This document shows, in pieces, positions 1-64,000 of a stretch of DNA of 64,000 bases (its first letter is position 1; each line of letters begins with the position of its first letter). Source of the DNA: Dermatobacter hominis (lineage in GTDB: Bacteria; Actinomycetota; Acidimicrobiia; Acidimicrobiales; Microtrichaceae); contig NZ_CP085840.1 in the NCBI RefSeq assembly GCF_020715685.1, positions 3,100,001 through 3,164,000 on the forward strand, read 5' to 3'. The position numbers and the translations under genes were made by a program. Under the pieces are notes generated by a model, which saw nothing but the letters and a program-made list of their open reading frames with translations, had not been told where the DNA came from and did not search any database.

Positions 1-638
1 AGCGGCTGGTACAGCCCGGCGAGCGCCGGGAACAGCAGCGACAGGAGCGGGCGCGCCACCAGCTCGGTGACCCGGCCGCCGCCCACGCCGTCGGCCTCGG
101 GTCGGTGGTAGAAGCCCTTGACCAGCTCGACATCGGGTTCGCAGAGCAGCGGTCCGAGGAGCCCGGTGACGAGGTGGGCGCTGAAGTCGCTGAGGTCGGC
201 GTCGCACCACAGCACCAGGTCGCCGTCGGTCACGTGCAGCGACTTCCAGAGCACCTCGCCCTTGCCGTGCGCCCGGCCGAACTCGGGCAGCACGTCGCCC
301 GCGTGCACGACCCGCGCCCCGGCGTCCCGGGCCACCGACGCCGTGGCGTCGACCGAGTGGTCGTCGATGACGACGAGCTCGTCGACGAGCCCGACCTCGA
401 CGGCGTCGCGGACGAGGACCTCCACGATCCGCCCGACCGTCGGCTCCTCGTTGCGGGCGGGCAGGCAGACCGACACCGTCGTGGGACCCTTCGTCGCCAC
501 CAGCTCGTCGACGGTGCGGTCGGCGTGGTGGAACGACCGGATCGGCGGGCAGTCCAGCGCGGCGCCGGCATCGGTGGCCGCGCCGGCGGTCTGGCGCCGG
601 TCGTCGTGGCCCGTCGGGGGTCGGTGCTCGCTGCTCAT
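1..638 (-). CDS. gpgS: Glucosyl-3-phosphoglycerate synthase (GT81/GT2-like), 3' end cut by window edge
   Basis: Reading leftward from the ATG at 638, the frame stays open to the window edge, giving the first 212 residues. GpgS moves glucose from a nucleotide sugar to 3-phosphoglycerate, the first step to glucosylglycerate and methylglucose lipopolysaccharides. Seen: the GT-A opening VSVCLPARNEE (about 55-65), a VVIDDHSVD nucleotide-sugar segment (about 90-97), a CDADLSD metal-binding DxD near 140, and the GpgS-like stretch ELVKGFYHRP followed by GGGRVTELVARPLL. That last block is highly characteristic of mycobacterial GpgS, so the family call is firm. An N-terminal tail of about 50 residues precedes the fold. 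The start codon choice is less sure because no clear ribosome binding site is visible. Confidence 0.88.
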   Translation of the reverse strand, partial: MSSEHRPPTGHDDRRQTAGAATDAGAALDCPPIRSFHHADRTVDELVATKGPTTVSVCLPARNEEPTVGRIVEVLVRDAVEVGLVDELVVIDDHSVDATASVARDAGARVVHAGDVLPEFGRAHGKGEVLWKSLHVTDGDLVLWCDADLSDFSAHLVTGLLGPLLCEPDVELVKGFYHRPEADGVGGGRVTELVARPLLSLLFPALAGLYQP

Positions 639-866
639 GGGTGCATCGCCGCGGCGGACCGGACGGGCCCGATCACGATCGGCCCGGGCAACCTATCCGC
701 CCCCGTGGCGGGAATCGTGCGCGCCATCCTGGAGTTGACGTGCACGGCGCCGCCGCCACGGGACTTCACGTGGACGCCACCCCTGGTGGAGAATGCGACG
801 CCTGCGACGGGGCCCTGACGCCCCGAACCGCTCGAACAACCGAGCGATCGATCGAGGAGCACGCAC
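639..866. other. Divergent intergenic region between gpgS and the MoaD/ThiS gene
   Basis: No convincing coding frame here. It must carry the promoters of both divergent genes. A GAGGAG ribosome binding site for the rightward gene lies at 854-859. No clear repeat or terminator was seen. Confidence 0.5.
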
Positions 867-1139
867 ATGGTGACGATCAGGATCCCGACCACCCTCCGGA
901 CGCTGACCGGCGGTTCGTCCTCGGTGGAGGTGGAGGGGGCGACGATCGGCGAGGTGCTCGCCAACCTCGACGCCGCGCACCCGGGCTTCAAGGATCGGCT
1001 CTTCGACGACGACGGCTCGCTCCGCCGCTTCGTCAACGTGTTCCTCGCCGACGACGACGTCCGCTACCTGGACGGTGTCGACACCGCCGTGACCGACGGC
1101 GCCGAGATCTCGATCATCCCCGCCGTCGCCGGCGGCTGA
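867..1139 (+). CDS. MoaD/ThiS-family ubiquitin-like sulfur carrier protein
   Basis: A 90-residue protein with a beta-grasp pattern and a C-terminal Gly-Gly (ending VAGG), the residues activated and thiocarboxylated in sulfur carriers. MoaD feeds molybdopterin synthase and ThiS feeds thiazole synthesis; related carriers serve cysteine or thioamide synthesis. No partner gene (MoaE, ThiG, CysM, E1-like) is adjacent, so the pathway is not settled. A molybdenum link is possible because FdhD and a molybdopterin oxidoreductase lie 10 kb downstream, but this is only proximity. The ATG is preceded by GAGGAG 7 nt upstream. A perfect hairpin follows the gene. Confidence 0.82.
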   Translation: MVTIRIPTTLRTLTGGSSSVEVEGATIGEVLANLDAAHPGFKDRLFDDDGSLRRFVNVFLADDDVRYLDGVDTAVTDGAEISIIPAVAGG

Positions 1140-1170
1140 CCCCCGTCCCCTCGTTCTGGCCCGTTCCGTT

Positions 1171-1222
1171 CGTTCTGGCTGTCGTTCTGCCGGTCCTGAC
1201 CGGCAGAACGACAGCCAGAACG
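1171..1222. terminator. Perfect long inverted repeat after the sulfur carrier gene
   Basis: Arms of 25 bp (1171-1195 and 1198-1222) pair without mismatch around a 2-nt loop. The arm begins CGTTCTGGCTGTCG. There is no T tract. It probably ends the upstream transcript. Its right end reads CAGAACGGGTCG (1216-1227), a string shared with two other intergenic hairpins in this window. Confidence 0.75.
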
Positions 1223-1240
1223 GGTCGTAGGCTCGCGGAC

Positions 1241-1585
1241 GTGCACGACGACGAGCCGTTCGGCCACGAGCCCGACGACGATTCGGGCGGCCCGCCCGAG
1301 GTCGATCCGCTGCTGCCGCCGTTCCTCGTGCCGGTCTCCGACGAGCTCGCGCCGCCGATCGAGCCCACCCGGTCGAGCGGGATCCCGCATCGCTACCGCC
1401 GGTCGATCGGCGCCAGCGTCGTCGCGGCCGGTCTGCTCGGGCTGCGCGACGTGCTCGAGGATCCGAAGGACGACCGCCCGGTGGTCGAGCAGTTCGCCGA
1501 CGAGGGCGACAAGGACCGACCGATCGAGGTCGACCTCGATCCCGAGGACCCGTCCGCCAGCGTGGTCCGCCTCCGCGGCGTCTGA
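1241..1585 (+). CDS. Hypothetical acidic protein, 114 aa
   Basis: Chosen from the GTG at 1241, because upstream of it the frame runs through the hairpin. The product is strongly acidic (many D and E), with a Pro-rich N-terminal third and a central segment RRSIGASVVAAGLLGLRDVL that may be a short amphipathic or weakly hydrophobic helix. It ends with EDPSASVVRLRGV. I do not recognise the family. It is convergent with the membrane gene that follows, with a 10-nt gap between stop codons. Codon use matches its neighbours, which supports a real gene. Confidence 0.55.
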   Translation: MHDDEPFGHEPDDDSGGPPEVDPLLPPFLVPVSDELAPPIEPTRSSGIPHRYRRSIGASVVAAGLLGLRDVLEDPKDDRPVVEQFADEGDKDRPIEVDLDPEDPSASVVRLRGV

Positions 1586-1595
1586 GGGCGGCCCG

Positions 1596-2336
1596 TCAGA
1601 CGACCGGGACCCGCAGGTCCTTGGCCAGCGCGCGCAGCTCGCGGAAGGGCTTCACGCATCGGGCGAGCGCCCATGCGGCCGTGGCCGCCGCGAGCGCCAG
1701 CAGCGCATCGGGCAGGCCGCTCCACACGAAGCTGAACTGCCATGACGACTCGACCGGTGGTGGCCACGGGACGTCCTGCGGATCCGCCTCCACGACCCGG
1801 ACGACGATGCTCGCGACGGCGATGGATCCGCTCAGCGCGATGACCGCGAAGGTCCCGGGTGCGGACCGCCGCCAACGATGGCCGAGATCGGCCTCCTGGT
1901 CCGACGCCAGCCGGACCAAGGCCTCGACCGTGAGCGATGCGGTGGTGGCGCTGAGGACGATGGTCAGGACGTAGGCGGCTGGATCGAGGCTCACGAACGT
2001 GGCGGCGCCGGCCACGAACCCGACGACCGCGGTCACCGCGACCCATCGCCAGGCCGAGCGGGTCCGGTCGGCGGTCGCACCCCGCCAGAGCCGTCGCGCC
2101 GCCGCGGCGACGACGACCAGCCCGAGGAACATCAGGTTGATGGTGAGGCCGTTGCGGTGGTCGACGCTCTTGAAGCCCACGATCCAGAGCACGATCGTCG
2201 TCGTGATGCCTCCGGCCAGGCGGTTCAGTCCGCGCTCCAGGGGCGACGGCTCCCACATGGCGTACGCGTGCGCCTCGGACCGCGGGTCGTCGGCATCCCA
2301 GGGGACGTCCGCGTCCTCGACGGCTCCCTCTTCCAC
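1596..2336 (-). CDS. Predicted integral membrane protein (paralog of the next gene)
   Basis: About 246 residues from a GTG at 2336, giving an N-terminus VEEGAVEDADVPW. An ATG at 2438 is in frame but would overlap the upstream gene by 59 nt. The protein has about six hydrophobic segments and an ending that includes ALARCVKPFRELRALAKDLR. The neighbouring gene at 2380-3060 has the same VEEG opening and a comparable ending, and both starts lie just downstream of the octamer CGTACCGT. The two look like diverged tandem duplicates. No catalytic motif is visible and the function is unknown. It is probably co-transcribed with the upstream gene; the gap is 43 nt. Confidence 0.6.
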   Translation of the reverse strand: MEEGAVEDADVPWDADDPRSEAHAYAMWEPSPLERGLNRLAGGITTTIVLWIVGFKSVDHRNGLTINLMFLGLVVVAAAARRLWRGATADRTRSAWRWVAVTAVVGFVAGAATFVSLDPAAYVLTIVLSATTASLTVEALVRLASDQEADLGHRWRRSAPGTFAVIALSGSIAVASIVVRVVEADPQDVPWPPPVESSWQFSFVWSGLPDALLALAAATAAWALARCVKPFRELRALAKDLRVPVV

Positions 2337-2379
2337 CAGACCAACGGTACGGGAGGTGCTGCGCGATCGGAAGGCCGCG

Positions 2380-3060
2380 TCAGGACGCGGTCGACGTCGG
2401 TTCGGCCGGGTGGTTCCGGGCGAACTGGGCCGCCGCACGCAGCGTCCGATACGGGTGGCGGATGGCGAAGTAGGCAGAGATCGCAGCTGCGCCGAACCCG
2501 AAGAGGGGCAGCGTCGCCGACCAGTTCGAACCGAAGCCGATCCCGAATGCGGTGATCCCGCCGTCGCCGGACGCCGGTGGGGCGACGAGCAGCATGGCGA
2601 TGCCGGCCGCAGCTGCGAGTCCGAGCCGCCGGAGCGCGGTGAGCCGAGCGGTCACCCACATGGCGGCCACCTCGTCCCCGAACTCGCGGGCCTGGAGCGC
2701 GAGCGCGTGCACCAGCGCTGCTGCCGTGCCGACCCAGCAGATCATCGCCACGATCGCGACCGGCCGCTCGGGGAGCTCCGTCACGGACATCGGTACGACG
2801 ACGACGAGGGTCAGGCCGGTGGCCGCCGTGAACCAGGATCGGCGCTGGTCGTGAGCATCGCTCGCACGACCGAGCCAGCACGCTCCAGCGGCCATCACGA
2901 TCTCGCCGATGGCCGCGAGGCTGAACCCGGACCCGACCTTGGAAACGCCGAGCACCATCGCCAGCAGCATGCCGGTGCTCAGCATCGAGAGCCCGCGATC
3001 GACCTCGGTCGCGCGCCACTCCGCGTCGCGCTGCTCCGATCCCTCTTCCACGTGGCCCAC
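2380..3060 (-). CDS. Predicted integral membrane protein
   Basis: 226 residues from the GTG at 3060, or 223 from a second GTG at 3051 that aligns with the proposed start of the paralog downstream. It shows about six to seven hydrophobic stretches, for example LSMLSTGMLLAMVLGV and LTLVVVVPMSVTEL, separated by short charged loops. Its C-terminus (AIRHPYRTLRAAAQFARN) resembles that of the 1596-2336 product. I do not recognise a family. It lies 38 nt from the FAD oxidoreductase gene upstream on the same strand and could be part of that transcript. Confidence 0.6.
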   Translation of the reverse strand: MGHVEEGSEQRDAEWRATEVDRGLSMLSTGMLLAMVLGVSKVGSGFSLAAIGEIVMAAGACWLGRASDAHDQRRSWFTAATGLTLVVVVPMSVTELPERPVAIVAMICWVGTAAALVHALALQAREFGDEVAAMWVTARLTALRRLGLAAAAGIAMLLVAPPASGDGGITAFGIGFGSNWSATLPLFGFGAAAISAYFAIRHPYRTLRAAAQFARNHPAEPTSTAS

Positions 3061-3098
3061 GGTACGGACGCGCGGGCCGGCGCGGAAGCCCCGTTCGC

Positions 3099-4613
3099 CT
3101 AGATGGCGGCCAGGAAGCCGGCGCGGTCGGGGCCGAGGTCAGGCTCGGGCGGCCGGTTGTCCTTGTCCTGGAAGACGGCCATCACGCGACCGATCACGTC
3201 GCCGTTCGCCATGAGCGAGTCCGGGGCGTCGAGGAGGTTGAGCATACGCAGGAAGGCCCGCAGGACGACGGGGTCGACCCGGAGCGCCGGGAAGAGGCCG
3301 TCGCGCAGCAGCGTGCGGGCGAACTCCGCCGGGTCGGCGAACTCCTCGGGAGCGTCCGCGTCGGCTGACGGTCCGTCGGCGGTCGAAGCCTCCTCGGCCT
3401 CCCGAGCGGCGCGCTCGGCCTGGTCCCGTGCCATCCGGTCCTGGCTGACCGCGGCCTTGTACCAGGGGATGACCTCGTCGCGCGTCGCCTGCTCGTACGC
3501 GATCGACCGGGCCGCGTGCGCCTCGGGACCGTCGACGCCGTGCTCGTCGATCAGGTCGGCGAGCACCTGCGCCTGGACCATCGCGAGGCTGCACCCGCGC
3601 CCGTAGAGCGGGTTGGTCGCGGTGTGCGCGTCGCCGACGGCGTGGAAGCCGGCGACGACCGGACGGCCGTCGGCGTCGAGGAACCGGCGGCGGCGGTTGA
3701 TGAGCCCGCCCATCACCTGGACGCTGTTGATGGGCTCGGACCGCCCGGGTTCGACGTACGCCGCCGTGGCCGTGAAGATCCCCGCTGCGGCGAGGAACGT
3801 CTCGTCGTCGAGCAGCAGCTTGCGCATCTCGGCGTCGTGGGTGCCGACGGCGAACGTGATCGAGAACGTGCGGTTGTCGCCGGGGAAGACGCCGTACTTG
3901 ATGTAGCCGAGGTCGCCGCCGATCGGCCCGGTGAGCGGCGGCATCTCGGCGCCGTCCTGCAGGCGGAAGAAGCGCGACAGGTAGATGATCCCCGTGTCCT
4001 CCGAGACCTCGTCGACCGTGACGCCGTGCGGTTCGAGCAGCGCCGGCACATCGCTGCGGCGGCCGCCGGCGGCGACGACCACGTCGGCGTCGAGCACCCG
4101 TCCGTCGTCGACCTCCACGCCGACGACGAGGGGCGGGCCGCTGCGATCGACCTCGTCACCGGTGGCGCCGGGGGTCGTGCGCAGCGCCGAGACAGCGGTC
4201 CCGTGGAGCAGCTCGACGTCGCCCTCGGCCAGCGCGGCGCGCCGCAGGACCCACTCGAACGTCGTGCGGCGGACCGCGAGCCCGACCAGGTCCTCGTCGC
4301 CCGGCTCCGGCTCGATGGCCATGCCCTCGGGCGGCATGTCGAGGAACCGCATCTCGGTCGCGCCGGCGGCGATCAGATCGGCGAGCACGTCGGGGTGCCG
4401 GTCCCGGAGCAGGTTGCGCAGACGGGCGAGGAAGGCGTGCGAGTGCCGGACCTGGGGGGCGCCGTGGCGGTCCCAGTCGAACGCGCCGTGCGGGTCGGCG
4501 GGCAGCGGCGTGTCGTCGCGCTCGACGATCGTGACGTGGTGGCCCGTCCGTGCTGCGCACAGCGCGGTGCCGAGTCCGCCGACCCCGGCGCCGATGACGA
4601 CGATCCGTGCCAC
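3099..4613 (-). CDS. FAD-dependent oxidoreductase, monooxygenase-like fold
   Basis: 504 residues. The N-terminus IVVIGAGVGGLGTALCAARTG is a dinucleotide-binding GxGxxG motif, followed about 14 residues later by the acidic end VERDD that binds the FAD ribose. A later block AVGDAHTATNPLYGRGCSLA is the FAD pyrophosphate-binding GD motif of the UbiH/PHBH-like class. The substrate is not predictable; a geranylgeranyl-reductase-like or hydroxylase role is possible. The C-terminal 100 residues carry an Arg/Glu/Ala-rich helical stretch (residues about 390-425). About 87 bp upstream is a palindrome TTGACC-N4-GGTCAA that suggests control by a TetR-type repressor. Confidence 0.75.
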   Translation of the reverse strand: MARIVVIGAGVGGLGTALCAARTGHHVTIVERDDTPLPADPHGAFDWDRHGAPQVRHSHAFLARLRNLLRDRHPDVLADLIAAGATEMRFLDMPPEGMAIEPEPGDEDLVGLAVRRTTFEWVLRRAALAEGDVELLHGTAVSALRTTPGATGDEVDRSGPPLVVGVEVDDGRVLDADVVVAAGGRRSDVPALLEPHGVTVDEVSEDTGIIYLSRFFRLQDGAEMPPLTGPIGGDLGYIKYGVFPGDNRTFSITFAVGTHDAEMRKLLLDDETFLAAAGIFTATAAYVEPGRSEPINSVQVMGGLINRRRRFLDADGRPVVAGFHAVGDAHTATNPLYGRGCSLAMVQAQVLADLIDEHGVDGPEAHAARSIAYEQATRDEVIPWYKAAVSQDRMARDQAERAAREAEEASTADGPSADADAPEEFADPAEFARTLLRDGLFPALRVDPVVLRAFLRMLNLLDAPDSLMANGDVIGRVMAVFQDKDNRPPEPDLGPDRAGFLAAI

Positions 4614-4699
4614 GTGTGCCCCTCCTCCGGCCGCTCGCCGCTCGGCGTGCGCCGGTTCGACCGTCCCTCTCGGGAGACATCGGGCCGGCGCCCACTGAA

Positions 4700-4717
4700 C
4701 TTGACCATGCGGTCAAG
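4700..4717. promoter_or_regulatory. TetR-type palindromic operator, CTTGACC-ATGC-GGTCAAG
   Basis: A perfect 7-bp inverted repeat with a 4-bp centre in the divergent region between the FAD oxidoreductase and the ArsR gene. The same TTGACC-N4-GGTCAA core occurs once more at 32051-32066. Binding by a TetR-family repressor is inferred from the shape; no cognate regulator is adjacent. Confidence 0.5.
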
Positions 4718-4804
4718 ACGTGCCGGGCACCGTAACCGTGGCCGATCGGCCGCTCAAGGCTCTGTCCGGCAACGGCCCTGCTGCCGGGGCGCGGAGAAGG
4801 TGCC

Positions 4805-4840
4805 TTGACAGGCATATAGCCACTGAGGCATGTTCGCGCG
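4805..4840 (+). promoter_or_regulatory. Candidate promoter/operator of the ArsR-SRPBCC pair
   Basis: A consensus -35 TTGACA (4805-4810) lies 30 nt before the GTG start. The near repeats AGGCATAT (4810-4817) and AGGCATGT (4826-4833) flank a centre, so an ArsR dimer could bind here and autoregulate. The -10 is weak (CATGTT, 4829-4834). If it is used, the transcript would be leaderless. Confidence 0.35.
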
Positions 4841-5140
4841 GTGACCTTCGCCGTCCTCGCCGAACCGCACCGCCGTCACCTCCTCGAGCTGCTCCGCGAC
4901 GGGGAGCGCCCGGTCGGGGAGCTGGTCGACGGGCTGGGCCTCAGCCAGCCCGCCGTGTCGAAGCACCTGCGCGTCCTCCGCGACGCCGGGCTGGTGGAGG
5001 TCCGTCCCGACGCCCAGCGCCGGCTCTACTCCCTGCGACCCGAGCCCCTCAGGGAGCTCGACGAGTGGATCGGTTCCTTCCGGGACCTCTGGGCGGACTC
5101 GTTCGACCGGCTCGACGCCCACCTGGAGGAGCACCCGTGA
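4841..5140 (+). CDS. ArsR-family transcriptional regulator
   Basis: 99 residues, a typical length for ArsR winged-helix repressors. Seen: the opening VLAEPHRRHLLELLRDGERPVGEL and the recognition-helix block LSQPAVSKHLRVLRDAGLVEV, both near family consensus. No metal-binding ELCVC motif is present, so it belongs to the non-metal class that usually pairs with an SRPBCC/AHSA1 gene, as here. The GTG start at 4841 has no Shine-Dalgarno sequence and may be leaderless. Its stop overlaps the next start by 4 nt (GTGA), so the two genes are translationally coupled. It probably represses its own operon. Confidence 0.88.
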   Translation: MTFAVLAEPHRRHLLELLRDGERPVGELVDGLGLSQPAVSKHLRVLRDAGLVEVRPDAQRRLYSLRPEPLRELDEWIGSFRDLWADSFDRLDAHLEEHP

Positions 5141-6033
5141 CCGACCAACACCCGACCCCCGCCTCCTCGACGTCGGGTCCGCCGCGTCGTGGCGAGCTCG
5201 TCACCGTCGACGGCCGGCCCGTGCTCCGGTTCGAGCGGCGCTACCGCCAGCCGATCGAGCGCGTGTGGCGCGCCGTGACGGATCCCGACGAGCTGCGGCG
5301 GTGGTTCCCGTCGGAGGTGATCGGCGACCGCACCCCCGGCGCACCGCTGCGCTTCGACGACCAGTCCCACCGCGAGGCGGCGATCGAGGCCGGCGAGCCG
5401 ACCCGCGCCGACGGGCCCGAGTTCACCGGTCGGGTCGTCGCGGTCGACCCGCCGAACGTCTTCTCCTTCACGTGGGGCGCCGAGCTGCTCCGGTTCGAGC
5501 TCACGCCGGACGGCGACGGCACGCTGATGGTGTTCACCCAGGTGCTGAGCCACCCGTCGGTCGCCGCCCGCAACGGCGCGGGCTGGCACGTGTGCCTGGC
5601 CGAGCTCGACGCCCTGCTCGACGGTGGCGTCGCCGAGGATGCCGTCGGTGCGGAGGCCGACGGGTTCGCCGTCTACGACGAGTACGTCGCCGCCGTCGGC
5701 CCGCCGGCCGGCGTGCCCTCGCCCGACGGCTCGATGACGTGGGAGCGGGGCACCCACGTCGAGCCGGATCGGGTGCGCGCCGTCGTCTCGGCCGACCTCG
5801 ACAGGTGGGGTGCCGGCGACCACGCCGACGAACCGCTGCACTGGGAGGTCACGGGCGGCGACGGCGCCACGCTGATTCGCCTGACCCACGACGGCATCGG
5901 TACCGACGCGGCGCGGGCCGCCACGTGGCACGCGCTCCTCCTGCAGCTCGACATGTACCTGGCGGCGGGCGAGCTGATGCCGGCCGACCCGGCGGAGTTC
6001 GTCCCGATGTACCGGCACGTCCTGGGCGACTGA
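5137..6033 (+). CDS. Two-domain SRPBCC (AHSA1-like) protein
   Basis: 298 residues from a GTG that overlaps the arsR stop. The first half (about 20-150) is a clear AHSA1/START-like domain with the hallmark RQPIERVWRAVTDPDELRRWFP and a later GWHVCLAELDALLDG helix. The second half (about 190-298) ends with RAATWHALLLQLDMYLAAGEL, which matches the final helix of the same fold, so the protein looks like a tandem of two domains rather than the usual single domain of about 150 residues. These proteins bind hydrophobic ligands or act as stress-linked partners. The ligand is unknown. Pairing with ArsR is a common actinobacterial arrangement. Confidence 0.78.
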   Translation: MTDQHPTPASSTSGPPRRGELVTVDGRPVLRFERRYRQPIERVWRAVTDPDELRRWFPSEVIGDRTPGAPLRFDDQSHREAAIEAGEPTRADGPEFTGRVVAVDPPNVFSFTWGAELLRFELTPDGDGTLMVFTQVLSHPSVAARNGAGWHVCLAELDALLDGGVAEDAVGAEADGFAVYDEYVAAVGPPAGVPSPDGSMTWERGTHVEPDRVRAVVSADLDRWGAGDHADEPLHWEVTGGDGATLIRLTHDGIGTDAARAATWHALLLQLDMYLAAGELMPADPAEFVPMYRHVLGD

Positions 6034-6211
6034 CCGCCGGCCCGCCGACGCTGGCGCCGGCGGCGCCGCTGGCCGCTCGACCGGCGCGGGAGTCGGGCCT
6101 CTGCCGTGCTGTCCGCCGGCCTCTCCGCCGGGCCCCTTCGCCGACGCCGGGCGACGCCGGGCGGCGTTGCGCCCGTCGGCCTGAGGCTCGCAGCGGGGAG
6201 GCCGGAGGCTG
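6034..6211. other. Intergenic region upstream of the groEL operators
   Basis: GC-rich and without a convincing coding frame. It contains short inverted GGCGCC and GCCGGC-rich stretches that may end the SRPBCC transcript. The groEL control elements begin at 6212. Confidence 0.4.
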
Positions 6212-6238
6212 TTAGCACTCCGGGCAGGTGAGTGCTAA
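6212..6238. promoter_or_regulatory. CIRCE operator 1 (perfect)
   Basis: TTAGCACTC, then 9 nt, then GAGTGCTAA: an exact match to the CIRCE consensus bound by the HrcA repressor. It lies 112 nt before the groEL start and implies heat-shock control by HrcA. No hrcA gene is in the window. Confidence 0.97.
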
Positions 6239-7972
<1,734 letters not shown>

Positions 7973-8006
7973 TCGACGCGGACTGATCAGGGGAGCCTGA
8001 TCTGTA

Positions 8007-8036
8007 CGAAGGGCGGTCCTCCGGGGCCGCCCTTCG
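8007..8036 (+). terminator. Hairpin terminator of groEL
   Basis: Arms CGAAGGGCGG (8007-8016) and CCGCCCTTCG (8027-8036) form a perfect 10-bp stem with a 10-nt loop, 35 nt after the groEL stop. There is no U tract, which is usual in high-GC actinobacteria. Confidence 0.8.
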
Positions 8037-8116
8037 TCGCGTCTCGACGCCGGTTCTCGGTGCTCGCATCGTCGCGCTGCGACGACCAGCGCACGTTGAA
8101 CACGGCGCTCGGCCGG

Positions 8117-9520
8117 TCAGCCCGGGCAGCCCTCGAACAGGTCCTCGGGGAACGCGCCGACGTCGTCCTCGTCCATGGGGCCGTACCGCAGCTCGTTGAT
8201 CTCGTCGTAGGCGGCGACCAGGTCCGCGTCGGACATGGTCGGCACGGTCGCCGGGTCGAGGCCGATCCTGTCGGCGCCGGCGAGCACGGTGGCGACGATC
8301 TCGGACCGCGGCATCTCGCCGTCCCACTCGGTCTCGAGCAGGGGACCGTCGAGCACCAGCGAGCGCTCGTACAGCGCCACGAGCTGGTCCTGCGGCAGGC
8401 CGGGGACCGTGACCGGGTCGACGCCGAGCCGAGCGGCGTCGTCGATGACCCACTCCTCGATCTCGTCGCGGGTCCACTCGCCGTCGCTGGTCGTGATGGA
8501 GTCCCCGCCCGCGCCGCCGACCTGCTCGAACGAGTCGTCGTACTCGAAGAGCTCGTCGAGGTCGCTCGAGGAGATGACGGTGGACGGGTCGGGAGCGGCG
8601 AGCGTGATGGGCGCGCCCAGGTCGGTGAACTCGAAGGTCATGGTGTCGGGGCCGCTGCTCACGTCGAGGAACGTGCAGTCCTCGTACTGCGGGTCGACGG
8701 TGCTCGTGACCCGCATGTCGACGCGGGCGACCTCCGTGCCGTCGGCGAGGACGGTCAGCTCGAGGCCGACGTGGTCGTCGACGTAGTTGCTCAGGGCCGT
8801 GAGGCGGTCCTCGACGTCGCCGGCGAGCGGGCCGCCCTCGTCGCCCCACATCAGCGCCGACGACTGGAGGACGCTCCGGACGTCACCGCCGTACAGCTCG
8901 AACATCTCGTCGCCACCGAGCCGCGCGACGAAGCGATCCAACGTCCGCCCGCCGACGTCCGCGGTCCCGTCCGCTCGGACGTCCTGCGCCCGGCTCAGGA
9001 TGCGGTCGAGCTGCGAGAGGATCTGCGGCGCCGACGCATCGCCCGTGACACTCGGGTCCATGGCCATCATGCCGGCCGCGATCTCGGGATCGACGCCCTC
9101 CGGGAGCTCCATCTCGGCGAGCTCCTCGGGCGTCGGCGTGGTGCGGATCCACTGCTTGCCCTCGAGTGCCGACGGATCGACCGCCCACCAGTCCGCGGTC
9201 CCCTCGTCGACGCCGATGTAGGAGACGTCGTCCACGATGAGAACGGTCGTCGGGTCCTCGTCCTCCCAGGTGACGGTGCCCTTGGTCGCACCGCCGGCGA
9301 ACTCGCCGGTCTGACGGGCGTCCGACGAGTCGTCGTCGTCCATCGTGAACGTGTAGCGACCGGTCCCGGTGAAGGTCTCCCTGATCGCGGCCTCGAACGC
9401 GACCGGCGCGGTGTCGCCGTCGGTGCGCAGCACCTGCTCCCCGCCGTCGCCGCTGCACGACGCCGCGACCATCCCCAGTCCGACGGCGCACACGGCGGCC
9501 GTCGCCCGCACTCGTCCCAT
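8117..9520 (-). CDS. Secreted lipoprotein of unknown function
   Basis: 467 residues from the ATG at 9520. The N-terminus MGRVRATAAVCAVGLGMVAASC is a lipoprotein signal with the lipidated cysteine at residue 22. The mature part is acidic. Its first half (a GTGRYTFTMD region, VSYIGVDEG, WWAVDPSALEGKQWI) recalls the LppX/LprG type of lipid-binding lipoproteins, but I can only suggest that by general pattern. The C-terminal third has two related blocks, DEIEEWVIDDAARLGVDPVTVPGLPQDQLVALYE and SEIVATVLAGADRIGLDPATVPTMSDADLVAAYDEI, an internal repeat of about 35 residues. It probably sits on the outer face of the membrane. It is convergent with groEL. Confidence 0.7.
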   Translation of the reverse strand: MGRVRATAAVCAVGLGMVAASCSGDGGEQVLRTDGDTAPVAFEAAIRETFTGTGRYTFTMDDDDSSDARQTGEFAGGATKGTVTWEDEDPTTVLIVDDVSYIGVDEGTADWWAVDPSALEGKQWIRTTPTPEELAEMELPEGVDPEIAAGMMAMDPSVTGDASAPQILSQLDRILSRAQDVRADGTADVGGRTLDRFVARLGGDEMFELYGGDVRSVLQSSALMWGDEGGPLAGDVEDRLTALSNYVDDHVGLELTVLADGTEVARVDMRVTSTVDPQYEDCTFLDVSSGPDTMTFEFTDLGAPITLAAPDPSTVISSSDLDELFEYDDSFEQVGGAGGDSITTSDGEWTRDEIEEWVIDDAARLGVDPVTVPGLPQDQLVALYERSLVLDGPLLETEWDGEMPRSEIVATVLAGADRIGLDPATVPTMSDADLVAAYDEINELRYGPMDEDDVGAFPEDLFEGCPG

Positions 9521-9725
9521 GATGATGTCCACCCTTCCGACGGGGCCCGCGCCCCTGTGGCCGAGGGTACCGGGAGACATGTCGTACGGCGCCTGGGCAC
9601 TTCTCCTCGATCGGCGGGGCTCGACCGTCGGTTCTAGGTGCAGCCGCGTCGTCCGGCGACGATGGGTGCACCGAGAACGGCGTGGTGACGGCGGTGCTGT
9701 CGGCGTGACCGCGTCCCGCCTCACG

Positions 9726-9731
9726 TAGCGT
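9726..9731 (+). promoter_or_regulatory. -10 hexamer TAGCGT, leaderless type
   Basis: TAGCGT ends 8 nt before the GTG start of the TauE-like gene. This spacing puts the transcript start at or next to the start codon. Confidence 0.5.
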
Positions 9732-9739
9732 CGCCGTCC

Positions 9740-10681
9740 GTGGACTGGAGCGACGTCGCGACGGTGGCGGTCACCGTGCTGGTGGGCGTCGGCGCGGGGA
9801 TGCTGTCCGCCCTGCTCGGAGTCGGCGGCGCAGTGATCACCACGCCGGCGGTGCGGGTGCTCGGCGCCACGCCGCTCCAAGCCGTCGGCTCCACCGTCCC
9901 CGCCATCCTCCCGGGCGCCATCGCCGGCACGCTGCGCTACGCCCGTGAGGGGTTGGTCGATTGGAGCGCGGCGCTCGGCCTCGGCATCGCCGGCGCGGTG
10001 TTCGCGATCGTCGGCGCCCTGACCTCGGACCAGGTCGACGGCGGCGTCCTCATGGTCCTCACCGCGGCGCTGATGCTGTGGTCCGGGTTCTCGGTCGTGC
10101 GCGGCGGTCGGCGGGCTGCCGCCGGGCCGGGGGACGAGGGCACAGCGGCCGTCGACCTCGTCGCGCCGGAGGAGGAGGACGAGGGCCTCATTGGCGAGGC
10201 GTTCGAGGGCACCGAGGCCTCGGAGACCGAGACGGCGTTCGCCGTGTCACGGCCGGAGGGGCCGATCGGCACCTCTGGGCGGGACGGCGCCGGGGGTACG
10301 GCGCCGACGAGGCACCCGCTCCCGATGCTGGCGGTGCTCGGCGCTGCATCCGGGTTCGTCGCCGGTCTGCTCGGCGTGGGCGGCGGCATCGTGATGGTCC
10401 CGGTGCTCACCGGCCCGCTCCGGGTGCCGATGAAGTCGGCGGTCGCATCGAGCCTGGTCGCCGTCGCCATCTTCTCCGTGCCGGCGTTGGTCACCCACGC
10501 CGTGCTCGGCCACATCGACTGGACCTACGCCCTGCCGCTGATGGTCGGGGTGGTCCCGGGTGCCCGCATCGGCGCCCATCTCACGATCGGCAGCTCGGAG
10601 CGCACCGTGCGCCTGCTGTTCGGGGCGCTGATCGTCGTCCTCGCCGTCGTCTACGGGGGGTCCGAACTGGCGGCGCTGTGA
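9740..10681 (+). CDS. TauE/SafE-family anion exporter
   Basis: 313 residues. The repeat pattern GAGMLSALLGVGGAVITTPAVR near the N-terminus and SGFVAGLLGVGGGIVMVPVL after the middle are the paired signature motifs of the TauE/SafE family, each starting a set of about four membrane helices. A hydrophilic acidic loop of about 70 residues (around 130-195) separates the halves. Members move sulfite, sulfoacetate, sulfur compounds or other organic anions across the membrane; the substrate here is unknown. The start is a GTG with a -10 hexamer 8 nt upstream. fdhD begins 20 nt after the stop but has its own -10 hexamer, so co-transcription is possible but not required. Confidence 0.86.
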   Translation: MDWSDVATVAVTVLVGVGAGMLSALLGVGGAVITTPAVRVLGATPLQAVGSTVPAILPGAIAGTLRYAREGLVDWSAALGLGIAGAVFAIVGALTSDQVDGGVLMVLTAALMLWSGFSVVRGGRRAAAGPGDEGTAAVDLVAPEEEDEGLIGEAFEGTEASETETAFAVSRPEGPIGTSGRDGAGGTAPTRHPLPMLAVLGAASGFVAGLLGVGGGIVMVPVLTGPLRVPMKSAVASSLVAVAIFSVPALVTHAVLGHIDWTYALPLMVGVVPGARIGAHLTIGSSERTVRLLFGALIVVLAVVYGGSELAAL

Positions 10682-10689
10682 CGCGCCCG

Positions 10690-10695
10690 TAGCAT
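10690..10695 (+). promoter_or_regulatory. -10 hexamer TAGCAT before fdhD
   Basis: TAGCAT lies 6 nt before the GTG at 10702, consistent with a leaderless transcript start for fdhD inside the tauE-fdhD gap. Confidence 0.5.
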
Positions 10696-10701
10696 GCGGA
10701 C

Positions 10702-11652
10702 GTGGCCCGAGCCCGCACCGAGACCCACCTGGCCCGCCGGTTCGAGGCCGATGCCGACGCCCCTGCACGGGCGGACGGCGCCCCGGGCGCCTCGTCCGCG
10801 CCGCCGCCGGTCGACCGGGGTCGGGCGCCGGAATCGGTGCTCGTCGAGGAGCCGCTCGAGCTCCGGGTCGACGGCGTCACCGTCGCCACCACGATGCGCA
10901 CGCCCGGCCACGACTACGAGCTGGCCGCCGGGTGGTGCCACGCCGAGGGCCTGCTCGACGGCGCCTCGCTGCGCGGGATCCGCTACTGCGCCACCGGCTC
11001 GGCGGTCGAGACCGGCTTCAACGTCGTCACCGTCGACACGGTCGGCCGGTCGGCGCCGCCCGAGGCCCGCCTGACGACCACCACCTCGTCGTGCGGCATC
11101 TGCGGCTCCGAGTCGGTCGACGAGCTCACCGCCCGGCTGGCGCGGCTCCCCGAGGGCCCGGCGTTGCGGGACGACCTGCTCGGCGGCCTGTCCGAGGCGG
11201 TGGCCTCGCACCAGGAGCTGTTCGCCCTGACCGGTGGCAGCCACGCCGCTGCCGCGGTCACTCCCGACGGCGAGGTCGTCGTCGTGCGCGAGGACATCGG
11301 TCGCCACAACGCCGTCGACAAGGTCGTCGGTCGGCTGCTGCTCGACGGCGCGCTCCCGGCGACCGGGATGGTGCTCTGGGTGTCGGGTCGGGCCAGCTTC
11401 GAGATGGTGCAGAAGGCGTGGGCCGGCGGCTTCGCCGCGCTGGTGTCGGTGAGCGCGCCGTCGTCGCTCGCCGTGCGGACCGCCGAGCGGGCCGGCCTGG
11501 TGCTGGTCGGCTTCGCCCGATCCGGCCGCTTCACCGTCTACGCCGGCGGCGACCGGGTGGCCGGGGCGCCGGTCGGCGAGGTTTCTGGGGTCGGGATCGC
11601 GACAAGGGATGTCGCTGAGCACCCCTATATCCGGGGAGGGGTGGATGGGTGA
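10702..11652 (+). CDS. fdhD: FdhD, sulfurtransferase/carrier for formate dehydrogenase-type enzymes
   Basis: 316 residues. FdhD passes sulfur from a cysteine desulfurase to the molybdenum cofactor of formate dehydrogenase-like enzymes. Seen: the conserved redox loop SSCGICG with C131 and C134, the FdhD block TPGHDYELAAGWCHAEGLL near residue 75, the REDIGRHNAVDKVVG motif near 200, and SGRASFEMVQKAW in the C-terminal half. All are strong family markers. The first 40 residues are a low-complexity Ala/Pro extension. The stop overlaps the start of the next gene, which encodes a molybdopterin oxidoreductase and is its obvious client. Confidence 0.96.
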   Translation: MARARTETHLARRFEADADAPARADGAPGASSAPPPVDRGRAPESVLVEEPLELRVDGVTVATTMRTPGHDYELAAGWCHAEGLLDGASLRGIRYCATGSAVETGFNVVTVDTVGRSAPPEARLTTTTSSCGICGSESVDELTARLARLPEGPALRDDLLGGLSEAVASHQELFALTGGSHAAAAVTPDGEVVVVREDIGRHNAVDKVVGRLLLDGALPATGMVLWVSGRASFEMVQKAWAGGFAALVSVSAPSSLAVRTAERAGLVLVGFARSGRFTVYAGGDRVAGAPVGEVSGVGIATRDVAEHPYIRGGVDG

Positions 11653-13942
11653 TCGGAGCGAGCGGCCGCGGCCCGACGACCGCCTCGACCGCCGACCCGT
11701 CGTGCCCGGCCCCGTCGCCGCCGGACTGCGGCGCGTCGGCCTGCACCCCGACCTGTGGGCCGGCCTCGTCCCCAACGGGGTCGACCAGCAGAAGCCCCGG
11801 CACTTCAAGGACATGCTGCGGATCGCCCGCGACAACTCCAACCACCCGAAGTACGCCTGGGACGTCCTGACCAAGGGCGTGTGCGACGGCTGCGCGCTCG
11901 GCGTCGCCGGCCTCCACGACTGGACGATCGACGGCGTCCACCTCTGCACCACGCGCCTCGAGCTGCTCGAGTTCAACACCGCCGACGCGATGGATCCGAT
12001 CCTGCTGTCCGACGTCGGCGCACTCCGGGGCCGGTCCGGCAAGGAGCTGCGGGCGATGGGCCGGCTCGCGCACCCGATGCGGCGCCGGCGCGGCGAGCAG
12101 GGCTTCACGCGCATCACGTGGAACGAGGCGCTCGACGCCTGCGGCGACGCCCTGCGCGCCGCACCGCCCGACCGCGTCGCGCTCTACATGACGTCGCGGG
12201 GCATCACGAACGAGACCTACTACGTCGCCGGCAAGGCGGCCCGGGCGCTCGGCACGGCCAACGTCGACTCCGCCGCCCGCGTCTGCCACGCGCCGTCGAC
12301 GCTCGGGCTGAAGGCGTCGATCGGCGTCGCGGCCTCGACCTGCTCGCTGCGCGACGTGCTCGAGACCGACCTCGTGGTGCTGTGGGGCACGAACCCGGCC
12401 AACAACCAGCCGGTGTTCATGAAGCACCTCGAGCAGGCCAAGCGCAACGGGGCGAAGGTCGTCGTCGTCAACCCGTTCCTGGAGCCGGGCCTCGACCGCT
12501 ACTGGGTGCCGTCGTCGGTCGAGTCGGCGGTGTTCGGCACGCGCATCTGCGACCTCCACGTCCCGGTCCGGCCCGGCGGCGACATCGCCCTGGCCAACGC
12601 GCTGATCAAGCGGCTCGTCGCCCAGCGGCGGGTCGACCACGCGTTCATCGACCATCACACGTCGGGCTGGCAGGACCTGATGGCCTCGCTCGACGAGCAG
12701 GACCTCGACGAGCTGATCGAGGCGTCCGGCGTCGACGCCGACACCTTCGAGCGCTTCGCCGACCTGTACGGCTCGGCCGGCGGCGCCGTGCTGATCTGGT
12801 CGATGGGCATCACGCAGCACACGTTCGGCGTCGAGGGCGTGCGGGCGATCGTCAACGTCGGCCTGGCCCGCGGCAACGTCGGCCGCAACGGCGCCGGGCT
12901 CATGCCGATCCGGGGCCACTCGGGCGTGCAGGGCGGTGCCGAGATGGGGGCGTACGCCACCGCCTACCCGGGCGGCGTCACGATCGACGCCGACTCGGCG
13001 GCCGCCCTCGCCGAGGAGTGGGGCTTCGACGTCCCCGACCACGAGGGCCTCACCGCCCCCGAGATGGTCGAGGCCGCCGGCCGCGGCGAGCTCGACGTGC
13101 TGTGGATGTCGGGCGGCAACTTCCTCGACGTGCTGCCCGACCCGGCCGCCGTCGCGCAGGCGCTCGGCACCGTCGGCACGCGCATCCACCAGGACGTCGT
13201 CGTGACGTCGCAGATGCTCGTCGAGGGCGACGACGTCATCCTGCTCCCGGTCACCACCCGCTACGAGCAGGAGGGCGGCGGCACCTCCACCACCACCGAG
13301 CGGCGCATCGCGTTCTCGCCCGAGATCCCGCGCCAGGTCGGCGAGGCCCGCAGCGAGTGGCGGCTCTTCGGCGACGTCGTCCGGCGCGCCCGGCCCGAGC
13401 GGGCCGCCGAGTTCGACTGGCCCACGAACCAGGACCTCCGCGCCGAGATCGCCCGGGTCGTGCCGTCATACGCGGGCATCGAGTTCCTCGAGACGACCGG
13501 CGACGCCGTGCAGTGGGGCGGGCGCCACATCTGCCCGGGCGGCCGCTTCCCGACCCCCGACGGCAAGGGCCGCTTCACCCCGCTCGAGCCGCCCCGGTCC
13601 GAGGTGCCCGAGGGCCGGTTCCTCGTGTCGACCCGGCGGGGCAAGCAGTTCAACTCGATCGTCTGGGCAGAGACCGACCCCCTGACCGGCGCGCCACGCG
13701 ATGCCGTCTACCTCGACCGCACCGACGCCCACGCCCTCGGTCTCGCCGACGGTCAGGCGGTCGTCCTGCGCTCCGACACCGGCGAGATGTCGGCGACGGT
13801 CCGGTTGTCGCGCCTGCCGCGGGGCACGGCCCAGGTGCACTGGCCCGAGGGCAACGCGCTGCTGCCCGCGGGCGCTGCTCATCGGGAGCCCGGGTCGCGC
13901 ATCCCCGACTACCAGGCCGTCGTCGAGATCGTCCTGGCCTGA
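11645..13942 (+). CDS. Molybdopterin oxidoreductase, FdhF/YdeP family (formate dehydrogenase-like)
   Basis: About 765 residues from the ATG at 11645, preceded by GGGGAGGGG; an in-frame ATG at 11609 would add 12 residues and overlap fdhD by 44 nt. The start region GVCDGCALGVAGLHDW with C80 and C83 and a further Cys near 102 (HLCTTRLELL) is the YdeP signature. The middle carries bis-MGD-binding blocks such as VLWGTNPANNQPVFMKHLEQAK and GLARGNVGRNGAGLMPIRGHSGVQGG. The C-terminal molybdopterin dinucleotide domain (RFLVSTRRGKQFNSIVW) is complete. E. coli YdeP is tied to acid resistance and its substrate is not settled, so formate oxidation here is an inference supported by the adjacent fdhD. Cytoplasmic, with no Tat signal. 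Confidence 0.88.
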   Translation: MGDRSERPRPDDRLDRRPVVPGPVAAGLRRVGLHPDLWAGLVPNGVDQQKPRHFKDMLRIARDNSNHPKYAWDVLTKGVCDGCALGVAGLHDWTIDGVHLCTTRLELLEFNTADAMDPILLSDVGALRGRSGKELRAMGRLAHPMRRRRGEQGFTRITWNEALDACGDALRAAPPDRVALYMTSRGITNETYYVAGKAARALGTANVDSAARVCHAPSTLGLKASIGVAASTCSLRDVLETDLVVLWGTNPANNQPVFMKHLEQAKRNGAKVVVVNPFLEPGLDRYWVPSSVESAVFGTRICDLHVPVRPGGDIALANALIKRLVAQRRVDHAFIDHHTSGWQDLMASLDEQDLDELIEASGVDADTFERFADLYGSAGGAVLIWSMGITQHTFGVEGVRAIVNVGLARGNVGRNGAGLMPIRGHSGVQGGAEMGAYATAYPGGVTIDADSAAALAEEWGFDVPDHEGLTAPEMVEAAGRGELDVLWMSGGNFLDVLPDPAAVAQALGTVGTRIHQDVVVTSQMLVEGDDVILLPVTTRYEQEGGGTSTTTERRIAFSPEIPRQVGEARSEWRLFGDVVRRARPERAAEFDWPTNQDLRAEIARVVPSYAGIEFLETTGDAVQWGGRHICPGGRFPTPDGKGRFTPLEPPRSEVPEGRFLVSTRRGKQFNSIVWAETDPLTGAPRDAVYLDRTDAHALGLADGQAVVLRSDTGEMSATVRLSRLPRGTAQVHWPEGNALLPAGAAHREPGSRIPDYQAVVEIVLA

Positions 13943-13950
13943 TCCCGGGC

Positions 13951-13976
13951 CCTTCTCGGGGACGTCCCCGAGAAGT
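13951..13976. repeat. Dispersed palindrome, copy 1
   Basis: A 24-bp perfect palindrome (half-site CTTCTCGGGGAC) between convergent genes. The same 26-bp stretch recurs without a mismatch at 53641-53666. It may work as a terminator here, but the exact repetition suggests a mobile or recognised intergenic element. Confidence 0.8.
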
Positions 13977-13985
13977 CGGATCCGG

Positions 13986-14036
13986 CGAACTTGGGGATGT
14001 CCGTTCGCTCAGCGATCGCTCATCACCAAGTTCGGT
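13986..14036. repeat. Long hairpin beside the dispersed palindrome
   Basis: Arms GAACTTGGGGATG and CATCACCAAGTTC (one mismatch) enclose CGTTCGCTCAGCGA. A related loop, GGGGATGAGCGTTCGCTGAGCGA, occurs beside the second palindrome at 53590-53613. A further diverged half (GTTCTCGGGGAGGTCCCC) lies at about 14045-14063. Confidence 0.65.
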
Positions 14037-14130
14037 GGTGGGGCGTTCTCGGGGAGGTCCCCAAGTTCGCGGCGGGGGTGGGGTGCTGTCGGGGAGATCC
14101 TCACGTTGGCGGGAGCGCCCACCTGCGCGG

Positions 14131-14874
14131 TCAGGCCATGACCTTGTCGAGGGTGCCGTCGGGGCGGAGCTGGACGTAGCCGCCGGTGGTGCGGTCGCCG
14201 CCGTCGACGTAGACCCGCACGACGGTGCCGTCGGTGAACGGCCGGCCGGACTCGACGATCAGGTGCGTCACGCCGTCGGAGCCGTCGAGCGGCCGGCCGA
14301 GCTGCTGCGACACGAGGCCCGGTGCGGCGGGCAGGGCGGCGGCGACCGCCGGCCAGTCGATCGCCCCCATGTCGAACAGCTCGGCGGCGAGGTCGTCGGC
14401 GGGGCTGAGCCGCACCGGCTCGGGCTGGGAGATGCGCCCGTCCCGCCAGTCGCGCTCGTCGATGTCGGCGGGGTTCGCCGGATCCTGGCTCTGCAACGAG
14501 GCGTACGCCGCGCCGCCGACCGGGAAGTGCGTGGTGAAGCGCAGCGCCCGCCCCGGTCCGGCCGAGGCGCGCAGGGCGTCGACGGCGGCGAGCAGCGCCG
14601 CGCCGGGATCGGTCGGCGCGGTCGTGCTCGGCGCGGTCGTGGCCGACGGTTCGCCGTTGCCGGGGCCGGCCGGCACCTCGGTGGCCGGCGGCGTCGTGGT
14701 CGTCGACGTCCTGGCGTTCTCGGCCGCGGCGCGGAAGCGGTCCTCCTCGGCGTCGCCGCACCCCACCGCTCCGACCACCGCCGCCGCCGTGGCGAGCACG
14801 ACCAGCGCCCGCCGCCGAGCGCGCCCGGCCCCGCCCGTCGGTCCCGACGGCACCCGATCGCGCATGCGACTCAT
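14131..14874 (-). CDS. Lipoprotein of unknown function, translationally coupled to the S4 protein
   Basis: 247 residues from the ATG at 14874, which overlaps the stop of the S4-domain gene by 4 nt. A basic N-terminus (RARRR) is followed by a hydrophobic stretch and C39 in VVGAVGCGD, a lipoprotein signal. A Thr/Pro/Ala-rich linker (about 55-95) resembles a cell-wall-spanning spacer. The globular part runs from ALLAAVDALRAS to the end and includes GRALRFTTHFPVGG and TDGTVVRVYVDGGDRTTGGYVQLRPDG; the last block could be a GerMN-like beta structure, but I am not confident. No known motif assigns a function. Confidence 0.7.
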   Translation of the reverse strand: MSRMRDRVPSGPTGGAGRARRRALVVLATAAAVVGAVGCGDAEEDRFRAAAENARTSTTTTPPATEVPAGPGNGEPSATTAPSTTAPTDPGAALLAAVDALRASAGPGRALRFTTHFPVGGAAYASLQSQDPANPADIDERDWRDGRISQPEPVRLSPADDLAAELFDMGAIDWPAVAAALPAAPGLVSQQLGRPLDGSDGVTHLIVESGRPFTDGTVVRVYVDGGDRTTGGYVQLRPDGTLDKVMA

Positions 14875-15308
14875 CCCTTCCCCCGGTCCGATCGCTTGCG
14901 CAGCTGCTCGATGCGCCGGCGGTCCTGCTTGGTCGGGCGCCCCGCGCCGCGGCGGCGCTCGCCCCACGACGCCGACAGCGCGGAGCGCGGCGCCCGGTCG
15001 AGGTCCTCCCGCACGACCTCGTAGCACTGCACCGCGACGGGAGCGCCGACCCGCTTCGTCAGCGTCCGCACCACCCGGTAGGTGCCGGTTCGATCGGCGC
15101 GCCGGGCCTCGACCTCGTCGCCCGGCACGACCCGGCGCGCCGGCTTCACCGCCTCGCCGTCGATGCGGACCCGGCCCCCGCTGCACGCCTCGGTCGCCGC
15201 GGTCCGGGTGGGGTACAGGCGCACGGCCCACAGCCACGCGTCGACGCGCACCTTCCCCTCGCCGTCGCCGCCCCCGGTCGGGGCCGACCCCCGCGCTGCC
15301 GCTGCCAC
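14871..15308 (-). CDS. S4-domain RNA-binding protein (Hsp15/RqcH-partner-like)
   Basis: 145 residues from a GTG at 15308. The S4 fold is clear: VRVDAWLWAVRLYPTRTAATEACSGGRVRIDGEAVKPARRVVPGDEV. This is the arrangement of Hsp15 and RqcP-type proteins, which bind rRNA or the 50S-peptidyl-tRNA complex. The C-terminus is basic (GRPTKQDRRRIEQLRKRSDRGKG), also typical for Hsp15. A hexamer CACACT lies 6 nt before the start, in keeping with other leaderless starts here. The gene is divergent from chdC and coupled to the downstream lipoprotein gene. A ribosome-rescue role is inferred. Confidence 0.85.
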   Translation of the reverse strand: MAAAARGSAPTGGGDGEGKVRVDAWLWAVRLYPTRTAATEACSGGRVRIDGEAVKPARRVVPGDEVEARRADRTGTYRVVRTLTKRVGAPVAVQCYEVVREDLDRAPRSALSASWGERRRGAGRPTKQDRRRIEQLRKRSDRGKG

Positions 15309-15362
15309 CCCAGCAGTGTGGCCGAGAACCGACCCGAGGCGGACGGCCGTGCCGGTCGTCCG

Positions 15363-15368
15363 TACACT
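15363..15368 (+). promoter_or_regulatory. -10 hexamer TACACT before chdC
   Basis: TACACT sits 6 nt upstream of the ATG at 15375, so transcription probably begins at the start codon. Confidence 0.55.
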
Positions 15369-15374
15369 TGGGCC

Positions 15375-16058
15375 ATGCCCGAGGCGTCCACCCCCACCGT
15401 CGGCCTCGCCGTCGTGCACCTCTTCTTCCGGACCGGTCCGCTGACCGACGCCAAGGAGGTCCTCCAGGCGATCGAGCAGGCCCAGGGTCGGGGCGTCCAG
15501 GTGGTCACCGCCGCGCTGCTGGGCCACAAGGCCGACCTCGGCGTCATGGCGCTGGCCGAGGACCAGTGGGACCTCCGGCGCCTCCAGACCGACCTCGTGG
15601 CCGCCGGGCTCGAGCTGGCCGACAGCTACGTCTCGCTCACCGAGATCTCCGAGTACGCGCAGGGCGTCCCCGACGAGATGAAGCAGGCCCGCCTCCACCC
15701 GCAGCTGCCCCCCGAGGGCAAGCCGGCGTTCTGCTTCTACCCGATGTCCAAGCGGCGTGAGGTCGGCGCGAACTGGTTCCGCCTCGAGTACGACGCCCGC
15801 AAGGAGCTGATGTACGAGCACGGCTCGTCGGGCCGGAAGTTCGCCGGCCGGGTGCTGCAGGTCGTCACCGGCTCGACCGGCACCGACGACTTCGAGTGGG
15901 GCGTGACGCTGTTCTGCTCGAACCCCGACGACGTGAAGGACGTCGTCTACACCATGCGCTTCGACGAGGCCTCGGCCGTCTACGGCGAGTTCGGGACCTT
16001 CTACGTCGGGATGGTCGCCGAACCAGGGACCGTCCTCGGTGAGCTCGGGGTCGACTGA
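15375..16058 (+). CDS. chdC: Coproheme decarboxylase (HemQ, chlorite dismutase family)
   Basis: 227 residues. This enzyme oxidatively decarboxylates two propionates of coproheme to give heme b, the last step of the coproporphyrin-dependent route. Seen: FYPMSKRR with Y122 and K126, matching the catalytic Tyr and Lys of Firmicute HemQ, the proximal heme ligand H149 in MYEHGSSGRKFAGRV, and the ferredoxin-like block GSTGTDDFEWGVTLF. Actinobacterial enzymes often use a different tyrosine, so the exact catalytic residue is not fixed from sequence alone. The other late heme genes are at 34.7-38.1 kb. The stop overlaps the start of the DUF2993 gene by 20 nt. Confidence 0.94.
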   Translation: MPEASTPTVGLAVVHLFFRTGPLTDAKEVLQAIEQAQGRGVQVVTAALLGHKADLGVMALAEDQWDLRRLQTDLVAAGLELADSYVSLTEISEYAQGVPDEMKQARLHPQLPPEGKPAFCFYPMSKRREVGANWFRLEYDARKELMYEHGSSGRKFAGRVLQVVTGSTGTDDFEWGVTLFCSNPDDVKDVVYTMRFDEASAVYGEFGTFYVGMVAEPGTVLGELGVD

Positions 16059-17103
16059 CCTCCCCGCCGAGCCGTCGGCTCGGGCAGCGTCGCCGGTCGC
16101 CGACCGCAGGGACGGGCGGACCGACGGCGACCGCGCGCCCGACGACCGCGCCTCCGGCGACGGCGCGTCCTCCCGCGACGGCCGGGCCCGGCGCTGGGAC
16201 CGGCCGGTGTGGGCCGCGCCCGCACCGTCGGACCGCGACGAGGGCGAGACCGGTCGTCGACCGGGCACCCGGTGGGCGGTGGCGCTCGCCGCCGTGGCCG
16301 TCCTGCTCCTCGGCGGCCTGGTCGCCCTCGAATGGGTCGGCCGCCGCACGCTGACCGACCGCGTGACCGACCAGCTGCTCGCCAGCGGCATCACCGGCGA
16401 CGTCGAGGTGTCGATCCCGGGCGGGCTCCGGCCGGTCGTCCTCCCCGCGCTGCTCGGCGGGGGCCTCGACGAGCTGTCCATCCGCATCGTCGACGGCACG
16501 ATCGCCGGCCTGCCGGTCGCCCGGGCCGACTACACGCTCACCGACCTCGACGGCGACGTGTCGCTGCTGTCGGGCTCGGTCCGCGTCGAGTCGATCGGGG
16601 AGGGCGACGTCCGCATCGAGGTGCTGCCCGAGGCGCTGTCGTCCGCGGTCGGCACCGAGCTGTCGATCGTCGACGGCCAGCTGGTGGCGGGCCCCGACCA
16701 GCTGCGGGTGGACGCGGTCGTGCGGGGCGACGCCCTCGTCCTGTCGGGGCCCGCAGAGTCGCTGTGGGGCGGCCCGGTCGAGGTCCCGGTGGCCGACGGC
16801 TACCTCCTGCCCTGCACGCCGGGCGTGAGCATCGGGCGGTCGACGATCGTGCTGGCGTGCCGCGGATCGAAGCTCCCCGGCGTCCTCGAGGACCCGCTCG
16901 GCCCCGCCTTCGATCCCGACACCGCGCCGGCGGGCTCGCTCCTGCCCCCGCAGTCCACCGCCATCGACGGCGGGGCCACCACGACGACCGCCGACCCGTC
17001 GGCGACCACCACGCCGACGACCACGACTACGACCACCACCACGGTCCCGACGACGACCGCGGCGCCCCCGCCGGCCCCGCCGCCGGCGGTCCCCCCGGGC
17101 TGA
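16039..17103 (+). CDS. DUF2993 (LmeA-like) membrane-anchored protein
   Basis: 354 residues. A disordered N-terminus of about 80 residues rich in D, R and A leads to one transmembrane helix (AVALAAVAVLLLGGLVALEWV). The outer domain runs from the RTLTDRVTDQLLASGITGDVEVSIPGG block through VARADYTLTDLDGDV and LLPCTPGVSIGRSTIVLACRGSKLPGVL, a pattern I associate with DUF2993, whose mycobacterial member LmeA acts in mannan maturation. Two cysteines in the outer domain could form a disulfide. The tail is a Thr- and Pro-rich low-complexity stretch, probably in the cell wall. It shares a transcript with chdC through a 20-nt overlap. Confidence 0.75.
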   Translation: MSSGSTDLPAEPSARAASPVADRRDGRTDGDRAPDDRASGDGASSRDGRARRWDRPVWAAPAPSDRDEGETGRRPGTRWAVALAAVAVLLLGGLVALEWVGRRTLTDRVTDQLLASGITGDVEVSIPGGLRPVVLPALLGGGLDELSIRIVDGTIAGLPVARADYTLTDLDGDVSLLSGSVRVESIGEGDVRIEVLPEALSSAVGTELSIVDGQLVAGPDQLRVDAVVRGDALVLSGPAESLWGGPVEVPVADGYLLPCTPGVSIGRSTIVLACRGSKLPGVLEDPLGPAFDPDTAPAGSLLPPQSTAIDGGATTTTADPSATTTPTTTTTTTTTVPTTTAAPPPAPPPAVPPG

Positions 17104-17184
17104 CGACGGCCTCGGCAGCGCTCTGGCAGACCGATCAGTCGCCTCACGACAGATCCGCCCGCCGAAGCTCGGGCCCGGGCCCGG

Positions 17185-17466
17185 TCAGTCGTCGACGAGC
17201 TGCCAGGTCGGGAACGACAGGTGCGCCACGTCCTGGTGTCGGACGACGCGGCCCTGCGACGAGAGCCGGCGCAGGATCGGCTCCGCCACCTCGGGCCCGC
17301 CGACGAGCGCCATGAACTGCGGGACGGGCAGCAGCACCGGGCCGTCGGCGTCGCCCTCGCGGAGCAGCGCGTCCATCTCGAGGACCGGGTGCTCGGGTCG
17401 GCCCGGGTCCGAGACGAAGCAGTTGTAGACGACCCGTTCGAAGACGGCCGTCGCCCGGATGCGCAT
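17185..17466 (-). CDS. Small hypothetical protein, 93 aa
   Basis: Compact protein MRIRATAVFERVVYNCFVSD..., ending HLSFPTWQLVDD. No motif is recognised. A hexamer TAGGAA (17473-17478) is 6 nt before the ATG, fitting the leaderless pattern, and it is divergent from the next gene. The amino-acid mix is balanced for this GC content, which supports a real gene. Confidence 0.62.
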   Translation of the reverse strand: MRIRATAVFERVVYNCFVSDPGRPEHPVLEMDALLREGDADGPVLLPVPQFMALVGGPEVAEPILRRLSSQGRVVRHQDVAHLSFPTWQLVDD

Positions 17467-17550
17467 GTCCCGTTCCTACCCGGTGCGGGCGCCGGGCGGG
17501 GCCACGGCGACCCGCAGGGCGGCACGGCACGGGCGCGCCAGACTGGACCG

Positions 17551-18021
17551 GTGCCGGACGGACCCACCGACGACGACCGGGCGCTGGCCGCGTACGCCAC
17601 GCAGTTGGCCGACGCCGTCGACGCGGTGATCGAGGACTGGGTCCGCCGCTGCGTGGACGGCGCGTGCGCGCGTGCCGGCGTCGTCCCCGACGACGAGGTG
17701 CGGCGGGCGACCGACGACGCCGCCCGGTCGTGCCGGGCCGAGGTCGGGGCGCGGCTGCGGGCTCTCTTCGAGCTCGACGTGGACGAGCAGCGCGGCACGC
17801 CCCTGCAGGTCCTGCGCGACGCCGTGCGCTACCCGACCGCGGTGCTGGCGGCGGCGGGGGTGCCGGGGGTGGGCCGCGACGACTTCGACCGGCGGGCCTT
17901 CCCCGACGATCTCTACGGGCTCACGCCGGCGGGGTTCGCAGACGTCGACCCCTCGCTGCAGGAGCCCGGCCTCACGTGGGGGGCGGCGAAGGCGCACGTG
18001 CACCTGCGTCGCCACCGCTGA
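17551..18021 (+). CDS. Hypothetical helical protein, 156 aa
   Basis: From the GTG at 17551. The first two thirds are helical and Ala/Arg/Asp-rich (DDRALAAYATQLADAVDAVIEDWVRRCVDGAC). The end is better defined: FDRRAFPDDLYGLTPAGFADVDPSLQEPGLTWGAAKAHVHLRRHR. That ending looks conserved-protein-like, but I cannot name the family. CAGACT lies 6 nt before the start. It is convergent with the small cysteine protein. Confidence 0.62.
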   Translation: MPDGPTDDDRALAAYATQLADAVDAVIEDWVRRCVDGACARAGVVPDDEVRRATDDAARSCRAEVGARLRALFELDVDEQRGTPLQVLRDAVRYPTAVLAAAGVPGVGRDDFDRRAFPDDLYGLTPAGFADVDPSLQEPGLTWGAAKAHVHLRRHR

Positions 18022-18092
18022 GCACCCCGGGCGGGGGCGCCGTCCGCCGGCGAGGGCGGCGTCGAGGCGACGACGAGGCGACGACGAGTCGT

Positions 18093-18275
18093 TCAGCCTG
18101 CGTCGGGGTCCCGGCTCCAGCCGGCGTCGGTGATCGACCGCGGCTCGAAGAACAGGCAGCCCTCCGGGCACGCGAACGGCGCCTGCTCGGCGAAGTCGAC
18201 CCGGCAGCGCTGCACGAGCTCGTCGGGGCCGACGGTCCGGCTGGAGTAGTGGCGGCAGTCGGTGCGCACGGCCAT
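18093..18275 (-). CDS. Small cysteine-containing protein, 60 aa
   Basis: From the ATG at 18275: MAVRTDCRHYSSRTVGPDEL, then QRCRVDF, then ACPEGCLFFEPR. Four cysteines at 7, 24, 36 and 40 are spaced so that they could hold a zinc ion or small Fe-S cluster. A -10-like TAGGAT (18284-18289) lies 8 nt before the start. Function unknown. It is divergent from the GlnR-type box of the glnB promoter. Confidence 0.68.
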   Translation of the reverse strand: MAVRTDCRHYSSRTVGPDELVQRCRVDFAEQAPFACPEGCLFFEPRSITDAGWSRDPDAG

Positions 18276-18321
18276 GGGCCGAGATCCTACGGCCGGTCGG
18301 CTCGAGGCCCCTCGCGACGGC

Positions 18322-18359
18322 GTAACGGAACGTCCCGCGGCAGGTAACACTGCGGAAAC
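18322..18359 (+). promoter_or_regulatory. GlnR-type nitrogen-control box
   Basis: Half-sites GTAAC (18322-18326), GTAAC (18344-18348) and GAAAC (18355-18359). The second pair is GTAAC-N6-GAAAC, an exact match to the actinobacterial GlnR a/b site. The two a-sites are 22 bp apart, the spacing of the doubled GlnR box; the b1 position (18333-18337) is degenerate. It ends 10 nt before a -10 hexamer, so activation of glnB-glnD is likely. Confidence 0.6.
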
Positions 18360-18369
18360 ACGATGTCCG

Positions 18370-18375
18370 TAGGTT
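18370..18375 (+). promoter_or_regulatory. -10 hexamer TAGGTT of the distal glnB promoter
   Basis: TAGGTT lies directly downstream of the GlnR-type box, placing a start site near 18382 and leaving about 430 nt of leader before glnB. Confidence 0.45.
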
Positions 18376-19147
<772 letters not shown>

Positions 19148-19246
19148 CCCGGACACGATCCCCGACCCACGGGGCGTCCCTCCGGTCAGGGCAGGCCCGA
19201 CCTGGCCGGGGGGGCATCGGGGATCGCCCGAGGGCCGCGCCAACCC

Positions 19247-21553
19247 ATGGCTTCACCACTGCACCGCAGCGAGCTGCTCGACGACCGCTCGCTCACCGGG
19301 AAGGCCTTCTGCGACGCCTACGGGCGCGTGGTCGAGGCCTGGCTCCGCGCGCTCTGGGACGACGCGGTCGCGTCCGCACCCGGCGGCGGTGCCGGCATGG
19401 CGCTCGTCGCGATCGGCGGCCAGGGCCGCGACGAGCTCTGCCCGCAGTCCGACCTCGACCTGCTCCTGCTCACCGCCCGGGGCGTCGACGCGTCGGCGGT
19501 CGCCGACGGGCTCTGGTACCCGATCTGGGACGAGGGGCTGAAGCTCGGCCACTCCGTCCGCTCGGTGCGCGACACCCTGGCGCTCGCCGCCGACGACCTC
19601 GAGACCGCCACCTCCCTTCTGTCGGCCCGGCACCTCGCCGGCGACGCCGATCTCACCGGTGAGCTCGCCGAGAAGGCGCGCCTCAACTGGCAGCGCAAGG
19701 GTCGCCGCTGGCTCGAGGTGCTCAGCAAGGCCGTCGAGCAGCGGCACCTCGCCCACGGCGAGGTCGCCTTCGACCTCGAGCCCGACCTCAAGGAGGGCCG
19801 GGGCGGCCTGCGCGACGTGCACGCCCTCGGCTGGGCCCGGGCCGCCGGCGCCGACATCGACGAGCGGGTGCTCGCCGAGCTGCGCGGCCACCACGACGAC
19901 CTGCTCGCGGTGCGCGTCGAGCTGCACCGGGCCAGCGGCCGTCCCGGCGACACGCTGACGCTCGCCGACCAGGACGAGATCGCGCCGCGCCTGGGCGACG
20001 TCGACGCCGACGCCCTCATGTCGCGGGTCGCCGTCGACGGCGGTGCCATCGCCTGGACGAGCGACGAGAGCTGGCACGAGATCCGCACGAACCTCGAGGC
20101 GTCGCGCTTCGGTCGCTTCCGCCGCGACCGCCCGATCGAGGGCGACCTCGTGCTCCGCGACGGCCGCATCGCGCTGCCCGACGAGACGGCGCCCGTGTAC
20201 GACGCGTCGGCCGTCCTCCGCGTGGCGGTCGCTGCCGCTCGGGTGCCGACGCGCATCTCGATCCCGACGCTGCAGGCGCTGCAGGCCGCCCCCGACCTCG
20301 GCGACCCGTGGCCCGACGAGGCCCGGGAGCTGTTCGTCCAGCTGCTCGAGTCGGGCTCGGCCGCCATCCCCGTCGTCGAGGCGCTCGACCGGTGGGGGCT
20401 CTGGGTGCGCCTCGTCCCGGAGTGGGAGCCGACGCGCTCGCGGATCCAGCGCAACGTCCTGCACCGCTTCACCGTCGACCGGCACCTGCTCGAAGCGGCG
20501 TCGGAGGCATCGCGGCTCGGTGCCCGGACGCGCCGTGACCTGCTCGAGATGGCGGCCCTGCTGCACGACATCGGCAAGGGCTACCCCGGGGACCACAGCG
20601 AGGTCGGCGAGGAGCTCGCGACGACGATCTGCTCCCGGATGGGCTTCGACCCGGCCGACGTGGCCATGGTCGCCCATGCCGTCCGCCACCACCTCCTGCT
20701 CCCCGACGTGGCGACCCGGCGCGACCTCGACGACCCGGCGACGATCGAGCTCGTCGCCCGCACGGTCCAGACGCCCGAGCGCCTCGCGCTGCTGAGGGCG
20801 GTGTCCGAGGCCGACGGCCTCGCGACCGGTCCGCTGGCGTGGAGCGAGTGGAAGGCGCAGCTGGTCGACCAGCTCGCCAACCGCACGTCGAAGCTGCTCA
20901 ACGGCGACCGCGTGGACGAGGTCGTCTCCGATCCGTTCCCCACCGAGGCCCAGCGCGAGCTGCTCGGCAAGGGCGGCGTGCAGATCCAGGCCGAGGACGA
21001 CGCCATCACCGTCGTCTGCCCCGACCGGCCGGGCGTGTTCCACCGCGTCGCCGGCGTGCTGGCGCTGCACGGGCTCGACGTCATCAGCGCGGCGATCCAC
21101 TCCGAGGACGGCATGGCGCTCGACGAGTTCCGCGTCGACGCCGGCCCGAGCGGCATCATCCAGTGGGACCGGGTCGGCGAGGACGTCGTCAAGGTGCTCG
21201 AGGGGCGGCTGGCGATCCAGGCCCGGCTCGACGAGCGGATCCGCACCCACCGCGGCCGGCGTCGCCCGGGCATCCACCAGCTCGGCCACGCCGTCCGCTT
21301 CGACAACGACGCCAGCGCGGACGCCACGGTCCTCGAGATCGTCGGCGCCGACAGCATCGGGCTGCTCTACCGGCTCACCCGGGCGCTGACCGACCTCGAC
21401 GTCGACGTCCGCACGGCGAAGATCCACACGATGGGCGCGGACGTGGTCGACGCGTTCTACGTGGTGTCGAGCGGCGGGGCCAAGATCGTCGACGAGGCCC
21501 ACCAGGACGAGATCCGCCGGGCCCTCCTGCACGCCCTCGAGCCGATCGCCTGA
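19247..21553 (+). CDS. glnD: PII uridylyltransferase/uridylyl-removing enzyme
   Basis: 768 residues, somewhat shorter than the 890 of E. coli but usual for actinobacteria. Domains in order: nucleotidyltransferase with GGQGRDELCPQSDLDLLLL (about 60-85), linker with DLKEGRGGLRDVHALGWA, an HD phosphohydrolase with MAALLHDIGKGYPGDHSEVG near 440, and two C-terminal ACT domains (around ITVVCPDRPGVFHRVAGVLALHGLDV and LEIVGADSIGLLYRLTRALTDLDVDV). Both activities therefore look intact. In some actinobacteria GlnD adenylylates PII, so the nucleotide used is not certain. It probably shares the glnB transcript. No strong Shine-Dalgarno sequence precedes the ATG. Confidence 0.95.
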   Translation: MASPLHRSELLDDRSLTGKAFCDAYGRVVEAWLRALWDDAVASAPGGGAGMALVAIGGQGRDELCPQSDLDLLLLTARGVDASAVADGLWYPIWDEGLKLGHSVRSVRDTLALAADDLETATSLLSARHLAGDADLTGELAEKARLNWQRKGRRWLEVLSKAVEQRHLAHGEVAFDLEPDLKEGRGGLRDVHALGWARAAGADIDERVLAELRGHHDDLLAVRVELHRASGRPGDTLTLADQDEIAPRLGDVDADALMSRVAVDGGAIAWTSDESWHEIRTNLEASRFGRFRRDRPIEGDLVLRDGRIALPDETAPVYDASAVLRVAVAAARVPTRISIPTLQALQAAPDLGDPWPDEARELFVQLLESGSAAIPVVEALDRWGLWVRLVPEWEPTRSRIQRNVLHRFTVDRHLLEAASEASRLGARTRRDLLEMAALLHDIGKGYPGDHSEVGEELATTICSRMGFDPADVAMVAHAVRHHLLLPDVATRRDLDDPATIELVARTVQTPERLALLRAVSEADGLATGPLAWSEWKAQLVDQLANRTSKLLNGDRVDEVVSDPFPTEAQRELLGKGGVQIQAEDDAITVVCPDRPGVFHRVAGVLALHGLDVISAAIHSEDGMALDEFRVDAGPSGIIQWDRVGEDVVKVLEGRLAIQARLDERIRTHRGRRRPGIHQLGHAVRFDNDASADATVLEIVGADSIGLLYRLTRALTDLDVDVRTAKIHTMGADVVDAFYVVSSGGAKIVDEAHQDEIRRALLHALEPIA

Positions 21554-21635
21554 TCGGCCCGCCGGTCGCGGCACCCAGCGAGCAGGCCGTGCGAGGCCGT
21601 CGCCGTCGCCCCGGATCCCGCTGCGGGGGCCCGGG

Positions 21636-21641
21636 TAGGTT
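21636..21641 (+). promoter_or_regulatory. -10 hexamer TAGGTT before the Nudix gene
   Basis: TAGGTT is 7 nt before the GTG at 21649, a leaderless-type position. Confidence 0.45.
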
Positions 21642-21648
21642 CCTCTTC

Positions 21649-22365
21649 GTGGAGGACGAGCCGCAGCCGGGGGTGACCGAGACCGACCTGGTCCGCTGGA
21701 GCGAGGCGCTGGCGGGCATCGCCCGCACGGGGCTCGCCTTCTCGACGAACCTCTACGAGCGCGAGCGCTACGAGGAGGTGCTCCACGTCGCGGCCGAGAT
21801 CCGCGCCGCCGGCGGGCGCGCCCACCCCGAGGGCACGGTCCGCTCCAGCGTCGACGAGTGGATGCGCATCGTCGGCGACGGCGTGCCCGGCTACGTCACG
21901 CCCAAGGTCGCGGTCGGCGCCGTCGTCGGCAACGACCGGGGCGAGATCCTGCTGCTGCAGCGGGCCGACTCCGGGATCTGGCTGTACCCCACGGGGTGGG
22001 CCGACATCGGCTACTCCGCCAGCGAGGTCGCGGTGAAGGAGGTGCGGGAGGAGACCGGCATCGAGGTGACCGTCGAGCGGCTGCTCGGCGTGTTCGACGG
22101 CCTCCGCCTCGGCTTCACCCGGATCCCGCTCTACTCGCTCGTGTTCCTGTGCCGGGCGGTCGGCGGCGAGCTCCGCGGCCACCCGCTCGAGACGCTCGAC
22201 GTCGGGTGGTTCCGACCCGACGACCTGCCGACGCCGACGGCCGGCGTCGAGCACTGGGGCCCCCAGGCGTTCGCCGCGCTGCGCGGCGAGTCCGTCGACG
22301 TCCTCTACGACCTCCCCCGCGACCAGGTCTGGGACGGCGAGCTCGGCGACCCTGCCGACGACTGA
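21649..22365 (+). CDS. Nudix hydrolase with N-terminal NUDIX_N-type domain
   Basis: 238 residues from a GTG. The first 75 residues (ETDLVRWSEALAGIARTGLAFS...YERERYEEVLHVAAEI) match the helical N-terminal domain found on ADP-ribose-type Nudix enzymes. The Nudix box reads GWADIGYSASEVAVKEVREETG: the catalytic EExxxE-type core REETG is kept, but the usual first Glu is Tyr and the usual Arg is Lys. Those substitutions are common in this subfamily, so activity is still expected. Likely substrate is ADP-ribose or another nucleoside diphosphate derivative. The gene is a single unit between glnD and the convergent PAC2 gene. Confidence 0.85.
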   Translation: MEDEPQPGVTETDLVRWSEALAGIARTGLAFSTNLYERERYEEVLHVAAEIRAAGGRAHPEGTVRSSVDEWMRIVGDGVPGYVTPKVAVGAVVGNDRGEILLLQRADSGIWLYPTGWADIGYSASEVAVKEVREETGIEVTVERLLGVFDGLRLGFTRIPLYSLVFLCRAVGGELRGHPLETLDVGWFRPDDLPTPTAGVEHWGPQAFAALRGESVDVLYDLPRDQVWDGELGDPADD

Positions 22366-22386
22366 CCGGCCGCAGGCGCCGGCGGG

Positions 22387-23271
22387 CTACTGCTCGCGGA
22401 GGAAGCGCTCCACCTCGTCGAGCAGCTGGTCGGCGTTGGGGACGACGCCGTCGTCGGTCGCCCGCTCCGACGCGTCGTGCTGGCGCTCGAGGAGGTGCAC
22501 GTACTCGAGGGTGGTGTCGTCCTCGGCGACCAGCTCGTCGAGCTGGCGCTCGTAGCTGAGGCTGGCCAGGTCGAGCACGCTGGTGTCGACGGTGGTGCCC
22601 AGCAGCGTCACCGCCCGGGCCGCGAGCGTCACGGCCGCCTTGGGCGACGGGGCCGACGGGGCGTACGAGGGCACGGCCGCCCACAGCGACGCCGCGGGCA
22701 GGCCGCGGGCGCCGCACTCGCCCTGCAGGGCGCCGAGGATGCCGGTCGGCCCCTCGTACTCCGAGGGCCCGAGCCCGAGCCGGCCGCCCAGGCCGGGGTC
22801 CTCGGCGGTGCCGAAGACCGGGGTGGGGCGGGTGTGGGGCACGTCGGCGAGCAGCGCGCCGATCGTCAGCACCCACTCGCAGCCGAGCTCGTCGGCCACC
22901 TCGAGCACGGTGCCGCAGAACGTCCGCCAGCGCAGCTGCGGCTCGACGCCCCGGAGCAGGACGACGCCGTTCGTCCCGTCGGGCTCCGCCCAGCCGAACT
23001 CGTTCGCGGGCCAGTCGATCACCCGCCGGCCGGCCTCGCGACGGGCGTGCGGGCGCGTGGCGGTGAAGTCGTAGAACTCCTCGGGGTCGATCGACGCGAT
23101 CGTCGTCGCACCCCACCGCTCCCACAGGTGCTCGACCGCACCGGTCGCGGCGTCGCCGGCGTCGTTCCAGCCCTCGAACGCCGCCACCAGGACCGGTCCG
23201 GGACCCTCTGCGCTCGAGCCGGCCTCCCGCCGACGGGCCGCCGGCCCGTCCAGCCACTCCAGGTTCCCCAT
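22387..23271 (-). CDS. PAC2-family protein (proteasome assembly chaperone-like)
   Basis: 294 residues. PAC2 features are clear: VLVAAFEGWNDAGDAATGAVEHL, then EEFYDFTATRP, a central VLLRGVEPQLRWRTFCGTVLEVADELG and LTIGALLADVPHTRPTPVFGTAED. Such proteins are widespread in actinobacteria that have proteasomes and resemble eukaryotic assembly chaperones; the biochemical role in bacteria is unsettled. A -10 hexamer TATGGT lies 6 nt before the ATG on the minus strand. It ends convergently 21 nt from the Nudix gene. The acidic C-terminus (residues about 255-294) is helical. Confidence 0.92.
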   Translation of the reverse strand: MGNLEWLDGPAARRREAGSSAEGPGPVLVAAFEGWNDAGDAATGAVEHLWERWGATTIASIDPEEFYDFTATRPHARREAGRRVIDWPANEFGWAEPDGTNGVVLLRGVEPQLRWRTFCGTVLEVADELGCEWVLTIGALLADVPHTRPTPVFGTAEDPGLGGRLGLGPSEYEGPTGILGALQGECGARGLPAASLWAAVPSYAPSAPSPKAAVTLAARAVTLLGTTVDTSVLDLASLSYERQLDELVAEDDTTLEYVHLLERQHDASERATDDGVVPNADQLLDEVERFLREQ

Positions 23272-23277
23272 CCGGTC

Positions 23278-23283
23278 ACCATA
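23278..23283 (-). promoter_or_regulatory. -10 hexamer TATGGT of the PAC2 gene
   Basis: Reads TATGGT on the minus strand, 6 nt before the ATG at 23271; leaderless-type spacing. Confidence 0.55.
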
Positions 23284-23355
23284 CCGGCGCGCTCCCGAGG
23301 TCCCACCGGCGCCCCGGGGCCACCAGCACCGGCGCGCCCGGCGCGGTGCCGGCGG

Positions 23356-23361
23356 TAGCGT
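23356..23361 (+). promoter_or_regulatory. -10 hexamer TAGCGT of the GNAT gene
   Basis: TAGCGT ends 8 nt before the ATG at 23370. The same hexamer and spacing occur before the TauE-like gene. Confidence 0.55.
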
Positions 23362-23369
23362 CGGCGGCC

Positions 23370-23801
23370 ATGCGGATCGAGACCTGCACCGCCGTCGACG
23401 ACGAACTGGTCGCCGCGATGGCCCGCCTGATCCCCCAGCTGTCGAGCTCGTCGTCGCCGCCCGACGCAGCCGCTCTCGGGGCGATCGTGGGCTCCGACGC
23501 GTGCCACCTCCTGCTGGCCCGGGACGACGACGGCACCGTCCTCGGGTCCATGACGCTCGTCGTATTCCCCATCCCGACGGGGGTCCGGGCCTGGATCGAG
23601 GACGTGGTCGTCGACACCGAGGCCCGCGGCCGCGGCGTCGGCGAGGCCCTCAACCGCCAGGCGCTCGAGCTCGCCCGGTCGCTGGGCGCGAAGACGGTCG
23701 ATCTGACCTCGCGCCCCAGCCGCGAGGCCGCCAACCGCCTGTACCAGCGGATCGGCTTCGAGCCGCGGGAGACGAACGTCTACCGGTACTCGCTGTCGTA
23801 G
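23370..23801 (+). CDS. GNAT-family N-acetyltransferase
   Basis: 143 residues from the ATG at 23370, chosen over an in-frame GTG at 23346 because the -10 hexamer lies between them. Motif A of the acetyl-CoA fold is clear: WIEDVVVDTEARGRGVGEALNRQALELARSLGAKTVDL. Motif B follows as REAANRLYQRIGFEPRETNVYRYSL. The acceptor could be a small amine or a protein N-terminus and cannot be told from sequence. Stands alone between divergent PAC2 and the acyltransferase. Confidence 0.9.
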   Translation: MRIETCTAVDDELVAAMARLIPQLSSSSSPPDAAALGAIVGSDACHLLLARDDDGTVLGSMTLVVFPIPTGVRAWIEDVVVDTEARGRGVGEALNRQALELARSLGAKTVDLTSRPSREAANRLYQRIGFEPRETNVYRYSLS

Positions 23802-23897
23802 CGGCGCCCGTCCGCGACCCCGACCGCGCCGCCGAACACCGAACCAGGCTCAGTCGGGGCGGCCGTCGGCGCCGACCCGGGTGCACCGGGCGGCGCG

Positions 23898-23903
23898 TAG
23901 TGT
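23898..23903 (+). promoter_or_regulatory. -10 hexamer TAGTGT of the acyltransferase gene
   Basis: TAGTGT is 6 nt before the ATG at 23910. Confidence 0.5.
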
Positions 23904-23909
23904 TCACCC

Positions 23910-24722
23910 ATGGCCGGCTCCGCTGCTCCCGCTCCCGACGGACCTCCCGAGGGGCGGGCACCGCGCCCGACGCTCGGCGACACGATCTGGTCCGTGTGGT
24001 CGTGGCTGGCCTTCGGGATCAGCGTGATCCTCTTCATCCCGGCCATCGTCGTCACCTACGTGGTCACGCTGCCGTTCGACCGGACGCACTACTGGGCGGG
24101 CTACCTGTACCGGAAGATGCCGGTGCTCCACCAGAAGCTCACGCCCATGTGGCACTTCCGGGTCACGGGCGATCTGCCGGCCGACCCGCGCAACCCGTAC
24201 GTCGTGGTCGCCAACCACGAGTCGTTCGTCGACATCCTCCTGATCAGCCACCTCCCCTGGGAGATGAAGTGGCTGTCCAAGAAGGAGATGTTCAAGATCC
24301 CGATCGCCGGCTGGCTCATGTACCTCGCCGGCGACATCAAGCTCGACCGCGGCGACAAGGACTCGGCCACCAAGGCCATGGACCGCTGCAAGTGGTACCT
24401 CAAGAAGAAGGTCTGCATCATGATCTTCCCCGAGGGCACCCGGGCGGCCGACGGCGAGCTCGGCAAGTTCAAGGACGGCGCCTTCCGGCTGGCGATCGAG
24501 GCGCAGGTGCCGATCCTGCCCCTCGCGGTGCACGGCACGAAGGAGGCGCTGCGCAAGCACGACTGGCGCTTCGGCCGGGCCAACGCCGCGGTGCACGTCA
24601 TGGAGCCGGTCAGCACCGAGGGCATGACGCTCGACGACGTGAACTCGCTCAAGGAGCGGGTGCGCGAGCTCATCGCCGCGCAGCTCGTCGTGATGGAGCA
24701 GGACCCGACCCTCTCCGACTGA
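23910..24722 (+). CDS. 1-acyl-sn-glycerol-3-phosphate acyltransferase (PlsC family)
   Basis: 270 residues. Catalytic HX4D is NHESFVD with H103 and D108. The second block KEMFKIPIAGWLMYLAGDIKLDRGDKDS and the glycerophosphate-binding FPEGTR (from F173) are typical, followed by VPILPLAVHGTKEAL. A hydrophobic N-terminal helix (about 28-52, VWSWLAFGISVILFIPAIVVTYVV) anchors it in the membrane. It should acylate lysophosphatidate in phospholipid synthesis or a related lipid. A stem-loop follows the stop in the convergent gap. Confidence 0.92.
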   Translation: MAGSAAPAPDGPPEGRAPRPTLGDTIWSVWSWLAFGISVILFIPAIVVTYVVTLPFDRTHYWAGYLYRKMPVLHQKLTPMWHFRVTGDLPADPRNPYVVVANHESFVDILLISHLPWEMKWLSKKEMFKIPIAGWLMYLAGDIKLDRGDKDSATKAMDRCKWYLKKKVCIMIFPEGTRAADGELGKFKDGAFRLAIEAQVPILPLAVHGTKEALRKHDWRFGRANAAVHVMEPVSTEGMTLDDVNSLKERVRELIAAQLVVMEQDPTLSD

Positions 24723-24745
24723 GCACCGTCGCCCTGCCCGCCGGC

Positions 24746-24790
24746 TCTGTTCCAGATCCTGGGGTGTTCGCCCCGGTCCTCGGGAACAGA
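24746..24790. terminator. Bidirectional hairpin between convergent genes
   Basis: Outer arms TCTGTTCC (24746-24753) and GGAACAGA (24783-24790), inner stem GGGG/CCCC around TGTTCG. The right end continues as CAGAACGGGTCG (24787-24798), shared with the hairpins at 1171 and 55217. Confidence 0.65.
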
Positions 24791-24818
24791 ACGGGTCGGG
24801 GCGGGCGACGCTCCGGCG

Positions 24819-26093
24819 TCAGGCGGGGGCGAGCCGGCCGATCGTGCCGTCGAGGCTGACGACGAGGACCTCGTCGTCGGGGCCGCGGGCGAATGACACG
24901 ACCGACGCGACGTCGAGCCCGAGGTCGGCCGACTGCACGTTGCCGTCGGCTCCGACGCGCACGGCGCGGATCCACGGCTGGCAGAAGTCGCCGAAGAGGA
25001 ACGCGCCGTCGAGCGCCGGCAGCTGCGGGTCGCGGACGACGACGCCGCCCGTGATCGAGCAGCCCTCGTCGTGGGTGTAGGTCAGCACCGGTTCGACGAA
25101 CGGTCCGGCGCTCGCCGCGCCCGGAGCGGGATCGGGCTCGTCGATCCGGTTCGTGCCCTCGAAGAGGTCCCAACCGAGGTTCACGCCCCGGCCGCCGCCG
25201 TCGGCGGCGGCCAGGCGGTCGACCTCCTCCTGCTCGTTCTGGCCGACGTCGGCGACCCAGAGGTCGCCGGTCGCCGGGTCGATGTCGATCCGCCACGGGT
25301 TGCGCAGGCCGGTCGCCCAGATCAGCGGCTCGGCCGGGCGCCCGTCGGCCTCACCGCTCGCGAACGGGTTGTCGGCGGGCACGCCGTCGGGCGCGCTTGG
25401 ATCGATCCGGAGGATCTTGCCGAGCAGGGTGTCGCGGGCCTGGCCGTTGCCCTCGGGATCGTTCCCGGAGCCGCCGTCGCCGAAGCCGGCGTAGAGCATC
25501 CCGTCGGTGCCGAAGCGGAGCGCACCGCCGTTGTGGTTCGCGAACGGCTGGTCGATCGCGACCAGCTGCCGGGCTGCGGCGGGCTCGGCGCGCAGCTCCC
25601 CGTCGTCACCGGTCAGCGGGTACTGGACGATGCGCGAGTCGCCCTCGGAGGCCTCGGTGTAGCTCACGTAGAGGTGCTCGCCGTCGGGTGACACGGCGAC
25701 GCCGAGCATCCCCCGCTCCGAGGCCGTGCTCCCCACCGCGTCGGTCAGGTCGATCACGGGGTCGTCGAGGAGCCGGTACCCGTCGCCGTCCCGGACCGCC
25801 TCCCGGATGGCGCCGCCGCGCTCGGCCACGATCAGCGAGGTGCTGCCGGGCCGGAACGTCAGGTCGATGGGCGAGTCGGCCTCGAGGCCGAGGTCGACGA
25901 GCCGCACCGAGGCGTCCCCCAGGTCGCCGGCCGCGCTCGGCGCCCCGGCGCCCGCCGCGGTCGTCGTCGAGGCCGGCGCGCCGGTCGAGGTGGTCGCCGC
26001 ACCGTCGTCGTCGTCGGCGCAGCCGACCAGCAGGCCGGTCGCGGCGAGCGCGACCGCGCCCAGGAGGGCGGGCCGGAGCCGTCCGTGGATCAC
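24819..26093 (-). CDS. Glucose/sorbosone dehydrogenase-type PQQ beta-propeller lipoprotein
   Basis: 424 residues from a GTG that overlaps the tesB-like stop by 4 nt. Lipobox GLLVGC with C25. The soluble PQQ-type propeller blades are evident: ERGMLGVAVSPDGEHLYVSYTE, FANHNGGALRFGTDGMLYAGFGDGGSGNDPEGNGQ, LIWATGLRNPWRIDIDPATGDLWVADVGQNEQEEV and CSITGGVVVRDPQLPALDGAFLFGDFC. The family (YliI/Asd-like) oxidises aldoses or other sugars outside the membrane, though many members have unknown substrates. A D/T/A-rich linker follows the lipid anchor. Coupling to a thioesterase gene is unusual and may be chance. Confidence 0.88.
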   Translation of the reverse strand: MIHGRLRPALLGAVALAATGLLVGCADDDDGAATTSTGAPASTTTAAGAGAPSAAGDLGDASVRLVDLGLEADSPIDLTFRPGSTSLIVAERGGAIREAVRDGDGYRLLDDPVIDLTDAVGSTASERGMLGVAVSPDGEHLYVSYTEASEGDSRIVQYPLTGDDGELRAEPAAARQLVAIDQPFANHNGGALRFGTDGMLYAGFGDGGSGNDPEGNGQARDTLLGKILRIDPSAPDGVPADNPFASGEADGRPAEPLIWATGLRNPWRIDIDPATGDLWVADVGQNEQEEVDRLAAADGGGRGVNLGWDLFEGTNRIDEPDPAPGAASAGPFVEPVLTYTHDEGCSITGGVVVRDPQLPALDGAFLFGDFCQPWIRAVRVGADGNVQSADLGLDVASVVSFARGPDDEVLVVSLDGTIGRLAPA

Positions 26094-26944
26094 CGCATCC
26101 TCCTGATCACGCCCTCCTGCACGACCGAGGCCACCAGCCGGCCGTCGTGCGAGTACACGAGCCCCCTACCCAGGCCTCGTCCCCCGCTCGCGCTCGGCGT
26201 GTCCTGCGCGTACAGCAGCCACTCGTCGGCGCGGAACGGGCGGTGGAACCACATCGCGTGGTCGAGGCTCGCCATGAACACCTCGCCCACGGTGAACGAC
26301 GAGCCGTGGGGGAGCAGCGAGGTGTCGAGCAGGGTCATGTCGGACGCGTAGGTCAGCACGCAGATGTGCAGCACCGGGTCGTCGGGGAGCACGCCGTTCG
26401 CCTTGAGCCAGACGTGCTGGTACGGCGGCCGGTCCTCCTTGCGCTCCCAGGGGCCGAGCTCGCAGTAGCGGGTGTCGATCGGCCGCGGCCGATCGAACCA
26501 CTCGGCGAACTGCTCGCGGTACGGCTCCATCCGCTCCCGGAAGTCGGGCAGCGAGTCGGGCTCGGGCAGGCCGCTCGGCATGTCGAACTGGTGGTCGAAG
26601 CCCTCCTCGGGCGTCTGGAAGTTGGCCGACAGCGTGAAGATGCTGCGGCCGTGCTGCACCGCCTTCACCCGGCGGGTGGCGAACGAGCGGCCGTCGCGGG
26701 TGCGGTCGACCTCGTAGATGATCGGGACCGTCGGGTCGCCGGGCCGGAGGAAGTAGGCGTGGAGCGAGTGCACGATCTTGTCCGCCTCGACCGTCCGGGC
26801 CGCCGCCACCAGCGCCTGGCCGGCGACCTGGCCGCCGAACACCCGCTGGTCGCCCCGGTCCGGGCTCAGGCCCCGGAAGATGTTCACCTCGATCGGCTCC
26901 AGGTCGAGCAGGGCGATCAGGGCGTCCACGGCGGCTTGGTCCAT
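26090..26944 (-). CDS. tesB: Acyl-CoA thioesterase II
   Basis: 284 residues, near the 286 of E. coli TesB. Double hot-dog fold with FGGQVAGQALVAAARTV and SLHAYFLRPGDPTVPIIYEVDRTRDGRSFATRRV in the first half, and the catalytic region LTYASDMTLLDTS, FMASLDHAMWFHRPFRADEWLLY and LVASVVQEGVIR holding the Asp, Asp/Thr-region and Gln residues of the family. It hydrolyses medium- and long-chain acyl-CoA in the cytoplasm. A CAGGAT hexamer is 6 nt before the ATG. The stop codon overlaps the start of the sugar dehydrogenase gene. Confidence 0.93.
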   Translation of the reverse strand: MDQAAVDALIALLDLEPIEVNIFRGLSPDRGDQRVFGGQVAGQALVAAARTVEADKIVHSLHAYFLRPGDPTVPIIYEVDRTRDGRSFATRRVKAVQHGRSIFTLSANFQTPEEGFDHQFDMPSGLPEPDSLPDFRERMEPYREQFAEWFDRPRPIDTRYCELGPWERKEDRPPYQHVWLKANGVLPDDPVLHICVLTYASDMTLLDTSLLPHGSSFTVGEVFMASLDHAMWFHRPFRADEWLLYAQDTPSASGGRGLGRGLVYSHDGRLVASVVQEGVIRRMR

Positions 26945-27039
26945 CCCGCCATCCTGCCCCGGGGTGGGACGTGCGGCTGCCCGCCCGCGGGCACCGGGGA
27001 CCACCCGACGCGAATGGGTGCCGGGTCGGGGGCCTCCGG

Positions 27040-27045
27040 TACGGT
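27040..27045 (+). promoter_or_regulatory. -10 hexamer TACGGT of the GtrA gene
   Basis: TACGGT lies 8 nt before the GTG at 27054. An in-frame ATG at 27048 is only 2 nt away, so the GTG is the better start. Confidence 0.45.
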
Positions 27046-27053
27046 GGATGCCC

Positions 27054-27563
27054 GTGAAGATCAGCCCCGCCGCGGTCATGGACCACGCCCGCTCCGACCA
27101 GGGGCGCAAGCAGATCCGCTACATGGCGGTGTCCGTGGTGTTCGTGCCGATCGGGCAGGTGCTGATCCAGATCCTGGGCGCCCTCGTCTTCGACCGGAAC
27201 TACACGACCGCCTCGATCGTGTCCGCAGCCATCCTCACCGTGCCGAACTTCTTCGCCAACAAGATGTTCGTGTGGAAGGACACGTCGAAGGACCGGCTCC
27301 GCACGCAGGTACTGGTGTTCTGGGTCGCCGCCATGCTCGGCGTCGCCGCCGCCACCGGCCTCACCTACCTCGTCGAGCAGCAGGTCCACGACGAGGGCAT
27401 CATCGAGCCGATCGCCGTGTTCTTCGCCCAGCTCCTGGGCTTCGGCATCGTCTGGGTCGGCCGCTACGTCATCCTCGACCGCTGGCTGTTCAAGGTGACC
27501 CACCACGGCGAGGAGCCGGGCGAGGACGACCTCGAGATGCTGCACGGCGACCTGCCGATCTGA
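27054..27563 (+). CDS. GtrA-family membrane protein
   Basis: 169 residues with four hydrophobic helices: MAVSVVFVPIGQVLIQILGALVF, IVSAAILTVPNFFANKMFVW, VFWVAAMLGVAAATGLTYLV and AVFFAQLLGFGIVWVGRYVIL. The NFFANKMFVWKD block and the ending RYVILDRWLFK are the GtrA/DPMS-associated signature. Such proteins help move polyprenyl-linked sugars across the membrane or assist a GT2 enzyme in cell-surface polysaccharide assembly. No GT2 gene is adjacent, but surface-sugar genes lie downstream on the other strand. Confidence 0.87.
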   Translation: MKISPAAVMDHARSDQGRKQIRYMAVSVVFVPIGQVLIQILGALVFDRNYTTASIVSAAILTVPNFFANKMFVWKDTSKDRLRTQVLVFWVAAMLGVAAATGLTYLVEQQVHDEGIIEPIAVFFAQLLGFGIVWVGRYVILDRWLFKVTHHGEEPGEDDLEMLHGDLPI

Positions 27564-27619
27564 GCCGGCCGGCCGGCCCTCGTCCCGACGCCGCCCCCAC
27601 CCGAAGCGGAGCCCTCCCG

Positions 27620-28294
27620 ATGACCGTGCCCGACGCGCCCGAGCAGCAGCCGACGCCGGAGATGGACCCGACCGTCCGCGCCGCCGCCGAGGCCGCCCGC
27701 GGGTTCATGCCCCCCGACGAGGGCCTGGCCCTCTTCCGGGCGGGTGTCGAGGCCAGCGCGGCCGTGCCCGGGGCGCCCCTCCTCGAGGTCGGCTCCTACT
27801 GCGGCAAGTCGTCGGTGTACCTGGGCGCCGCGGCCCGTGAGGGCGGCACGGTGCTGATCGCCATCGACCACCATCGGGGTTCCGAGGAGAACCAGCCGGG
27901 CTGGGAGTGGCACGAGCCCGACCTCGTCGACCCGGCCGTGGGCCGCATGGACACGCTGCCGGTGTTCCGTCGCACGGTCCACGACGCCGGCCTGGAGCCG
28001 AACGTGGTGGCGCTCGTCGGCGACTCGCCCACGGTGGCGGGCTTCTGGACCACGCCCTGCGCCCTCGTGTTCATCGACGGCGGCCACGGCGAGGAGCCGG
28101 CGGACCAGGACTACCGGCTGTGGACGCCGCACGTGGCGCCGGCCGGCCTGCTGGCCATCCACGACGTCTTCCCCGACCCCGCCGACGGCGGGCGGCCGCC
28201 GTACGAGCGGATCTACCTGCCCGCGCTGGCCTCGGGCCGGTTCGAGGAGGTCTCGGCCACCGGCTCGCTGCGCGTGCTGCGGCGCATGCCCTGA
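27620..28294 (+). CDS. Class I SAM-dependent methyltransferase-like protein
   Basis: 224 residues. The SAM-binding loop LLEVGSYCGKSSVYLGAAAREGGTVLIAIDHH and the later acidic ALVFIDGGHGEEPADQDYRLW and GLLAIHDVFPD blocks match the Methyltransf_24 group, often found beside sugar-modifying genes. The ATG is preceded by GCGGAG. The last 82 nt overlap the 3' end of the convergent membrane-protein gene at 28213. The substrate is unknown. Confidence 0.82.
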   Translation: MTVPDAPEQQPTPEMDPTVRAAAEAARGFMPPDEGLALFRAGVEASAAVPGAPLLEVGSYCGKSSVYLGAAAREGGTVLIAIDHHRGSEENQPGWEWHEPDLVDPAVGRMDTLPVFRRTVHDAGLEPNVVALVGDSPTVAGFWTTPCALVFIDGGHGEEPADQDYRLWTPHVAPAGLLAIHDVFPDPADGGRPPYERIYLPALASGRFEEVSATGSLRVLRRMP

Positions 28295-28677
28295 CCGCGC
28301 GCCCTCGCGAGCGTCAGGGGATCGAGGCCGGCGGCCCGGCGCTCGTTGCGGGCGACCCGGGAGCGCCACCACACGAAGGCCACGATGCCGACCACCGCGA
28401 CGCAGATCAGGTAGAAGAGCGAGACCTGGATCCAGCCGCCCGGGTCGGTGGGGGAGTCGGGCGCGATGCCGCAGTCGGGCCGGCGCACGATGTGGCCCGG
28501 GGAGCAGTCCGACACGGGACCGACCTCGGCGACGGTCGTCGTCGGACCGCCGTCCTGGGCGACGGCCACCGACGGGACCGCGAGGACGGCGCCGGCGGCC
28601 ATCACGAGGGACAGCGCGACCAGCAGGGCGCGGCCGGCGCGGGGCCGGCGGAGGGGCTCAGGACGGTTCGACGGCAT
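28213..28677 (-). CDS. Small membrane protein with signal peptide
   Basis: 154 residues from the ATG at 28677, overlapping the upstream gene by 20 nt. An N-terminal export signal (ALLVALSLVMAAGAVLAVPSVAVAQ) is followed by a short outer segment with two cysteines (SDCSPGHIVRRPDCGIAPD), then a membrane helix WIQVSLFYLICVAVVGIVAFVWWRS and a basic cytoplasmic tail. The tail runs 82 nt into the oppositely transcribed methyltransferase gene. I do not recognise a family. It is the last gene of the glycosyltransferase operon and may anchor or help its partners. Confidence 0.68.
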   Translation of the reverse strand: MPSNRPEPLRRPRAGRALLVALSLVMAAGAVLAVPSVAVAQDGGPTTTVAEVGPVSDCSPGHIVRRPDCGIAPDSPTDPGGWIQVSLFYLICVAVVGIVAFVWWRSRVARNERRAAGLDPLTLARARGQGMRRSTRSEPVAETSSNRPEASAGR

Positions 28678-29740
28678 CGGTGCGAGTCTGCTCCTCGATG
28701 AGCTCCGGAAGCTCGTCGGGGCGGGTGAACAGGTGGGACGCGGGTGAGGAGCCGGCCAGCGCGTCGGCGGCCAGGATGATCGCCGACGCCGTGTAGGTCG
28801 ACTGCTCGCCGCCGGGGAAGTGGACCTCGTCGGGCAGGACGATGCCGGTCCAGTAGCGGTCCTCGGCGGTGCGCAGGCGCTGGGCCCACGAGAACATCTC
28901 GACGGCCCGGTCGCGCTCGCCGACGGCCAGGTGGGCCATGGCGCACTCGCAGGTCTCCGCCGCGGTGATCCACGGCCGGTCCGACACGCAGCGCACGCCC
29001 CAGCCATCGGTCACGAAGGCCTCGAAGCGGTGGGCCAGGCGGTCGCGCCCGGCCTCGCCCGTGACGGCGCCGCACAGCACCGGGTAGTACCAGTCCATCG
29101 CCCACCGGTGCTTGGGGGCGAAGGCGTCGGGCTCGGAGCGGATGACCTTCGACAGCCGCGCCGCCGACAGCTCCCAGTCCGGTCGCTCGTGGCCGAGCGT
29201 CTCGGCGATGGCGATCGCGCAGCGGAGGCTGTGGCAGATCGACGACGAGCCGGTGAGCAGGGCGAAGCTCCAGGGCGTGCCGTCGGCGTGGCGGGCCCAG
29301 AGGATCTCGCCCCGCGGCGTCTGCAGGTCGAGGACGAACTCGATGGCCGCGTCGACCATCGGCCACATCTCCTCGAGCGCGCCCCGGTCCTGGAACAGCA
29401 GCCAGTGGAACCACACGCCGGCGGCCACGTAGGCGCAGCAGTTGGCGTCGAGCTTGTCCTGCTCGACCCGGTCGGCCAGGTAGTACTGGTGCCACGAGCC
29501 GTCGGGCCGCTGCACGGACCGCAGCCACTGGAACCCGAGCTCGGCCTCGGTGCGCCGGCCGCCGAGCATCAGGGCCATCAGCGACTCGGTGTGGTTCCAC
29601 GTGTCGGCGTGGCCGCCCGGGAACCACGGCACCATGCCCGAGTCGAGCTGCCACTCGGCCACGGCGTCGACCGTCGCAGTGAGCTGCTCGGCGGTCACGA
29701 TGCCGTCGACGTCGGCGAGGAACACCTCAGACCGGGACAC
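28658..29740 (-). CDS. Alpha/alpha-toroid (prenyltransferase/squalene-cyclase-like repeat) protein
   Basis: 360 residues from a GTG. Repeated helical pairs with the pattern WQLDSGMVPWFPGGHADTWNHTESLMALM, then FQWLRSVQRPDGSWHQYY, EFVLDLQTPRGEILWA and FEAFVTDGWGVRC, as seen in glycoside-hydrolase-like and terpene-cyclase-like toroids. No DxDD or DDxxD motif is visible, so it is not a classical cyclase; a sugar- or lipid-handling role is more likely. It overlaps the preceding methyltransferase gene by 14 nt and the following gene by 20 nt, so tight co-expression is certain. Cytoplasmic. Confidence 0.7.
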   Translation of the reverse strand: MSRSEVFLADVDGIVTAEQLTATVDAVAEWQLDSGMVPWFPGGHADTWNHTESLMALMLGGRRTEAELGFQWLRSVQRPDGSWHQYYLADRVEQDKLDANCCAYVAAGVWFHWLLFQDRGALEEMWPMVDAAIEFVLDLQTPRGEILWARHADGTPWSFALLTGSSSICHSLRCAIAIAETLGHERPDWELSAARLSKVIRSEPDAFAPKHRWAMDWYYPVLCGAVTGEAGRDRLAHRFEAFVTDGWGVRCVSDRPWITAAETCECAMAHLAVGERDRAVEMFSWAQRLRTAEDRYWTGIVLPDEVHFPGGEQSTYTASAIILAADALAGSSPASHLFTRPDELPELIEEQTRTDAVEPS

Positions 29741-30593
29741 TGGCGGGATCCTCCACGGGGGCCTCGGGGGCGGGACCGGACCCGTTCGTCGACACGGCGC
29801 CGTTCGGCCCGGCGACCTGGTCGGCCCGGGCGGCCGGCTCGGCCGCGGTCACGGTGGCGTGCTCGCCGCCCCCGCCGACCGTGCGCCGGGAGTACACGAC
29901 GACGCTCTTGCCGAGCACCGGGTTCAGCAGGCGCTCGGTCGTCCGGGTGAGGGCGGGCGCCTTGGCGATGTCCCACACGAGGAGCTTGTGGTACGCCTGC
30001 ACCAGCGGGTGGGTGTCGTTGGTCGGGCCGACCAGGCACTTCAACCACCAGTACGGCGAGTGCAGCGCGTGGGCCCGGTGCGACGCCTCGGGCCGGAACC
30101 CGGCGTCGATCAGCCGGTCCTTCAACATGCCCTCGGTGTAGATGCGCACGTGGCCGCCGACCGCCAGCGGGGCGTGGTACTCGGCGCTCAGCTGCCAGCA
30201 GATCTTCTCGGGCATCCACGAGGGGACCGTCGCCGCCAGCACGCCGCCCGGTCGCAGCACCCGGTGCAGCTCGGCCATGGCGCCCCGGTCGTCGGGGATG
30301 TGCTCGAACACCTCGGAGCAGATCACCCGGTCGAAGGTCCCGTCGGGGAAGGGGAGGCGGAGGGCGTCGCCGTTGATGCAGGCGCCGAGCGAGCTCTGCG
30401 GCGCCTCGCCGGACTCCTTCATGGCCCAGAAGAGGTCCCGGACCGGCGGCAGCTCGTCGTAGCCGTAGTCGAGCGACACGACCTGGGCGCCCCGTCGGAA
30501 GCACTCGAAGGAGTGCCGGCCCGCACCGGCGCCCATGTCCAGCACCAGGTCACCGGGCTGGAGCCCGAGCAGTTCGTAGTCGACGGTGAGCAC
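29727..30593 (-). CDS. Class I SAM-dependent methyltransferase
   Basis: 288 residues from a GTG. The motif I block LVLDMGAGAGRHSFECFRRG and the acidic partner VVSLDYG, then CINGDALRLPFPDGTFDRVICSEVFEHIPDD and LHRVLRPGGVLAATVPSW, place it in Methyltransf_11/25. The C-terminal 50 residues are disordered and Pro/Ala-rich. It sits 4 nt after the glycosyltransferase and overlaps the toroid gene, so the product likely methylates the sugar or lipid made by these partners. The acceptor is unknown. Confidence 0.88.
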   Translation of the reverse strand: MLTVDYELLGLQPGDLVLDMGAGAGRHSFECFRRGAQVVSLDYGYDELPPVRDLFWAMKESGEAPQSSLGACINGDALRLPFPDGTFDRVICSEVFEHIPDDRGAMAELHRVLRPGGVLAATVPSWMPEKICWQLSAEYHAPLAVGGHVRIYTEGMLKDRLIDAGFRPEASHRAHALHSPYWWLKCLVGPTNDTHPLVQAYHKLLVWDIAKAPALTRTTERLLNPVLGKSVVVYSRRTVGGGGEHATVTAAEPAARADQVAGPNGAVSTNGSGPAPEAPVEDPASVPV

Positions 30594-30597
30594 CGCG

Positions 30598-32028
30598 TCA
30601 GCTCCTGTCGCCCGCCGGCGGCGCGCCGGTCGGGGCTGTGTGGGGGGTGGGGGAGGGGGCCCGGCCGGCGGCCACGTCGCTCGCGGCGCGGCCCGCGGCC
30701 TCGTCGAGCAGGGCCCGGTAGTGGACGACGGTCTTCTCCGCCGTCTGGCGCCACGTCCAGCGGTGGACGACGCGGTCCCGGCCCCGGAGGCCGATCGCCT
30801 GGGCGGCCGCCGGGTCGGTCAGCGCCCGGCGGATGCCGATGGCCAGCGCGTCGGCGTCGCCCGGGGCGACCGCGAAGCACGTGTCGCCGTCGAGGCCCGA
30901 CACCTCGGGGATGGCGCCGCCGGTCGTCGCGACCAGCGGGCAGCCGGTGCTCATCGCCTCGATCGCAGGGAGCGAGAAGCCCTCGTACAGCGAGGGGACG
31001 ACGGCGCACGCCGAGGAGTTGTAGAGCTCGACGATCGTCTGGTCGGACACGCCGGAGACGAACTCGACCGCGCCCTCGAGGCCCAGCGTCTGGATCGTGC
31101 GCTGGGCCGCCGAGCCCTCCTTCAGCCGGCCGACGAGGACGAGCTTGAGGTCGGGGAACTCGGTGCGCAGCTTGGCGAGCGCCTCGAGCAGGTAGCGCTG
31201 GCCCTTCATCGCCACGTCCGAGGACGCGGTCGAGATGATCTGGTTGGGGACGCGCACCACACCCGGCATCGGGGCGAAGAGCTCGGGGTCGACGCCGACC
31301 GGCACGATGTGCAGCCGCTCCGGTGACACCAGGTGGTCGCGGCAGATGTCGTCGTAGGAGTTGCGCGACACGGTGATGACCCGGCGCAGCCGCTTGGCCA
31401 CCTTCGTCTGCATCTTCGTGAAGGCGTACCAGCGGGCCTTCGACCAGCGCTGCCGCGCCGACTCGGCGTGCTCCATCTCGAGCCGACGGTCGACGGTGAT
31501 CGGGTGGTGGACGGTCCCGAGCACGGGGAGGCCCATGCGCTCCATCAGCAGCAGGCCGTAGCCGAGGCACTGGTTGTCCTGGACGAGGTCGAACTCGCCG
31601 GGCCGCTTGCGGAGGTGGTCCCACGCCCGCAACGAGAAGGCGAGCGGCTCGGGGAAGGTGCCCGACGAGAACGCGGTCACCTCGGCCCAGTCCCAGCGGT
31701 CCTTCAGCTCCCAGATCCCGGGCATCCGCATCGGGAAGTGGTCGTTGTAGATGTCGAGGCTCGGCAGCTCGACCAGCGGCACCCGCTCGTCGACCAGCGG
31801 GTACGGCTGGCCGGACAGGACCTCGGCGTGGTGGCCCATGTCGACGAGCGCCTTGGTGAGGTGGCGCGTGTAGACGCCCTGGCCGCCGACGTGGGGCTTG
31901 CCGCGGTACGTCAGGAAGGCGATGCGCAGCGGATCGTCGGGCCCGGGGACGGGGCGGGCGGGGCCGCGAGCGGCGGAGCGGCCCCTCGTCAGCGGGTTCC
32001 GTGACGAGCTGATCGGGCCGGTTCGCAT
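30598..32028 (-). CDS. GT4-family glycosyltransferase
   Basis: 476 residues. GT-B fold: N-terminal RIAFLTYRGKPHVGGQGVYTRHLTKALVDMGHHAEVLSG with the GGQG donor loop, and the C-terminal nucleotide-sugar site LVLVGRLKEGS, then CAVVPSLYEGFSLPAIEAMSTGCPLVATTGGAIPE, where the EGFSLPAIE motif (E-x7-E) is the GT4 hallmark. The last 45 residues are a low-complexity tail. It begins an operon with a methyltransferase, a toroid protein and a small membrane protein. A TTGACC-N4-GGTCAA palindrome 23 nt upstream of the start suggests repression by a TetR-type protein. Sugar and acceptor unknown. Confidence 0.9.
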   Translation of the reverse strand: MRTGPISSSRNPLTRGRSAARGPARPVPGPDDPLRIAFLTYRGKPHVGGQGVYTRHLTKALVDMGHHAEVLSGQPYPLVDERVPLVELPSLDIYNDHFPMRMPGIWELKDRWDWAEVTAFSSGTFPEPLAFSLRAWDHLRKRPGEFDLVQDNQCLGYGLLLMERMGLPVLGTVHHPITVDRRLEMEHAESARQRWSKARWYAFTKMQTKVAKRLRRVITVSRNSYDDICRDHLVSPERLHIVPVGVDPELFAPMPGVVRVPNQIISTASSDVAMKGQRYLLEALAKLRTEFPDLKLVLVGRLKEGSAAQRTIQTLGLEGAVEFVSGVSDQTIVELYNSSACAVVPSLYEGFSLPAIEAMSTGCPLVATTGGAIPEVSGLDGDTCFAVAPGDADALAIGIRRALTDPAAAQAIGLRGRDRVVHRWTWRQTAEKTVVHYRALLDEAAGRAASDVAAGRAPSPTPHTAPTGAPPAGDRS

Positions 32029-32050
32029 GACCGAGTAGCTTCGCCGTGCG

Positions 32051-32066
32051 TTGACCCGACGGTCAA
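32051..32066. promoter_or_regulatory. TetR-type palindromic operator, TTGACC-CGAC-GGTCAA
   Basis: Perfect 6-bp arms around a 4-bp centre, between the GT4 operon and dtd. Same core as 4701-4716. Its position, 23 nt before the GT4 start, suits a repressor that blocks transcription. Confidence 0.55.
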
Positions 32067-32120
32067 GTGATCGTCACGCAGGGTCACAGGAACGTTCACG
32101 GACAGTGGTGGGAGCGGTGC

Positions 32121-32588
32121 ATGCGCGGCCTGATCCAGCGAGTTCGCTCAGCTTCGGTCACCGTGGCGCACCCTCCGAGCGCCGACGGTGGTCGACGTGA
32201 GGAGGTCGTGGGCGAGATCGGCCCGGGCCTGTGCGTGCTCGTCGGCGTCACCCACGACGACGACGAGGCCGGCGCCCGGGCGCTGGCCGGCAAGATCTGG
32301 AACCTCCGGGTCTTCGACGACGCCGACGGCGTGATGAACCTGTCGGCGGCCGACACCGGCCGCGAGCTCATGGTCGTCAGCCAGTTCACGCTCTACGGCG
32401 ACACCCGCAAGGGCCGGCGACCGAGCTACGTCGCCGCGGCGCGGCCCGAGGTGGCCGAACCGCTCGTCGAGGCCGTGGTGGAGGAGCTCCGGGCGCTCGG
32501 CGCCACCGTCGCCACCGGCCGGTTCCGCACCGACATGGCCGTCGCGCTGGTCAACGACGGGCCGGTCACCCTGCTCGTCGAGACCTGA
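32121..32588 (+). CDS. dtd: D-aminoacyl-tRNA deacylase
   Basis: 155 residues from the ATG at 32121, which has GGGAG 6 nt upstream; an in-frame ATG at 32067 would add 18 residues not found in the family. The two active-site blocks are both present: [17 protein letters not shown] and the C-terminal [11 protein letters not shown] (the Gly-cisPro-type motif region). DTD removes D-amino acids and mischarged glycine from tRNA in the cytoplasm. An insert of about 12 residues ([11 protein letters not shown]) lies near residue 18, in a variable loop. Its stop is 12 nt from the convergent Lnt-like gene. Confidence 0.96.
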
Positions 32589-32600
32589 CGCGGGCGGCTC

Positions 32601-34160
32601 CTAGGCGTCGTCGGTGTCGGGGGCGGCCGTCGCGCGACGCCGACGAGCCACGATGACGACGGCGACGAGGCCGCCGATCGCCAGCACCAGACCGGGGACG
32701 TCGCCGAGCGCCTGGGCCGGCGTCGTCCCGTCGTAGCGGTCGATCGTGCGGGTGATCACCTCCTCCTCGGAGATGTCGGTGAGCTGGTGGACGCCGCCCG
32801 CCGGATCGACGAACGCGCTGAAACCCGTCGGCGACACCTGCACGGTCCAGCGCCCCGACTCGACCGCCCGCAGCTGCGACATGGCGACCTGCTGGGTCTG
32901 GACCTGCGTCAGCCAGTAGCTCGACCCGTTGGTCGGGTTGAGCACCACCTGGCCGCCGTCGCGCACGCCCTCCCGGACGCGGCGGCCGAAGAAGATCTCC
33001 CAGCTGATCGCCACGGCCATCCTCCCGTGGCCGGTGTCGACGACCGCTTCGCCCTCGCCCGGCACCTGGTCGCGCTGGGGCAGGGACTCCCGCGCGATCG
33101 GCTCGAACAGCCACCGCATCGGGACGTACTCACCGAACGGGACCCGGCGCTCCTTGTCGTAGCGGTCGCTGATCGTGCCGTCCGGGTGCACGACCACGAC
33201 GTAGTTGACGAAGTGGTCTTCGTCGACGCCCTCGACGACGCCGACGATGATCGGCGCGTCGAGCCGGGCCGCCTGCTGGACGATCAGGCCGAGCTCCTCG
33301 CTGCCCTCGAACGGGTGCTCGATGTTGACGACGTTCTCGGGCCAGACGACCACGTCCACGTCGCCGGCGATCGAGCGGGTCGCCTCGAGGTGCCGGCCGA
33401 AGACGATCGGCGCGTCGGCGCTCGAGTAGCGCGTGCCCTGCGGTCCGCCGCCCTGGACGCCCGCCACGCGCACCTGCGCCACCGGGTCGCCGATCGGCCA
33501 CGCCGCGCCGACGAGCGCGACCGCCGCCACCGCGACGGCGGCGACCGCCGCGCCGAGCCACCGGCGGGTGGCGAGCAGGTACAGGGCCGCGCCGATCGTC
33601 GACACCGCGAGGCCGAGGAGGAGCACGCCGCCCAGCCGGGCGACCGGCAGCAGCGGTGCCCTGGTCTGGGTGGTGGCGAGGAGCGACAGCGGGATGCCGC
33701 CGAACGGCGCGTGCAGGTGGAACCACTCGAAGAGGACGAGCAGCGCGGGCAGCGCGACGATCCGCCGGCGGTCGCCCGGGCACACCGCCGCCACCGCGGC
33801 GACCATGCCGCCCCAGGCCACCAGCACGCCGAGCACGTAGCCCGGCGGCGTGAGCTGGGCCATCCACAGCGTCGACGGACCGAACCACGCGACGCCGACG
33901 AGCCAGCCGATGCCCGCCCGCTCCCGTGCCCGTCGCGGGCGGCCGTGCCCGTCGCCGCCGCGGGGGCCGAGCACGTGGATGAACAGCGCGATGCCGACCG
34001 GCGCGAGCGGCCACCAGCCCCACGGTGGGAGGGCGAAGCAGATGCAGAGCCCGGCGAGGAGCCCGAGGACGACGGTGACCCAGCGACCGCGCCCGGGCGG
34101 GGCCGCCGGTGCGGCCGTGTCCGGTTCGGCGGTGCCGTCAGCTCCGGCGGGGGTCGCCAC
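32601..34160 (-). CDS. lnt: Apolipoprotein N-acyltransferase-like protein with Cys-to-Ser change
   Basis: 519 residues from a GTG. Lnt N-acylates the lipid-modified Cys of mature lipoproteins in the membrane. The layout is right: a block of about six N-terminal helices (VTVVLGLLAGLCICFALPPWGWWPLAPVGIALFIHVL and onward), a nitrilase domain, and a last C-terminal helix. Aligned to the E. coli triad E267-K335-C387, the residues are E275 (VVWPENVV), K336 (RYDKERRVPFGEY) and S386 (MAVAISWEIFF). The nucleophile codon reads AGC, so serine replaces cysteine. Either a diverged function or loss of acyl transfer is implied. Several lipoproteins encoded in this window would be substrates of a working enzyme. 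Confidence 0.8.
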   Translation of the reverse strand: MATPAGADGTAEPDTAAPAAPPGRGRWVTVVLGLLAGLCICFALPPWGWWPLAPVGIALFIHVLGPRGGDGHGRPRRARERAGIGWLVGVAWFGPSTLWMAQLTPPGYVLGVLVAWGGMVAAVAAVCPGDRRRIVALPALLVLFEWFHLHAPFGGIPLSLLATTQTRAPLLPVARLGGVLLLGLAVSTIGAALYLLATRRWLGAAVAAVAVAAVALVGAAWPIGDPVAQVRVAGVQGGGPQGTRYSSADAPIVFGRHLEATRSIAGDVDVVVWPENVVNIEHPFEGSEELGLIVQQAARLDAPIIVGVVEGVDEDHFVNYVVVVHPDGTISDRYDKERRVPFGEYVPMRWLFEPIARESLPQRDQVPGEGEAVVDTGHGRMAVAISWEIFFGRRVREGVRDGGQVVLNPTNGSSYWLTQVQTQQVAMSQLRAVESGRWTVQVSPTGFSAFVDPAGGVHQLTDISEEEVITRTIDRYDGTTPAQALGDVPGLVLAIGGLVAVVIVARRRRATAAPDTDDA

Positions 34161-34251
34161 GGCCGAGCATCCTTCCACGGGAGGGCACGACAGGCGGCAC
34201 CGGCCGTCGGGCGGCCCACGGGTCAGGGCGCTCGCTGGCAGACTCCGGGAC

Positions 34252-34683
34252 ATGGCGCCGTCCCGGTCCCCCCGCCCTGGTCCCCGCGCGCTGCTCGCCG
34301 GCTCGATCGCGCTGCTGCTCGCCGTCGCGGGCGTCGCTGCGGCGTGCAGCTCCTCGGACGACTCCTCCGCCGACACGGTGCCGCTCACGGGCGACGCGGC
34401 GAAGGGCCAGGAGGTCGTGCGCGACCTCGGCTGCACCACCTGCCACACCGTCGACGGCGGTGACGGGGTCGGTCCGACGTTCAAGGGCCTCGCGGGCTCG
34501 ACGGTCACGCTCGAGGGCGGCGACGAGGTCACCGCGGACGAGGACTACCTCCGGACGGCGATCACCGATCCGGGCGAGCAGGTGGTCGAGGGCTTCACGC
34601 CGATCATGCCGGAGCGCGACCTGTCCGACACCCAGGTCGACCAGGTCGTCGCCTACCTCCAGGCCCTCGGCTCGAAGGGCTGA
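34252..34683 (+). CDS. Class I cytochrome c lipoprotein
   Basis: 143 residues. Lipobox VAGVAAAC with C32, then the heme c site CTTCH (C61, C64, H65) and a probable axial Met at 119 in TPIMPERDLSD. The segment GPTFKGLAGSTVTLEGGDEVTADEDYLRTAITDPGEQVVEGF closely follows the cytochrome c domain fused to some CoxB subunits, so a role as electron donor to a terminal oxidase is likely. Exposed on the outer face of the membrane. CAGACT lies 7 nt before the ATG. Next to the heme operon but convergent with it. Confidence 0.92.
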   Translation: MAPSRSPRPGPRALLAGSIALLLAVAGVAAACSSSDDSSADTVPLTGDAAKGQEVVRDLGCTTCHTVDGGDGVGPTFKGLAGSTVTLEGGDEVTADEDYLRTAITDPGEQVVEGFTPIMPERDLSDTQVDQVVAYLQALGSKG

Positions 34684-34720
34684 CCCCCCTCGGAACCGGC
34701 GACGCCGACGGGCGCGGCGG

Positions 34721-36124
34721 TCAGCCGACGAGGGCGCGGGCCGCGTCACGGCCCTGGCGGATGCACGCCGGGAGGCCCAGCCCGCCGAGGTCGGCGCCCG
34801 CGACCCGCACGGCGGGGGCGTCGGCCGCCAGGGCGGCGTCGATGCGCCGAACGCGGTCGAGGTGGCCGACCTCGTACTGCGCGAACCCGGGCGACCAGCG
34901 CGTGACGCGGGTGGCGACCGGTGCGGCGGTGATGCCGAGCACGGTGGCCAGGTCGGCGCGCAGCGCGGCGACCAGCTCCTCGTCGTCCATCGTCGACGGG
35001 CGCTCGTCGTGGCGGTGGCCGGCGGCGACACGGAGGATGACGTGCGTCCCGTCGTCCCAGTGCGGCCACTTGACCGACCCGAACGACGTCGCCGTCATCA
35101 GCAGGCCGGCGTCGCGGGGGACGAGCACGCCCGACGCGTCGAGCGGCACCGGGACCTTGGCCCGCGGCACGGCGAACGCCACGAAGGCGACGGGCACGTG
35201 CTCCAGCGCTCCGAGCTCGGCCGCGGCGGTCGGGCTGATGGCGCCCAGCACGGTCGACGCGGCCGGCGCGGGGAGGGCGACGACCACGGCGTCGGCGCGC
35301 ACCCCGGCGCCGTCGGCGGTCCCGACCACGACGCCGCCGTCGGGGTCGCGCCCCACGGCGGTGGCGGCCACGCCGGTGCGGAGGTCGGCGCCCCGCCCCG
35401 CCAGCCGGTCCGCCAGCACGTCGACCATCCGCTCGGTCCCGCCGAGGAGCGCCCGGAAGACCGGTCCCGACGGCGGGGCGGCGGCCACCCGGCGGCGCAG
35501 CGCGAGCGTGAGGCTGCCCCCGTCGGCGGCGGCGTCGGCCAGCTGCGGGGTGACGGCGCGCATCGACAGCTCGTCGACGTCGCCCGCGTTGATCCCGCCG
35601 ACGAGCGGGCCCACCACGTGCTCGACCAGCTCCCGGCCGAAGCGGTCGGCCAGGAAGGCGCCGATCGGGACGTCGCCGTCGGGGGCGGGATCGGTGCGGT
35701 CCACCTCGGTCGCCACGGCGGCCAGGCCCTCGTCGGAGAGGATGCCGGTGGCGGCGAGGTCGTCGACGTCGAGCGGGACGCCGAGCACGTGGCGCCGGGG
35801 GTACCAGCGGAGCGCGCCGCCGGCCCACACCTCGGCCCGGCCGAGCGCCGGCTGCGTCAGCTCGTCGGCCAGGCCGAGCTCGGTGCACAGATCGACGGCG
35901 TCGGGCACGCGGGCGAGGAAGTTGTCGGCGCCCTCGTCGACGACGAGCGGGCCGGTGGGCAGGTCGAGCGTGGACGTCCGCACCTTGCCGCCGAGCCGGG
36001 ACGACGCCTCGAGCACCGTGACCTCGACGCCGGGGTGGCCGCTCGCCTCCCACGCCGCGGCCAGGCCGGTGATGCCGCCGCCCAGCACGACGACGTGGCG
36101 AGACCCGTCGGGCCGGTCGCTCAC
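34721..36124 (-). CDS. cgoX: Coproporphyrinogen III oxidase, HemY type
   Basis: 467 residues from a GTG overlapping the cpfC stop by 4 nt. FAD-binding N-terminus HVVVLGGGITGLAAAWEAS with GxGxxG, the amine-oxidase signature VTVLEASSRLGGKVRTS, and the C-terminal FAD block PAVRVAGADLGGLGLPACIRQGRDAA. In lineages that also carry HemQ the enzyme oxidises coproporphyrinogen III to coproporphyrin III rather than protoporphyrinogen. The presence of chdC in this window supports that reading. Last gene of hemE-cpfC-cgoX. Soluble, possibly membrane-associated. Confidence 0.93.
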   Translation of the reverse strand: MSDRPDGSRHVVVLGGGITGLAAAWEASGHPGVEVTVLEASSRLGGKVRTSTLDLPTGPLVVDEGADNFLARVPDAVDLCTELGLADELTQPALGRAEVWAGGALRWYPRRHVLGVPLDVDDLAATGILSDEGLAAVATEVDRTDPAPDGDVPIGAFLADRFGRELVEHVVGPLVGGINAGDVDELSMRAVTPQLADAAADGGSLTLALRRRVAAAPPSGPVFRALLGGTERMVDVLADRLAGRGADLRTGVAATAVGRDPDGGVVVGTADGAGVRADAVVVALPAPAASTVLGAISPTAAAELGALEHVPVAFVAFAVPRAKVPVPLDASGVLVPRDAGLLMTATSFGSVKWPHWDDGTHVILRVAAGHRHDERPSTMDDEELVAALRADLATVLGITAAPVATRVTRWSPGFAQYEVGHLDRVRRIDAALAADAPAVRVAGADLGGLGLPACIRQGRDAARALVG

Positions 36125-37047
36125 GCCCGGTCCCGCAGCCCCGCCGCGGCGTCGGCGGCCGTCCGGGCCAGCGCGCCCATCACGGCGGGGTCGTCGTTGA
36201 CGACCGGGGTCCGGCCGAACGCGAGGCCGACCTCGGCCGCCACCGCGGCGGCCTCCACGTCGAGGTCGTAGAGCACCTCGAGGTGGTCGGAGGTGAAGCC
36301 CTGCGGCACGACCAGGAGGCCGTCGGCGCGACCGGTGCCGGCCAGGTCGCGGACGATCTCGAGCACGTCGGGGCCACGCCACGGCTCGGGCGTGCGGCCC
36401 GCGGACTGCCAGCCGAGTCCCCAGCCCGCCCACGTCGCCAGGCCGGCGGCCCGGGCGGTGGCCTCGGCCGACCGGCGCAGCTGGTCCGGGTACGGGTCAC
36501 CCTCGAGCACGCGCTCGGGCAGCGAGTGCGCGGTGAACACCACCTTGGTCCGCTCGGGGAATGTGGCGAGCGACTCCCGGACCGCGGCGGCCTGGAAGTC
36601 GATCAGCTCGGGCAGCAGGTGCCAGCTGTCGATGCCGATGAACGGCAGCCCGCGCTCGGCCGCCGTCGCCGCGGCCCGCTCGTGGTACTGCGCCACGCTG
36701 CCCGCCGAGAAGTGCGGCGCGAGCACGAGGCCGACGATCCGCTCCACGCCTGCGCCCGCCAGGGCGGCGACACCGTCCTCGACGAACGGCGCCGCGTGCT
36801 TCTGACCCAGCTCGGTCACGAACCCGCCGTCGGGGATCCGCTGGAGCGCCTCGTCGATCGCCCGGACCTGGGCCCGCGTGCGCTCGGCCATGGGCGACGT
36901 CCCGCCGAGGGCGTCGTAGCGGCGGACAAGGTCGGCCAGCTGCTCGGGCGTCGGCGGTCGGCCCCTGCGGATGTGGGTGTAGTACGCCTCGACGTCGTCG
37001 GGTCCGGCGGGGGTCCCGTAGGCCATGACGAGCACGCCCGTCGTCAC
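36121..37047 (-). CDS. cpfC: Coproporphyrin III ferrochelatase
   Basis: 308 residues from a GTG overlapping the hemE stop (GTGA). Seen: GVLVMAYGTPAGPDDVEAYYTHIRRGRPP, the catalytic-region FVTELGQKHAAPFVEDGVAAL with the conserved His that binds the metal, VVFTAHSLPERVL and the GLLVVPQGFTSDHLEVLYDLDVEA block. It inserts iron into coproporphyrin III to make coproheme for ChdC. The chain is of the monomeric Firmicute/actinobacterial length, without a clear [2Fe-2S] cysteine tail. Coupled to genes on both sides by 4-nt overlaps. Confidence 0.95.
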   Translation of the reverse strand: MTTGVLVMAYGTPAGPDDVEAYYTHIRRGRPPTPEQLADLVRRYDALGGTSPMAERTRAQVRAIDEALQRIPDGGFVTELGQKHAAPFVEDGVAALAGAGVERIVGLVLAPHFSAGSVAQYHERAAATAAERGLPFIGIDSWHLLPELIDFQAAAVRESLATFPERTKVVFTAHSLPERVLEGDPYPDQLRRSAEATARAAGLATWAGWGLGWQSAGRTPEPWRGPDVLEIVRDLAGTGRADGLLVVPQGFTSDHLEVLYDLDVEAAAVAAEVGLAFGRTPVVNDDPAVMGALARTAADAAAGLRDRA

Positions 37048-38135
37048 GGCGCCGCTCCGTCGGGTCCTGCGCCGCCCGGTCGCCAGCCGTGCACGTGCTC
37101 GACCAGCCGCTCCAGCACCTCGGGGTCGGTCTCGGGCAGCACGCCGTGGCCCAGGTTGAAGACGTGGGCCGAGCCGCCGCCGCGCCGGAGGACGTCGTCC
37201 GCGGCCGGCCGCGTCGCCGCCCACCCGGCCGCGGGCAGCGCCGGGTCGAGGTTGCCCTGCACGACCGTGCCGGCGGGCACCCGGGTCCGCGCCAGGTCGA
37301 GCGGCGTCCGCCAGTCGACGCCGACGACGTCGGCGCCTGCGGCCGCCATCAGGCCGAGCAGCTCGCCGGTCGAGACGCCGAAATGGATGCGCGGCACGCC
37401 GAGCTCGCCCGCGGCGGCCAGCACCTTGGTGCTCGCCGGCAGCACGAAGCGCTCGTAGTCGCCGGGCGACAGGGCGCCGGCCCACGAGTCGAAGAGCTGC
37501 ACGGCCGACGCGCCGTTGGCCACCTGCGATCGCAGCGAGTCGATCGCGAGGTCGGCCAGCCGGTCCACCAGGTCGTGCCAGAGCGCCTCGTCGCCGTGCA
37601 TCAGCGCCTTGGTGCGCACGTAGGTCCGCGACGGCCGGCCCTCGAGCAGGTAGCTGGCCACGGTGAACGGGGCCCCGGCGAACGCGATCAGCGGCACCGG
37701 CAGGTCGCGCACGAGGTTGCGGACGGTCTCGACGACGTAGGGCGTGTCGGCTTCGGGGTCGAGCGGCCGGAGCCGATCGAGGTCGCGGCGGTCCCGGAAC
37801 GGGTGCTCGACGACGGGTCCGACGCCGGGGGCGATGTCCACGCCGAAGCCGATGGCGTGCACCGGCGTCATGATGTCGGAGTAGAGGATCGCGGCGTCGA
37901 CGCCGTAGCGGCGCACCGGCTGCAACGTGATCTCGGTCGCCAGGTCGGGGTCCGCGATCGCCCGCAGGATCGTGCCGGTGCCGCGGATCTCCCGGTACTC
38001 GGGGAGCGAGCGCCCGGCCTGGCGCATGAACCAGACGGGCGTGCGGGAGGTGGGGAGGCCGCGGCAGGTCCGGACGAAGGCGGAGTCCGCGTGGGGCGCC
38101 GTCGTCGTGACCTCCGGCGTCGGTCGGTCCGACAT
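37044..38135 (-). CDS. hemE: Uroporphyrinogen decarboxylase
   Basis: 363 residues from the ATG at 38135. Family marks: PVWFMRQAGRSLPEYREIR (the RQAGR substrate-binding block), LYSDIMTPVHAIGFGVDIAPGVGP with the catalytic Asp, LIAFAGAPFTVASYLLEG, and HFGVSTGELLGLMAAAGADVVGVDWRTPL. It removes four carboxyls from uroporphyrinogen III to give coproporphyrinogen III. First gene of the heme operon. A four-copy 17-bp tandem repeat lies 77 nt upstream in the divergent promoter region and may affect its expression. Confidence 0.97.
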   Translation of the reverse strand: MSDRPTPEVTTTAPHADSAFVRTCRGLPTSRTPVWFMRQAGRSLPEYREIRGTGTILRAIADPDLATEITLQPVRRYGVDAAILYSDIMTPVHAIGFGVDIAPGVGPVVEHPFRDRRDLDRLRPLDPEADTPYVVETVRNLVRDLPVPLIAFAGAPFTVASYLLEGRPSRTYVRTKALMHGDEALWHDLVDRLADLAIDSLRSQVANGASAVQLFDSWAGALSPGDYERFVLPASTKVLAAAGELGVPRIHFGVSTGELLGLMAAAGADVVGVDWRTPLDLARTRVPAGTVVQGNLDPALPAAGWAATRPAADDVLRRGGGSAHVFNLGHGVLPETDPEVLERLVEHVHGWRPGGAGPDGAAP

Positions 38136-38211
38136 CGGCACCGAGTCAACCACGACCGGCCGGACCCCTGACAATGCTGGATCCGTGGCAGCCCTGGACC
38201 CCGGCAGCCCT

Positions 38212-38279
38212 GGACCGGTGACGGTGCCGGACCGGTGACGGTGCCGGACCGGTGACGGGGCCGGACCGGTGACGGGGCC
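38212..38279. repeat. Four tandem copies of a 17-bp repeat
   Basis: Unit GGACCGGTGACGGTGCC repeated at 38212, 38229, 38246 and 38263; the last two carry one T-to-G change. Two copies of GGCAGCCCTGGACC sit just before it (about 38188-38216). Lies between hemE and the divergent small gene. Copy number may vary between strains. Confidence 0.92.
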
Positions 38280-38289
38280 GGCCGGCCCG

Positions 38290-38295
38290 TAGGGT
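38290..38295 (+). promoter_or_regulatory. -10 hexamer TAGGGT before the small acidic gene
   Basis: TAGGGT is 6 nt before the GTG at 38302 and 11 nt after the tandem repeats. Confidence 0.5.
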
Positions 38296-38301
38296 GGCCG
38301 C

Positions 38302-38568
38302 GTGCGCCGCTCCATCGACGACGACCAGGTCCCGCTGCCGCCGCTGCCCGAGGACGAGATCGAGGAGGACGAGCTCGTCCCGGTCAACTGGGCCGTGTCG
38401 ATCTGCGACGACTACGACGACGCCGAGGGTCGGGTGCAGCTGCTCGTCGAGGAGGTCGGCGCCGACCGCACGCCGATGGTCGCCCACCTCGACGCCGACC
38501 GCGCCCGCCGGCTCCGGCTCGCGCTGGCCTCGGCGCTCAAGGAGCTGGGCCAGGACACCGGCCGCTGA
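38302..38568 (+). CDS. Small acidic hypothetical protein, 88 aa
   Basis: From the GTG. The first 30 residues are very acidic (PPLPEDEIEEDELVPVNW), followed by WAVSICDDYDDAEGRVQLLVEEVGADRTPMVAHLDADRARRLRLALASALKELGQ, a small alpha-beta domain. I do not recognise it. The regular composition and its own -10 hexamer support a real gene. Followed by a stem-loop. Confidence 0.65.
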   Translation: MRRSIDDDQVPLPPLPEDEIEEDELVPVNWAVSICDDYDDAEGRVQLLVEEVGADRTPMVAHLDADRARRLRLALASALKELGQDTGR

Positions 38569-38630
38569 CCGGCGCCGGAGCCGGGCCCGACAAAAAGTGG
38601 CCAGGACGAGAAGTGGCCCTGACGAGAAGG

Positions 38631-38667
38631 TGGCCAGGACGAAGAGGGGCGATCTCCGTCCTGGCCA
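38631..38667 (+). terminator. Inverted repeat within a short direct-repeat patch
   Basis: TGGCCAGGACG (38631-38641) pairs with CGTCCTGGCCA (38657-38667) around a 15-nt loop. Two earlier copies of the left arm (38598-38608 exact, 38614-38624 with changes) precede it, so several alternative stems are possible. The region 38569-38864 otherwise holds no gene. Confidence 0.65.
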
Positions 38668-38775
38668 GCGTCAAGCCTCTCCCAAGGGCGGCCGACGGGG
38701 CCCAGTGTGGCCGAACCGGGACCGCCCCGACACCGCTCGAACGGCCGTCGAGGATCAGGTTTGCTCGCTCGTAGC

Positions 38776-38821
38776 GAACGTTCTCTCTTTACGGGACGGC
38801 GTCGTGCGGCAGCCGTAGTCT
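38776..38821 (+). promoter_or_regulatory. Candidate promoter of the first double-TetR gene
   Basis: The 8-bp palindrome GAACGTTC (38776-38783) could be an operator. A -10-like TAGTCT (38816-38821) follows, and the gene has GGAGAGGAG just before its GTG. This is suggestive only. Confidence 0.3.
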
Positions 38822-38864
38822 TCGCCGTGGTCCGGCCCCGCCCGGACCGGGAGAGGAGCCCGTC

Positions 38865-40184
38865 GTGGGAGACGGACACGGATCCGACGGCGACGCGCCC
38901 GTCGACGGGGCGCCGTCGCGCCCGCGCGCGCGGCGCGGGACGGCCCGGGAGCGGCTGCGGGAGGCGTCGGCGCGGCTGCTGAGCGGCGCGACGCTCGACG
39001 ACGTCACCGCGTTCATCACGGTGAACCGGCTCACCGCGGCGTCCGGGCTCTCGAGCGGTGCGATCTACTCGGCGTTCGCGTCGGACGGCGCCCGCAGCGC
39101 GCCGCAGGCCGCAGCCCGGCAGCTCTTCCTGTCGATCCGTCCGCAGGACGACCCGATGGTGATCGAGATCCTCGAGCAGCTCCACGGGTCGATGGACGAC
39201 GCCGACGACGCGGAGCAGCGGTTCGTCGAGACGCTGGCCGAGCTCGCGGCCGCCCCGGTGGTCGCGTCGGCCCGGTCGTCGGAGCCCTGGGACTACACGC
39301 ACCTCTGGCTGGCGGCGGCGGTCGCCATCAACGACGAGGAGGTGAGGGACGCCGTCCGGCACGTGTACGTCGAGAACACGCGCACCTACGAGCGGGCGAT
39401 CGCCCGGGCGCTCGAGCTGGTCGGCCGGACGCCGGTGGAGGGCATCGACATCCACATGCTGGCGAGCATGCTCGTGGCCGGGGCGGACGGCGCGGCGGTG
39501 CGGCTCCGGTTCGACCCCGACGCCGACCCCGACCTCGTGCGGCTCACGTACCTGTCGACGATCGCCTCGATGACCCGGCGCGTCGACGAGGCCGACGACC
39601 TCTTCGCCAGCCGCGTGATCTCGTCGTACCGACCGCAGCCGCAGCCGGTCCACCTCGACGACGTGCGCGACGCGGTGCGGGCGGTCGACGAGCGCGAGGG
39701 GTGGGCCGCCGTGACCGTGACGCGCATCGTGACCCTCACCGGCATCGCCGAGTCCGCGTTCGTGGCGATGTACCCGACCCGCCACCACCTCGCGACGTTC
39801 ATCTGGGACGACGTGCTCGGCACCGTCGAGCGGCGGGCCCGCGCCCGGCAGTCGCTCGACGCATCGGTGCAGGTCGTCGAGCTCGTGGCGGACCTGGCCG
39901 AGACCGCATGCGCCCGGAGATCGCTGGTCGCATCGCTGCTGACCGCCCGCCTCCACGCCGCCGCGACGTCGGACGGCGCCGTGCTCGACCCGTCGTCGGA
40001 GCGCCTCGTCGGCCTGCTCGGCTCGCTGCTCGAGGGCGACGAGGCGCTGCGGACGGTCGCGGCCCGCACCGCGGTGGACGGGCTGCTCATGGCCGCAGCT
40101 GCGGCGGACGCCGAGGCCGAGGAGCTGGCCCGGGTGCTCATCGCCGGGCTGGCGTCGATCAGCCGCTCGGCCCTCGGAACCTGA
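38865..40184 (+). CDS. Double TetR-like regulator, copy 1
   Basis: 439 residues, about twice the length of a TetR protein. Near residues 26-70 lies a TetR-type DNA-binding unit: TARERLREASARLLSG then FITVNRLTAASGLSSGAIYSAF, where LSSGAIYSAF matches the GxxxxxlYxhF recognition helix. A second such unit occurs near 263-320: DVRDAVRAVDEREGWAAVTVTRIVTLTGIAESAFVAMYPTRHHLATFIWDD. Helical ligand-type regions follow each. The start GTG has GGAGAGGAG upstream. A paralog of the same layout is encoded 69 nt downstream. Ligand and targets unknown. It could also be a non-regulatory protein that kept the fold. Confidence 0.72.
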   Translation: MGDGHGSDGDAPVDGAPSRPRARRGTARERLREASARLLSGATLDDVTAFITVNRLTAASGLSSGAIYSAFASDGARSAPQAAARQLFLSIRPQDDPMVIEILEQLHGSMDDADDAEQRFVETLAELAAAPVVASARSSEPWDYTHLWLAAAVAINDEEVRDAVRHVYVENTRTYERAIARALELVGRTPVEGIDIHMLASMLVAGADGAAVRLRFDPDADPDLVRLTYLSTIASMTRRVDEADDLFASRVISSYRPQPQPVHLDDVRDAVRAVDEREGWAAVTVTRIVTLTGIAESAFVAMYPTRHHLATFIWDDVLGTVERRARARQSLDASVQVVELVADLAETACARRSLVASLLTARLHAAATSDGAVLDPSSERLVGLLGSLLEGDEALRTVAARTAVDGLLMAAAAADAEAEELARVLIAGLASISRSALGT

Positions 40185-40253
40185 ACCACGCTCGGTCGCG
40201 CGCCCCGGGCCGGTCCTCCTACGCTCTCCGGCGGGAGAGGGAGGGAGGTCGAG

Positions 40254-41639
40254 GTGACGGACAACGAAGGGCGCGCCGCTCCGCCGGAGGGAGCGGCGCA
40301 ACCGACCGTCCGCGGGACCGCTCGCGAACGGCTCCGCGACGCGGCGCGCCGCCTGATGACCGAGGCCACCCTCGACGACCTCACGTCGTTCATCACGGTG
40401 CGCCGCCTGACCGAGGACACGGGCCTGTCGAGCGGTGCGGTGTACTCCGCCTTCGCACCCGACTCCGGCGTGGGATCGCGCTCCCGCAGCGCGCCGCAGG
40501 CGGCGGGGCGCGCCGCGTTCTGGTCGCTGCATGCCGAGTCCGATTCGCTCGTGTCGTCGCTGCAGGGCCTGTTCGACTCGGCGATCGACGGTGCCGGGCT
40601 CGAGGGGCTCGAGCTGCTCGAGGGCGTCGCCGAGCTCCTGACGGGACCGATCACCGACGCCGCCCGCGGGACCGACGGCGAGGGCGGGTGGAGCTACACG
40701 CAGCTGTTCCTCGGTGGCGCGGTGGCGCTCAACGACCGCGAGGTCGCCTCGTTCCTGGGCCGGTCGTACGAGGGCTACGACCGGGCCTACATCCCCGGCC
40801 TCGAGGTCCTGCTGCGGCTCGCCGGCCGCGAGCTCGTCGACGGCGTCGACCTGCGGCAGTTCGCCCAGATGCTCGTCACCGCCGCCGACGGCTGCGCGCT
40901 GCGGCTGCGCGTCGACCCCGACCTCGACCCGGCGATCGTCCGCCAGATGTACCTGGCGGTGTGGATCGCGATGACGCGCCGCGCCGACGTCCGGGACGAC
41001 CAGCTCGGGCACCGGCTCGCCATCGCCGGCCAGCGCCCGCTCGACGACGAGCAGCAGGACGCGGTCCGCCGTGCCGTGCTGCGGGTGCACGGCCGGGCGG
41101 GCTGGCCCGCGGTCACGCTGGCCAAGGTCGCCCAGCTGTCGGGCGTGTCCGACGCCCGGCTCGCGGGCCGCTATCCGAGCCGCCACGACCTGGCCGTGAT
41201 CGTCTGGGACGACGTCGTCGCCGGCGTCGAGCGGCGGGACGCGGCCCGCTCGGCCCTGCCGGCCGACATCCGGCTCGGGGCGCTGCTCGAGGACGTGTGC
41301 GACACGGCGTGCTCCCAGCGCGCGCTGATGGCCTCGCTGCTCATCGCCCACCTCAACTCGACCTCGGAGCAGATCGCCGACGCCGACGACCCCGGGTCGC
41401 ACCGGATGGTCGAGCTCCTGGCGTCGTCGATCCTGGCCACGGCCGAGCACGGGGGCGTGGACCTCTCCGGCCCGTCGATCCCGACCGCGGCGGGCGACGG
41501 GTTCCGGGTGATGGCGCGGGCGACGCTCGACCTCGTGCTGCTGCGGTCGTCGACCTCGACGATGGCCGGCCACGAGATGGCGGCGCTGATCGTCGACGGC
41601 ATGGTCGGCGCCGGCGTGGTGGTGGGTCCGCTGGAGTGA
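40254..41639 (+). CDS. Double TetR-like regulator, copy 2
   Basis: 461 residues. Same layout as the upstream gene: TARERLRDAARRLMTEATLDDLTSFITVRRLTEDTGLSSGAVYSAF near the start, and DAVRRAVLRVHGRAGWPAVTLAKVAQLSGVSDARLAGRYPSRHDLAVIVWDD in the middle. The two proteins align over their whole length, so the tandem arose by duplication of an already fused gene. Preceded by GGGAGGGAGG near its GTG and by a possible -10 TACGCT (40220-40225), so it can have its own leadered promoter. Confidence 0.72.
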   Translation: MTDNEGRAAPPEGAAQPTVRGTARERLRDAARRLMTEATLDDLTSFITVRRLTEDTGLSSGAVYSAFAPDSGVGSRSRSAPQAAGRAAFWSLHAESDSLVSSLQGLFDSAIDGAGLEGLELLEGVAELLTGPITDAARGTDGEGGWSYTQLFLGGAVALNDREVASFLGRSYEGYDRAYIPGLEVLLRLAGRELVDGVDLRQFAQMLVTAADGCALRLRVDPDLDPAIVRQMYLAVWIAMTRRADVRDDQLGHRLAIAGQRPLDDEQQDAVRRAVLRVHGRAGWPAVTLAKVAQLSGVSDARLAGRYPSRHDLAVIVWDDVVAGVERRDAARSALPADIRLGALLEDVCDTACSQRALMASLLIAHLNSTSEQIADADDPGSHRMVELLASSILATAEHGGVDLSGPSIPTAAGDGFRVMARATLDLVLLRSSTSTMAGHEMAALIVDGMVGAGVVVGPLE

Positions 41640-41666
41640 CCGGCCGGCCGTCCCGGCCCGGTCGCG

Positions 41667-42605
41667 TCAGTAGCCGAGGTCCACGTCGACGAGCCCGACG
41701 AGCGGCTCGCCCGCGGCCCAGCGCCGCACGTTCTCGGTGATGCGGGCCGACAGCAGCGGGACCGCCATCTCGGGTGTGTTGCCCACGTGCGGGGTGATCG
41801 TGCAGTTCGGCAGCGTCCAGAGCGGGTGGCCGTCGGGCAGCGGCTCGGGGTCGGTCACGTCGAGCCCGGCGCCGGCGATCGTGCCGTCGCGCAGGGCGGC
41901 GACGAGGTCGTCGGTGACCACGTGGCCGCCGCGGGCGACGTTCACCAGGTGGCACCGTGGGCCCATCCGCTCGAGCAGCGCGGCGTCGACGATGCCGGTC
42001 GTCGCCGGGGTCAGGGCGAGCGCGAGCACCACGAGGTCGGCGTCGACCACTGCGTCGTGGAGGCCGTCGTCACCGATGACGTCGACCCCGGGCGCCGGTG
42101 GCGGGCCGTCGGGGCGGCGGCGCACGACCGTGGTCCGGCACTCGAACGGCGCCACCATGCGGAGGAACGACCGGGTGATCCCGCCGCCGCCGAGCACCAC
42201 CAGCCGGGCGCGGTGCAGGTTGGTGCCGATCGTGCCGTGCTCGCGCCAGGTCGTGGCGCGGGCGTAGCGGTCGAGGCCCCGCAGCCCGGCCAGGCTCAGC
42301 GCGAGGGCCATCTCGGCCACGGGCTCGGCGTACACACCCTTGCCGCACGTCCACGTGCGGTCGCGGTCGAGCACGTCGACGTACGGCTCGATCCCGGCCC
42401 AGGGGAGCTGCACCCACCGGAGGTGGTCCCCGTGGTCCTCGAGCACCCGTCGCAGGCCGTCCGGGTCGTCAGGGGCGGCCCACAGGAGCGCGTCGGCCTC
42501 GTCGACCGGCACGACCGTCGCCCCGCCGGCCTCGACCGGGCCTCGGAGCCACCCCCGGATCCCCTCGGGCTCGATCGCCAGGCGTGGTCCGGTCGGGTCG
42601 GTCAC
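41667..42605 (-). CDS. D-2-hydroxyacid dehydrogenase (NAD(P)-dependent)
   Basis: 312 residues from a GTG. Rossmann core RLVVLGGGGITRSFLRMVAPFECRTTVV (a GxGxxx-type loop with extra glycines), catalytic Arg region VNVARGGHVVTDDLVAALRDG, the Glu in GLDVTDPEPLPDGHPLWTLPN and the His in TITPHVGNTPEM. All three catalytic residues (Arg, Glu, His) are in place. The family reduces 2-keto acids or glyoxylate; the substrate is not clear. Convergent with the double-TetR gene and divergent from helD. Confidence 0.9.
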   Translation of the reverse strand: MTDPTGPRLAIEPEGIRGWLRGPVEAGGATVVPVDEADALLWAAPDDPDGLRRVLEDHGDHLRWVQLPWAGIEPYVDVLDRDRTWTCGKGVYAEPVAEMALALSLAGLRGLDRYARATTWREHGTIGTNLHRARLVVLGGGGITRSFLRMVAPFECRTTVVRRRPDGPPPAPGVDVIGDDGLHDAVVDADLVVLALALTPATTGIVDAALLERMGPRCHLVNVARGGHVVTDDLVAALRDGTIAGAGLDVTDPEPLPDGHPLWTLPNCTITPHVGNTPEMAVPLLSARITENVRRWAAGEPLVGLVDVDLGY

Positions 42606-42677
42606 GGCCTCCAGCACACCACACCACCGTCGCCGTGACCGGCGGGTGGCCCGCCGGACCCCCGAGCCCTGCGCCTG

Positions 42678-42706
42678 TTGGCGGATCTGGCCGCGGGAGT
42701 ACACTG
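42678..42706 (+). promoter_or_regulatory. Candidate sigma-70-type promoter of helD
   Basis: TTGGCG (42678-42683), a spacer of 17 nt or close to it, then TACACT (42701-42706). The helD ribosome binding site GGAG (42741-42744) lies 5 nt before its GTG, so this gene is leadered, unlike many neighbours. Confidence 0.5.
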
Positions 42707-42749
42707 GCTGATTCCCCGTTTGCGGGTCCGACCCGCGGCAGGAGCACGT

Positions 42750-44831
42750 GTGGCGAACCATCCCGAGCTCGAAGCGGAACAGGCGTACGTCGACCACGCG
42801 TACGAGTGCCTGGAGCAGACCAAGCGGGCGGTCGAGGCCATGCGGGAGACCGTCGAGAGCGGTCCCGGCGGCACGTTCCAGCACCGCTACGAGCGCGACG
42901 TCGTGCACGACCGGGTCGAGGCTCGGCTCCAGCACCTCGAGGTCGGCGACCTCTCGCTGGTGTTCGGCCGCATCGACCTCGAACCCTCCGCGGCCGCCGA
43001 GCAGCCCGAGTCGGGCGACCGCTTCTACATCGGCCGGGTGGCCGTGGCCGACAAGCACCGTGACCCCGTCGTCGTCGACTGGCGGGCCCCGGTCGCCGAG
43101 TCCTTCTACCGGGCGACGGGCCGCGATCCCATGGGCCTGGTGCGTCGGCGCCACTTCGCCAGCCGGGGCCGCACGCTGCTCGGCATCGACGACGAGCTGT
43201 TCGGCGCGGCCAAGGACGCCCTCGACCGTGGCGAGGTGCAGGGCTATGGCGCGCTGATCTCGGCGCTCGAGGAGACCCGCTCCGGGAAGCTCTCCGACAT
43301 CGTCGCCACCATCCAGGTGGAGCAGGACGTCATCATCCGCTCCGAGCTGCCCGGCGTGCTGGTCGTCCAGGGCGGTCCCGGCACCGGCAAGACGGTGGTG
43401 GCGCTGCACCGCGCCGCCTACCTGCTCTACAGCCACCGTTTCCCGCTCGAGGGCCAAGGCGTCCTCGTGGTCGGTCCGAACCGGGTCTTCCTGTCCTACA
43501 TCGAGCAGGTGCTGCCGAGCCTGGGCGAGGCCGGCGTGCAGATCGCGACGCTCGGCGACCTCGTGCCGCACGTCCGGATCGCCGGCCACGACGACGAGGA
43601 CACCGCCCGGGTCAAGGGCGACCTGCGCATGATCGACGTCGTCCGCCACGCCGTGCGCGACCGGGAGCGGCCGCTGCGCGAGCCGCTGCGGATCCCCTAC
43701 GGCGTGCAGTGGCTGACGCTGTCGGTCGAGCGCTCCACCGACATCGTCCAGCAGGCCCGACGGCGCTTCCGGACCCACAACGCCGGGCGGAAGCTGGTCG
43801 AGCAGCTGTTCTGGGAGGCGCTGGCCGCGACCTCCCGCAACGAGGACCCGCCCGAGGTGGTGCGCGAGCGCCTGCGCAGCGACGTGGCGGTCCGCGAGGC
43901 GCTCGAGCGCATGTGGCCGGTGCTGACGCCGGCCGAGCTGCTCAACGACCTCTACGGCTCGCCCGGGCTGCTCAAGCTCGCCGCCAGCCGATACCTCGAG
44001 CCGAACGAGTGGAAGCTGCTGTCACGCCCCCGCGAGAGCGACGCCGCCGAGGTCGTGTTCACCAACCACGACGTGCCCGTGCTCGACGAGGCGCTGGAGC
44101 TCCTCGGCCCCCGGCCCCGTCACAAGGACGACGACGTCGTGCGCACCTACGGCCACATCGTGGTCGACGAGGCGCAGGACCTGTCACCCATGCAGCTGCG
44201 CGTCCTCGACCGCCGATCGCTCAACGGATCGATGACGATCGTCGGCGACATCGCCCAGTCGACCGGGGCGTGGGCCCACGACGACTGGGACTCGGTGCTC
44301 GAGCACCTGCCGTCCCGCCGGCCGCCGCGCCGGGCCGAGCTCACGGTCGGCTACCGCGTGCCGGGGCCGATCATGGAGCTGGCCGCCAGGGTGCTGCGGA
44401 TCGCGGCGCCCGGCCTGCGGCCGCCGACGTCGATCCGCCACATGGGCGACGAGCCGATCATCAGCGGCTGCCGCGACGACGAGCTCGACCTCGAGGTGGC
44501 CGACGCCGTGCGCCGCGAGCTCAAGGCCGTCGGCTCGGGCAACGTCGCCGTCGTCGTGCCGGGCTCGCTCGCCGACCGGGTCGACATCGCCCTGGACGAC
44601 GCCGGGATCGACCACGGCAAGGCGACCCGCCAGGGCCTCGACCGCCAGGTGACGATCGTGCCGACGTCGCTGGTCAAGGGGCTCGAGCTCGACTCGGTGA
44701 TCGTCGTCGAGCCCGCAGCGATCCTCCGCGAGGAGGTCCGGGGTCCGCAGTCGCTCTACGTCGCGCTCACCCGGTCGACGAAGCGGCTGTCGATCGTGCA
44801 CGCCGAGCCGCTGCCCGACGTCCTGCGCTGA
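42750..44831 (+). CDS. helD: HelD-type RNA polymerase-recycling helicase-like ATPase
   Basis: 693 residues from a GTG. Superfamily 1A motifs: Walker A VVQGGPGTGKTVVALHRAAYLLY (near 205-227), Walker B HIVVDEAQDLSPMQLRVL, motif III region MTIVGDIAQSTGAW, and the C-terminal VKGLELDSVIVVEP and LYVALTRSTKRLSIVH. The N-terminal 120 residues (an acidic coiled-coil-like arm from EAEQAYVDHAYECLEQTKRAVEAM) and the block IGRVAVADKHRDPVVVDWRAPVAESFYRAT are HelD features absent from UvrD. HelD enters the RNA polymerase channels and frees stalled enzyme from DNA. Actinobacterial members can lower rifampicin sensitivity. Acts on the nucleoid. Confidence 0.92.
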   Translation: MANHPELEAEQAYVDHAYECLEQTKRAVEAMRETVESGPGGTFQHRYERDVVHDRVEARLQHLEVGDLSLVFGRIDLEPSAAAEQPESGDRFYIGRVAVADKHRDPVVVDWRAPVAESFYRATGRDPMGLVRRRHFASRGRTLLGIDDELFGAAKDALDRGEVQGYGALISALEETRSGKLSDIVATIQVEQDVIIRSELPGVLVVQGGPGTGKTVVALHRAAYLLYSHRFPLEGQGVLVVGPNRVFLSYIEQVLPSLGEAGVQIATLGDLVPHVRIAGHDDEDTARVKGDLRMIDVVRHAVRDRERPLREPLRIPYGVQWLTLSVERSTDIVQQARRRFRTHNAGRKLVEQLFWEALAATSRNEDPPEVVRERLRSDVAVREALERMWPVLTPAELLNDLYGSPGLLKLAASRYLEPNEWKLLSRPRESDAAEVVFTNHDVPVLDEALELLGPRPRHKDDDVVRTYGHIVVDEAQDLSPMQLRVLDRRSLNGSMTIVGDIAQSTGAWAHDDWDSVLEHLPSRRPPRRAELTVGYRVPGPIMELAARVLRIAAPGLRPPTSIRHMGDEPIISGCRDDELDLEVADAVRRELKAVGSGNVAVVVPGSLADRVDIALDDAGIDHGKATRQGLDRQVTIVPTSLVKGLELDSVIVVEPAAILREEVRGPQSLYVALTRSTKRLSIVHAEPLPDVLR

Positions 44832-44857
44832 CCCCAGTTCCCCCGGCGCTCGCCGGC

Positions 44858-44906
44858 CGGATCGGCCCTCGCTGCGCTCGCGGTCGGATCGGCCCTCGCT
44901 GCGCTC
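44858..44906. repeat. Two direct copies of a 22-bp sequence
   Basis: CGGATCGGCCCTCGCTGCGC plus TC at 44858-44879 and 44885-44906, period 27 bp. The second copy runs into the stop codon of the DtxR gene. Lies between convergent genes. Confidence 0.85.
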
Positions 44907-45582
44907 AGGCCGTGACGAGGATGCGGTCCGAGGCGAACCGGCCGATGCCGACGTGCTTGCCGTCGATCTCGACGGTGGCCGTCCCGTCGGGCGACAGGGC
45001 GGTCAGCGTGCCGGTGTGGCCGGGCTGCAGCGAGTTCTCCTCGAGGAACGCCAGCAGGCCCGGCTCGAACTCGAGCTCCTCGGGGATGCGGCTGACCGTG
45101 AACGCGCCGCCGATGGCGACGTCGCTGAGCGCCCGGGTGTCGGGAGCGCGGTAGGCGGCGCCGGGGATCGGGTTGCCGTGCGGGCAGGTCGTCGGGTCGC
45201 CCAGCACGCGGGTGAGGGCCTGCTCGACCGGGTCCGAGATGACGTGCTCCCACTTGCCGGCCTCGGTGTGGGCGTCGGCCCACGACAGCCCGAGCATGTC
45301 GGTCAGGAACCGCTCGGCGAGCCGGTGGCGGCGGACGACGCGCTCGGCGAGCGTGCGACCGGTCGTGGTCAGCGTGATGTTCGCGCCCACGTCGATGAGC
45401 CCCTCGTGCTCCATGCGGCGGATCATCTCGGACACCGCCGGGCGCGACACCTCGAGGCGTTCGGCGATGCGCGCCTGGATGACGTCGATGTCGTCCTCCC
45501 GGAGCTCCCAGATGGCTTCGCAGTACTCCTCGAAAGCCGGGTGGAACTCCTTGGAGCGGCTGCCCTTGGCGTCGGTCGGCAT
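44905..45582 (-). CDS. DtxR/IdeR-family metal-dependent regulator
   Basis: 225 residues from the ATG at 45582. Winged helix RIAERLEVSRPAVSEMIRRMEHEGLI (about 38-63), dimerisation domain with RRHRLAERFLTDMLGL and HTEAGKWEHVISDPVE, the PHGNPIPG link, and a C-terminal SH3-like FeoA domain. Ancillary-site ligands are kept (H86, E90, H105, matching DtxR H79, E83, H98). At the primary site E112 and H113 are present, but DtxR Cys102 is G109 and Met10 is E19, so metal choice may differ. It follows a siderophore-binding gene whose promoter has an iron-box-like operator. A TAGGAT hexamer sits 7 nt before the start. Confidence 0.9.
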   Translation of the reverse strand: MPTDAKGSRSKEFHPAFEEYCEAIWELREDDIDVIQARIAERLEVSRPAVSEMIRRMEHEGLIDVGANITLTTTGRTLAERVVRRHRLAERFLTDMLGLSWADAHTEAGKWEHVISDPVEQALTRVLGDPTTCPHGNPIPGAAYRAPDTRALSDVAIGGAFTVSRIPEELEFEPGLLAFLEENSLQPGHTGTLTALSPDGTATVEIDGKHVGIGRFASDRILVTA

Positions 45583-45589
45583 GATCACG

Positions 45590-45595
45590 ATCCTA
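45590..45595 (-). promoter_or_regulatory. -10 hexamer TAGGAT of the DtxR gene
   Basis: Reads TAGGAT on the minus strand, 7 nt before the ATG at 45582; it decides for this start over a GTG at 45588. Confidence 0.5.
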
Positions 45596-45628
45596 CTTCC
45601 GGGTCCCCGTCAGCGGTTGGTCGTCCGG

Positions 45629-46699
45629 TCAGGCCGCTGCGATCCGGTCGAGCTGCGGGCGGATCTGCTCGAGCGCCCACGGGATGGACAGCGGCGTCGG
45701 CGTGTTGAGGGCGACGGCGAGCGAGTAGTCCATGTCGACGACCGAGTCGGCCCGGACGGCCGGCAGCTCGTCCCAGCCGGCGATCGCCGAGGGGTCCGTG
45801 CCGTTGAGCAGGGCGAGGAGCAGGTCACCGTCGAGCATCCCGATCTGCTCGAAGCTGAGCTCCACCCGGCCCTGGTCGGCGTCGGCCTGGATCTCGTCGG
45901 GGATGACCAGGCCGAGCTGGCCGAACAGCACGTTGGCGCCGTCGTCGGGATCTCCGAGGACGTAGATGGCGTCGCCCGCGACGTAGTTCGCGAACGAGAA
46001 GGTCTTCCCCTCGAGCCCGGGCAGCGCGGTCGCGACCTCGGCCACCTGGCCGTCGACCTCGGCCACGACCTCCTCCGCGGTCTCCTCGTCGCCCAGCACG
46101 CGGCCGGCCACCTCGACCTGGTCCTGCCACTTGTCGACCTGCGAGTCCCCGAGGCTGGCGATCGTCGGAGCGATCGCGGCGAGCTTGTCGTAGTCGCCCT
46201 CGTCCTGGGCGAGGTAGCCGACGACGATGAGGTCGGGCTGCAGCGCGGCGATCTGCTCGTACGGGAGCGCCGAGGTCGCCGTCAGCTCCGTGGCGTCGGC
46301 GAGCCGGTCGCCCCGCCACGGGAACCCATCGGGCTGGCTGGGATCGGCGATGTAGCCGGCCGGCGTCACGCCCATGGCGAGCAGGGAGTCGGTCCAGCCG
46401 GTGTCGAGCGACACGATGCGGGTCGGCGCCGCGTCGACCGTCGTGGCGCCGTACCGGTGGTCGACGGTCACGGGGGAGGTCCTGTCGGCGGCGCCACTCT
46501 CCTCGGCCGTGGTCGTGGCGCCGCTCGAGTCGTCGTCGCCACCGCAGGCCGCCGCACCGAGCACGAGTGCGGCGAGGAGGGCGACGAACAGGGCGAGGCG
46601 GTCCCGTCCGGTGGCCCGGCGCCGGGCGCTCGGGCCGGGGGCGGGCGGGGTGGCGGCGGGCGGGGTGGCGGTCCGGGTCGGAATCGGGGACGTCGGCAT
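45629..46699 (-). CDS. Iron-siderophore ABC transporter substrate-binding lipoprotein
   Basis: 356 residues from the ATG at 46699. A long N-terminal tail of about 30 residues precedes the lipoprotein signal RLALFVALLAALVLGAAAC (C52). The mature part is a class III (FhuD/FecB/BtuF-like) binding protein: TRIVSLDTGWTDSLLAMGVTPAGYI, LPYEQIAALQPDLIVVGY, a rigid linking helix (WQDQVEVAGRVLGDEETAEEVVAEVDGQVAEV) and LNTPTPLSIPWALEQIRPQLDRI. It captures ferric siderophores outside the cell. No permease or ATPase gene is adjacent. Its -10 and start codon lie under an iron-box-like sequence, and the regulator gene follows 46 nt downstream. Confidence 0.9.
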   Translation of the reverse strand: MPTSPIPTRTATPPAATPPAPGPSARRRATGRDRLALFVALLAALVLGAAACGGDDDSSGATTTAEESGAADRTSPVTVDHRYGATTVDAAPTRIVSLDTGWTDSLLAMGVTPAGYIADPSQPDGFPWRGDRLADATELTATSALPYEQIAALQPDLIVVGYLAQDEGDYDKLAAIAPTIASLGDSQVDKWQDQVEVAGRVLGDEETAEEVVAEVDGQVAEVATALPGLEGKTFSFANYVAGDAIYVLGDPDDGANVLFGQLGLVIPDEIQADADQGRVELSFEQIGMLDGDLLLALLNGTDPSAIAGWDELPAVRADSVVDMDYSLAVALNTPTPLSIPWALEQIRPQLDRIAAA

Positions 46700-46714
46700 G
46701 GTAGGCAAACCTAA
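46698..46714 (-). promoter_or_regulatory. DtxR/IdeR-type iron box over the -10 and start codon
   Basis: On the minus strand TTAGGTTTGCCTACCAT, containing the inverted repeat TAGG-N4-CCTA. Most positions agree with the IdeR/DtxR 19-bp consensus. The -10 hexamer TAGGTT lies inside it, 8 nt before the ATG. Iron-loaded repressor would block this promoter. Confidence 0.68.
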
Positions 46715-46849
46715 CAGCACATCATCGGCGAGGCACACGGTCGTCCATCCGGGCCGTCCCGCCCGGGCCCTCCCGGCCAGTGGGGCACGTACGGCGGGAC
46801 CTCGGGGGGCAGGACCGGGCGCCGAGGGCTGGCTGTCAGGGGTCGACGG

Positions 46850-46855
46850 TAGGTT
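46850..46855 (+). promoter_or_regulatory. -10 hexamer TAGGTT before lhr
   Basis: TAGGTT is 6 nt before the GTG at 46862; leaderless-type spacing. Confidence 0.5.
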
Positions 46856-46861
46856 CCCGTC

Positions 46862-51718
<4,857 letters not shown>

Positions 51719-51789
51719 CCGTCCTGCTCCCACCGGCGGGACCGACGACCCCGGGGCCGGGAGCAGCGCTCGCCGATCGTGGCCGGCGG

Positions 51790-51795
51790 TAGGGT
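51790..51795 (+). promoter_or_regulatory. -10 hexamer TAGGGT before the SDR gene
   Basis: TAGGGT is 8 nt before the GTG at 51804. Confidence 0.5.
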
Positions 51796-51803
51796 CCGCG
51801 CCC

Positions 51804-52658
51804 GTGACCAGCACCAGCACCGACCGCAACCGCCGCTTCGAGGGGAAGGTCGTCTTCGTCACCGGGGTGGCCCGGGGGCAGGGGCGCAACCACGCCATCC
51901 GCTTCGCCCAGGAGGGTGCGCGCATCATCGGCGTCGACCTGTGCCACGACGTCGAGCACGCGCCGTACCCGCTCGCCACCCCCGAGGACCTCGCCGAGAC
52001 CGTCCGTCGGGTCGAGTCGGCCGGCGGCGCGATGCACGCCGAGCAGGCCGACGTCCGCGACCTGCCGGCGTTGAAGGCGGCGGTGCGGGCCGGCATCGAG
52101 CGCTTCGGTCGACTCGACGTCATCCTCGCCAACGCCGGCACCTACGCGCCGCTGCCGGTCCAGTTCGTCTCCGACGAGGCCTGGAACGAGACCGTCGACA
52201 TCAACCTCACCGGCGTGTTCCACGCGGTGAAGGCGGGGGTGCGCCAGCTGGTCGAGCAGAACGAGGGCGGCGCGATCGTGATGACCTCGTCGACCGCCGG
52301 GATCAAGGGGATGTACGGCTCCCCGGCGTACTCGGCGGCCAAGCACGGCGTCGTCGGGTTCATGCGCTCGCTGGCGCTGGAGCTGGCGCCCAACCAGATC
52401 CGCGTGAACTCGGTGCACCCGACGTCGGTGTACACGCCGATGATCATCAACGACGTGTTCCCCAAGCTCGTCGCCCCGGAGCACCCCGACCCGGGCGAGG
52501 ACGAGGCCGCGGCGTTCCTCAAGGACATGCAGCCGATGGGCAACCCGTGGGTCGAGGTCGACGACGTCAGCAACGCCATCCTCTTCCTGTGCTCCGACGA
52601 GGCGCGCTACATCACGGGCACGACCCTCGCCGTCGACGCCGGGGCCCTCACGAAGTAG
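51804..52658 (+). CDS. SDR-family oxidoreductase, mycofactocin-coupled type
   Basis: 284 residues. The NAD-binding loop VTGVARGQGRNHAIRFAQEGARIIGVDLC is the pattern of mycofactocin-coupled SDRs (GxxRGQGR and a VDLC end). Catalytic residues: the NAG motif ILANAGTYAP, Ser in VMTSSTAGIKG, and YSAAK with Tyr and Lys. An insert of about 25 residues after VDLC (HDVEHAPYPLATPEDLAETV) is also typical for the group, which holds its NAD tightly and uses mycofactocin to recycle it. The substrate is probably an alcohol or carveol-like compound. No mycofactocin genes are in the window. It interrupts the usual lhr-nei neighbourhood. Confidence 0.9.
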   Translation: MTSTSTDRNRRFEGKVVFVTGVARGQGRNHAIRFAQEGARIIGVDLCHDVEHAPYPLATPEDLAETVRRVESAGGAMHAEQADVRDLPALKAAVRAGIERFGRLDVILANAGTYAPLPVQFVSDEAWNETVDINLTGVFHAVKAGVRQLVEQNEGGAIVMTSSTAGIKGMYGSPAYSAAKHGVVGFMRSLALELAPNQIRVNSVHPTSVYTPMIINDVFPKLVAPEHPDPGEDEAAAFLKDMQPMGNPWVEVDDVSNAILFLCSDEARYITGTTLAVDAGALTK

Positions 52659-52751
52659 CGCGTCGCACCGGCGCTCGGCGCTCGTCGCCGACGACCGGCA
52701 GACGCGGGCCCGGCGGGGCTGAGGTCCGGGCGGCGGGGGAAGATGGTGCAC

Positions 52752-53552
52752 GTGCCCGAGGGCGACACCATCCACCGCACCGCGTCCCGGCTGCGCCCCG
52801 CGCTCGAGGGCCAGCCGCTGCTGCGCTTCGACGCCCCCCGCATGGCGGGCACGAGGCCGCGGGTCGGCGAGACCGTCGACACCGTCGAGGCGGTGGGCAA
52901 GCACCTGTTGATGCGGTTCTCGGGCGGCCTGACGCTCGAGACCCACATGCGGATGACGGGGTCGTGGCACCTGTACCGGAGCGGCGGCCCCGGCGGGCGG
53001 GGGGAGCGCTGGCGCAAGCCACCGCACCTGGTGCGGTGCCGGATCGACGTGCCCGGCTGGACCGCGGTGTGCTTCTCGGCGCCGGTCGTGCGGACGTTCC
53101 CGACCGCGGCGAGCGGTACGGCGGTCGACCCGATCGGCCACCTCGGGCCCGACCTCGCCGTGCCGATCGACGACGAGGTCGTCGCCGAGTGCGTGCGGCG
53201 GATGGACGCGTCGGAGCCCGACCGGGCGATCGGCGACGTGCTGCTCGACCAGCGGGTCGCCAACGGCGTCGGCAACGTCTATCGGTCCGAGGTCTGCTGG
53301 GCGTGCCGCGTCTCGCCCTTCCGCGCGGTGGCAGAGGTGCCCGAGGACCTGCGGGGCGAACTGGTGCGCACCGCCGCCCGCCTGCTCCGCGCCAACCTGA
53401 CGACGAGCTCGCGCACCACCGTCCCCGGCGGCCTGGCCGTCTACGGCCGGCGGGGCCGGCCGTGCCGGCGCTGCGGCACCGCGGTGCGGTCGGACCACCG
53501 CAGCGAGCACGCCCGGGTCGTCTACTGGTGCCCCACCTGCCAGCGCACCTGA
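52752..53552 (+). CDS. nei: Endonuclease VIII-type DNA glycosylase (Nei2)
   Basis: 266 residues from a GTG chosen so that the second residue is the catalytic proline (PEGDTIHRTA); an ATG 9 nt upstream would put extra residues before it and destroy the active site. Conserved Glu follows the Pro, Lys lies in VEAVGKHLLMRF, the H2TH region holds DVLLDQRVANGVGNVYRSEVCW, and the C-terminal zinc finger has two Cys pairs (PCRRCG and WCPTCQ). It excises oxidised pyrimidines and nicks the strand. Lhr, encoded 1 kb upstream, is a recurrent neighbour in mycobacteria. Confidence 0.95.
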   Translation: MPEGDTIHRTASRLRPALEGQPLLRFDAPRMAGTRPRVGETVDTVEAVGKHLLMRFSGGLTLETHMRMTGSWHLYRSGGPGGRGERWRKPPHLVRCRIDVPGWTAVCFSAPVVRTFPTAASGTAVDPIGHLGPDLAVPIDDEVVAECVRRMDASEPDRAIGDVLLDQRVANGVGNVYRSEVCWACRVSPFRAVAEVPEDLRGELVRTAARLLRANLTTSSRTTVPGGLAVYGRRGRPCRRCGTAVRSDHRSEHARVVYWCPTCQRT

Positions 53553-53576
53553 CCGGTGCGCCCCACCGCCCGGCCC

Positions 53577-53634
53577 GGCCAACGAGCTCGGGGATGAGCG
53601 TTCGCTGAGCGACGCGTGGTCCCCGAGTTCGGCG
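53577..53634. repeat. Hairpin beside the dispersed palindrome, copy 2
   Basis: Arms CTCGGGGA and TCCCCGAG enclose GCGTTCGCTGAGCGA. Related to the hairpin at 13986-14036, which shares the GGGGATG and CGTTCGCT/AGCGA loop. Confidence 0.6.
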
Positions 53635-53640
53635 GAAGGG

Positions 53641-53666
53641 CCTTCTCGGGGACGTCCCCGAGAAGT
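53641..53666. repeat. Dispersed palindrome, copy 2
   Basis: Identical over 26 bp to 13951-13976 (half-site CTTCTCGGGGAC). Here it lies between two co-directional genes, 83 nt after nei. Confidence 0.8.
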
Positions 53667-53710
53667 TGGCGAGCGGGGCCGGGGCCGTCGAGGGGCGCGC
53701 TGCGGGCTGA

Positions 53711-53716
53711 CATGAT
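53711..53716 (+). promoter_or_regulatory. -10-like CATGAT before the unknown 349-aa gene
   Basis: CATGAT is 6 nt before the GTG at 53723. Weaker than the other hexamers. Confidence 0.35.
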
Positions 53717-53722
53717 GGCGCC

Positions 53723-54772
53723 GTGCCGGCGCTGCGCACCGAGATCACCGAGATCGTGACGGGCCTGGGTGCGCTCGGCGAGGACGATCCCGACGCGGTC
53801 CTCGTCGACCGGCCGCCGGCCGAGCTCCGCAACGTCGACTCGGCGACGTGGGCGAGGTTGGTGGCGGCGCACCGCGACGGCACCCACCGGGGCGAGGTCC
53901 TCGCCGCCTGGCACAACGGGCGGGCGCTGTTCCGGGCCGTCGACGGGCTGCGGGGCCGGCGGCCCGCCGTCGTGGAGTGGAAGGGCGGCCACCGCGACCC
54001 GGGCGACGAATCGGTGCCGGCCGACCTGCGGATCGACCACGTGTACCTCGTGAGCTGCAAGTACCTGTCGAAGGTGCTGCACAACGCGTCGCCCGCGACG
54101 GTGTTCGACCGGCTGCTCGCGGGCGCGCCGGGCCGGCGGTCCGAGGAGAACTGGTTCGACGCCGTCGCGGCCGCCGAGCACCAGCGGCTCTACCAGCTCG
54201 TGCGACGGACCTACGGCGACGGCCTGGACCTGCCCGACGGCGGCCCGCTGCCCGAGCAGGTGCGGTCGCTGACCGGCCCCCAGCGCGACGCGCTCCGCCG
54301 CCAGCTGCCCCGCGGATGGGGCGTCGACTGCGCGACCGCCTACCAGGACCTCGTGACCGCGGCGGCCGAGCGCTCGGCCGAGCGGTGGCGGGCCGTGCTC
54401 GCCGACGGCACCGGCCGCGAACGCCACCTGCTCTGGCGGATCCTCCGGCTGTCCTCCGCGCCGTACTTCGTGCTCGGCACCGGACCGGTGGCCTCGCTCC
54501 GCCTGCGGGTGGCGACGCCGTGGGACTGGAACCAGGCGTTCGAGCTGCGACGCTTCGAGGTGGTCGCCGAGCCCGGGGGCCAGGCCCGGGTGGGGTGGCG
54601 GGCGCTGGTGCGCTCGCGGGCCGCGGGCGAGGGGCCGGCCGGCGAGGAGGTCGAGGTCGCAGGCCACGTCGAGGTGCGGTGGAGCCACGGGCGCTTCGGC
54701 GGCCACCCCGAGGCGAAGGTGTACCTCGACACGCCGCACGGCCAGGTCCCCGGCTACTTCCCGCTCGCCTGA
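53723..54772 (+). CDS. Uncharacterised protein, possible PD-(D/E)xK-like nuclease
   Basis: 349 residues from a GTG. I cannot name the family. Residues about 88-125 contain PAVVEWKGGHRDPGDESVPADLRIDHVYLVSCKYLSKVLHNASP, where ExK (EWK) and a later SCKY on a predicted strand could form a nuclease-like core; this is a weak guess. A second ordered region includes LLWRILRLSSAPYFVLGTGP and WDWNQAFELRRFEVV. It ends HGQVPGYFPLA. It lies after the Lhr-SDR-Nei2 group, so a DNA link is conceivable. Composition is normal for the window. The function remains open. Confidence 0.6.
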   Translation: MPALRTEITEIVTGLGALGEDDPDAVLVDRPPAELRNVDSATWARLVAAHRDGTHRGEVLAAWHNGRALFRAVDGLRGRRPAVVEWKGGHRDPGDESVPADLRIDHVYLVSCKYLSKVLHNASPATVFDRLLAGAPGRRSEENWFDAVAAAEHQRLYQLVRRTYGDGLDLPDGGPLPEQVRSLTGPQRDALRRQLPRGWGVDCATAYQDLVTAAAERSAERWRAVLADGTGRERHLLWRILRLSSAPYFVLGTGPVASLRLRVATPWDWNQAFELRRFEVVAEPGGQARVGWRALVRSRAAGEGPAGEEVEVAGHVEVRWSHGRFGGHPEAKVYLDTPHGQVPGYFPLA

Positions 54773-54794
54773 CCGCGGCTCCGGCGGCGCGGCC

Positions 54795-54800
54795 TACGAT
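54795..54800 (+). promoter_or_regulatory. -10 hexamer TACGAT before the KSI-like gene
   Basis: TACGAT is 8 nt before the ATG at 54809. Confidence 0.5.
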
Positions 54801-54808
54801 CCGGGCCC

Positions 54809-55195
54809 ATGCCCACGATCGAGCACATGAAGGACACCGTCGCGGCCTACACGACCGCACACTCGGCCGGCGATGTCGACGGCGTCGCCGCCCTGTTCTC
54901 CGAGGACGCGGTCGTCGCCGACCCGGTCGACCAGCCGGCCCACGAGGGCCGCGACGCGGTGCGGGCGTTCTTCGCCGGCACGCACGACATGCTCGACGCC
55001 ATGGACCTGCACGCCACCGGGCCCGTCCGGGCGGTGGGCAACTGGGCGGCGGTCCCGCTCGAGGCGATCACCACGATGGGCGACCTGCGGATGGTCGTCG
55101 AGATCATCGACGTCTTCACGTTCGACGACGACGGCCTCATCTCGGACATGAAGGCGTACTGGACCGCCGCCGACATCCGCCCCTACGAGGGCTGA
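54809..55195 (+). CDS. Ketosteroid isomerase-like protein (SnoaL/NTF2 fold)
   Basis: 128 residues, close to the 125-131 of bacterial ketosteroid isomerase. It aligns well with the Comamonas enzyme: EHMKDTVAAYTTAHSAGDVDGVAALFSEDAVVADPV has Y14 and D38 in the catalytic positions, and EIIDVFTFDDDGLISDMKAYW has D101 in the position of D99. So the tyrosine and two aspartates are all present, which argues for delta-5-3-ketosteroid isomerisation or a similar keto-enol step. Steroid genes are not adjacent. A stem-loop follows the stop. Confidence 0.85.
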   Translation: MPTIEHMKDTVAAYTTAHSAGDVDGVAALFSEDAVVADPVDQPAHEGRDAVRAFFAGTHDMLDAMDLHATGPVRAVGNWAAVPLEAITTMGDLRMVVEIIDVFTFDDDGLISDMKAYWTAADIRPYEG

Positions 55196-55216
55196 CCGCC
55201 GGCGACCCCCTCTCCA

Positions 55217-55266
55217 GTTCTGTGATGCTCGATACGCCTGGATCGACGTATCGAGCATCACAGAAC
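55217..55266. terminator. 20-bp stem hairpin after the KSI-like gene
   Basis: Arms GTTCTGTGATGCTCGATACG (55217-55236) and its exact complement (55247-55266) around a 10-nt loop, between convergent genes. Third member of the hairpin family with a CAGAACGGG right end. Confidence 0.85.
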
Positions 55267-55288
55267 GGGTTCGGGGGGTGCTCGGGGG

Positions 55289-55678
55289 TCAGGCGCGGCC
55301 GAGGACGCGGTCGACCGCGATCTCGATCGCCACGCGGTCGTCACGCTCGCCGGGCCGGCGGTAGCGCGCCGCGTAGCCGGCCACGGCGAGCGCGACCCGC
55401 TCGGGGTCGTCGGTGGCCGAGGCCGTGCCCTCGAGCGTGAGCCAGCGGCCCCCGTCGACCTGGCTCACCGCGGCCCGCCCGCCCCGCCGGGCGTTGGCCA
55501 CCTTGACCGACGAGGCGAAGGTGATGATGCGGACGAGCCGGGCGTCGGGGTCGTAGGAGAACCCGACCGGGACGACGTGGGGCGAGCCGTCGGCGCGCAG
55601 CGTCGTCAGCGACGCCAGGTGCCGTTCGGCCAGGAACGCCAGCGCGTCGGCGGTGAGGGCGTCGGGATCGTTGGGCAC
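55289..55678 (-). CDS. Pyridoxamine 5'-phosphate oxidase-fold (F420/flavin) protein
   Basis: 129 residues from a GTG at 55678. The split-barrel pattern FLAERHLASLTTLRADGSPHVVPVGFSYDPDARLVRIITF, followed by SSVKVANARRGGRAAVSQVDGGRWLTLEGTA, matches the Rv1155-like group that uses deazaflavin F420 or FMN. Substrate unknown; some act as F420-dependent reductases. It lies 35 nt after the ABC permease gene on the same strand and could be its last operon member. Length is typical for the group. Confidence 0.85.
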   Translation of the reverse strand: MPNDPDALTADALAFLAERHLASLTTLRADGSPHVVPVGFSYDPDARLVRIITFASSVKVANARRGGRAAVSQVDGGRWLTLEGTASATDDPERVALAVAGYAARYRRPGERDDRVAIEIAVDRVLGRA

Positions 55679-55713
55679 GCTGGGCTCCGGGGGCGATCGG
55701 TGCGGCGGCGGCG

Positions 55714-58365
55714 TCAGGTGGAGGCCACGGCCTCGAGGACGTTCAACCGCGACGCCCGCCACGACGGGAGGAGCGCCGCGACCACGCCGGCGAGCGCGGC
55801 GACGATCGTGATCGCCACCAGCTGGGCGATGGGGACCGCGTAGGTGATCAGTCCGGGGTTGTCGGCCCCGATCGCCACGGTCAGCGCGATGGAGAACAGG
55901 ATCCCGATCACCAGCCCCATCAACGTGCCGAAGATCGCGATGATCGCCGCCTCGGTGCGCACGGTGCGCCGGACCTGGCGCCGCGTCATGCCCACGGCGC
56001 GGAGGAGGCCGAGCTCGCGCGTCCGTTCGAGCACCGAGAGCGACAGCGTGTTGGCGATCCCGATCAGGGCGATGATGATCGCCAGCCCGAGGAGGGCGTA
56101 CACGATGGCCAGGAACGTGTCGATGGGCCCGGTCTGGGCCTCGATGAACTCCTGCAGGTCCTGCACCTCGACGGTGGGCGAGTCGGCGACGATCTCGTCG
56201 AGCTGCTGCTTCAACGTGCCGAGGTTCGCCCCGTCCTTCGCCGCGACGTAGATCTGCGCGTCCACGTTGAAGATCGGGAGCACGTTCTGCGAGAACGTCG
56301 TCATCGGCATCCAGATGTTGCCCTGTCCGATGTTCTTCTCGAAGATCACCGCGACCTCGAGCTCCTGGGTGCCCGTGGCGGCGAAGTAGAAGGGGATCTT
56401 GTCGCCGAGGTGCCAGCCGCGGTCCTCGGCGAACTTCTGGTTGACCGCGATCGTCCCGTCGGTCATGTCGTCGGGCGAGCCCTCGAGCTCGCCGGCGTCG
56501 ATCACCTGGAACCACGAGTCGGGTTCGATACCGAGCGCGAAGTCGTCGTCGCCCGGCGGGGCGTCGTCGGCGACGCCGGTGACGCCGCTCGGGACCGTCG
56601 TGGTGGGCGCGCTCTCGGCGTTGGCCCTGGCCTGGTCGTCGAGCAGCCGGACGAACGAGAACCGGACGGGGCTGGAGAGCGCGACGTCGGGGAGCGCCGC
56701 GACCTTCCCCGCGGTGTCGGCGGGGATCGATCCGAGCGACGTGACCGACGAGGTGGCGACGATGAAGTCGGCATTCACGGACTGGCGGATCGTCTTGTCG
56801 CCCGTGGCCTTGATCGACGCGGCCACGATCGCGATCGTCACGACGAGCGTGACGCCGATCGTGAGCGCGGCGGCGGTCGCGGCCGTGCGCTTGGGGTTGC
56901 GGGCGGCGTTCTCGCCGGCGAGCCGCCCGGTGGTGCTCCGGCGCAAGGAGAACGGCTTGGCGAGGACCCGGCTGACCGGCGCCGCGATCAGCGGTCCGAG
57001 GATCACGGCGACCGAGACCAGGAACGCCACGGCGCCGCCGCCGACGAACACGAGCGGGTTCGGTCCGATGTCGGCGAGGCCGAGCCCGATGAGCAGCGCC
57101 CCGCCGACGGCGAGGATCGTGCCCCACACCCGCCGGGACACCGACAACCCGGAGCGGTCGAGCGACACCTCGCTGAGCGCGGCGATGGGGGGGATCTTGG
57201 ACGAGCGCAGCGCGGGCACGAGCGCCGACAGCACCGTCACGCCGATGCCGACCACGAGCGAGGTGATCACCACGCCGGCCGTCAGGCCGGGGATGCCGCT
57301 GTCGACGGTGAAGAAGTTCTTGACCAGCGAGATCAGCCCGGCCGCGAGCAGCACGCCGAACAGCAGTCCGAGCACGGACGCGATCAGGCCGATGATCAGG
57401 GCCTCGAGCATCGTCGCCCACAGCACCTGGCGACGCCGTGCGCCGACGGCCCGCAGCAGCGCGGTCTCCCGCGTCCGCTGGGCGACGATGATCGAGAAGG
57501 TGTTGTAGATGATGAAGATCGAGACGAAGAGCGCGATGTAGCCGAACACGCTGACGAAGGTCCCGAGGAAGTCCACGAAGACCGCGATCGACTCGGCGCT
57601 CTCGTCGGTGAACGCCTCGCCGGTGAGCACCTGCTCGTTGGGCATCGCCGACGCCAGCCGGTCGGCGAGCTCCTGCTGCGTGACTCCCTCGTCGGCGCCG
57701 ACCGCGACGAAGTTGAACCCGTCCTGGTTGACCAGGCGCATGGCGGTGGCGGTGGTGAAGAACATCGGCTTGGCGCCCGTGGCCGACGTGCCGTCCTCGC
57801 CGAGCCCGGCGATGCCGACCAGCGTGTAGTCCTCGGTGCCCGACTGCAGCGTGGCGAGCGTGACCTGGTCGCCCAGGCCGACGCCCAGCCCCTCGGCGGT
57901 CTTGAAGTCGAGGACGATCTCGTCGTCGCGCTCGGGCCCGCGCCCGGACGTGACCTTGCCGGGGCGCAGGGCGTCGTCGTCCACCCAGTTGTAGACGAGC
58001 GTCGGCGGCCCGAACCCGCTGTTGCCGTAGACCTTGCCGTCCTTGTCGACGAGCGACGGGCCGGTGGACTCGACGAAGCCGTCCGCCACCCGGACGCCGT
58101 CGACCTGGCGGGCCTGGTCGACGACCGACTCGGGGACGGTCTCCCGGATCGGCTGCCCGAACGGGGTCTCCTGCGTGCTGGGCGAGCGGACGACCGCGTC
58201 GATCCCCTCGTACACGTCGCCGATCAACGACTCCACGGAGTCGCGCAGCGTCGAGGACAGGAGCTGCGTGCCGGTGAGGAACGCGATGCCGAGGACGATG
58301 GCGATGCTGGTGGTGACCAGTCGCCGCTTGCGCGCGAGCAGGTCCTTGAGCGCGACCCGGAGCAC
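55714..58365 (-). CDS. MacB/FtsX-type ABC transporter permease
   Basis: 883 residues, the double FtsX form. An N-terminal helix (TTSIAIVLGIAFLTGTQLL) is followed by a large periplasmic-type loop (about 40-260), then helices FLGTFVSVFGYIALFVSIFIIYN, ATMLEALIIGLIASVLGLLFGVLLAAGLI and VVITSLVVGIGVTVLSALVPALRSSKIPPIAAL (FtsX domain 1). A second unit repeats the order and ends with LPSWRASRLNVLEAVAST, the domain 2 end. It should export lipids, lipoproteins or peptides, or transmit mechanical force, with the ATPase encoded upstream. The GTG start is 4 nt from the ATPase stop. Confidence 0.92.
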   Translation of the reverse strand: MLRVALKDLLARKRRLVTTSIAIVLGIAFLTGTQLLSSTLRDSVESLIGDVYEGIDAVVRSPSTQETPFGQPIRETVPESVVDQARQVDGVRVADGFVESTGPSLVDKDGKVYGNSGFGPPTLVYNWVDDDALRPGKVTSGRGPERDDEIVLDFKTAEGLGVGLGDQVTLATLQSGTEDYTLVGIAGLGEDGTSATGAKPMFFTTATAMRLVNQDGFNFVAVGADEGVTQQELADRLASAMPNEQVLTGEAFTDESAESIAVFVDFLGTFVSVFGYIALFVSIFIIYNTFSIIVAQRTRETALLRAVGARRRQVLWATMLEALIIGLIASVLGLLFGVLLAAGLISLVKNFFTVDSGIPGLTAGVVITSLVVGIGVTVLSALVPALRSSKIPPIAALSEVSLDRSGLSVSRRVWGTILAVGGALLIGLGLADIGPNPLVFVGGGAVAFLVSVAVILGPLIAAPVSRVLAKPFSLRRSTTGRLAGENAARNPKRTAATAAALTIGVTLVVTIAIVAASIKATGDKTIRQSVNADFIVATSSVTSLGSIPADTAGKVAALPDVALSSPVRFSFVRLLDDQARANAESAPTTTVPSGVTGVADDAPPGDDDFALGIEPDSWFQVIDAGELEGSPDDMTDGTIAVNQKFAEDRGWHLGDKIPFYFAATGTQELEVAVIFEKNIGQGNIWMPMTTFSQNVLPIFNVDAQIYVAAKDGANLGTLKQQLDEIVADSPTVEVQDLQEFIEAQTGPIDTFLAIVYALLGLAIIIALIGIANTLSLSVLERTRELGLLRAVGMTRRQVRRTVRTEAAIIAIFGTLMGLVIGILFSIALTVAIGADNPGLITYAVPIAQLVAITIVAALAGVVAALLPSWRASRLNVLEAVAST

Positions 58366-58369
58366 GGGA

Positions 58370-59140
58370 TCAGTCCCCGATCTGCTTCAGGAGGTCCAGC
58401 ACGCCGGCTGCGGTCGGGTCGGACATCTCGGTGACGATGTGGCCGTCGGCCAGGAACACGACCCGGTCCGCGTAGGACGCGGCGTTGGCGTCGTGGGTGA
58501 CCATCACGATCGTCTGGTGCAGGTCCGTGACCGCGTGGCGCATGAACTGCAGGATCTCGCCGCCGGCCCGGGAGTCGAGGTTGCCGGTCGGCTCGTCCGC
58601 GAAGACGATCTCGGGCTGGCTCGCCAGCGCGCGGGCGACGGCGACGCGCTGCTGCTGGCCGCCCGACAGCTCGCTCGGGCGGTGCGACAGGCGGCTGCGG
58701 AGCCCGACGGTGTCGATCACCTGGTTCATCCAGCTGTTGTCGGGCTTGCGGCCCGCGAGGTCCATCGGGAGCGTGATGTTCTCGGCCGCCGACAGCGTCG
58801 GGATGAGGTTGAACGCCTGGAAGACGAAGCCGATCTTGTCGCGCCGCAGCTCGGTGAGCTGGCCCTCGGAGAGGTCGTCGAGGTAGGTCTCGCCGATGAA
58901 CACCCGGCCGGCGCTGAGGCGGTCGAGGCCGGCGAGGCAGTGCATCAGGGTCGACTTGCCGGAGCCCGAGGGGCCCATGATGGCGGTGAAGCGGCTGCGC
59001 TCGAAGCTGACGGTCACGCCGTCGAGCGCGCGCACCTCGGTGTCGCCCTCGCCGTAGATCTTGCGGGCGTCGATGGCGCCGGCGGCGGCGACGTCGGAGC
59101 CGGCGGGTGCGGGGCTGGCGGGTGCGGTGCTGGGGGGCAT
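58370..59140 (-). CDS. ABC transporter ATPase, LolD/MacB type
   Basis: 256 residues from the ATG at 59140; an ATG at 59266 is in frame but yields an unlikely low-complexity extension. Walker A GPSGSGKST, Q-loop FVFQAFNLIPTLSAAENI, signature LSGGQQQRVAVARAL, Walker B EIVFADEPTGNLDS and the H-loop THD. The ENITLP and NLDSRAGGE features place it with LolD/MacB. A short Ala/Pro-rich N-terminus of about 20 residues precedes the fold. Forms an exporter with the downstream permease. Confidence 0.95.
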   Translation of the reverse strand: MPPSTAPASPAPAGSDVAAAGAIDARKIYGEGDTEVRALDGVTVSFERSRFTAIMGPSGSGKSTLMHCLAGLDRLSAGRVFIGETYLDDLSEGQLTELRRDKIGFVFQAFNLIPTLSAAENITLPMDLAGRKPDNSWMNQVIDTVGLRSRLSHRPSELSGGQQQRVAVARALASQPEIVFADEPTGNLDSRAGGEILQFMRHAVTDLHQTIVMVTHDANAASYADRVVFLADGHIVTEMSDPTAAGVLDLLKQIGD

Positions 59141-59302
59141 GGACACGGCGGGGACTCCCTCGCTGGTCGGTCGGGGCTGCGGTGGTCCGTCGGGCCAATG
59201 GCCCGGCGGGGCGCGGTCTCGTCGGACGGGTTCGGGGGTCAGACGGGTCGCACCGGCCGCGCTCATCGGGGCGCGGGTGCGGTCGACACTACCCGGACCG
59301 GA

Positions 59303-60322
59303 TCAGCCGGCGACGGGCGCCCCGGCCACCATCCGCTGCCCGAGGGGGCCCAGGTGCGCGGCGAGCAGCCGCGTCCAGTGGTCCCGGACCTCGGGGCGGG
59401 CGCGGCAGGCGATGCGGAACAGGCGTCGGGCGTCCCGGCCCTGCTGCATGCGGGCGGCGGCCAGGCCGCCGAACGTCGCGTACCGGGCCAGCAGCTCGCC
59501 GTCGGGGATCGGCGTGCGGGCGAGGGCGTCGAGGCCCTGGAACGCGAGGTGCAGCTGCAGCTCGTCGTCGCTGCGGGGCCGGTCGACGCCGGTGCCGGGC
59601 TCGTCCTGGTCGTACCAGGACAGCAGCAGCTCGGGGCTGTGGATCACCACGGCGCCGTCGAGCACCGCCAGGTCGAGAGCGGCGCGCCCGAAGTGGCCGG
59701 CGAGCTCCGGCTCGGGTGGGCCGCCGTCCTCGGCGCGGTCCCGGGTGGGGGCGAGCTCGGGACCGATCAGCTCGACCGCGGCGCGCAGCCGGTCGGTCGA
59801 CGTCGCGAAGGCCCCGGCCCTGAGGCAGGCGACCGGGCCGGCGCCGGGGTCGACGGGTCGGAACTCGGTGACTGTGCCGCGCCGGTCGTGCTGGCGCCCG
59901 CCGCAGCTGACGAACCCGGCGCCGGTGGCATCGGCGAGCCGGCCGATGCGGGCGAGCCAGGCCGAGTCCACCTCGGCGTCCGCGCTGATGATCGTGGCCC
60001 ATCGGCCGCGGGCGGCGGCGAGCGCGTCGACGTAGGGCGACCGGCCGTGGTCGTCGCCCGCCTCGTCGGGCGGGACCTGTCGTGCCGCGGCGTCGACGAT
60101 CGAGACGCGCTCGTCCGCGACGGCGCGGACGGCGTCGAGGGTCCGGTCGGCCGAGCCCACGTCGATGACGAGCAGCTCGAGGTCGGCGAAGGTCTGGGCC
60201 AGCACGCTGGCCACCGCCCGGCCGACGACGTCGGCGTCGTCGCGCACCGGCAGCACGACGCTGAACCGCGGCGACCCAGGCCGCGGACCGACGGCGACGG
60301 GGCGATCGGGCGAGGTCCGCAC
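59303..60322 (-). CDS. GT2-family glycosyltransferase
   Basis: 339 residues from a GTG preceded 6 nt upstream by CATCAT. N-terminal GT-A fold: FSVVLPVRDDADVVGRAVASVLAQTFADLELLVIDVGSADRT, then WATIISADAEVDSAWLARIGRLADATGAGFV with an altered DxD (ADAE). The C-terminal 120 residues are helical, rich in Arg and Ala. The weak metal motif and the absence of a clear acceptor domain leave catalytic activity uncertain. The next gene on this strand is the ABC ATPase, 163 nt away. Might modify a surface sugar. Confidence 0.78.
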   Translation of the reverse strand: MRTSPDRPVAVGPRPGSPRFSVVLPVRDDADVVGRAVASVLAQTFADLELLVIDVGSADRTLDAVRAVADERVSIVDAAARQVPPDEAGDDHGRSPYVDALAAARGRWATIISADAEVDSAWLARIGRLADATGAGFVSCGGRQHDRRGTVTEFRPVDPGAGPVACLRAGAFATSTDRLRAAVELIGPELAPTRDRAEDGGPPEPELAGHFGRAALDLAVLDGAVVIHSPELLLSWYDQDEPGTGVDRPRSDDELQLHLAFQGLDALARTPIPDGELLARYATFGGLAAARMQQGRDARRLFRIACRARPEVRDHWTRLLAAHLGPLGQRMVAGAPVAG

Positions 60323-60453
60323 GGCTCCATGATGGGGCGGGCGGCCCCCGCGACCGCGGACCGTCACGGTCCGAGCCGCCTCAGCGGTGAGTCCTCCGTC
60401 CCCCGACCCTGGTTCGGGTTCGAGCGGCGTTCAGTCCGAGGAGCCCCGGGTGG

Positions 60454-62082
60454 TCAGCCCGAGGTGGCCGGGAGCATGCGGTAGACGCTGACCTCGCCGT
60501 CGGTCGCCAGCGGTTGCAGCTCGACGCGGTCGCGCAGCTGCGACAGCGTCCAGAGGTGGCCGTAGCGCGGCTGGAGGTCGATCCAGACCAGGCAGGTCGG
60601 CGTCGAGTCGAGGGTCGGCACGAGCTCCTCGAGGTCGTCGACGCGCTGGTCCGACTCGAGGCCCGTCCGGCGCGGGCTCCACTCGGGCTCCTCGACCGGG
60701 TACAGCGCATTCGGCAGGTTCGACACGACGTGGCAGTCGTCGGGGATGGCGTCGAGGGCCGGGTTGTCGCGCACCTGCTCGAACTCGTCAGCGCCGTAGT
60801 TGCCGTCGAAGTACGGGTTGCCGGCGGCGAACGCCACGATCGCGACCAGGCCGGCGGCGATGTTGGCCGCGGCCCAGATGCGTGCGGTGAGCAGGCCCCG
60901 TGCGGCCCAGCGACCGCCCTCGGCCGGCGCACCAGCGCCCGCCCCGTCGAGCACGCCGAGCCGGTCGACGAGGCGGAGGCCGCAGACCATGAGCGGCAGG
61001 TACGCCGGCTCGAGCAGGCGCAGGTCGAGCTGGTTCAGCGCCGTCGTCGAGCGGACGTACAGCATGTAGGCGAGGTAGCCGACGCCCATCATCAGGACGA
61101 GGCCGGTCGGGCCGCCGAGCAGGCGCAGCGAGCGGGCCACGACGCCCTCGCCCTCGCGCCGGGTGGCGAGCAGCAGCCGGATGCCGACGATCGTGGCGAT
61201 CGCCAGCACGGCGAGGCCCACGAGCGCCCAGATCCGGTCGCGCCCGTTCGCCACGCCGGGCAGCAGGAACTTCCCGATCGTGACGACGATGTCGTACGCG
61301 TTGCCGAAGATCCCGCGGGCCGACGAGTAGCGCGGCCCGGTGAACGTGCCGTCGAGCGAGCGGTTGCGCAGCATCCACGCGAGCGGGGCGGCGAACGCCG
61401 CGACCGCGAAGCCCCCGGCCTCGAGCACGCGACGGCCCGGTCCGCGGCGACCGCCCTCGGGCGGCGGGACGAGCAGCAGCCACACCGCGGCGACCGGGAT
61501 GAGGTAGAGCGCGGCGTAGCGGAGCGAGAAGCCCAGCCACACGAGGCCGGCGGCGGCGGCGAGCAGGCCCCACGACCGGCGCTCGCGGAAGTTCAGCAGG
61601 ACGATGACCAGCCCGCCGACGAGGATCGAGAAGGCGTAGTCGGTCATCAGCAGGTGGCCGAAGCCGATCGCCGAGCTCCCGAGCGCGATCACGGCCGTGC
61701 CCAGCAGGACGAGGCGGTCGTCGTCGAGGCAGCGGCGCAGCAGGCGTTGGCCGACCAGCACGGCGACGAACGCCACGACGACGTTCAGCGCGATGGCGGC
61801 CCCGACGGTGTCGAGGGGCGTCACCTTGGCCACGAACGCCATCAGGGCGGGCCAGGTCGGCGGCCACACCGTGAGCGGGTGCTCCAGGAAGTACTGGAGG
61901 CCGTCGCCGGCCAGCAGCGAGTCGGCGGTGGCCCGGTAGCCGACGCCGTCGTCGCCGATGGCGATGCCGGACACGTTGGAGATGAGCACGGCGATGCTGC
62001 TCAGGGCCGCCAGGAGCAGCACCCAGCGGTCGGAGGGCCGGCGCTGCTCCACGTCGGTCCGTTGCTCGTCGGTGATCGTCAC
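60454..62082 (-). CDS. Multi-spanning GT-C-type membrane glycosyltransferase (family 39-like)
   Basis: 542 residues from a GTG with GGGGCGGA upstream. About ten to twelve hydrophobic helices, for example WVLLLAALSSIAVLISNVSGIAIGDDGVGYRATADSLLAG, where the acidic DDG-type loop after helix 1 fits the metal-binding site of GT-C enzymes. A C-terminal soluble segment (about 460-542) follows the last helix. It would use a polyprenyl-phosphate sugar donor and act on the outer membrane face. The sugar and acceptor are unknown. Divergent from the cyclase-ATPase gene. Confidence 0.8.
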   Translation of the reverse strand: MTITDEQRTDVEQRRPSDRWVLLLAALSSIAVLISNVSGIAIGDDGVGYRATADSLLAGDGLQYFLEHPLTVWPPTWPALMAFVAKVTPLDTVGAAIALNVVVAFVAVLVGQRLLRRCLDDDRLVLLGTAVIALGSSAIGFGHLLMTDYAFSILVGGLVIVLLNFRERRSWGLLAAAAGLVWLGFSLRYAALYLIPVAAVWLLLVPPPEGGRRGPGRRVLEAGGFAVAAFAAPLAWMLRNRSLDGTFTGPRYSSARGIFGNAYDIVVTIGKFLLPGVANGRDRIWALVGLAVLAIATIVGIRLLLATRREGEGVVARSLRLLGGPTGLVLMMGVGYLAYMLYVRSTTALNQLDLRLLEPAYLPLMVCGLRLVDRLGVLDGAGAGAPAEGGRWAARGLLTARIWAAANIAAGLVAIVAFAAGNPYFDGNYGADEFEQVRDNPALDAIPDDCHVVSNLPNALYPVEEPEWSPRRTGLESDQRVDDLEELVPTLDSTPTCLVWIDLQPRYGHLWTLSQLRDRVELQPLATDGEVSVYRMLPATSG

Positions 62083-62180
62083 TCCGCCCCTGCCTGCCGT
62101 CTCCCGCTGCGCCCCCGGCAGCCGCACCAGTGTCCGACGATGGTCGCTGCGGCACAAGTCCCGGCTGTCCGGGTCGCCCG

Positions 62181-62186
62181 TATGCT
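62181..62186 (+). promoter_or_regulatory. -10 hexamer TATGCT before the cyclase gene
   Basis: TATGCT is 9 nt before the ATG at 62196. Confidence 0.5.
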
Positions 62187-62195
62187 GGGCGGATC

Positions 62196-64000
62196 ATGGA
62201 TTGCCCCAGCTGCGGTTCGCAGTGCGCGGCGGGGGCCCGGTTCTGCTGGTCGTGCGGGCAGCCCCTCCGGGCCCCGACCGAGGAGCGTCGGGTCGTCACG
62301 GTGCTCTTCGCCGACCTCGTGGGCTTCACCGCGCTCTCGGAGCACCTCGACCCGGAGCAGGTCAAGCGGCTGGTCGACCACGCGTTCGAGCGGCTGGTCC
62401 GCGACGTGACCGCCTTCGGCGGCCGGGTCGACAAGATCGTGGGCGACGCCATCGTCGCCCTGTTCGGCGCCCCGGTCGCCCACGAGGACGACGCCGAGCG
62501 CGCCGTGCGGGCCGCCCTCCGCATGCAGGAGACGCTCGCCACCTACGCGACCGAGAGCGGCGCCGGCATCCGCATGCGCATCGGCGTGAACACCGGCGAG
62601 GTGCTCGTCGGCGCCCTCCGGGCCGGCGGCGACTACACGGCCATGGGCGACGTGGTGAACACCGCGTCGCGGCTGCAGACCCTGGCCGAGCCGGGCGAGG
62701 TGCTGGTGGGCGAGGCGACTCAGCTCGCGACGCGGGCGGTCATCTCCTACGAGTCCCGAGGTGCGCTCGTCCCCCGTGGGCGCGAGCACCCGATCAACGT
62801 GTGGACGGCCCTCGCCGCCGTGCAGCCCCCGGGCTACCGCCCCCGCCAGCGCGAGACGCCGCTGATCGGGCGGGACCGGGAGATGGACTCGATCACCGAC
62901 GCGCTGCGCGTCTCGGTCGGGCGCGGCCGCGGCCAGATGGTCCTGATCCTCGGCGAGGCCGGCGTCGGCAAGACCCGGCTCGCCAACGAGGTGGCCGACG
63001 TCGCCGCGCTCGAGCACGGGCTGACGCACTTCAGCGGCCGCTGCGTGCCCTACGGCGAGGCGAACCCGTGGTGGCCGGTGGCCGAGGCGCTGCGGGCCGG
63101 CTGCGGCGTGCGCCGGGACGACCCGCTCGAGGTGGCCCGGGAGCGGACCGCCACCGCGGTCGCCCGGGTCTGCACGCCGCCCACGCCGCTGCGCGCCGAC
63201 CTCCTCGAGCACCTGGCGGAGCACGACCTCGCCGCGGCCGACCCCGAGGACGGCGGTGGTCCTCGGGACGTAGGCGCCGACGACGCGGACGGCGGCGACG
63301 AGGCGAGGGCGGCGGTCGTCAACGGGCTGCTGCACCTCATGGGCTACGACGGTCCGCTCCGCGGGCTCGACGGGCCGGCCGCCCGCACTGCGGCGACCGA
63401 GGCCCTGCTCACGTTCCTCGAGGCGTCGGTGCGCCAGGGGCCGATCATGATCCGGCTCGCGGACCTGCACTGGGCCGACCAGGCGGTGCTCGACCTGCTC
63501 GACGAGGTCTCGGTGCAGCTGGCGCGGCTGCCGTTCCTCTTCGTCGGCACCGCCCGTCGGGCGCTCCAGGACCGGTGGTCGCCGAGGATCGGCCGCTTCA
63601 ACACGATGGTCATCAACCTCGACCCGCTCGACCGGGGGTCGTCCGCGCTGCTGCTCGACACGCTGGCGGGCGGCGACCTCGACCACCGCACCCGGGCGAC
63701 GCTGCTCGACCGCTCGGGCGGCAACCCCTTCTACCTCGAGGAGCTGGTCACCCTCGTCGGCCAGCAGAGCGCCGACGGCGAGCCGGCCGAGGTGTCGTCC
63801 GGCGAGGCCCTGCCCGACACGCTGCGCGGGCTGGTGGCCGCCCGCATCGACGGCCTGACGGTCGAGGAGCAGCAGGTGCTCGAGGACGCCGCGGTGTGGG
63901 GCTCGTCGGGGCCGATCGAGGTGCTGCACCGGATCGCCGCGGCCATGCGCGACGTCGACGACGTCACCCCCGTCGTGCAGTCGATGGCCGACAAGGACGT
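62196..64000 (+). CDS. Class III adenylate cyclase fused to AAA-type ATPase, 3' end cut by window edge
   Basis: The first 601 residues are visible and the frame is open to the right edge. Zinc ribbon at the start: CPSC (3-6) and CWSC (17-20). Cyclase domain about 30-200: TVLFADLVGFTALSEHLDPEQ holds the first metal Asp, VDKIVGDAIVALFGAP the substrate Lys and second Asp, and MGDVVNTASRLQ the Asn and Arg of the transition state. The ATPase follows with Walker A GEAGVGKTR near 253 and the Walker-B-like IRLADLHWADQAVLDLL. This is the layout of large actinobacterial signalling proteins that may pair cAMP synthesis with a LuxR/TPR tail; the end is not seen. Cytoplasmic. Confidence 0.9.
   Translation, partial: MDCPSCGSQCAAGARFCWSCGQPLRAPTEERRVVTVLFADLVGFTALSEHLDPEQVKRLVDHAFERLVRDVTAFGGRVDKIVGDAIVALFGAPVAHEDDAERAVRAALRMQETLATYATESGAGIRMRIGVNTGEVLVGALRAGGDYTAMGDVVNTASRLQTLAEPGEVLVGEATQLATRAVISYESRGALVPRGREHPINVWTALAAVQPPGYRPRQRETPLIGRDREMDSITDALRVSVGRGRGQMVLILGEAGVGKTRLANEVADVAALEHGLTHFSGRCVPYGEANPWWPVAEALRAGCGVRRDDPLEVARERTATAVARVCTPPTPLRADLLEHLAEHDLAAADPEDGGGPRDVGADDADGGDEARAAVVNGLLHLMGYDGPLRGLDGPAARTAATEALLTFLEASVRQGPIMIRLADLHWADQAVLDLLDEVSVQLARLPFLFVGTARRALQDRWSPRIGRFNTMVINLDPLDRGSSALLLDTLAGGDLDHRTRATLLDRSGGNPFYLEELVTLVGQQSADGEPAEVSSGEALPDTLRGLVAARIDGLTVEEQQVLEDAAVWGSSGPIEVLHRIAAAMRDVDDVTPVVQSMADKD

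Follow-up and report, generated by a model that had tools for sequence, protein, structure and literature searches.

Two adjacent genes in the window (the whole 64,000-nucleotide stretch of DNA analysed here, bases 3100001-3164000 of a single-contig genome of 4.66 Mb) raise the question of whether one polypeptide can hold two TetR-type DNA-binding units and, if so, what kind of operator such a protein would read. The two genes, here called A and B, lie on the same strand with B downstream and a spacing of 69 bp, and their codon-position GC contents (0.756/0.519/0.968 for A and 0.768/0.516/0.963 for B), typical for high-GC genes (third position 0.96-0.97), support both as genes. The original prediction, drawn from the sequence, had described them as neighbouring paralogs with two TetR-type helix-turn-helix (HTH) units per protein, and both statements were borne out: the proteins share 44% identity across 386 aligned positions (E 7e-93), identifying them as tandem paralogs, and each chain contains two TetR units, as detailed below (coordinates in Table 1).

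Table 1. Features of the A/B locus (positions in the window) and fused double TetRs elsewhere in the same genome (positions as indicated).
Feature	Position	Strand	Description and support
Hairpin/inverted repeat	38631..38667	.	TGGCCAGGACG...CGTCCTGGCCA, loop GGGGCGA; 37 nt; conserved in congener
Candidate operator	38760..38785	+	TTTGCTCGC-TCGTA-GCGAACGTTCTC; conserved before A in congener (L041 2866-2891), flanks diverged
Gene A	38865..40184	+	Double-TetR protein, 439 aa; GTG start; ORF list, family alignment, profile, fold match
First HTH unit of A	38943..39071	+	Residues 27-69, predicted helices a1-a3; family alignment, sub-threshold TetR_N, low-confidence AF2 helices
Second HTH unit of A	39645..39770	+	Residues 261-302; alignment, AF2 model, profile
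Gene B	40254..41639	+	Double-TetR protein, 461 aa; GTG start; ORF list, alignment, fold match
First HTH unit of B	40320..40457	+	Residues 23-68; AF2 model, alignment, profile
Extra segment of B unit 1	40458..40490	+	Residues 69-79, a3 (recognition helix) to a4; alignments
Second HTH unit of B	41046..41171	+	Residues 265-306; TetR_N 276-313, TetR fold over 266-454
Fused double TetR	L015 560-1906; C1 about 3654.4-3655.7 kb		Two canonical TetR_N domains
Fused double TetR	L016 440-1834; C1 about 3300.2-3301.6 kb		
Fused double TetR	C1:4087269-4088522		

Searched as single proteins, A and B gave sub-threshold TetR matches. Pfam TetR_N matched A in unit 1 only (residues 52-73, E 0.01, below the curated cut-off) and B best in unit 2 (E 2.3e-4, 21.3 bits versus a cut-off of 24); NCBIfam TetR-type models on B unit 2 were likewise sub-threshold, and a PDB sequence search with the single proteins as queries returned no useful match. 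Because of these low single-protein scores, neither protein was listed in a whole-genome TetR_N scan at E 0.001. Profiles revealed both halves. A profile built from the first seven relatives matched TetR structures over 254-451 (best E 2.6e-8), and in a 19-member double-TetR profile, 17 of whose members matched TetR_N at E 0.01, the second half matched 3ang over 256-443 (E 3.7e-15), while the first half matched 2gfn (best stretch 8-231, E 3.5e-11) and NalD (6-229, E 4.8e-8). When profiles of the N- and C-terminal halves were compared with each other, the alignment ran through the HTH (probability 96%, E 3.9e-9). Each chain is composed of two TetR units, the second with a clear TetR fold and the first weaker on its own, though aligned from end to end with solved TetR proteins by the 19-member profile. 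The TetR/AcrR DNA-binding domain was identified by profile matches on both halves, and the all-helical C-terminal ligand/dimerisation domain by fold in half 2 (266-454) and by sequence profile only in half 1 (2gfn, 8-231). Compared with ordinary TetR proteins, unit 1 is longer by about four residues in the stretch joining helices 1 and 2, a trait of the wider group. In A, B and the proteins nearest to them, alignments show a further segment that separates the recognition helix from helix 4; in B this segment ends in an invariant Arg-Ser, and most of the wider double TetRs lack it. The usual recognition-helix Tyr is absent from unit 2 in both proteins, and the Arg preceding helix a4 is present in both units.

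AlphaFold2 models, computed from shallow alignments of only 4-5 sequences, had mean pLDDT values of 61.8 for B and 62.4 for A, with a good second half; helices were predicted at both HTH positions, yet HTH1 had a pLDDT below 50, and confidence between the halves was low (pTM 0.45 and 0.39 for the two proteins). Residues 266-454 of B superposed on T. thermophilus FadR (3ang) with Z 15.5 and rmsd 3.2 over 180 residues. A second unit lacking an HTH, the outcome that the original prediction had named as its refutation, was not observed, and this unit is the better supported of the two. Using Foldseek, the top PDB match of A was Mce3R (9b7y_A; 449 columns, E 2.9e-3), which ranked fifth for B (465 columns). 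Together with the alignment and the profiles, this whole-chain match indicates two complete TFR units per polypeptide. The Mce3R matches had E values of 0.003-0.008, identities of 13-16% and a superposition rmsd of about 23, so that the models do not predict how the halves are placed relative to each other: the architecture is supported, the assembly is not.

The layout itself is thus already known, and the statement in the original prediction that no described family has it was wrong: Mce3R (Rv1963c) of M. tuberculosis is a double TFR with a 2024 cryo-EM structure (PDB 9b7y), and about 204 putative double TFRs have been predicted among Actinomycetes (PMC11667970). Its single chain folds as an asymmetric TetR-like omega with one ligand-binding domain and two non-identical HTHs, paired intramolecularly (M1-M2), on a 25-bp non-palindromic operator that requires both HTHs; M1 alone gave no operator binding, and the complex homodimerises further (PMC11667970). 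The M1 mutant R53A also lost binding. A and B are a new example, a divergent double-TFR subfamily lying under the Pfam cut-off and carried as a tandem pair. The Mce3R structure means that the mechanism proposed in the original prediction, a built-in pseudo-dimer on an asymmetric operator, had already been published for a relative; it is plausible for A and B.

Our preferred reading, with a probability of about 0.65, is that A and B form an operon of single-chain, pseudo-dimeric double-TFR repressors that act on an asymmetric operator and are likely autoregulating; within it, we infer pseudo-dimer assembly, DNA binding, autoregulation and the ligand. The two TetR units of each chain would pack via their own last helices, like an ordinary TetR dimer of separate chains, and the packed chain would present two unlike recognition helices to an asymmetric operator, with one half-site common to A and B and the other half-site different. 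The simplest target would be the promoter of the pair itself, through the conserved element at 38760-38785, and release would follow when a small ligand enters the composite ligand pocket.

The genomic setting bears on what the pair might control. In most of 33 family genomes hemE (minus strand) and a UvrD-like helicase gene (plus strand) are divergent neighbours, and the gap between them, often 150-600 bp, contains an 88-aa ORF and, in some genera, also a 2-hydroxyacid dehydrogenase. In the window this gap, at about 4.7 kb, accommodates the dehydrogenase as well as A and B, which lie between orf88 and the dehydrogenase. Since the corresponding gap of relatives lacks the pair, either A and B joined an old locus at a later time or the others lost them. 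The orf88 product (38302-38568) is acidic, 88 aa long and without a Pfam match; the gene lies next to hemE in at least nine family genomes, with 55-72% identity, and seems to be absent from the congener. The only close relatives of the pair to be found were in this congener, the same-genus MAG SZAS-1 (G001), where A runs off one contig and resumes on the next ahead of B, and in G015, from one related genus within the family. A closer-relative profile search for related loci returned the SZAS-1 MAG only and no viral contig, and a search of B against plasmids gave no match.

Alignment of the region preceding A with the congener showed two conserved blocks amid drifting sequence. One is the candidate operator, a 17-bp imperfect palindrome with asymmetric flanks located about 80-105 bp before the A start codon; the consensus with the congener is TTTGCTCGC-N5-GCGA(A/G)CGTTCTC, the two sequences being identical except for the spacer and one A/G, a conservation that rests on two genomes. 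The window contains a single copy of the element, against a chance expectation of 0, and its size and position are those of a TetR operator, which would be consistent with such a function. A genome-wide regulon search with it gave no second site above the control pattern. The other block is the hairpin, which differs from that of the congener by two compensatory A-T to G-C pair changes with the loop kept, and which may be a terminator, an RNA leader or a second operator. It occurs once in the genome, and its interpretation as a repeated genomic element was rejected on that count. The Rfam matches of the hairpin were all sub-threshold and at chance level; for this reason, and as the upstream region, taken as a whole, folded no better than shuffles (z -1.56), an RNA reading was dropped. 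Three direct repeats of about 16-17 bp, of the GTGGCCAGGACGAGAA type, lie at 38594-38650, the last overlapping the left arm of the hairpin; one copy only of their core was seen in the congener. In relatives that lack the pair, the intervals from hemE to the helicase showed neither the candidate operator nor the hairpin.

These observations also weigh on the possibility, unlikely in our view but a real one, that the pair controls not itself but genes located far away, or else the neighbouring dehydrogenase, hemE or helicase. It would fit with the retention of the dehydrogenase and helicase as neighbours of the pair in G001 and G015, but hemE, dehydrogenase and helicase hold their places in relatives without the pair, and genome-wide the candidate site is closely matched only before A, the one 3-mismatch match elsewhere being at the level of the control pattern.

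We then compared the two HTHs of each protein. A and B agree at 33/46 positions of HTH1 (72%) but at only 14/44 of HTH2 (32%; Fisher p 0.0003 for the contrast), with 37% and 31% identity in the ligand domains. B and its congener ortholog share 67% of HTH1 (31/46) and 73% of HTH2 (32/44), whereas the corresponding values for A are 63% and 38%, the latter pointing to rapid evolution of HTH2 in A; judged from sequence, this HTH may be losing constraint. In other genomes, the members of a tandem array keep HTH1 and HTH2 about equally well (55-78%). With HTH1 nearly the same and HTH2 very different, A and B most likely have one half-site in common and recognise different second ones, and the economical reading of these sequences would be a common half-site together with a second one that has changed or been relaxed. 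A paralog pair with one HTH kept and the other changed offers a natural experiment on the way in which single-chain repressors acquire asymmetric specificity. More tentatively, and with the odds clearly against it, the pair might work combinatorially, the common HTH1 binding a shared half-site and each HTH2 a private one, so that A and B would be rivals for overlapping asymmetric operators or divide these between them; if so, tandem double-TetR duplication, seen in four lineages, would be a repeatedly used way of gaining new asymmetric specificities.

The same comparison makes it improbable that one HTH binds DNA and the other is a degenerate remnant serving dimerisation or ligand sensing. That would account for the poor prediction of HTH1 and the extra loop after it, for an HTH2 without the usual Tyr and diverging fast in A, and for scores under the Pfam cut-off in each protein; however, no segment is better conserved between the paralogs than HTH1 (72%), and the HTH2 of B retains 73% identity between species, so that neither HTH of B looks plainly decayed, and the Arg before helix a4 is retained in both units. 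Equally doubtful are symmetric dimers, in which each unit would meet its like in a second copy, first with first and second with second, or A would join B in this way; such a protein would have two palindromic specificities and might span two sites. This arrangement was considered and left open before the Mce3R structure, and the closely similar HTH1 of A and B would suit A-B pairing through unit 1, but Mce3R, to our knowledge the only double TetR with a solved structure, pairs within its chain, with no operator binding by M1 on its own, and no palindromic second site was found near A/B.

The single-chain, autoregulating reading is favoured by the matches of both halves to TetR and to each other, the fold of the C-terminal half and the whole-chain match to Mce3R, for which this mode of action is proven, as well as by the HTH1/HTH2 contrast, the conserved, genome-unique upstream element, the 69-bp same-strand spacing and the absence of both element and pair from the hemE-helicase interval of relatives without the pair. 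Weighing against it are the modest AlphaFold2 confidence, the unpredicted placement of the halves, the 4-5-sequence folding alignments, the missing Tyr in unit 2, the 38% retention of HTH2 in A and an operator derived from two genomes. If it is wrong, A and B would be an ordinary pair of divergent local regulators.

Distant double TetRs were detected with a strict cut-off in 13 of 397 sampled genomes of the order (about 3%) and, at E 1e-20, in at least 5 of 296 genomes of the sampled phylum, a lower bound with five candidates scored per genome; such counts are likely too low because these proteins score below the Pfam TetR cut-off. Further members in the same order (G089, G160, G238, G092, G401, G196, G347, G021 and G011) and in the genome of A and B resemble the pair in having two units and the same length and in being mostly alignable end to end; they are about 16-24% identical to B, and their HTH1 is mostly canonical, without the insertion. 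Tandem arrays occur in three other genomes, G089 (three genes), G160 (two) and G238 (two); array loci with two or three double-TetR genes each, all from other members of the order, are L045 4050-9705, L046 2654-5634 and L047 3368-6233. The genome of A and B encodes at least three additional fused double TetRs (Table 1) and also carries two adjacent, unfused single-unit TetR paralogs (L017 351-1867; C1 about 2762.2-2763.7 kb), possibly a picture of the step before fusion.

Among known systems, ordinary TetR/AcrR repressors such as FadR (3ang), KstR (5ua2/5cxg) and RolR (3aqt) resemble A and B in the way the second half folds (Z 13-15.5 over 160-182 residues) and in the sequence profile of both halves, but have one HTH per chain and act as homodimers of identical chains on palindromes. 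GplR1, an 'unusual TetR-like' factor, was rejected as a precedent, its described structure being that of a classic TetR with one HTH. In engineered single-chain Tet repressors, two TetR units are reportedly joined in one chain, man-made from one sequence, whereas the units of A and B are natural and strongly diverged. The closest parallel in architecture is Mce3R, with two complete TetR units in a chain of about 400-460 aa and a site (in A/B a candidate one) about 100 bp before the gene; its autoregulation is known, that of A and B probable. Since no mce genes were seen among the ORFs flanking A/B and identity to Mce3R is low (13-16% by Foldseek), we class A and B as double TFRs rather than as Mce3R orthologs. 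Unlike Mce3R, which is encoded by one gene, they form a tandem pair of paralogs, and their first unit carries a longer a1-a2 segment and an extra segment after HTH1.
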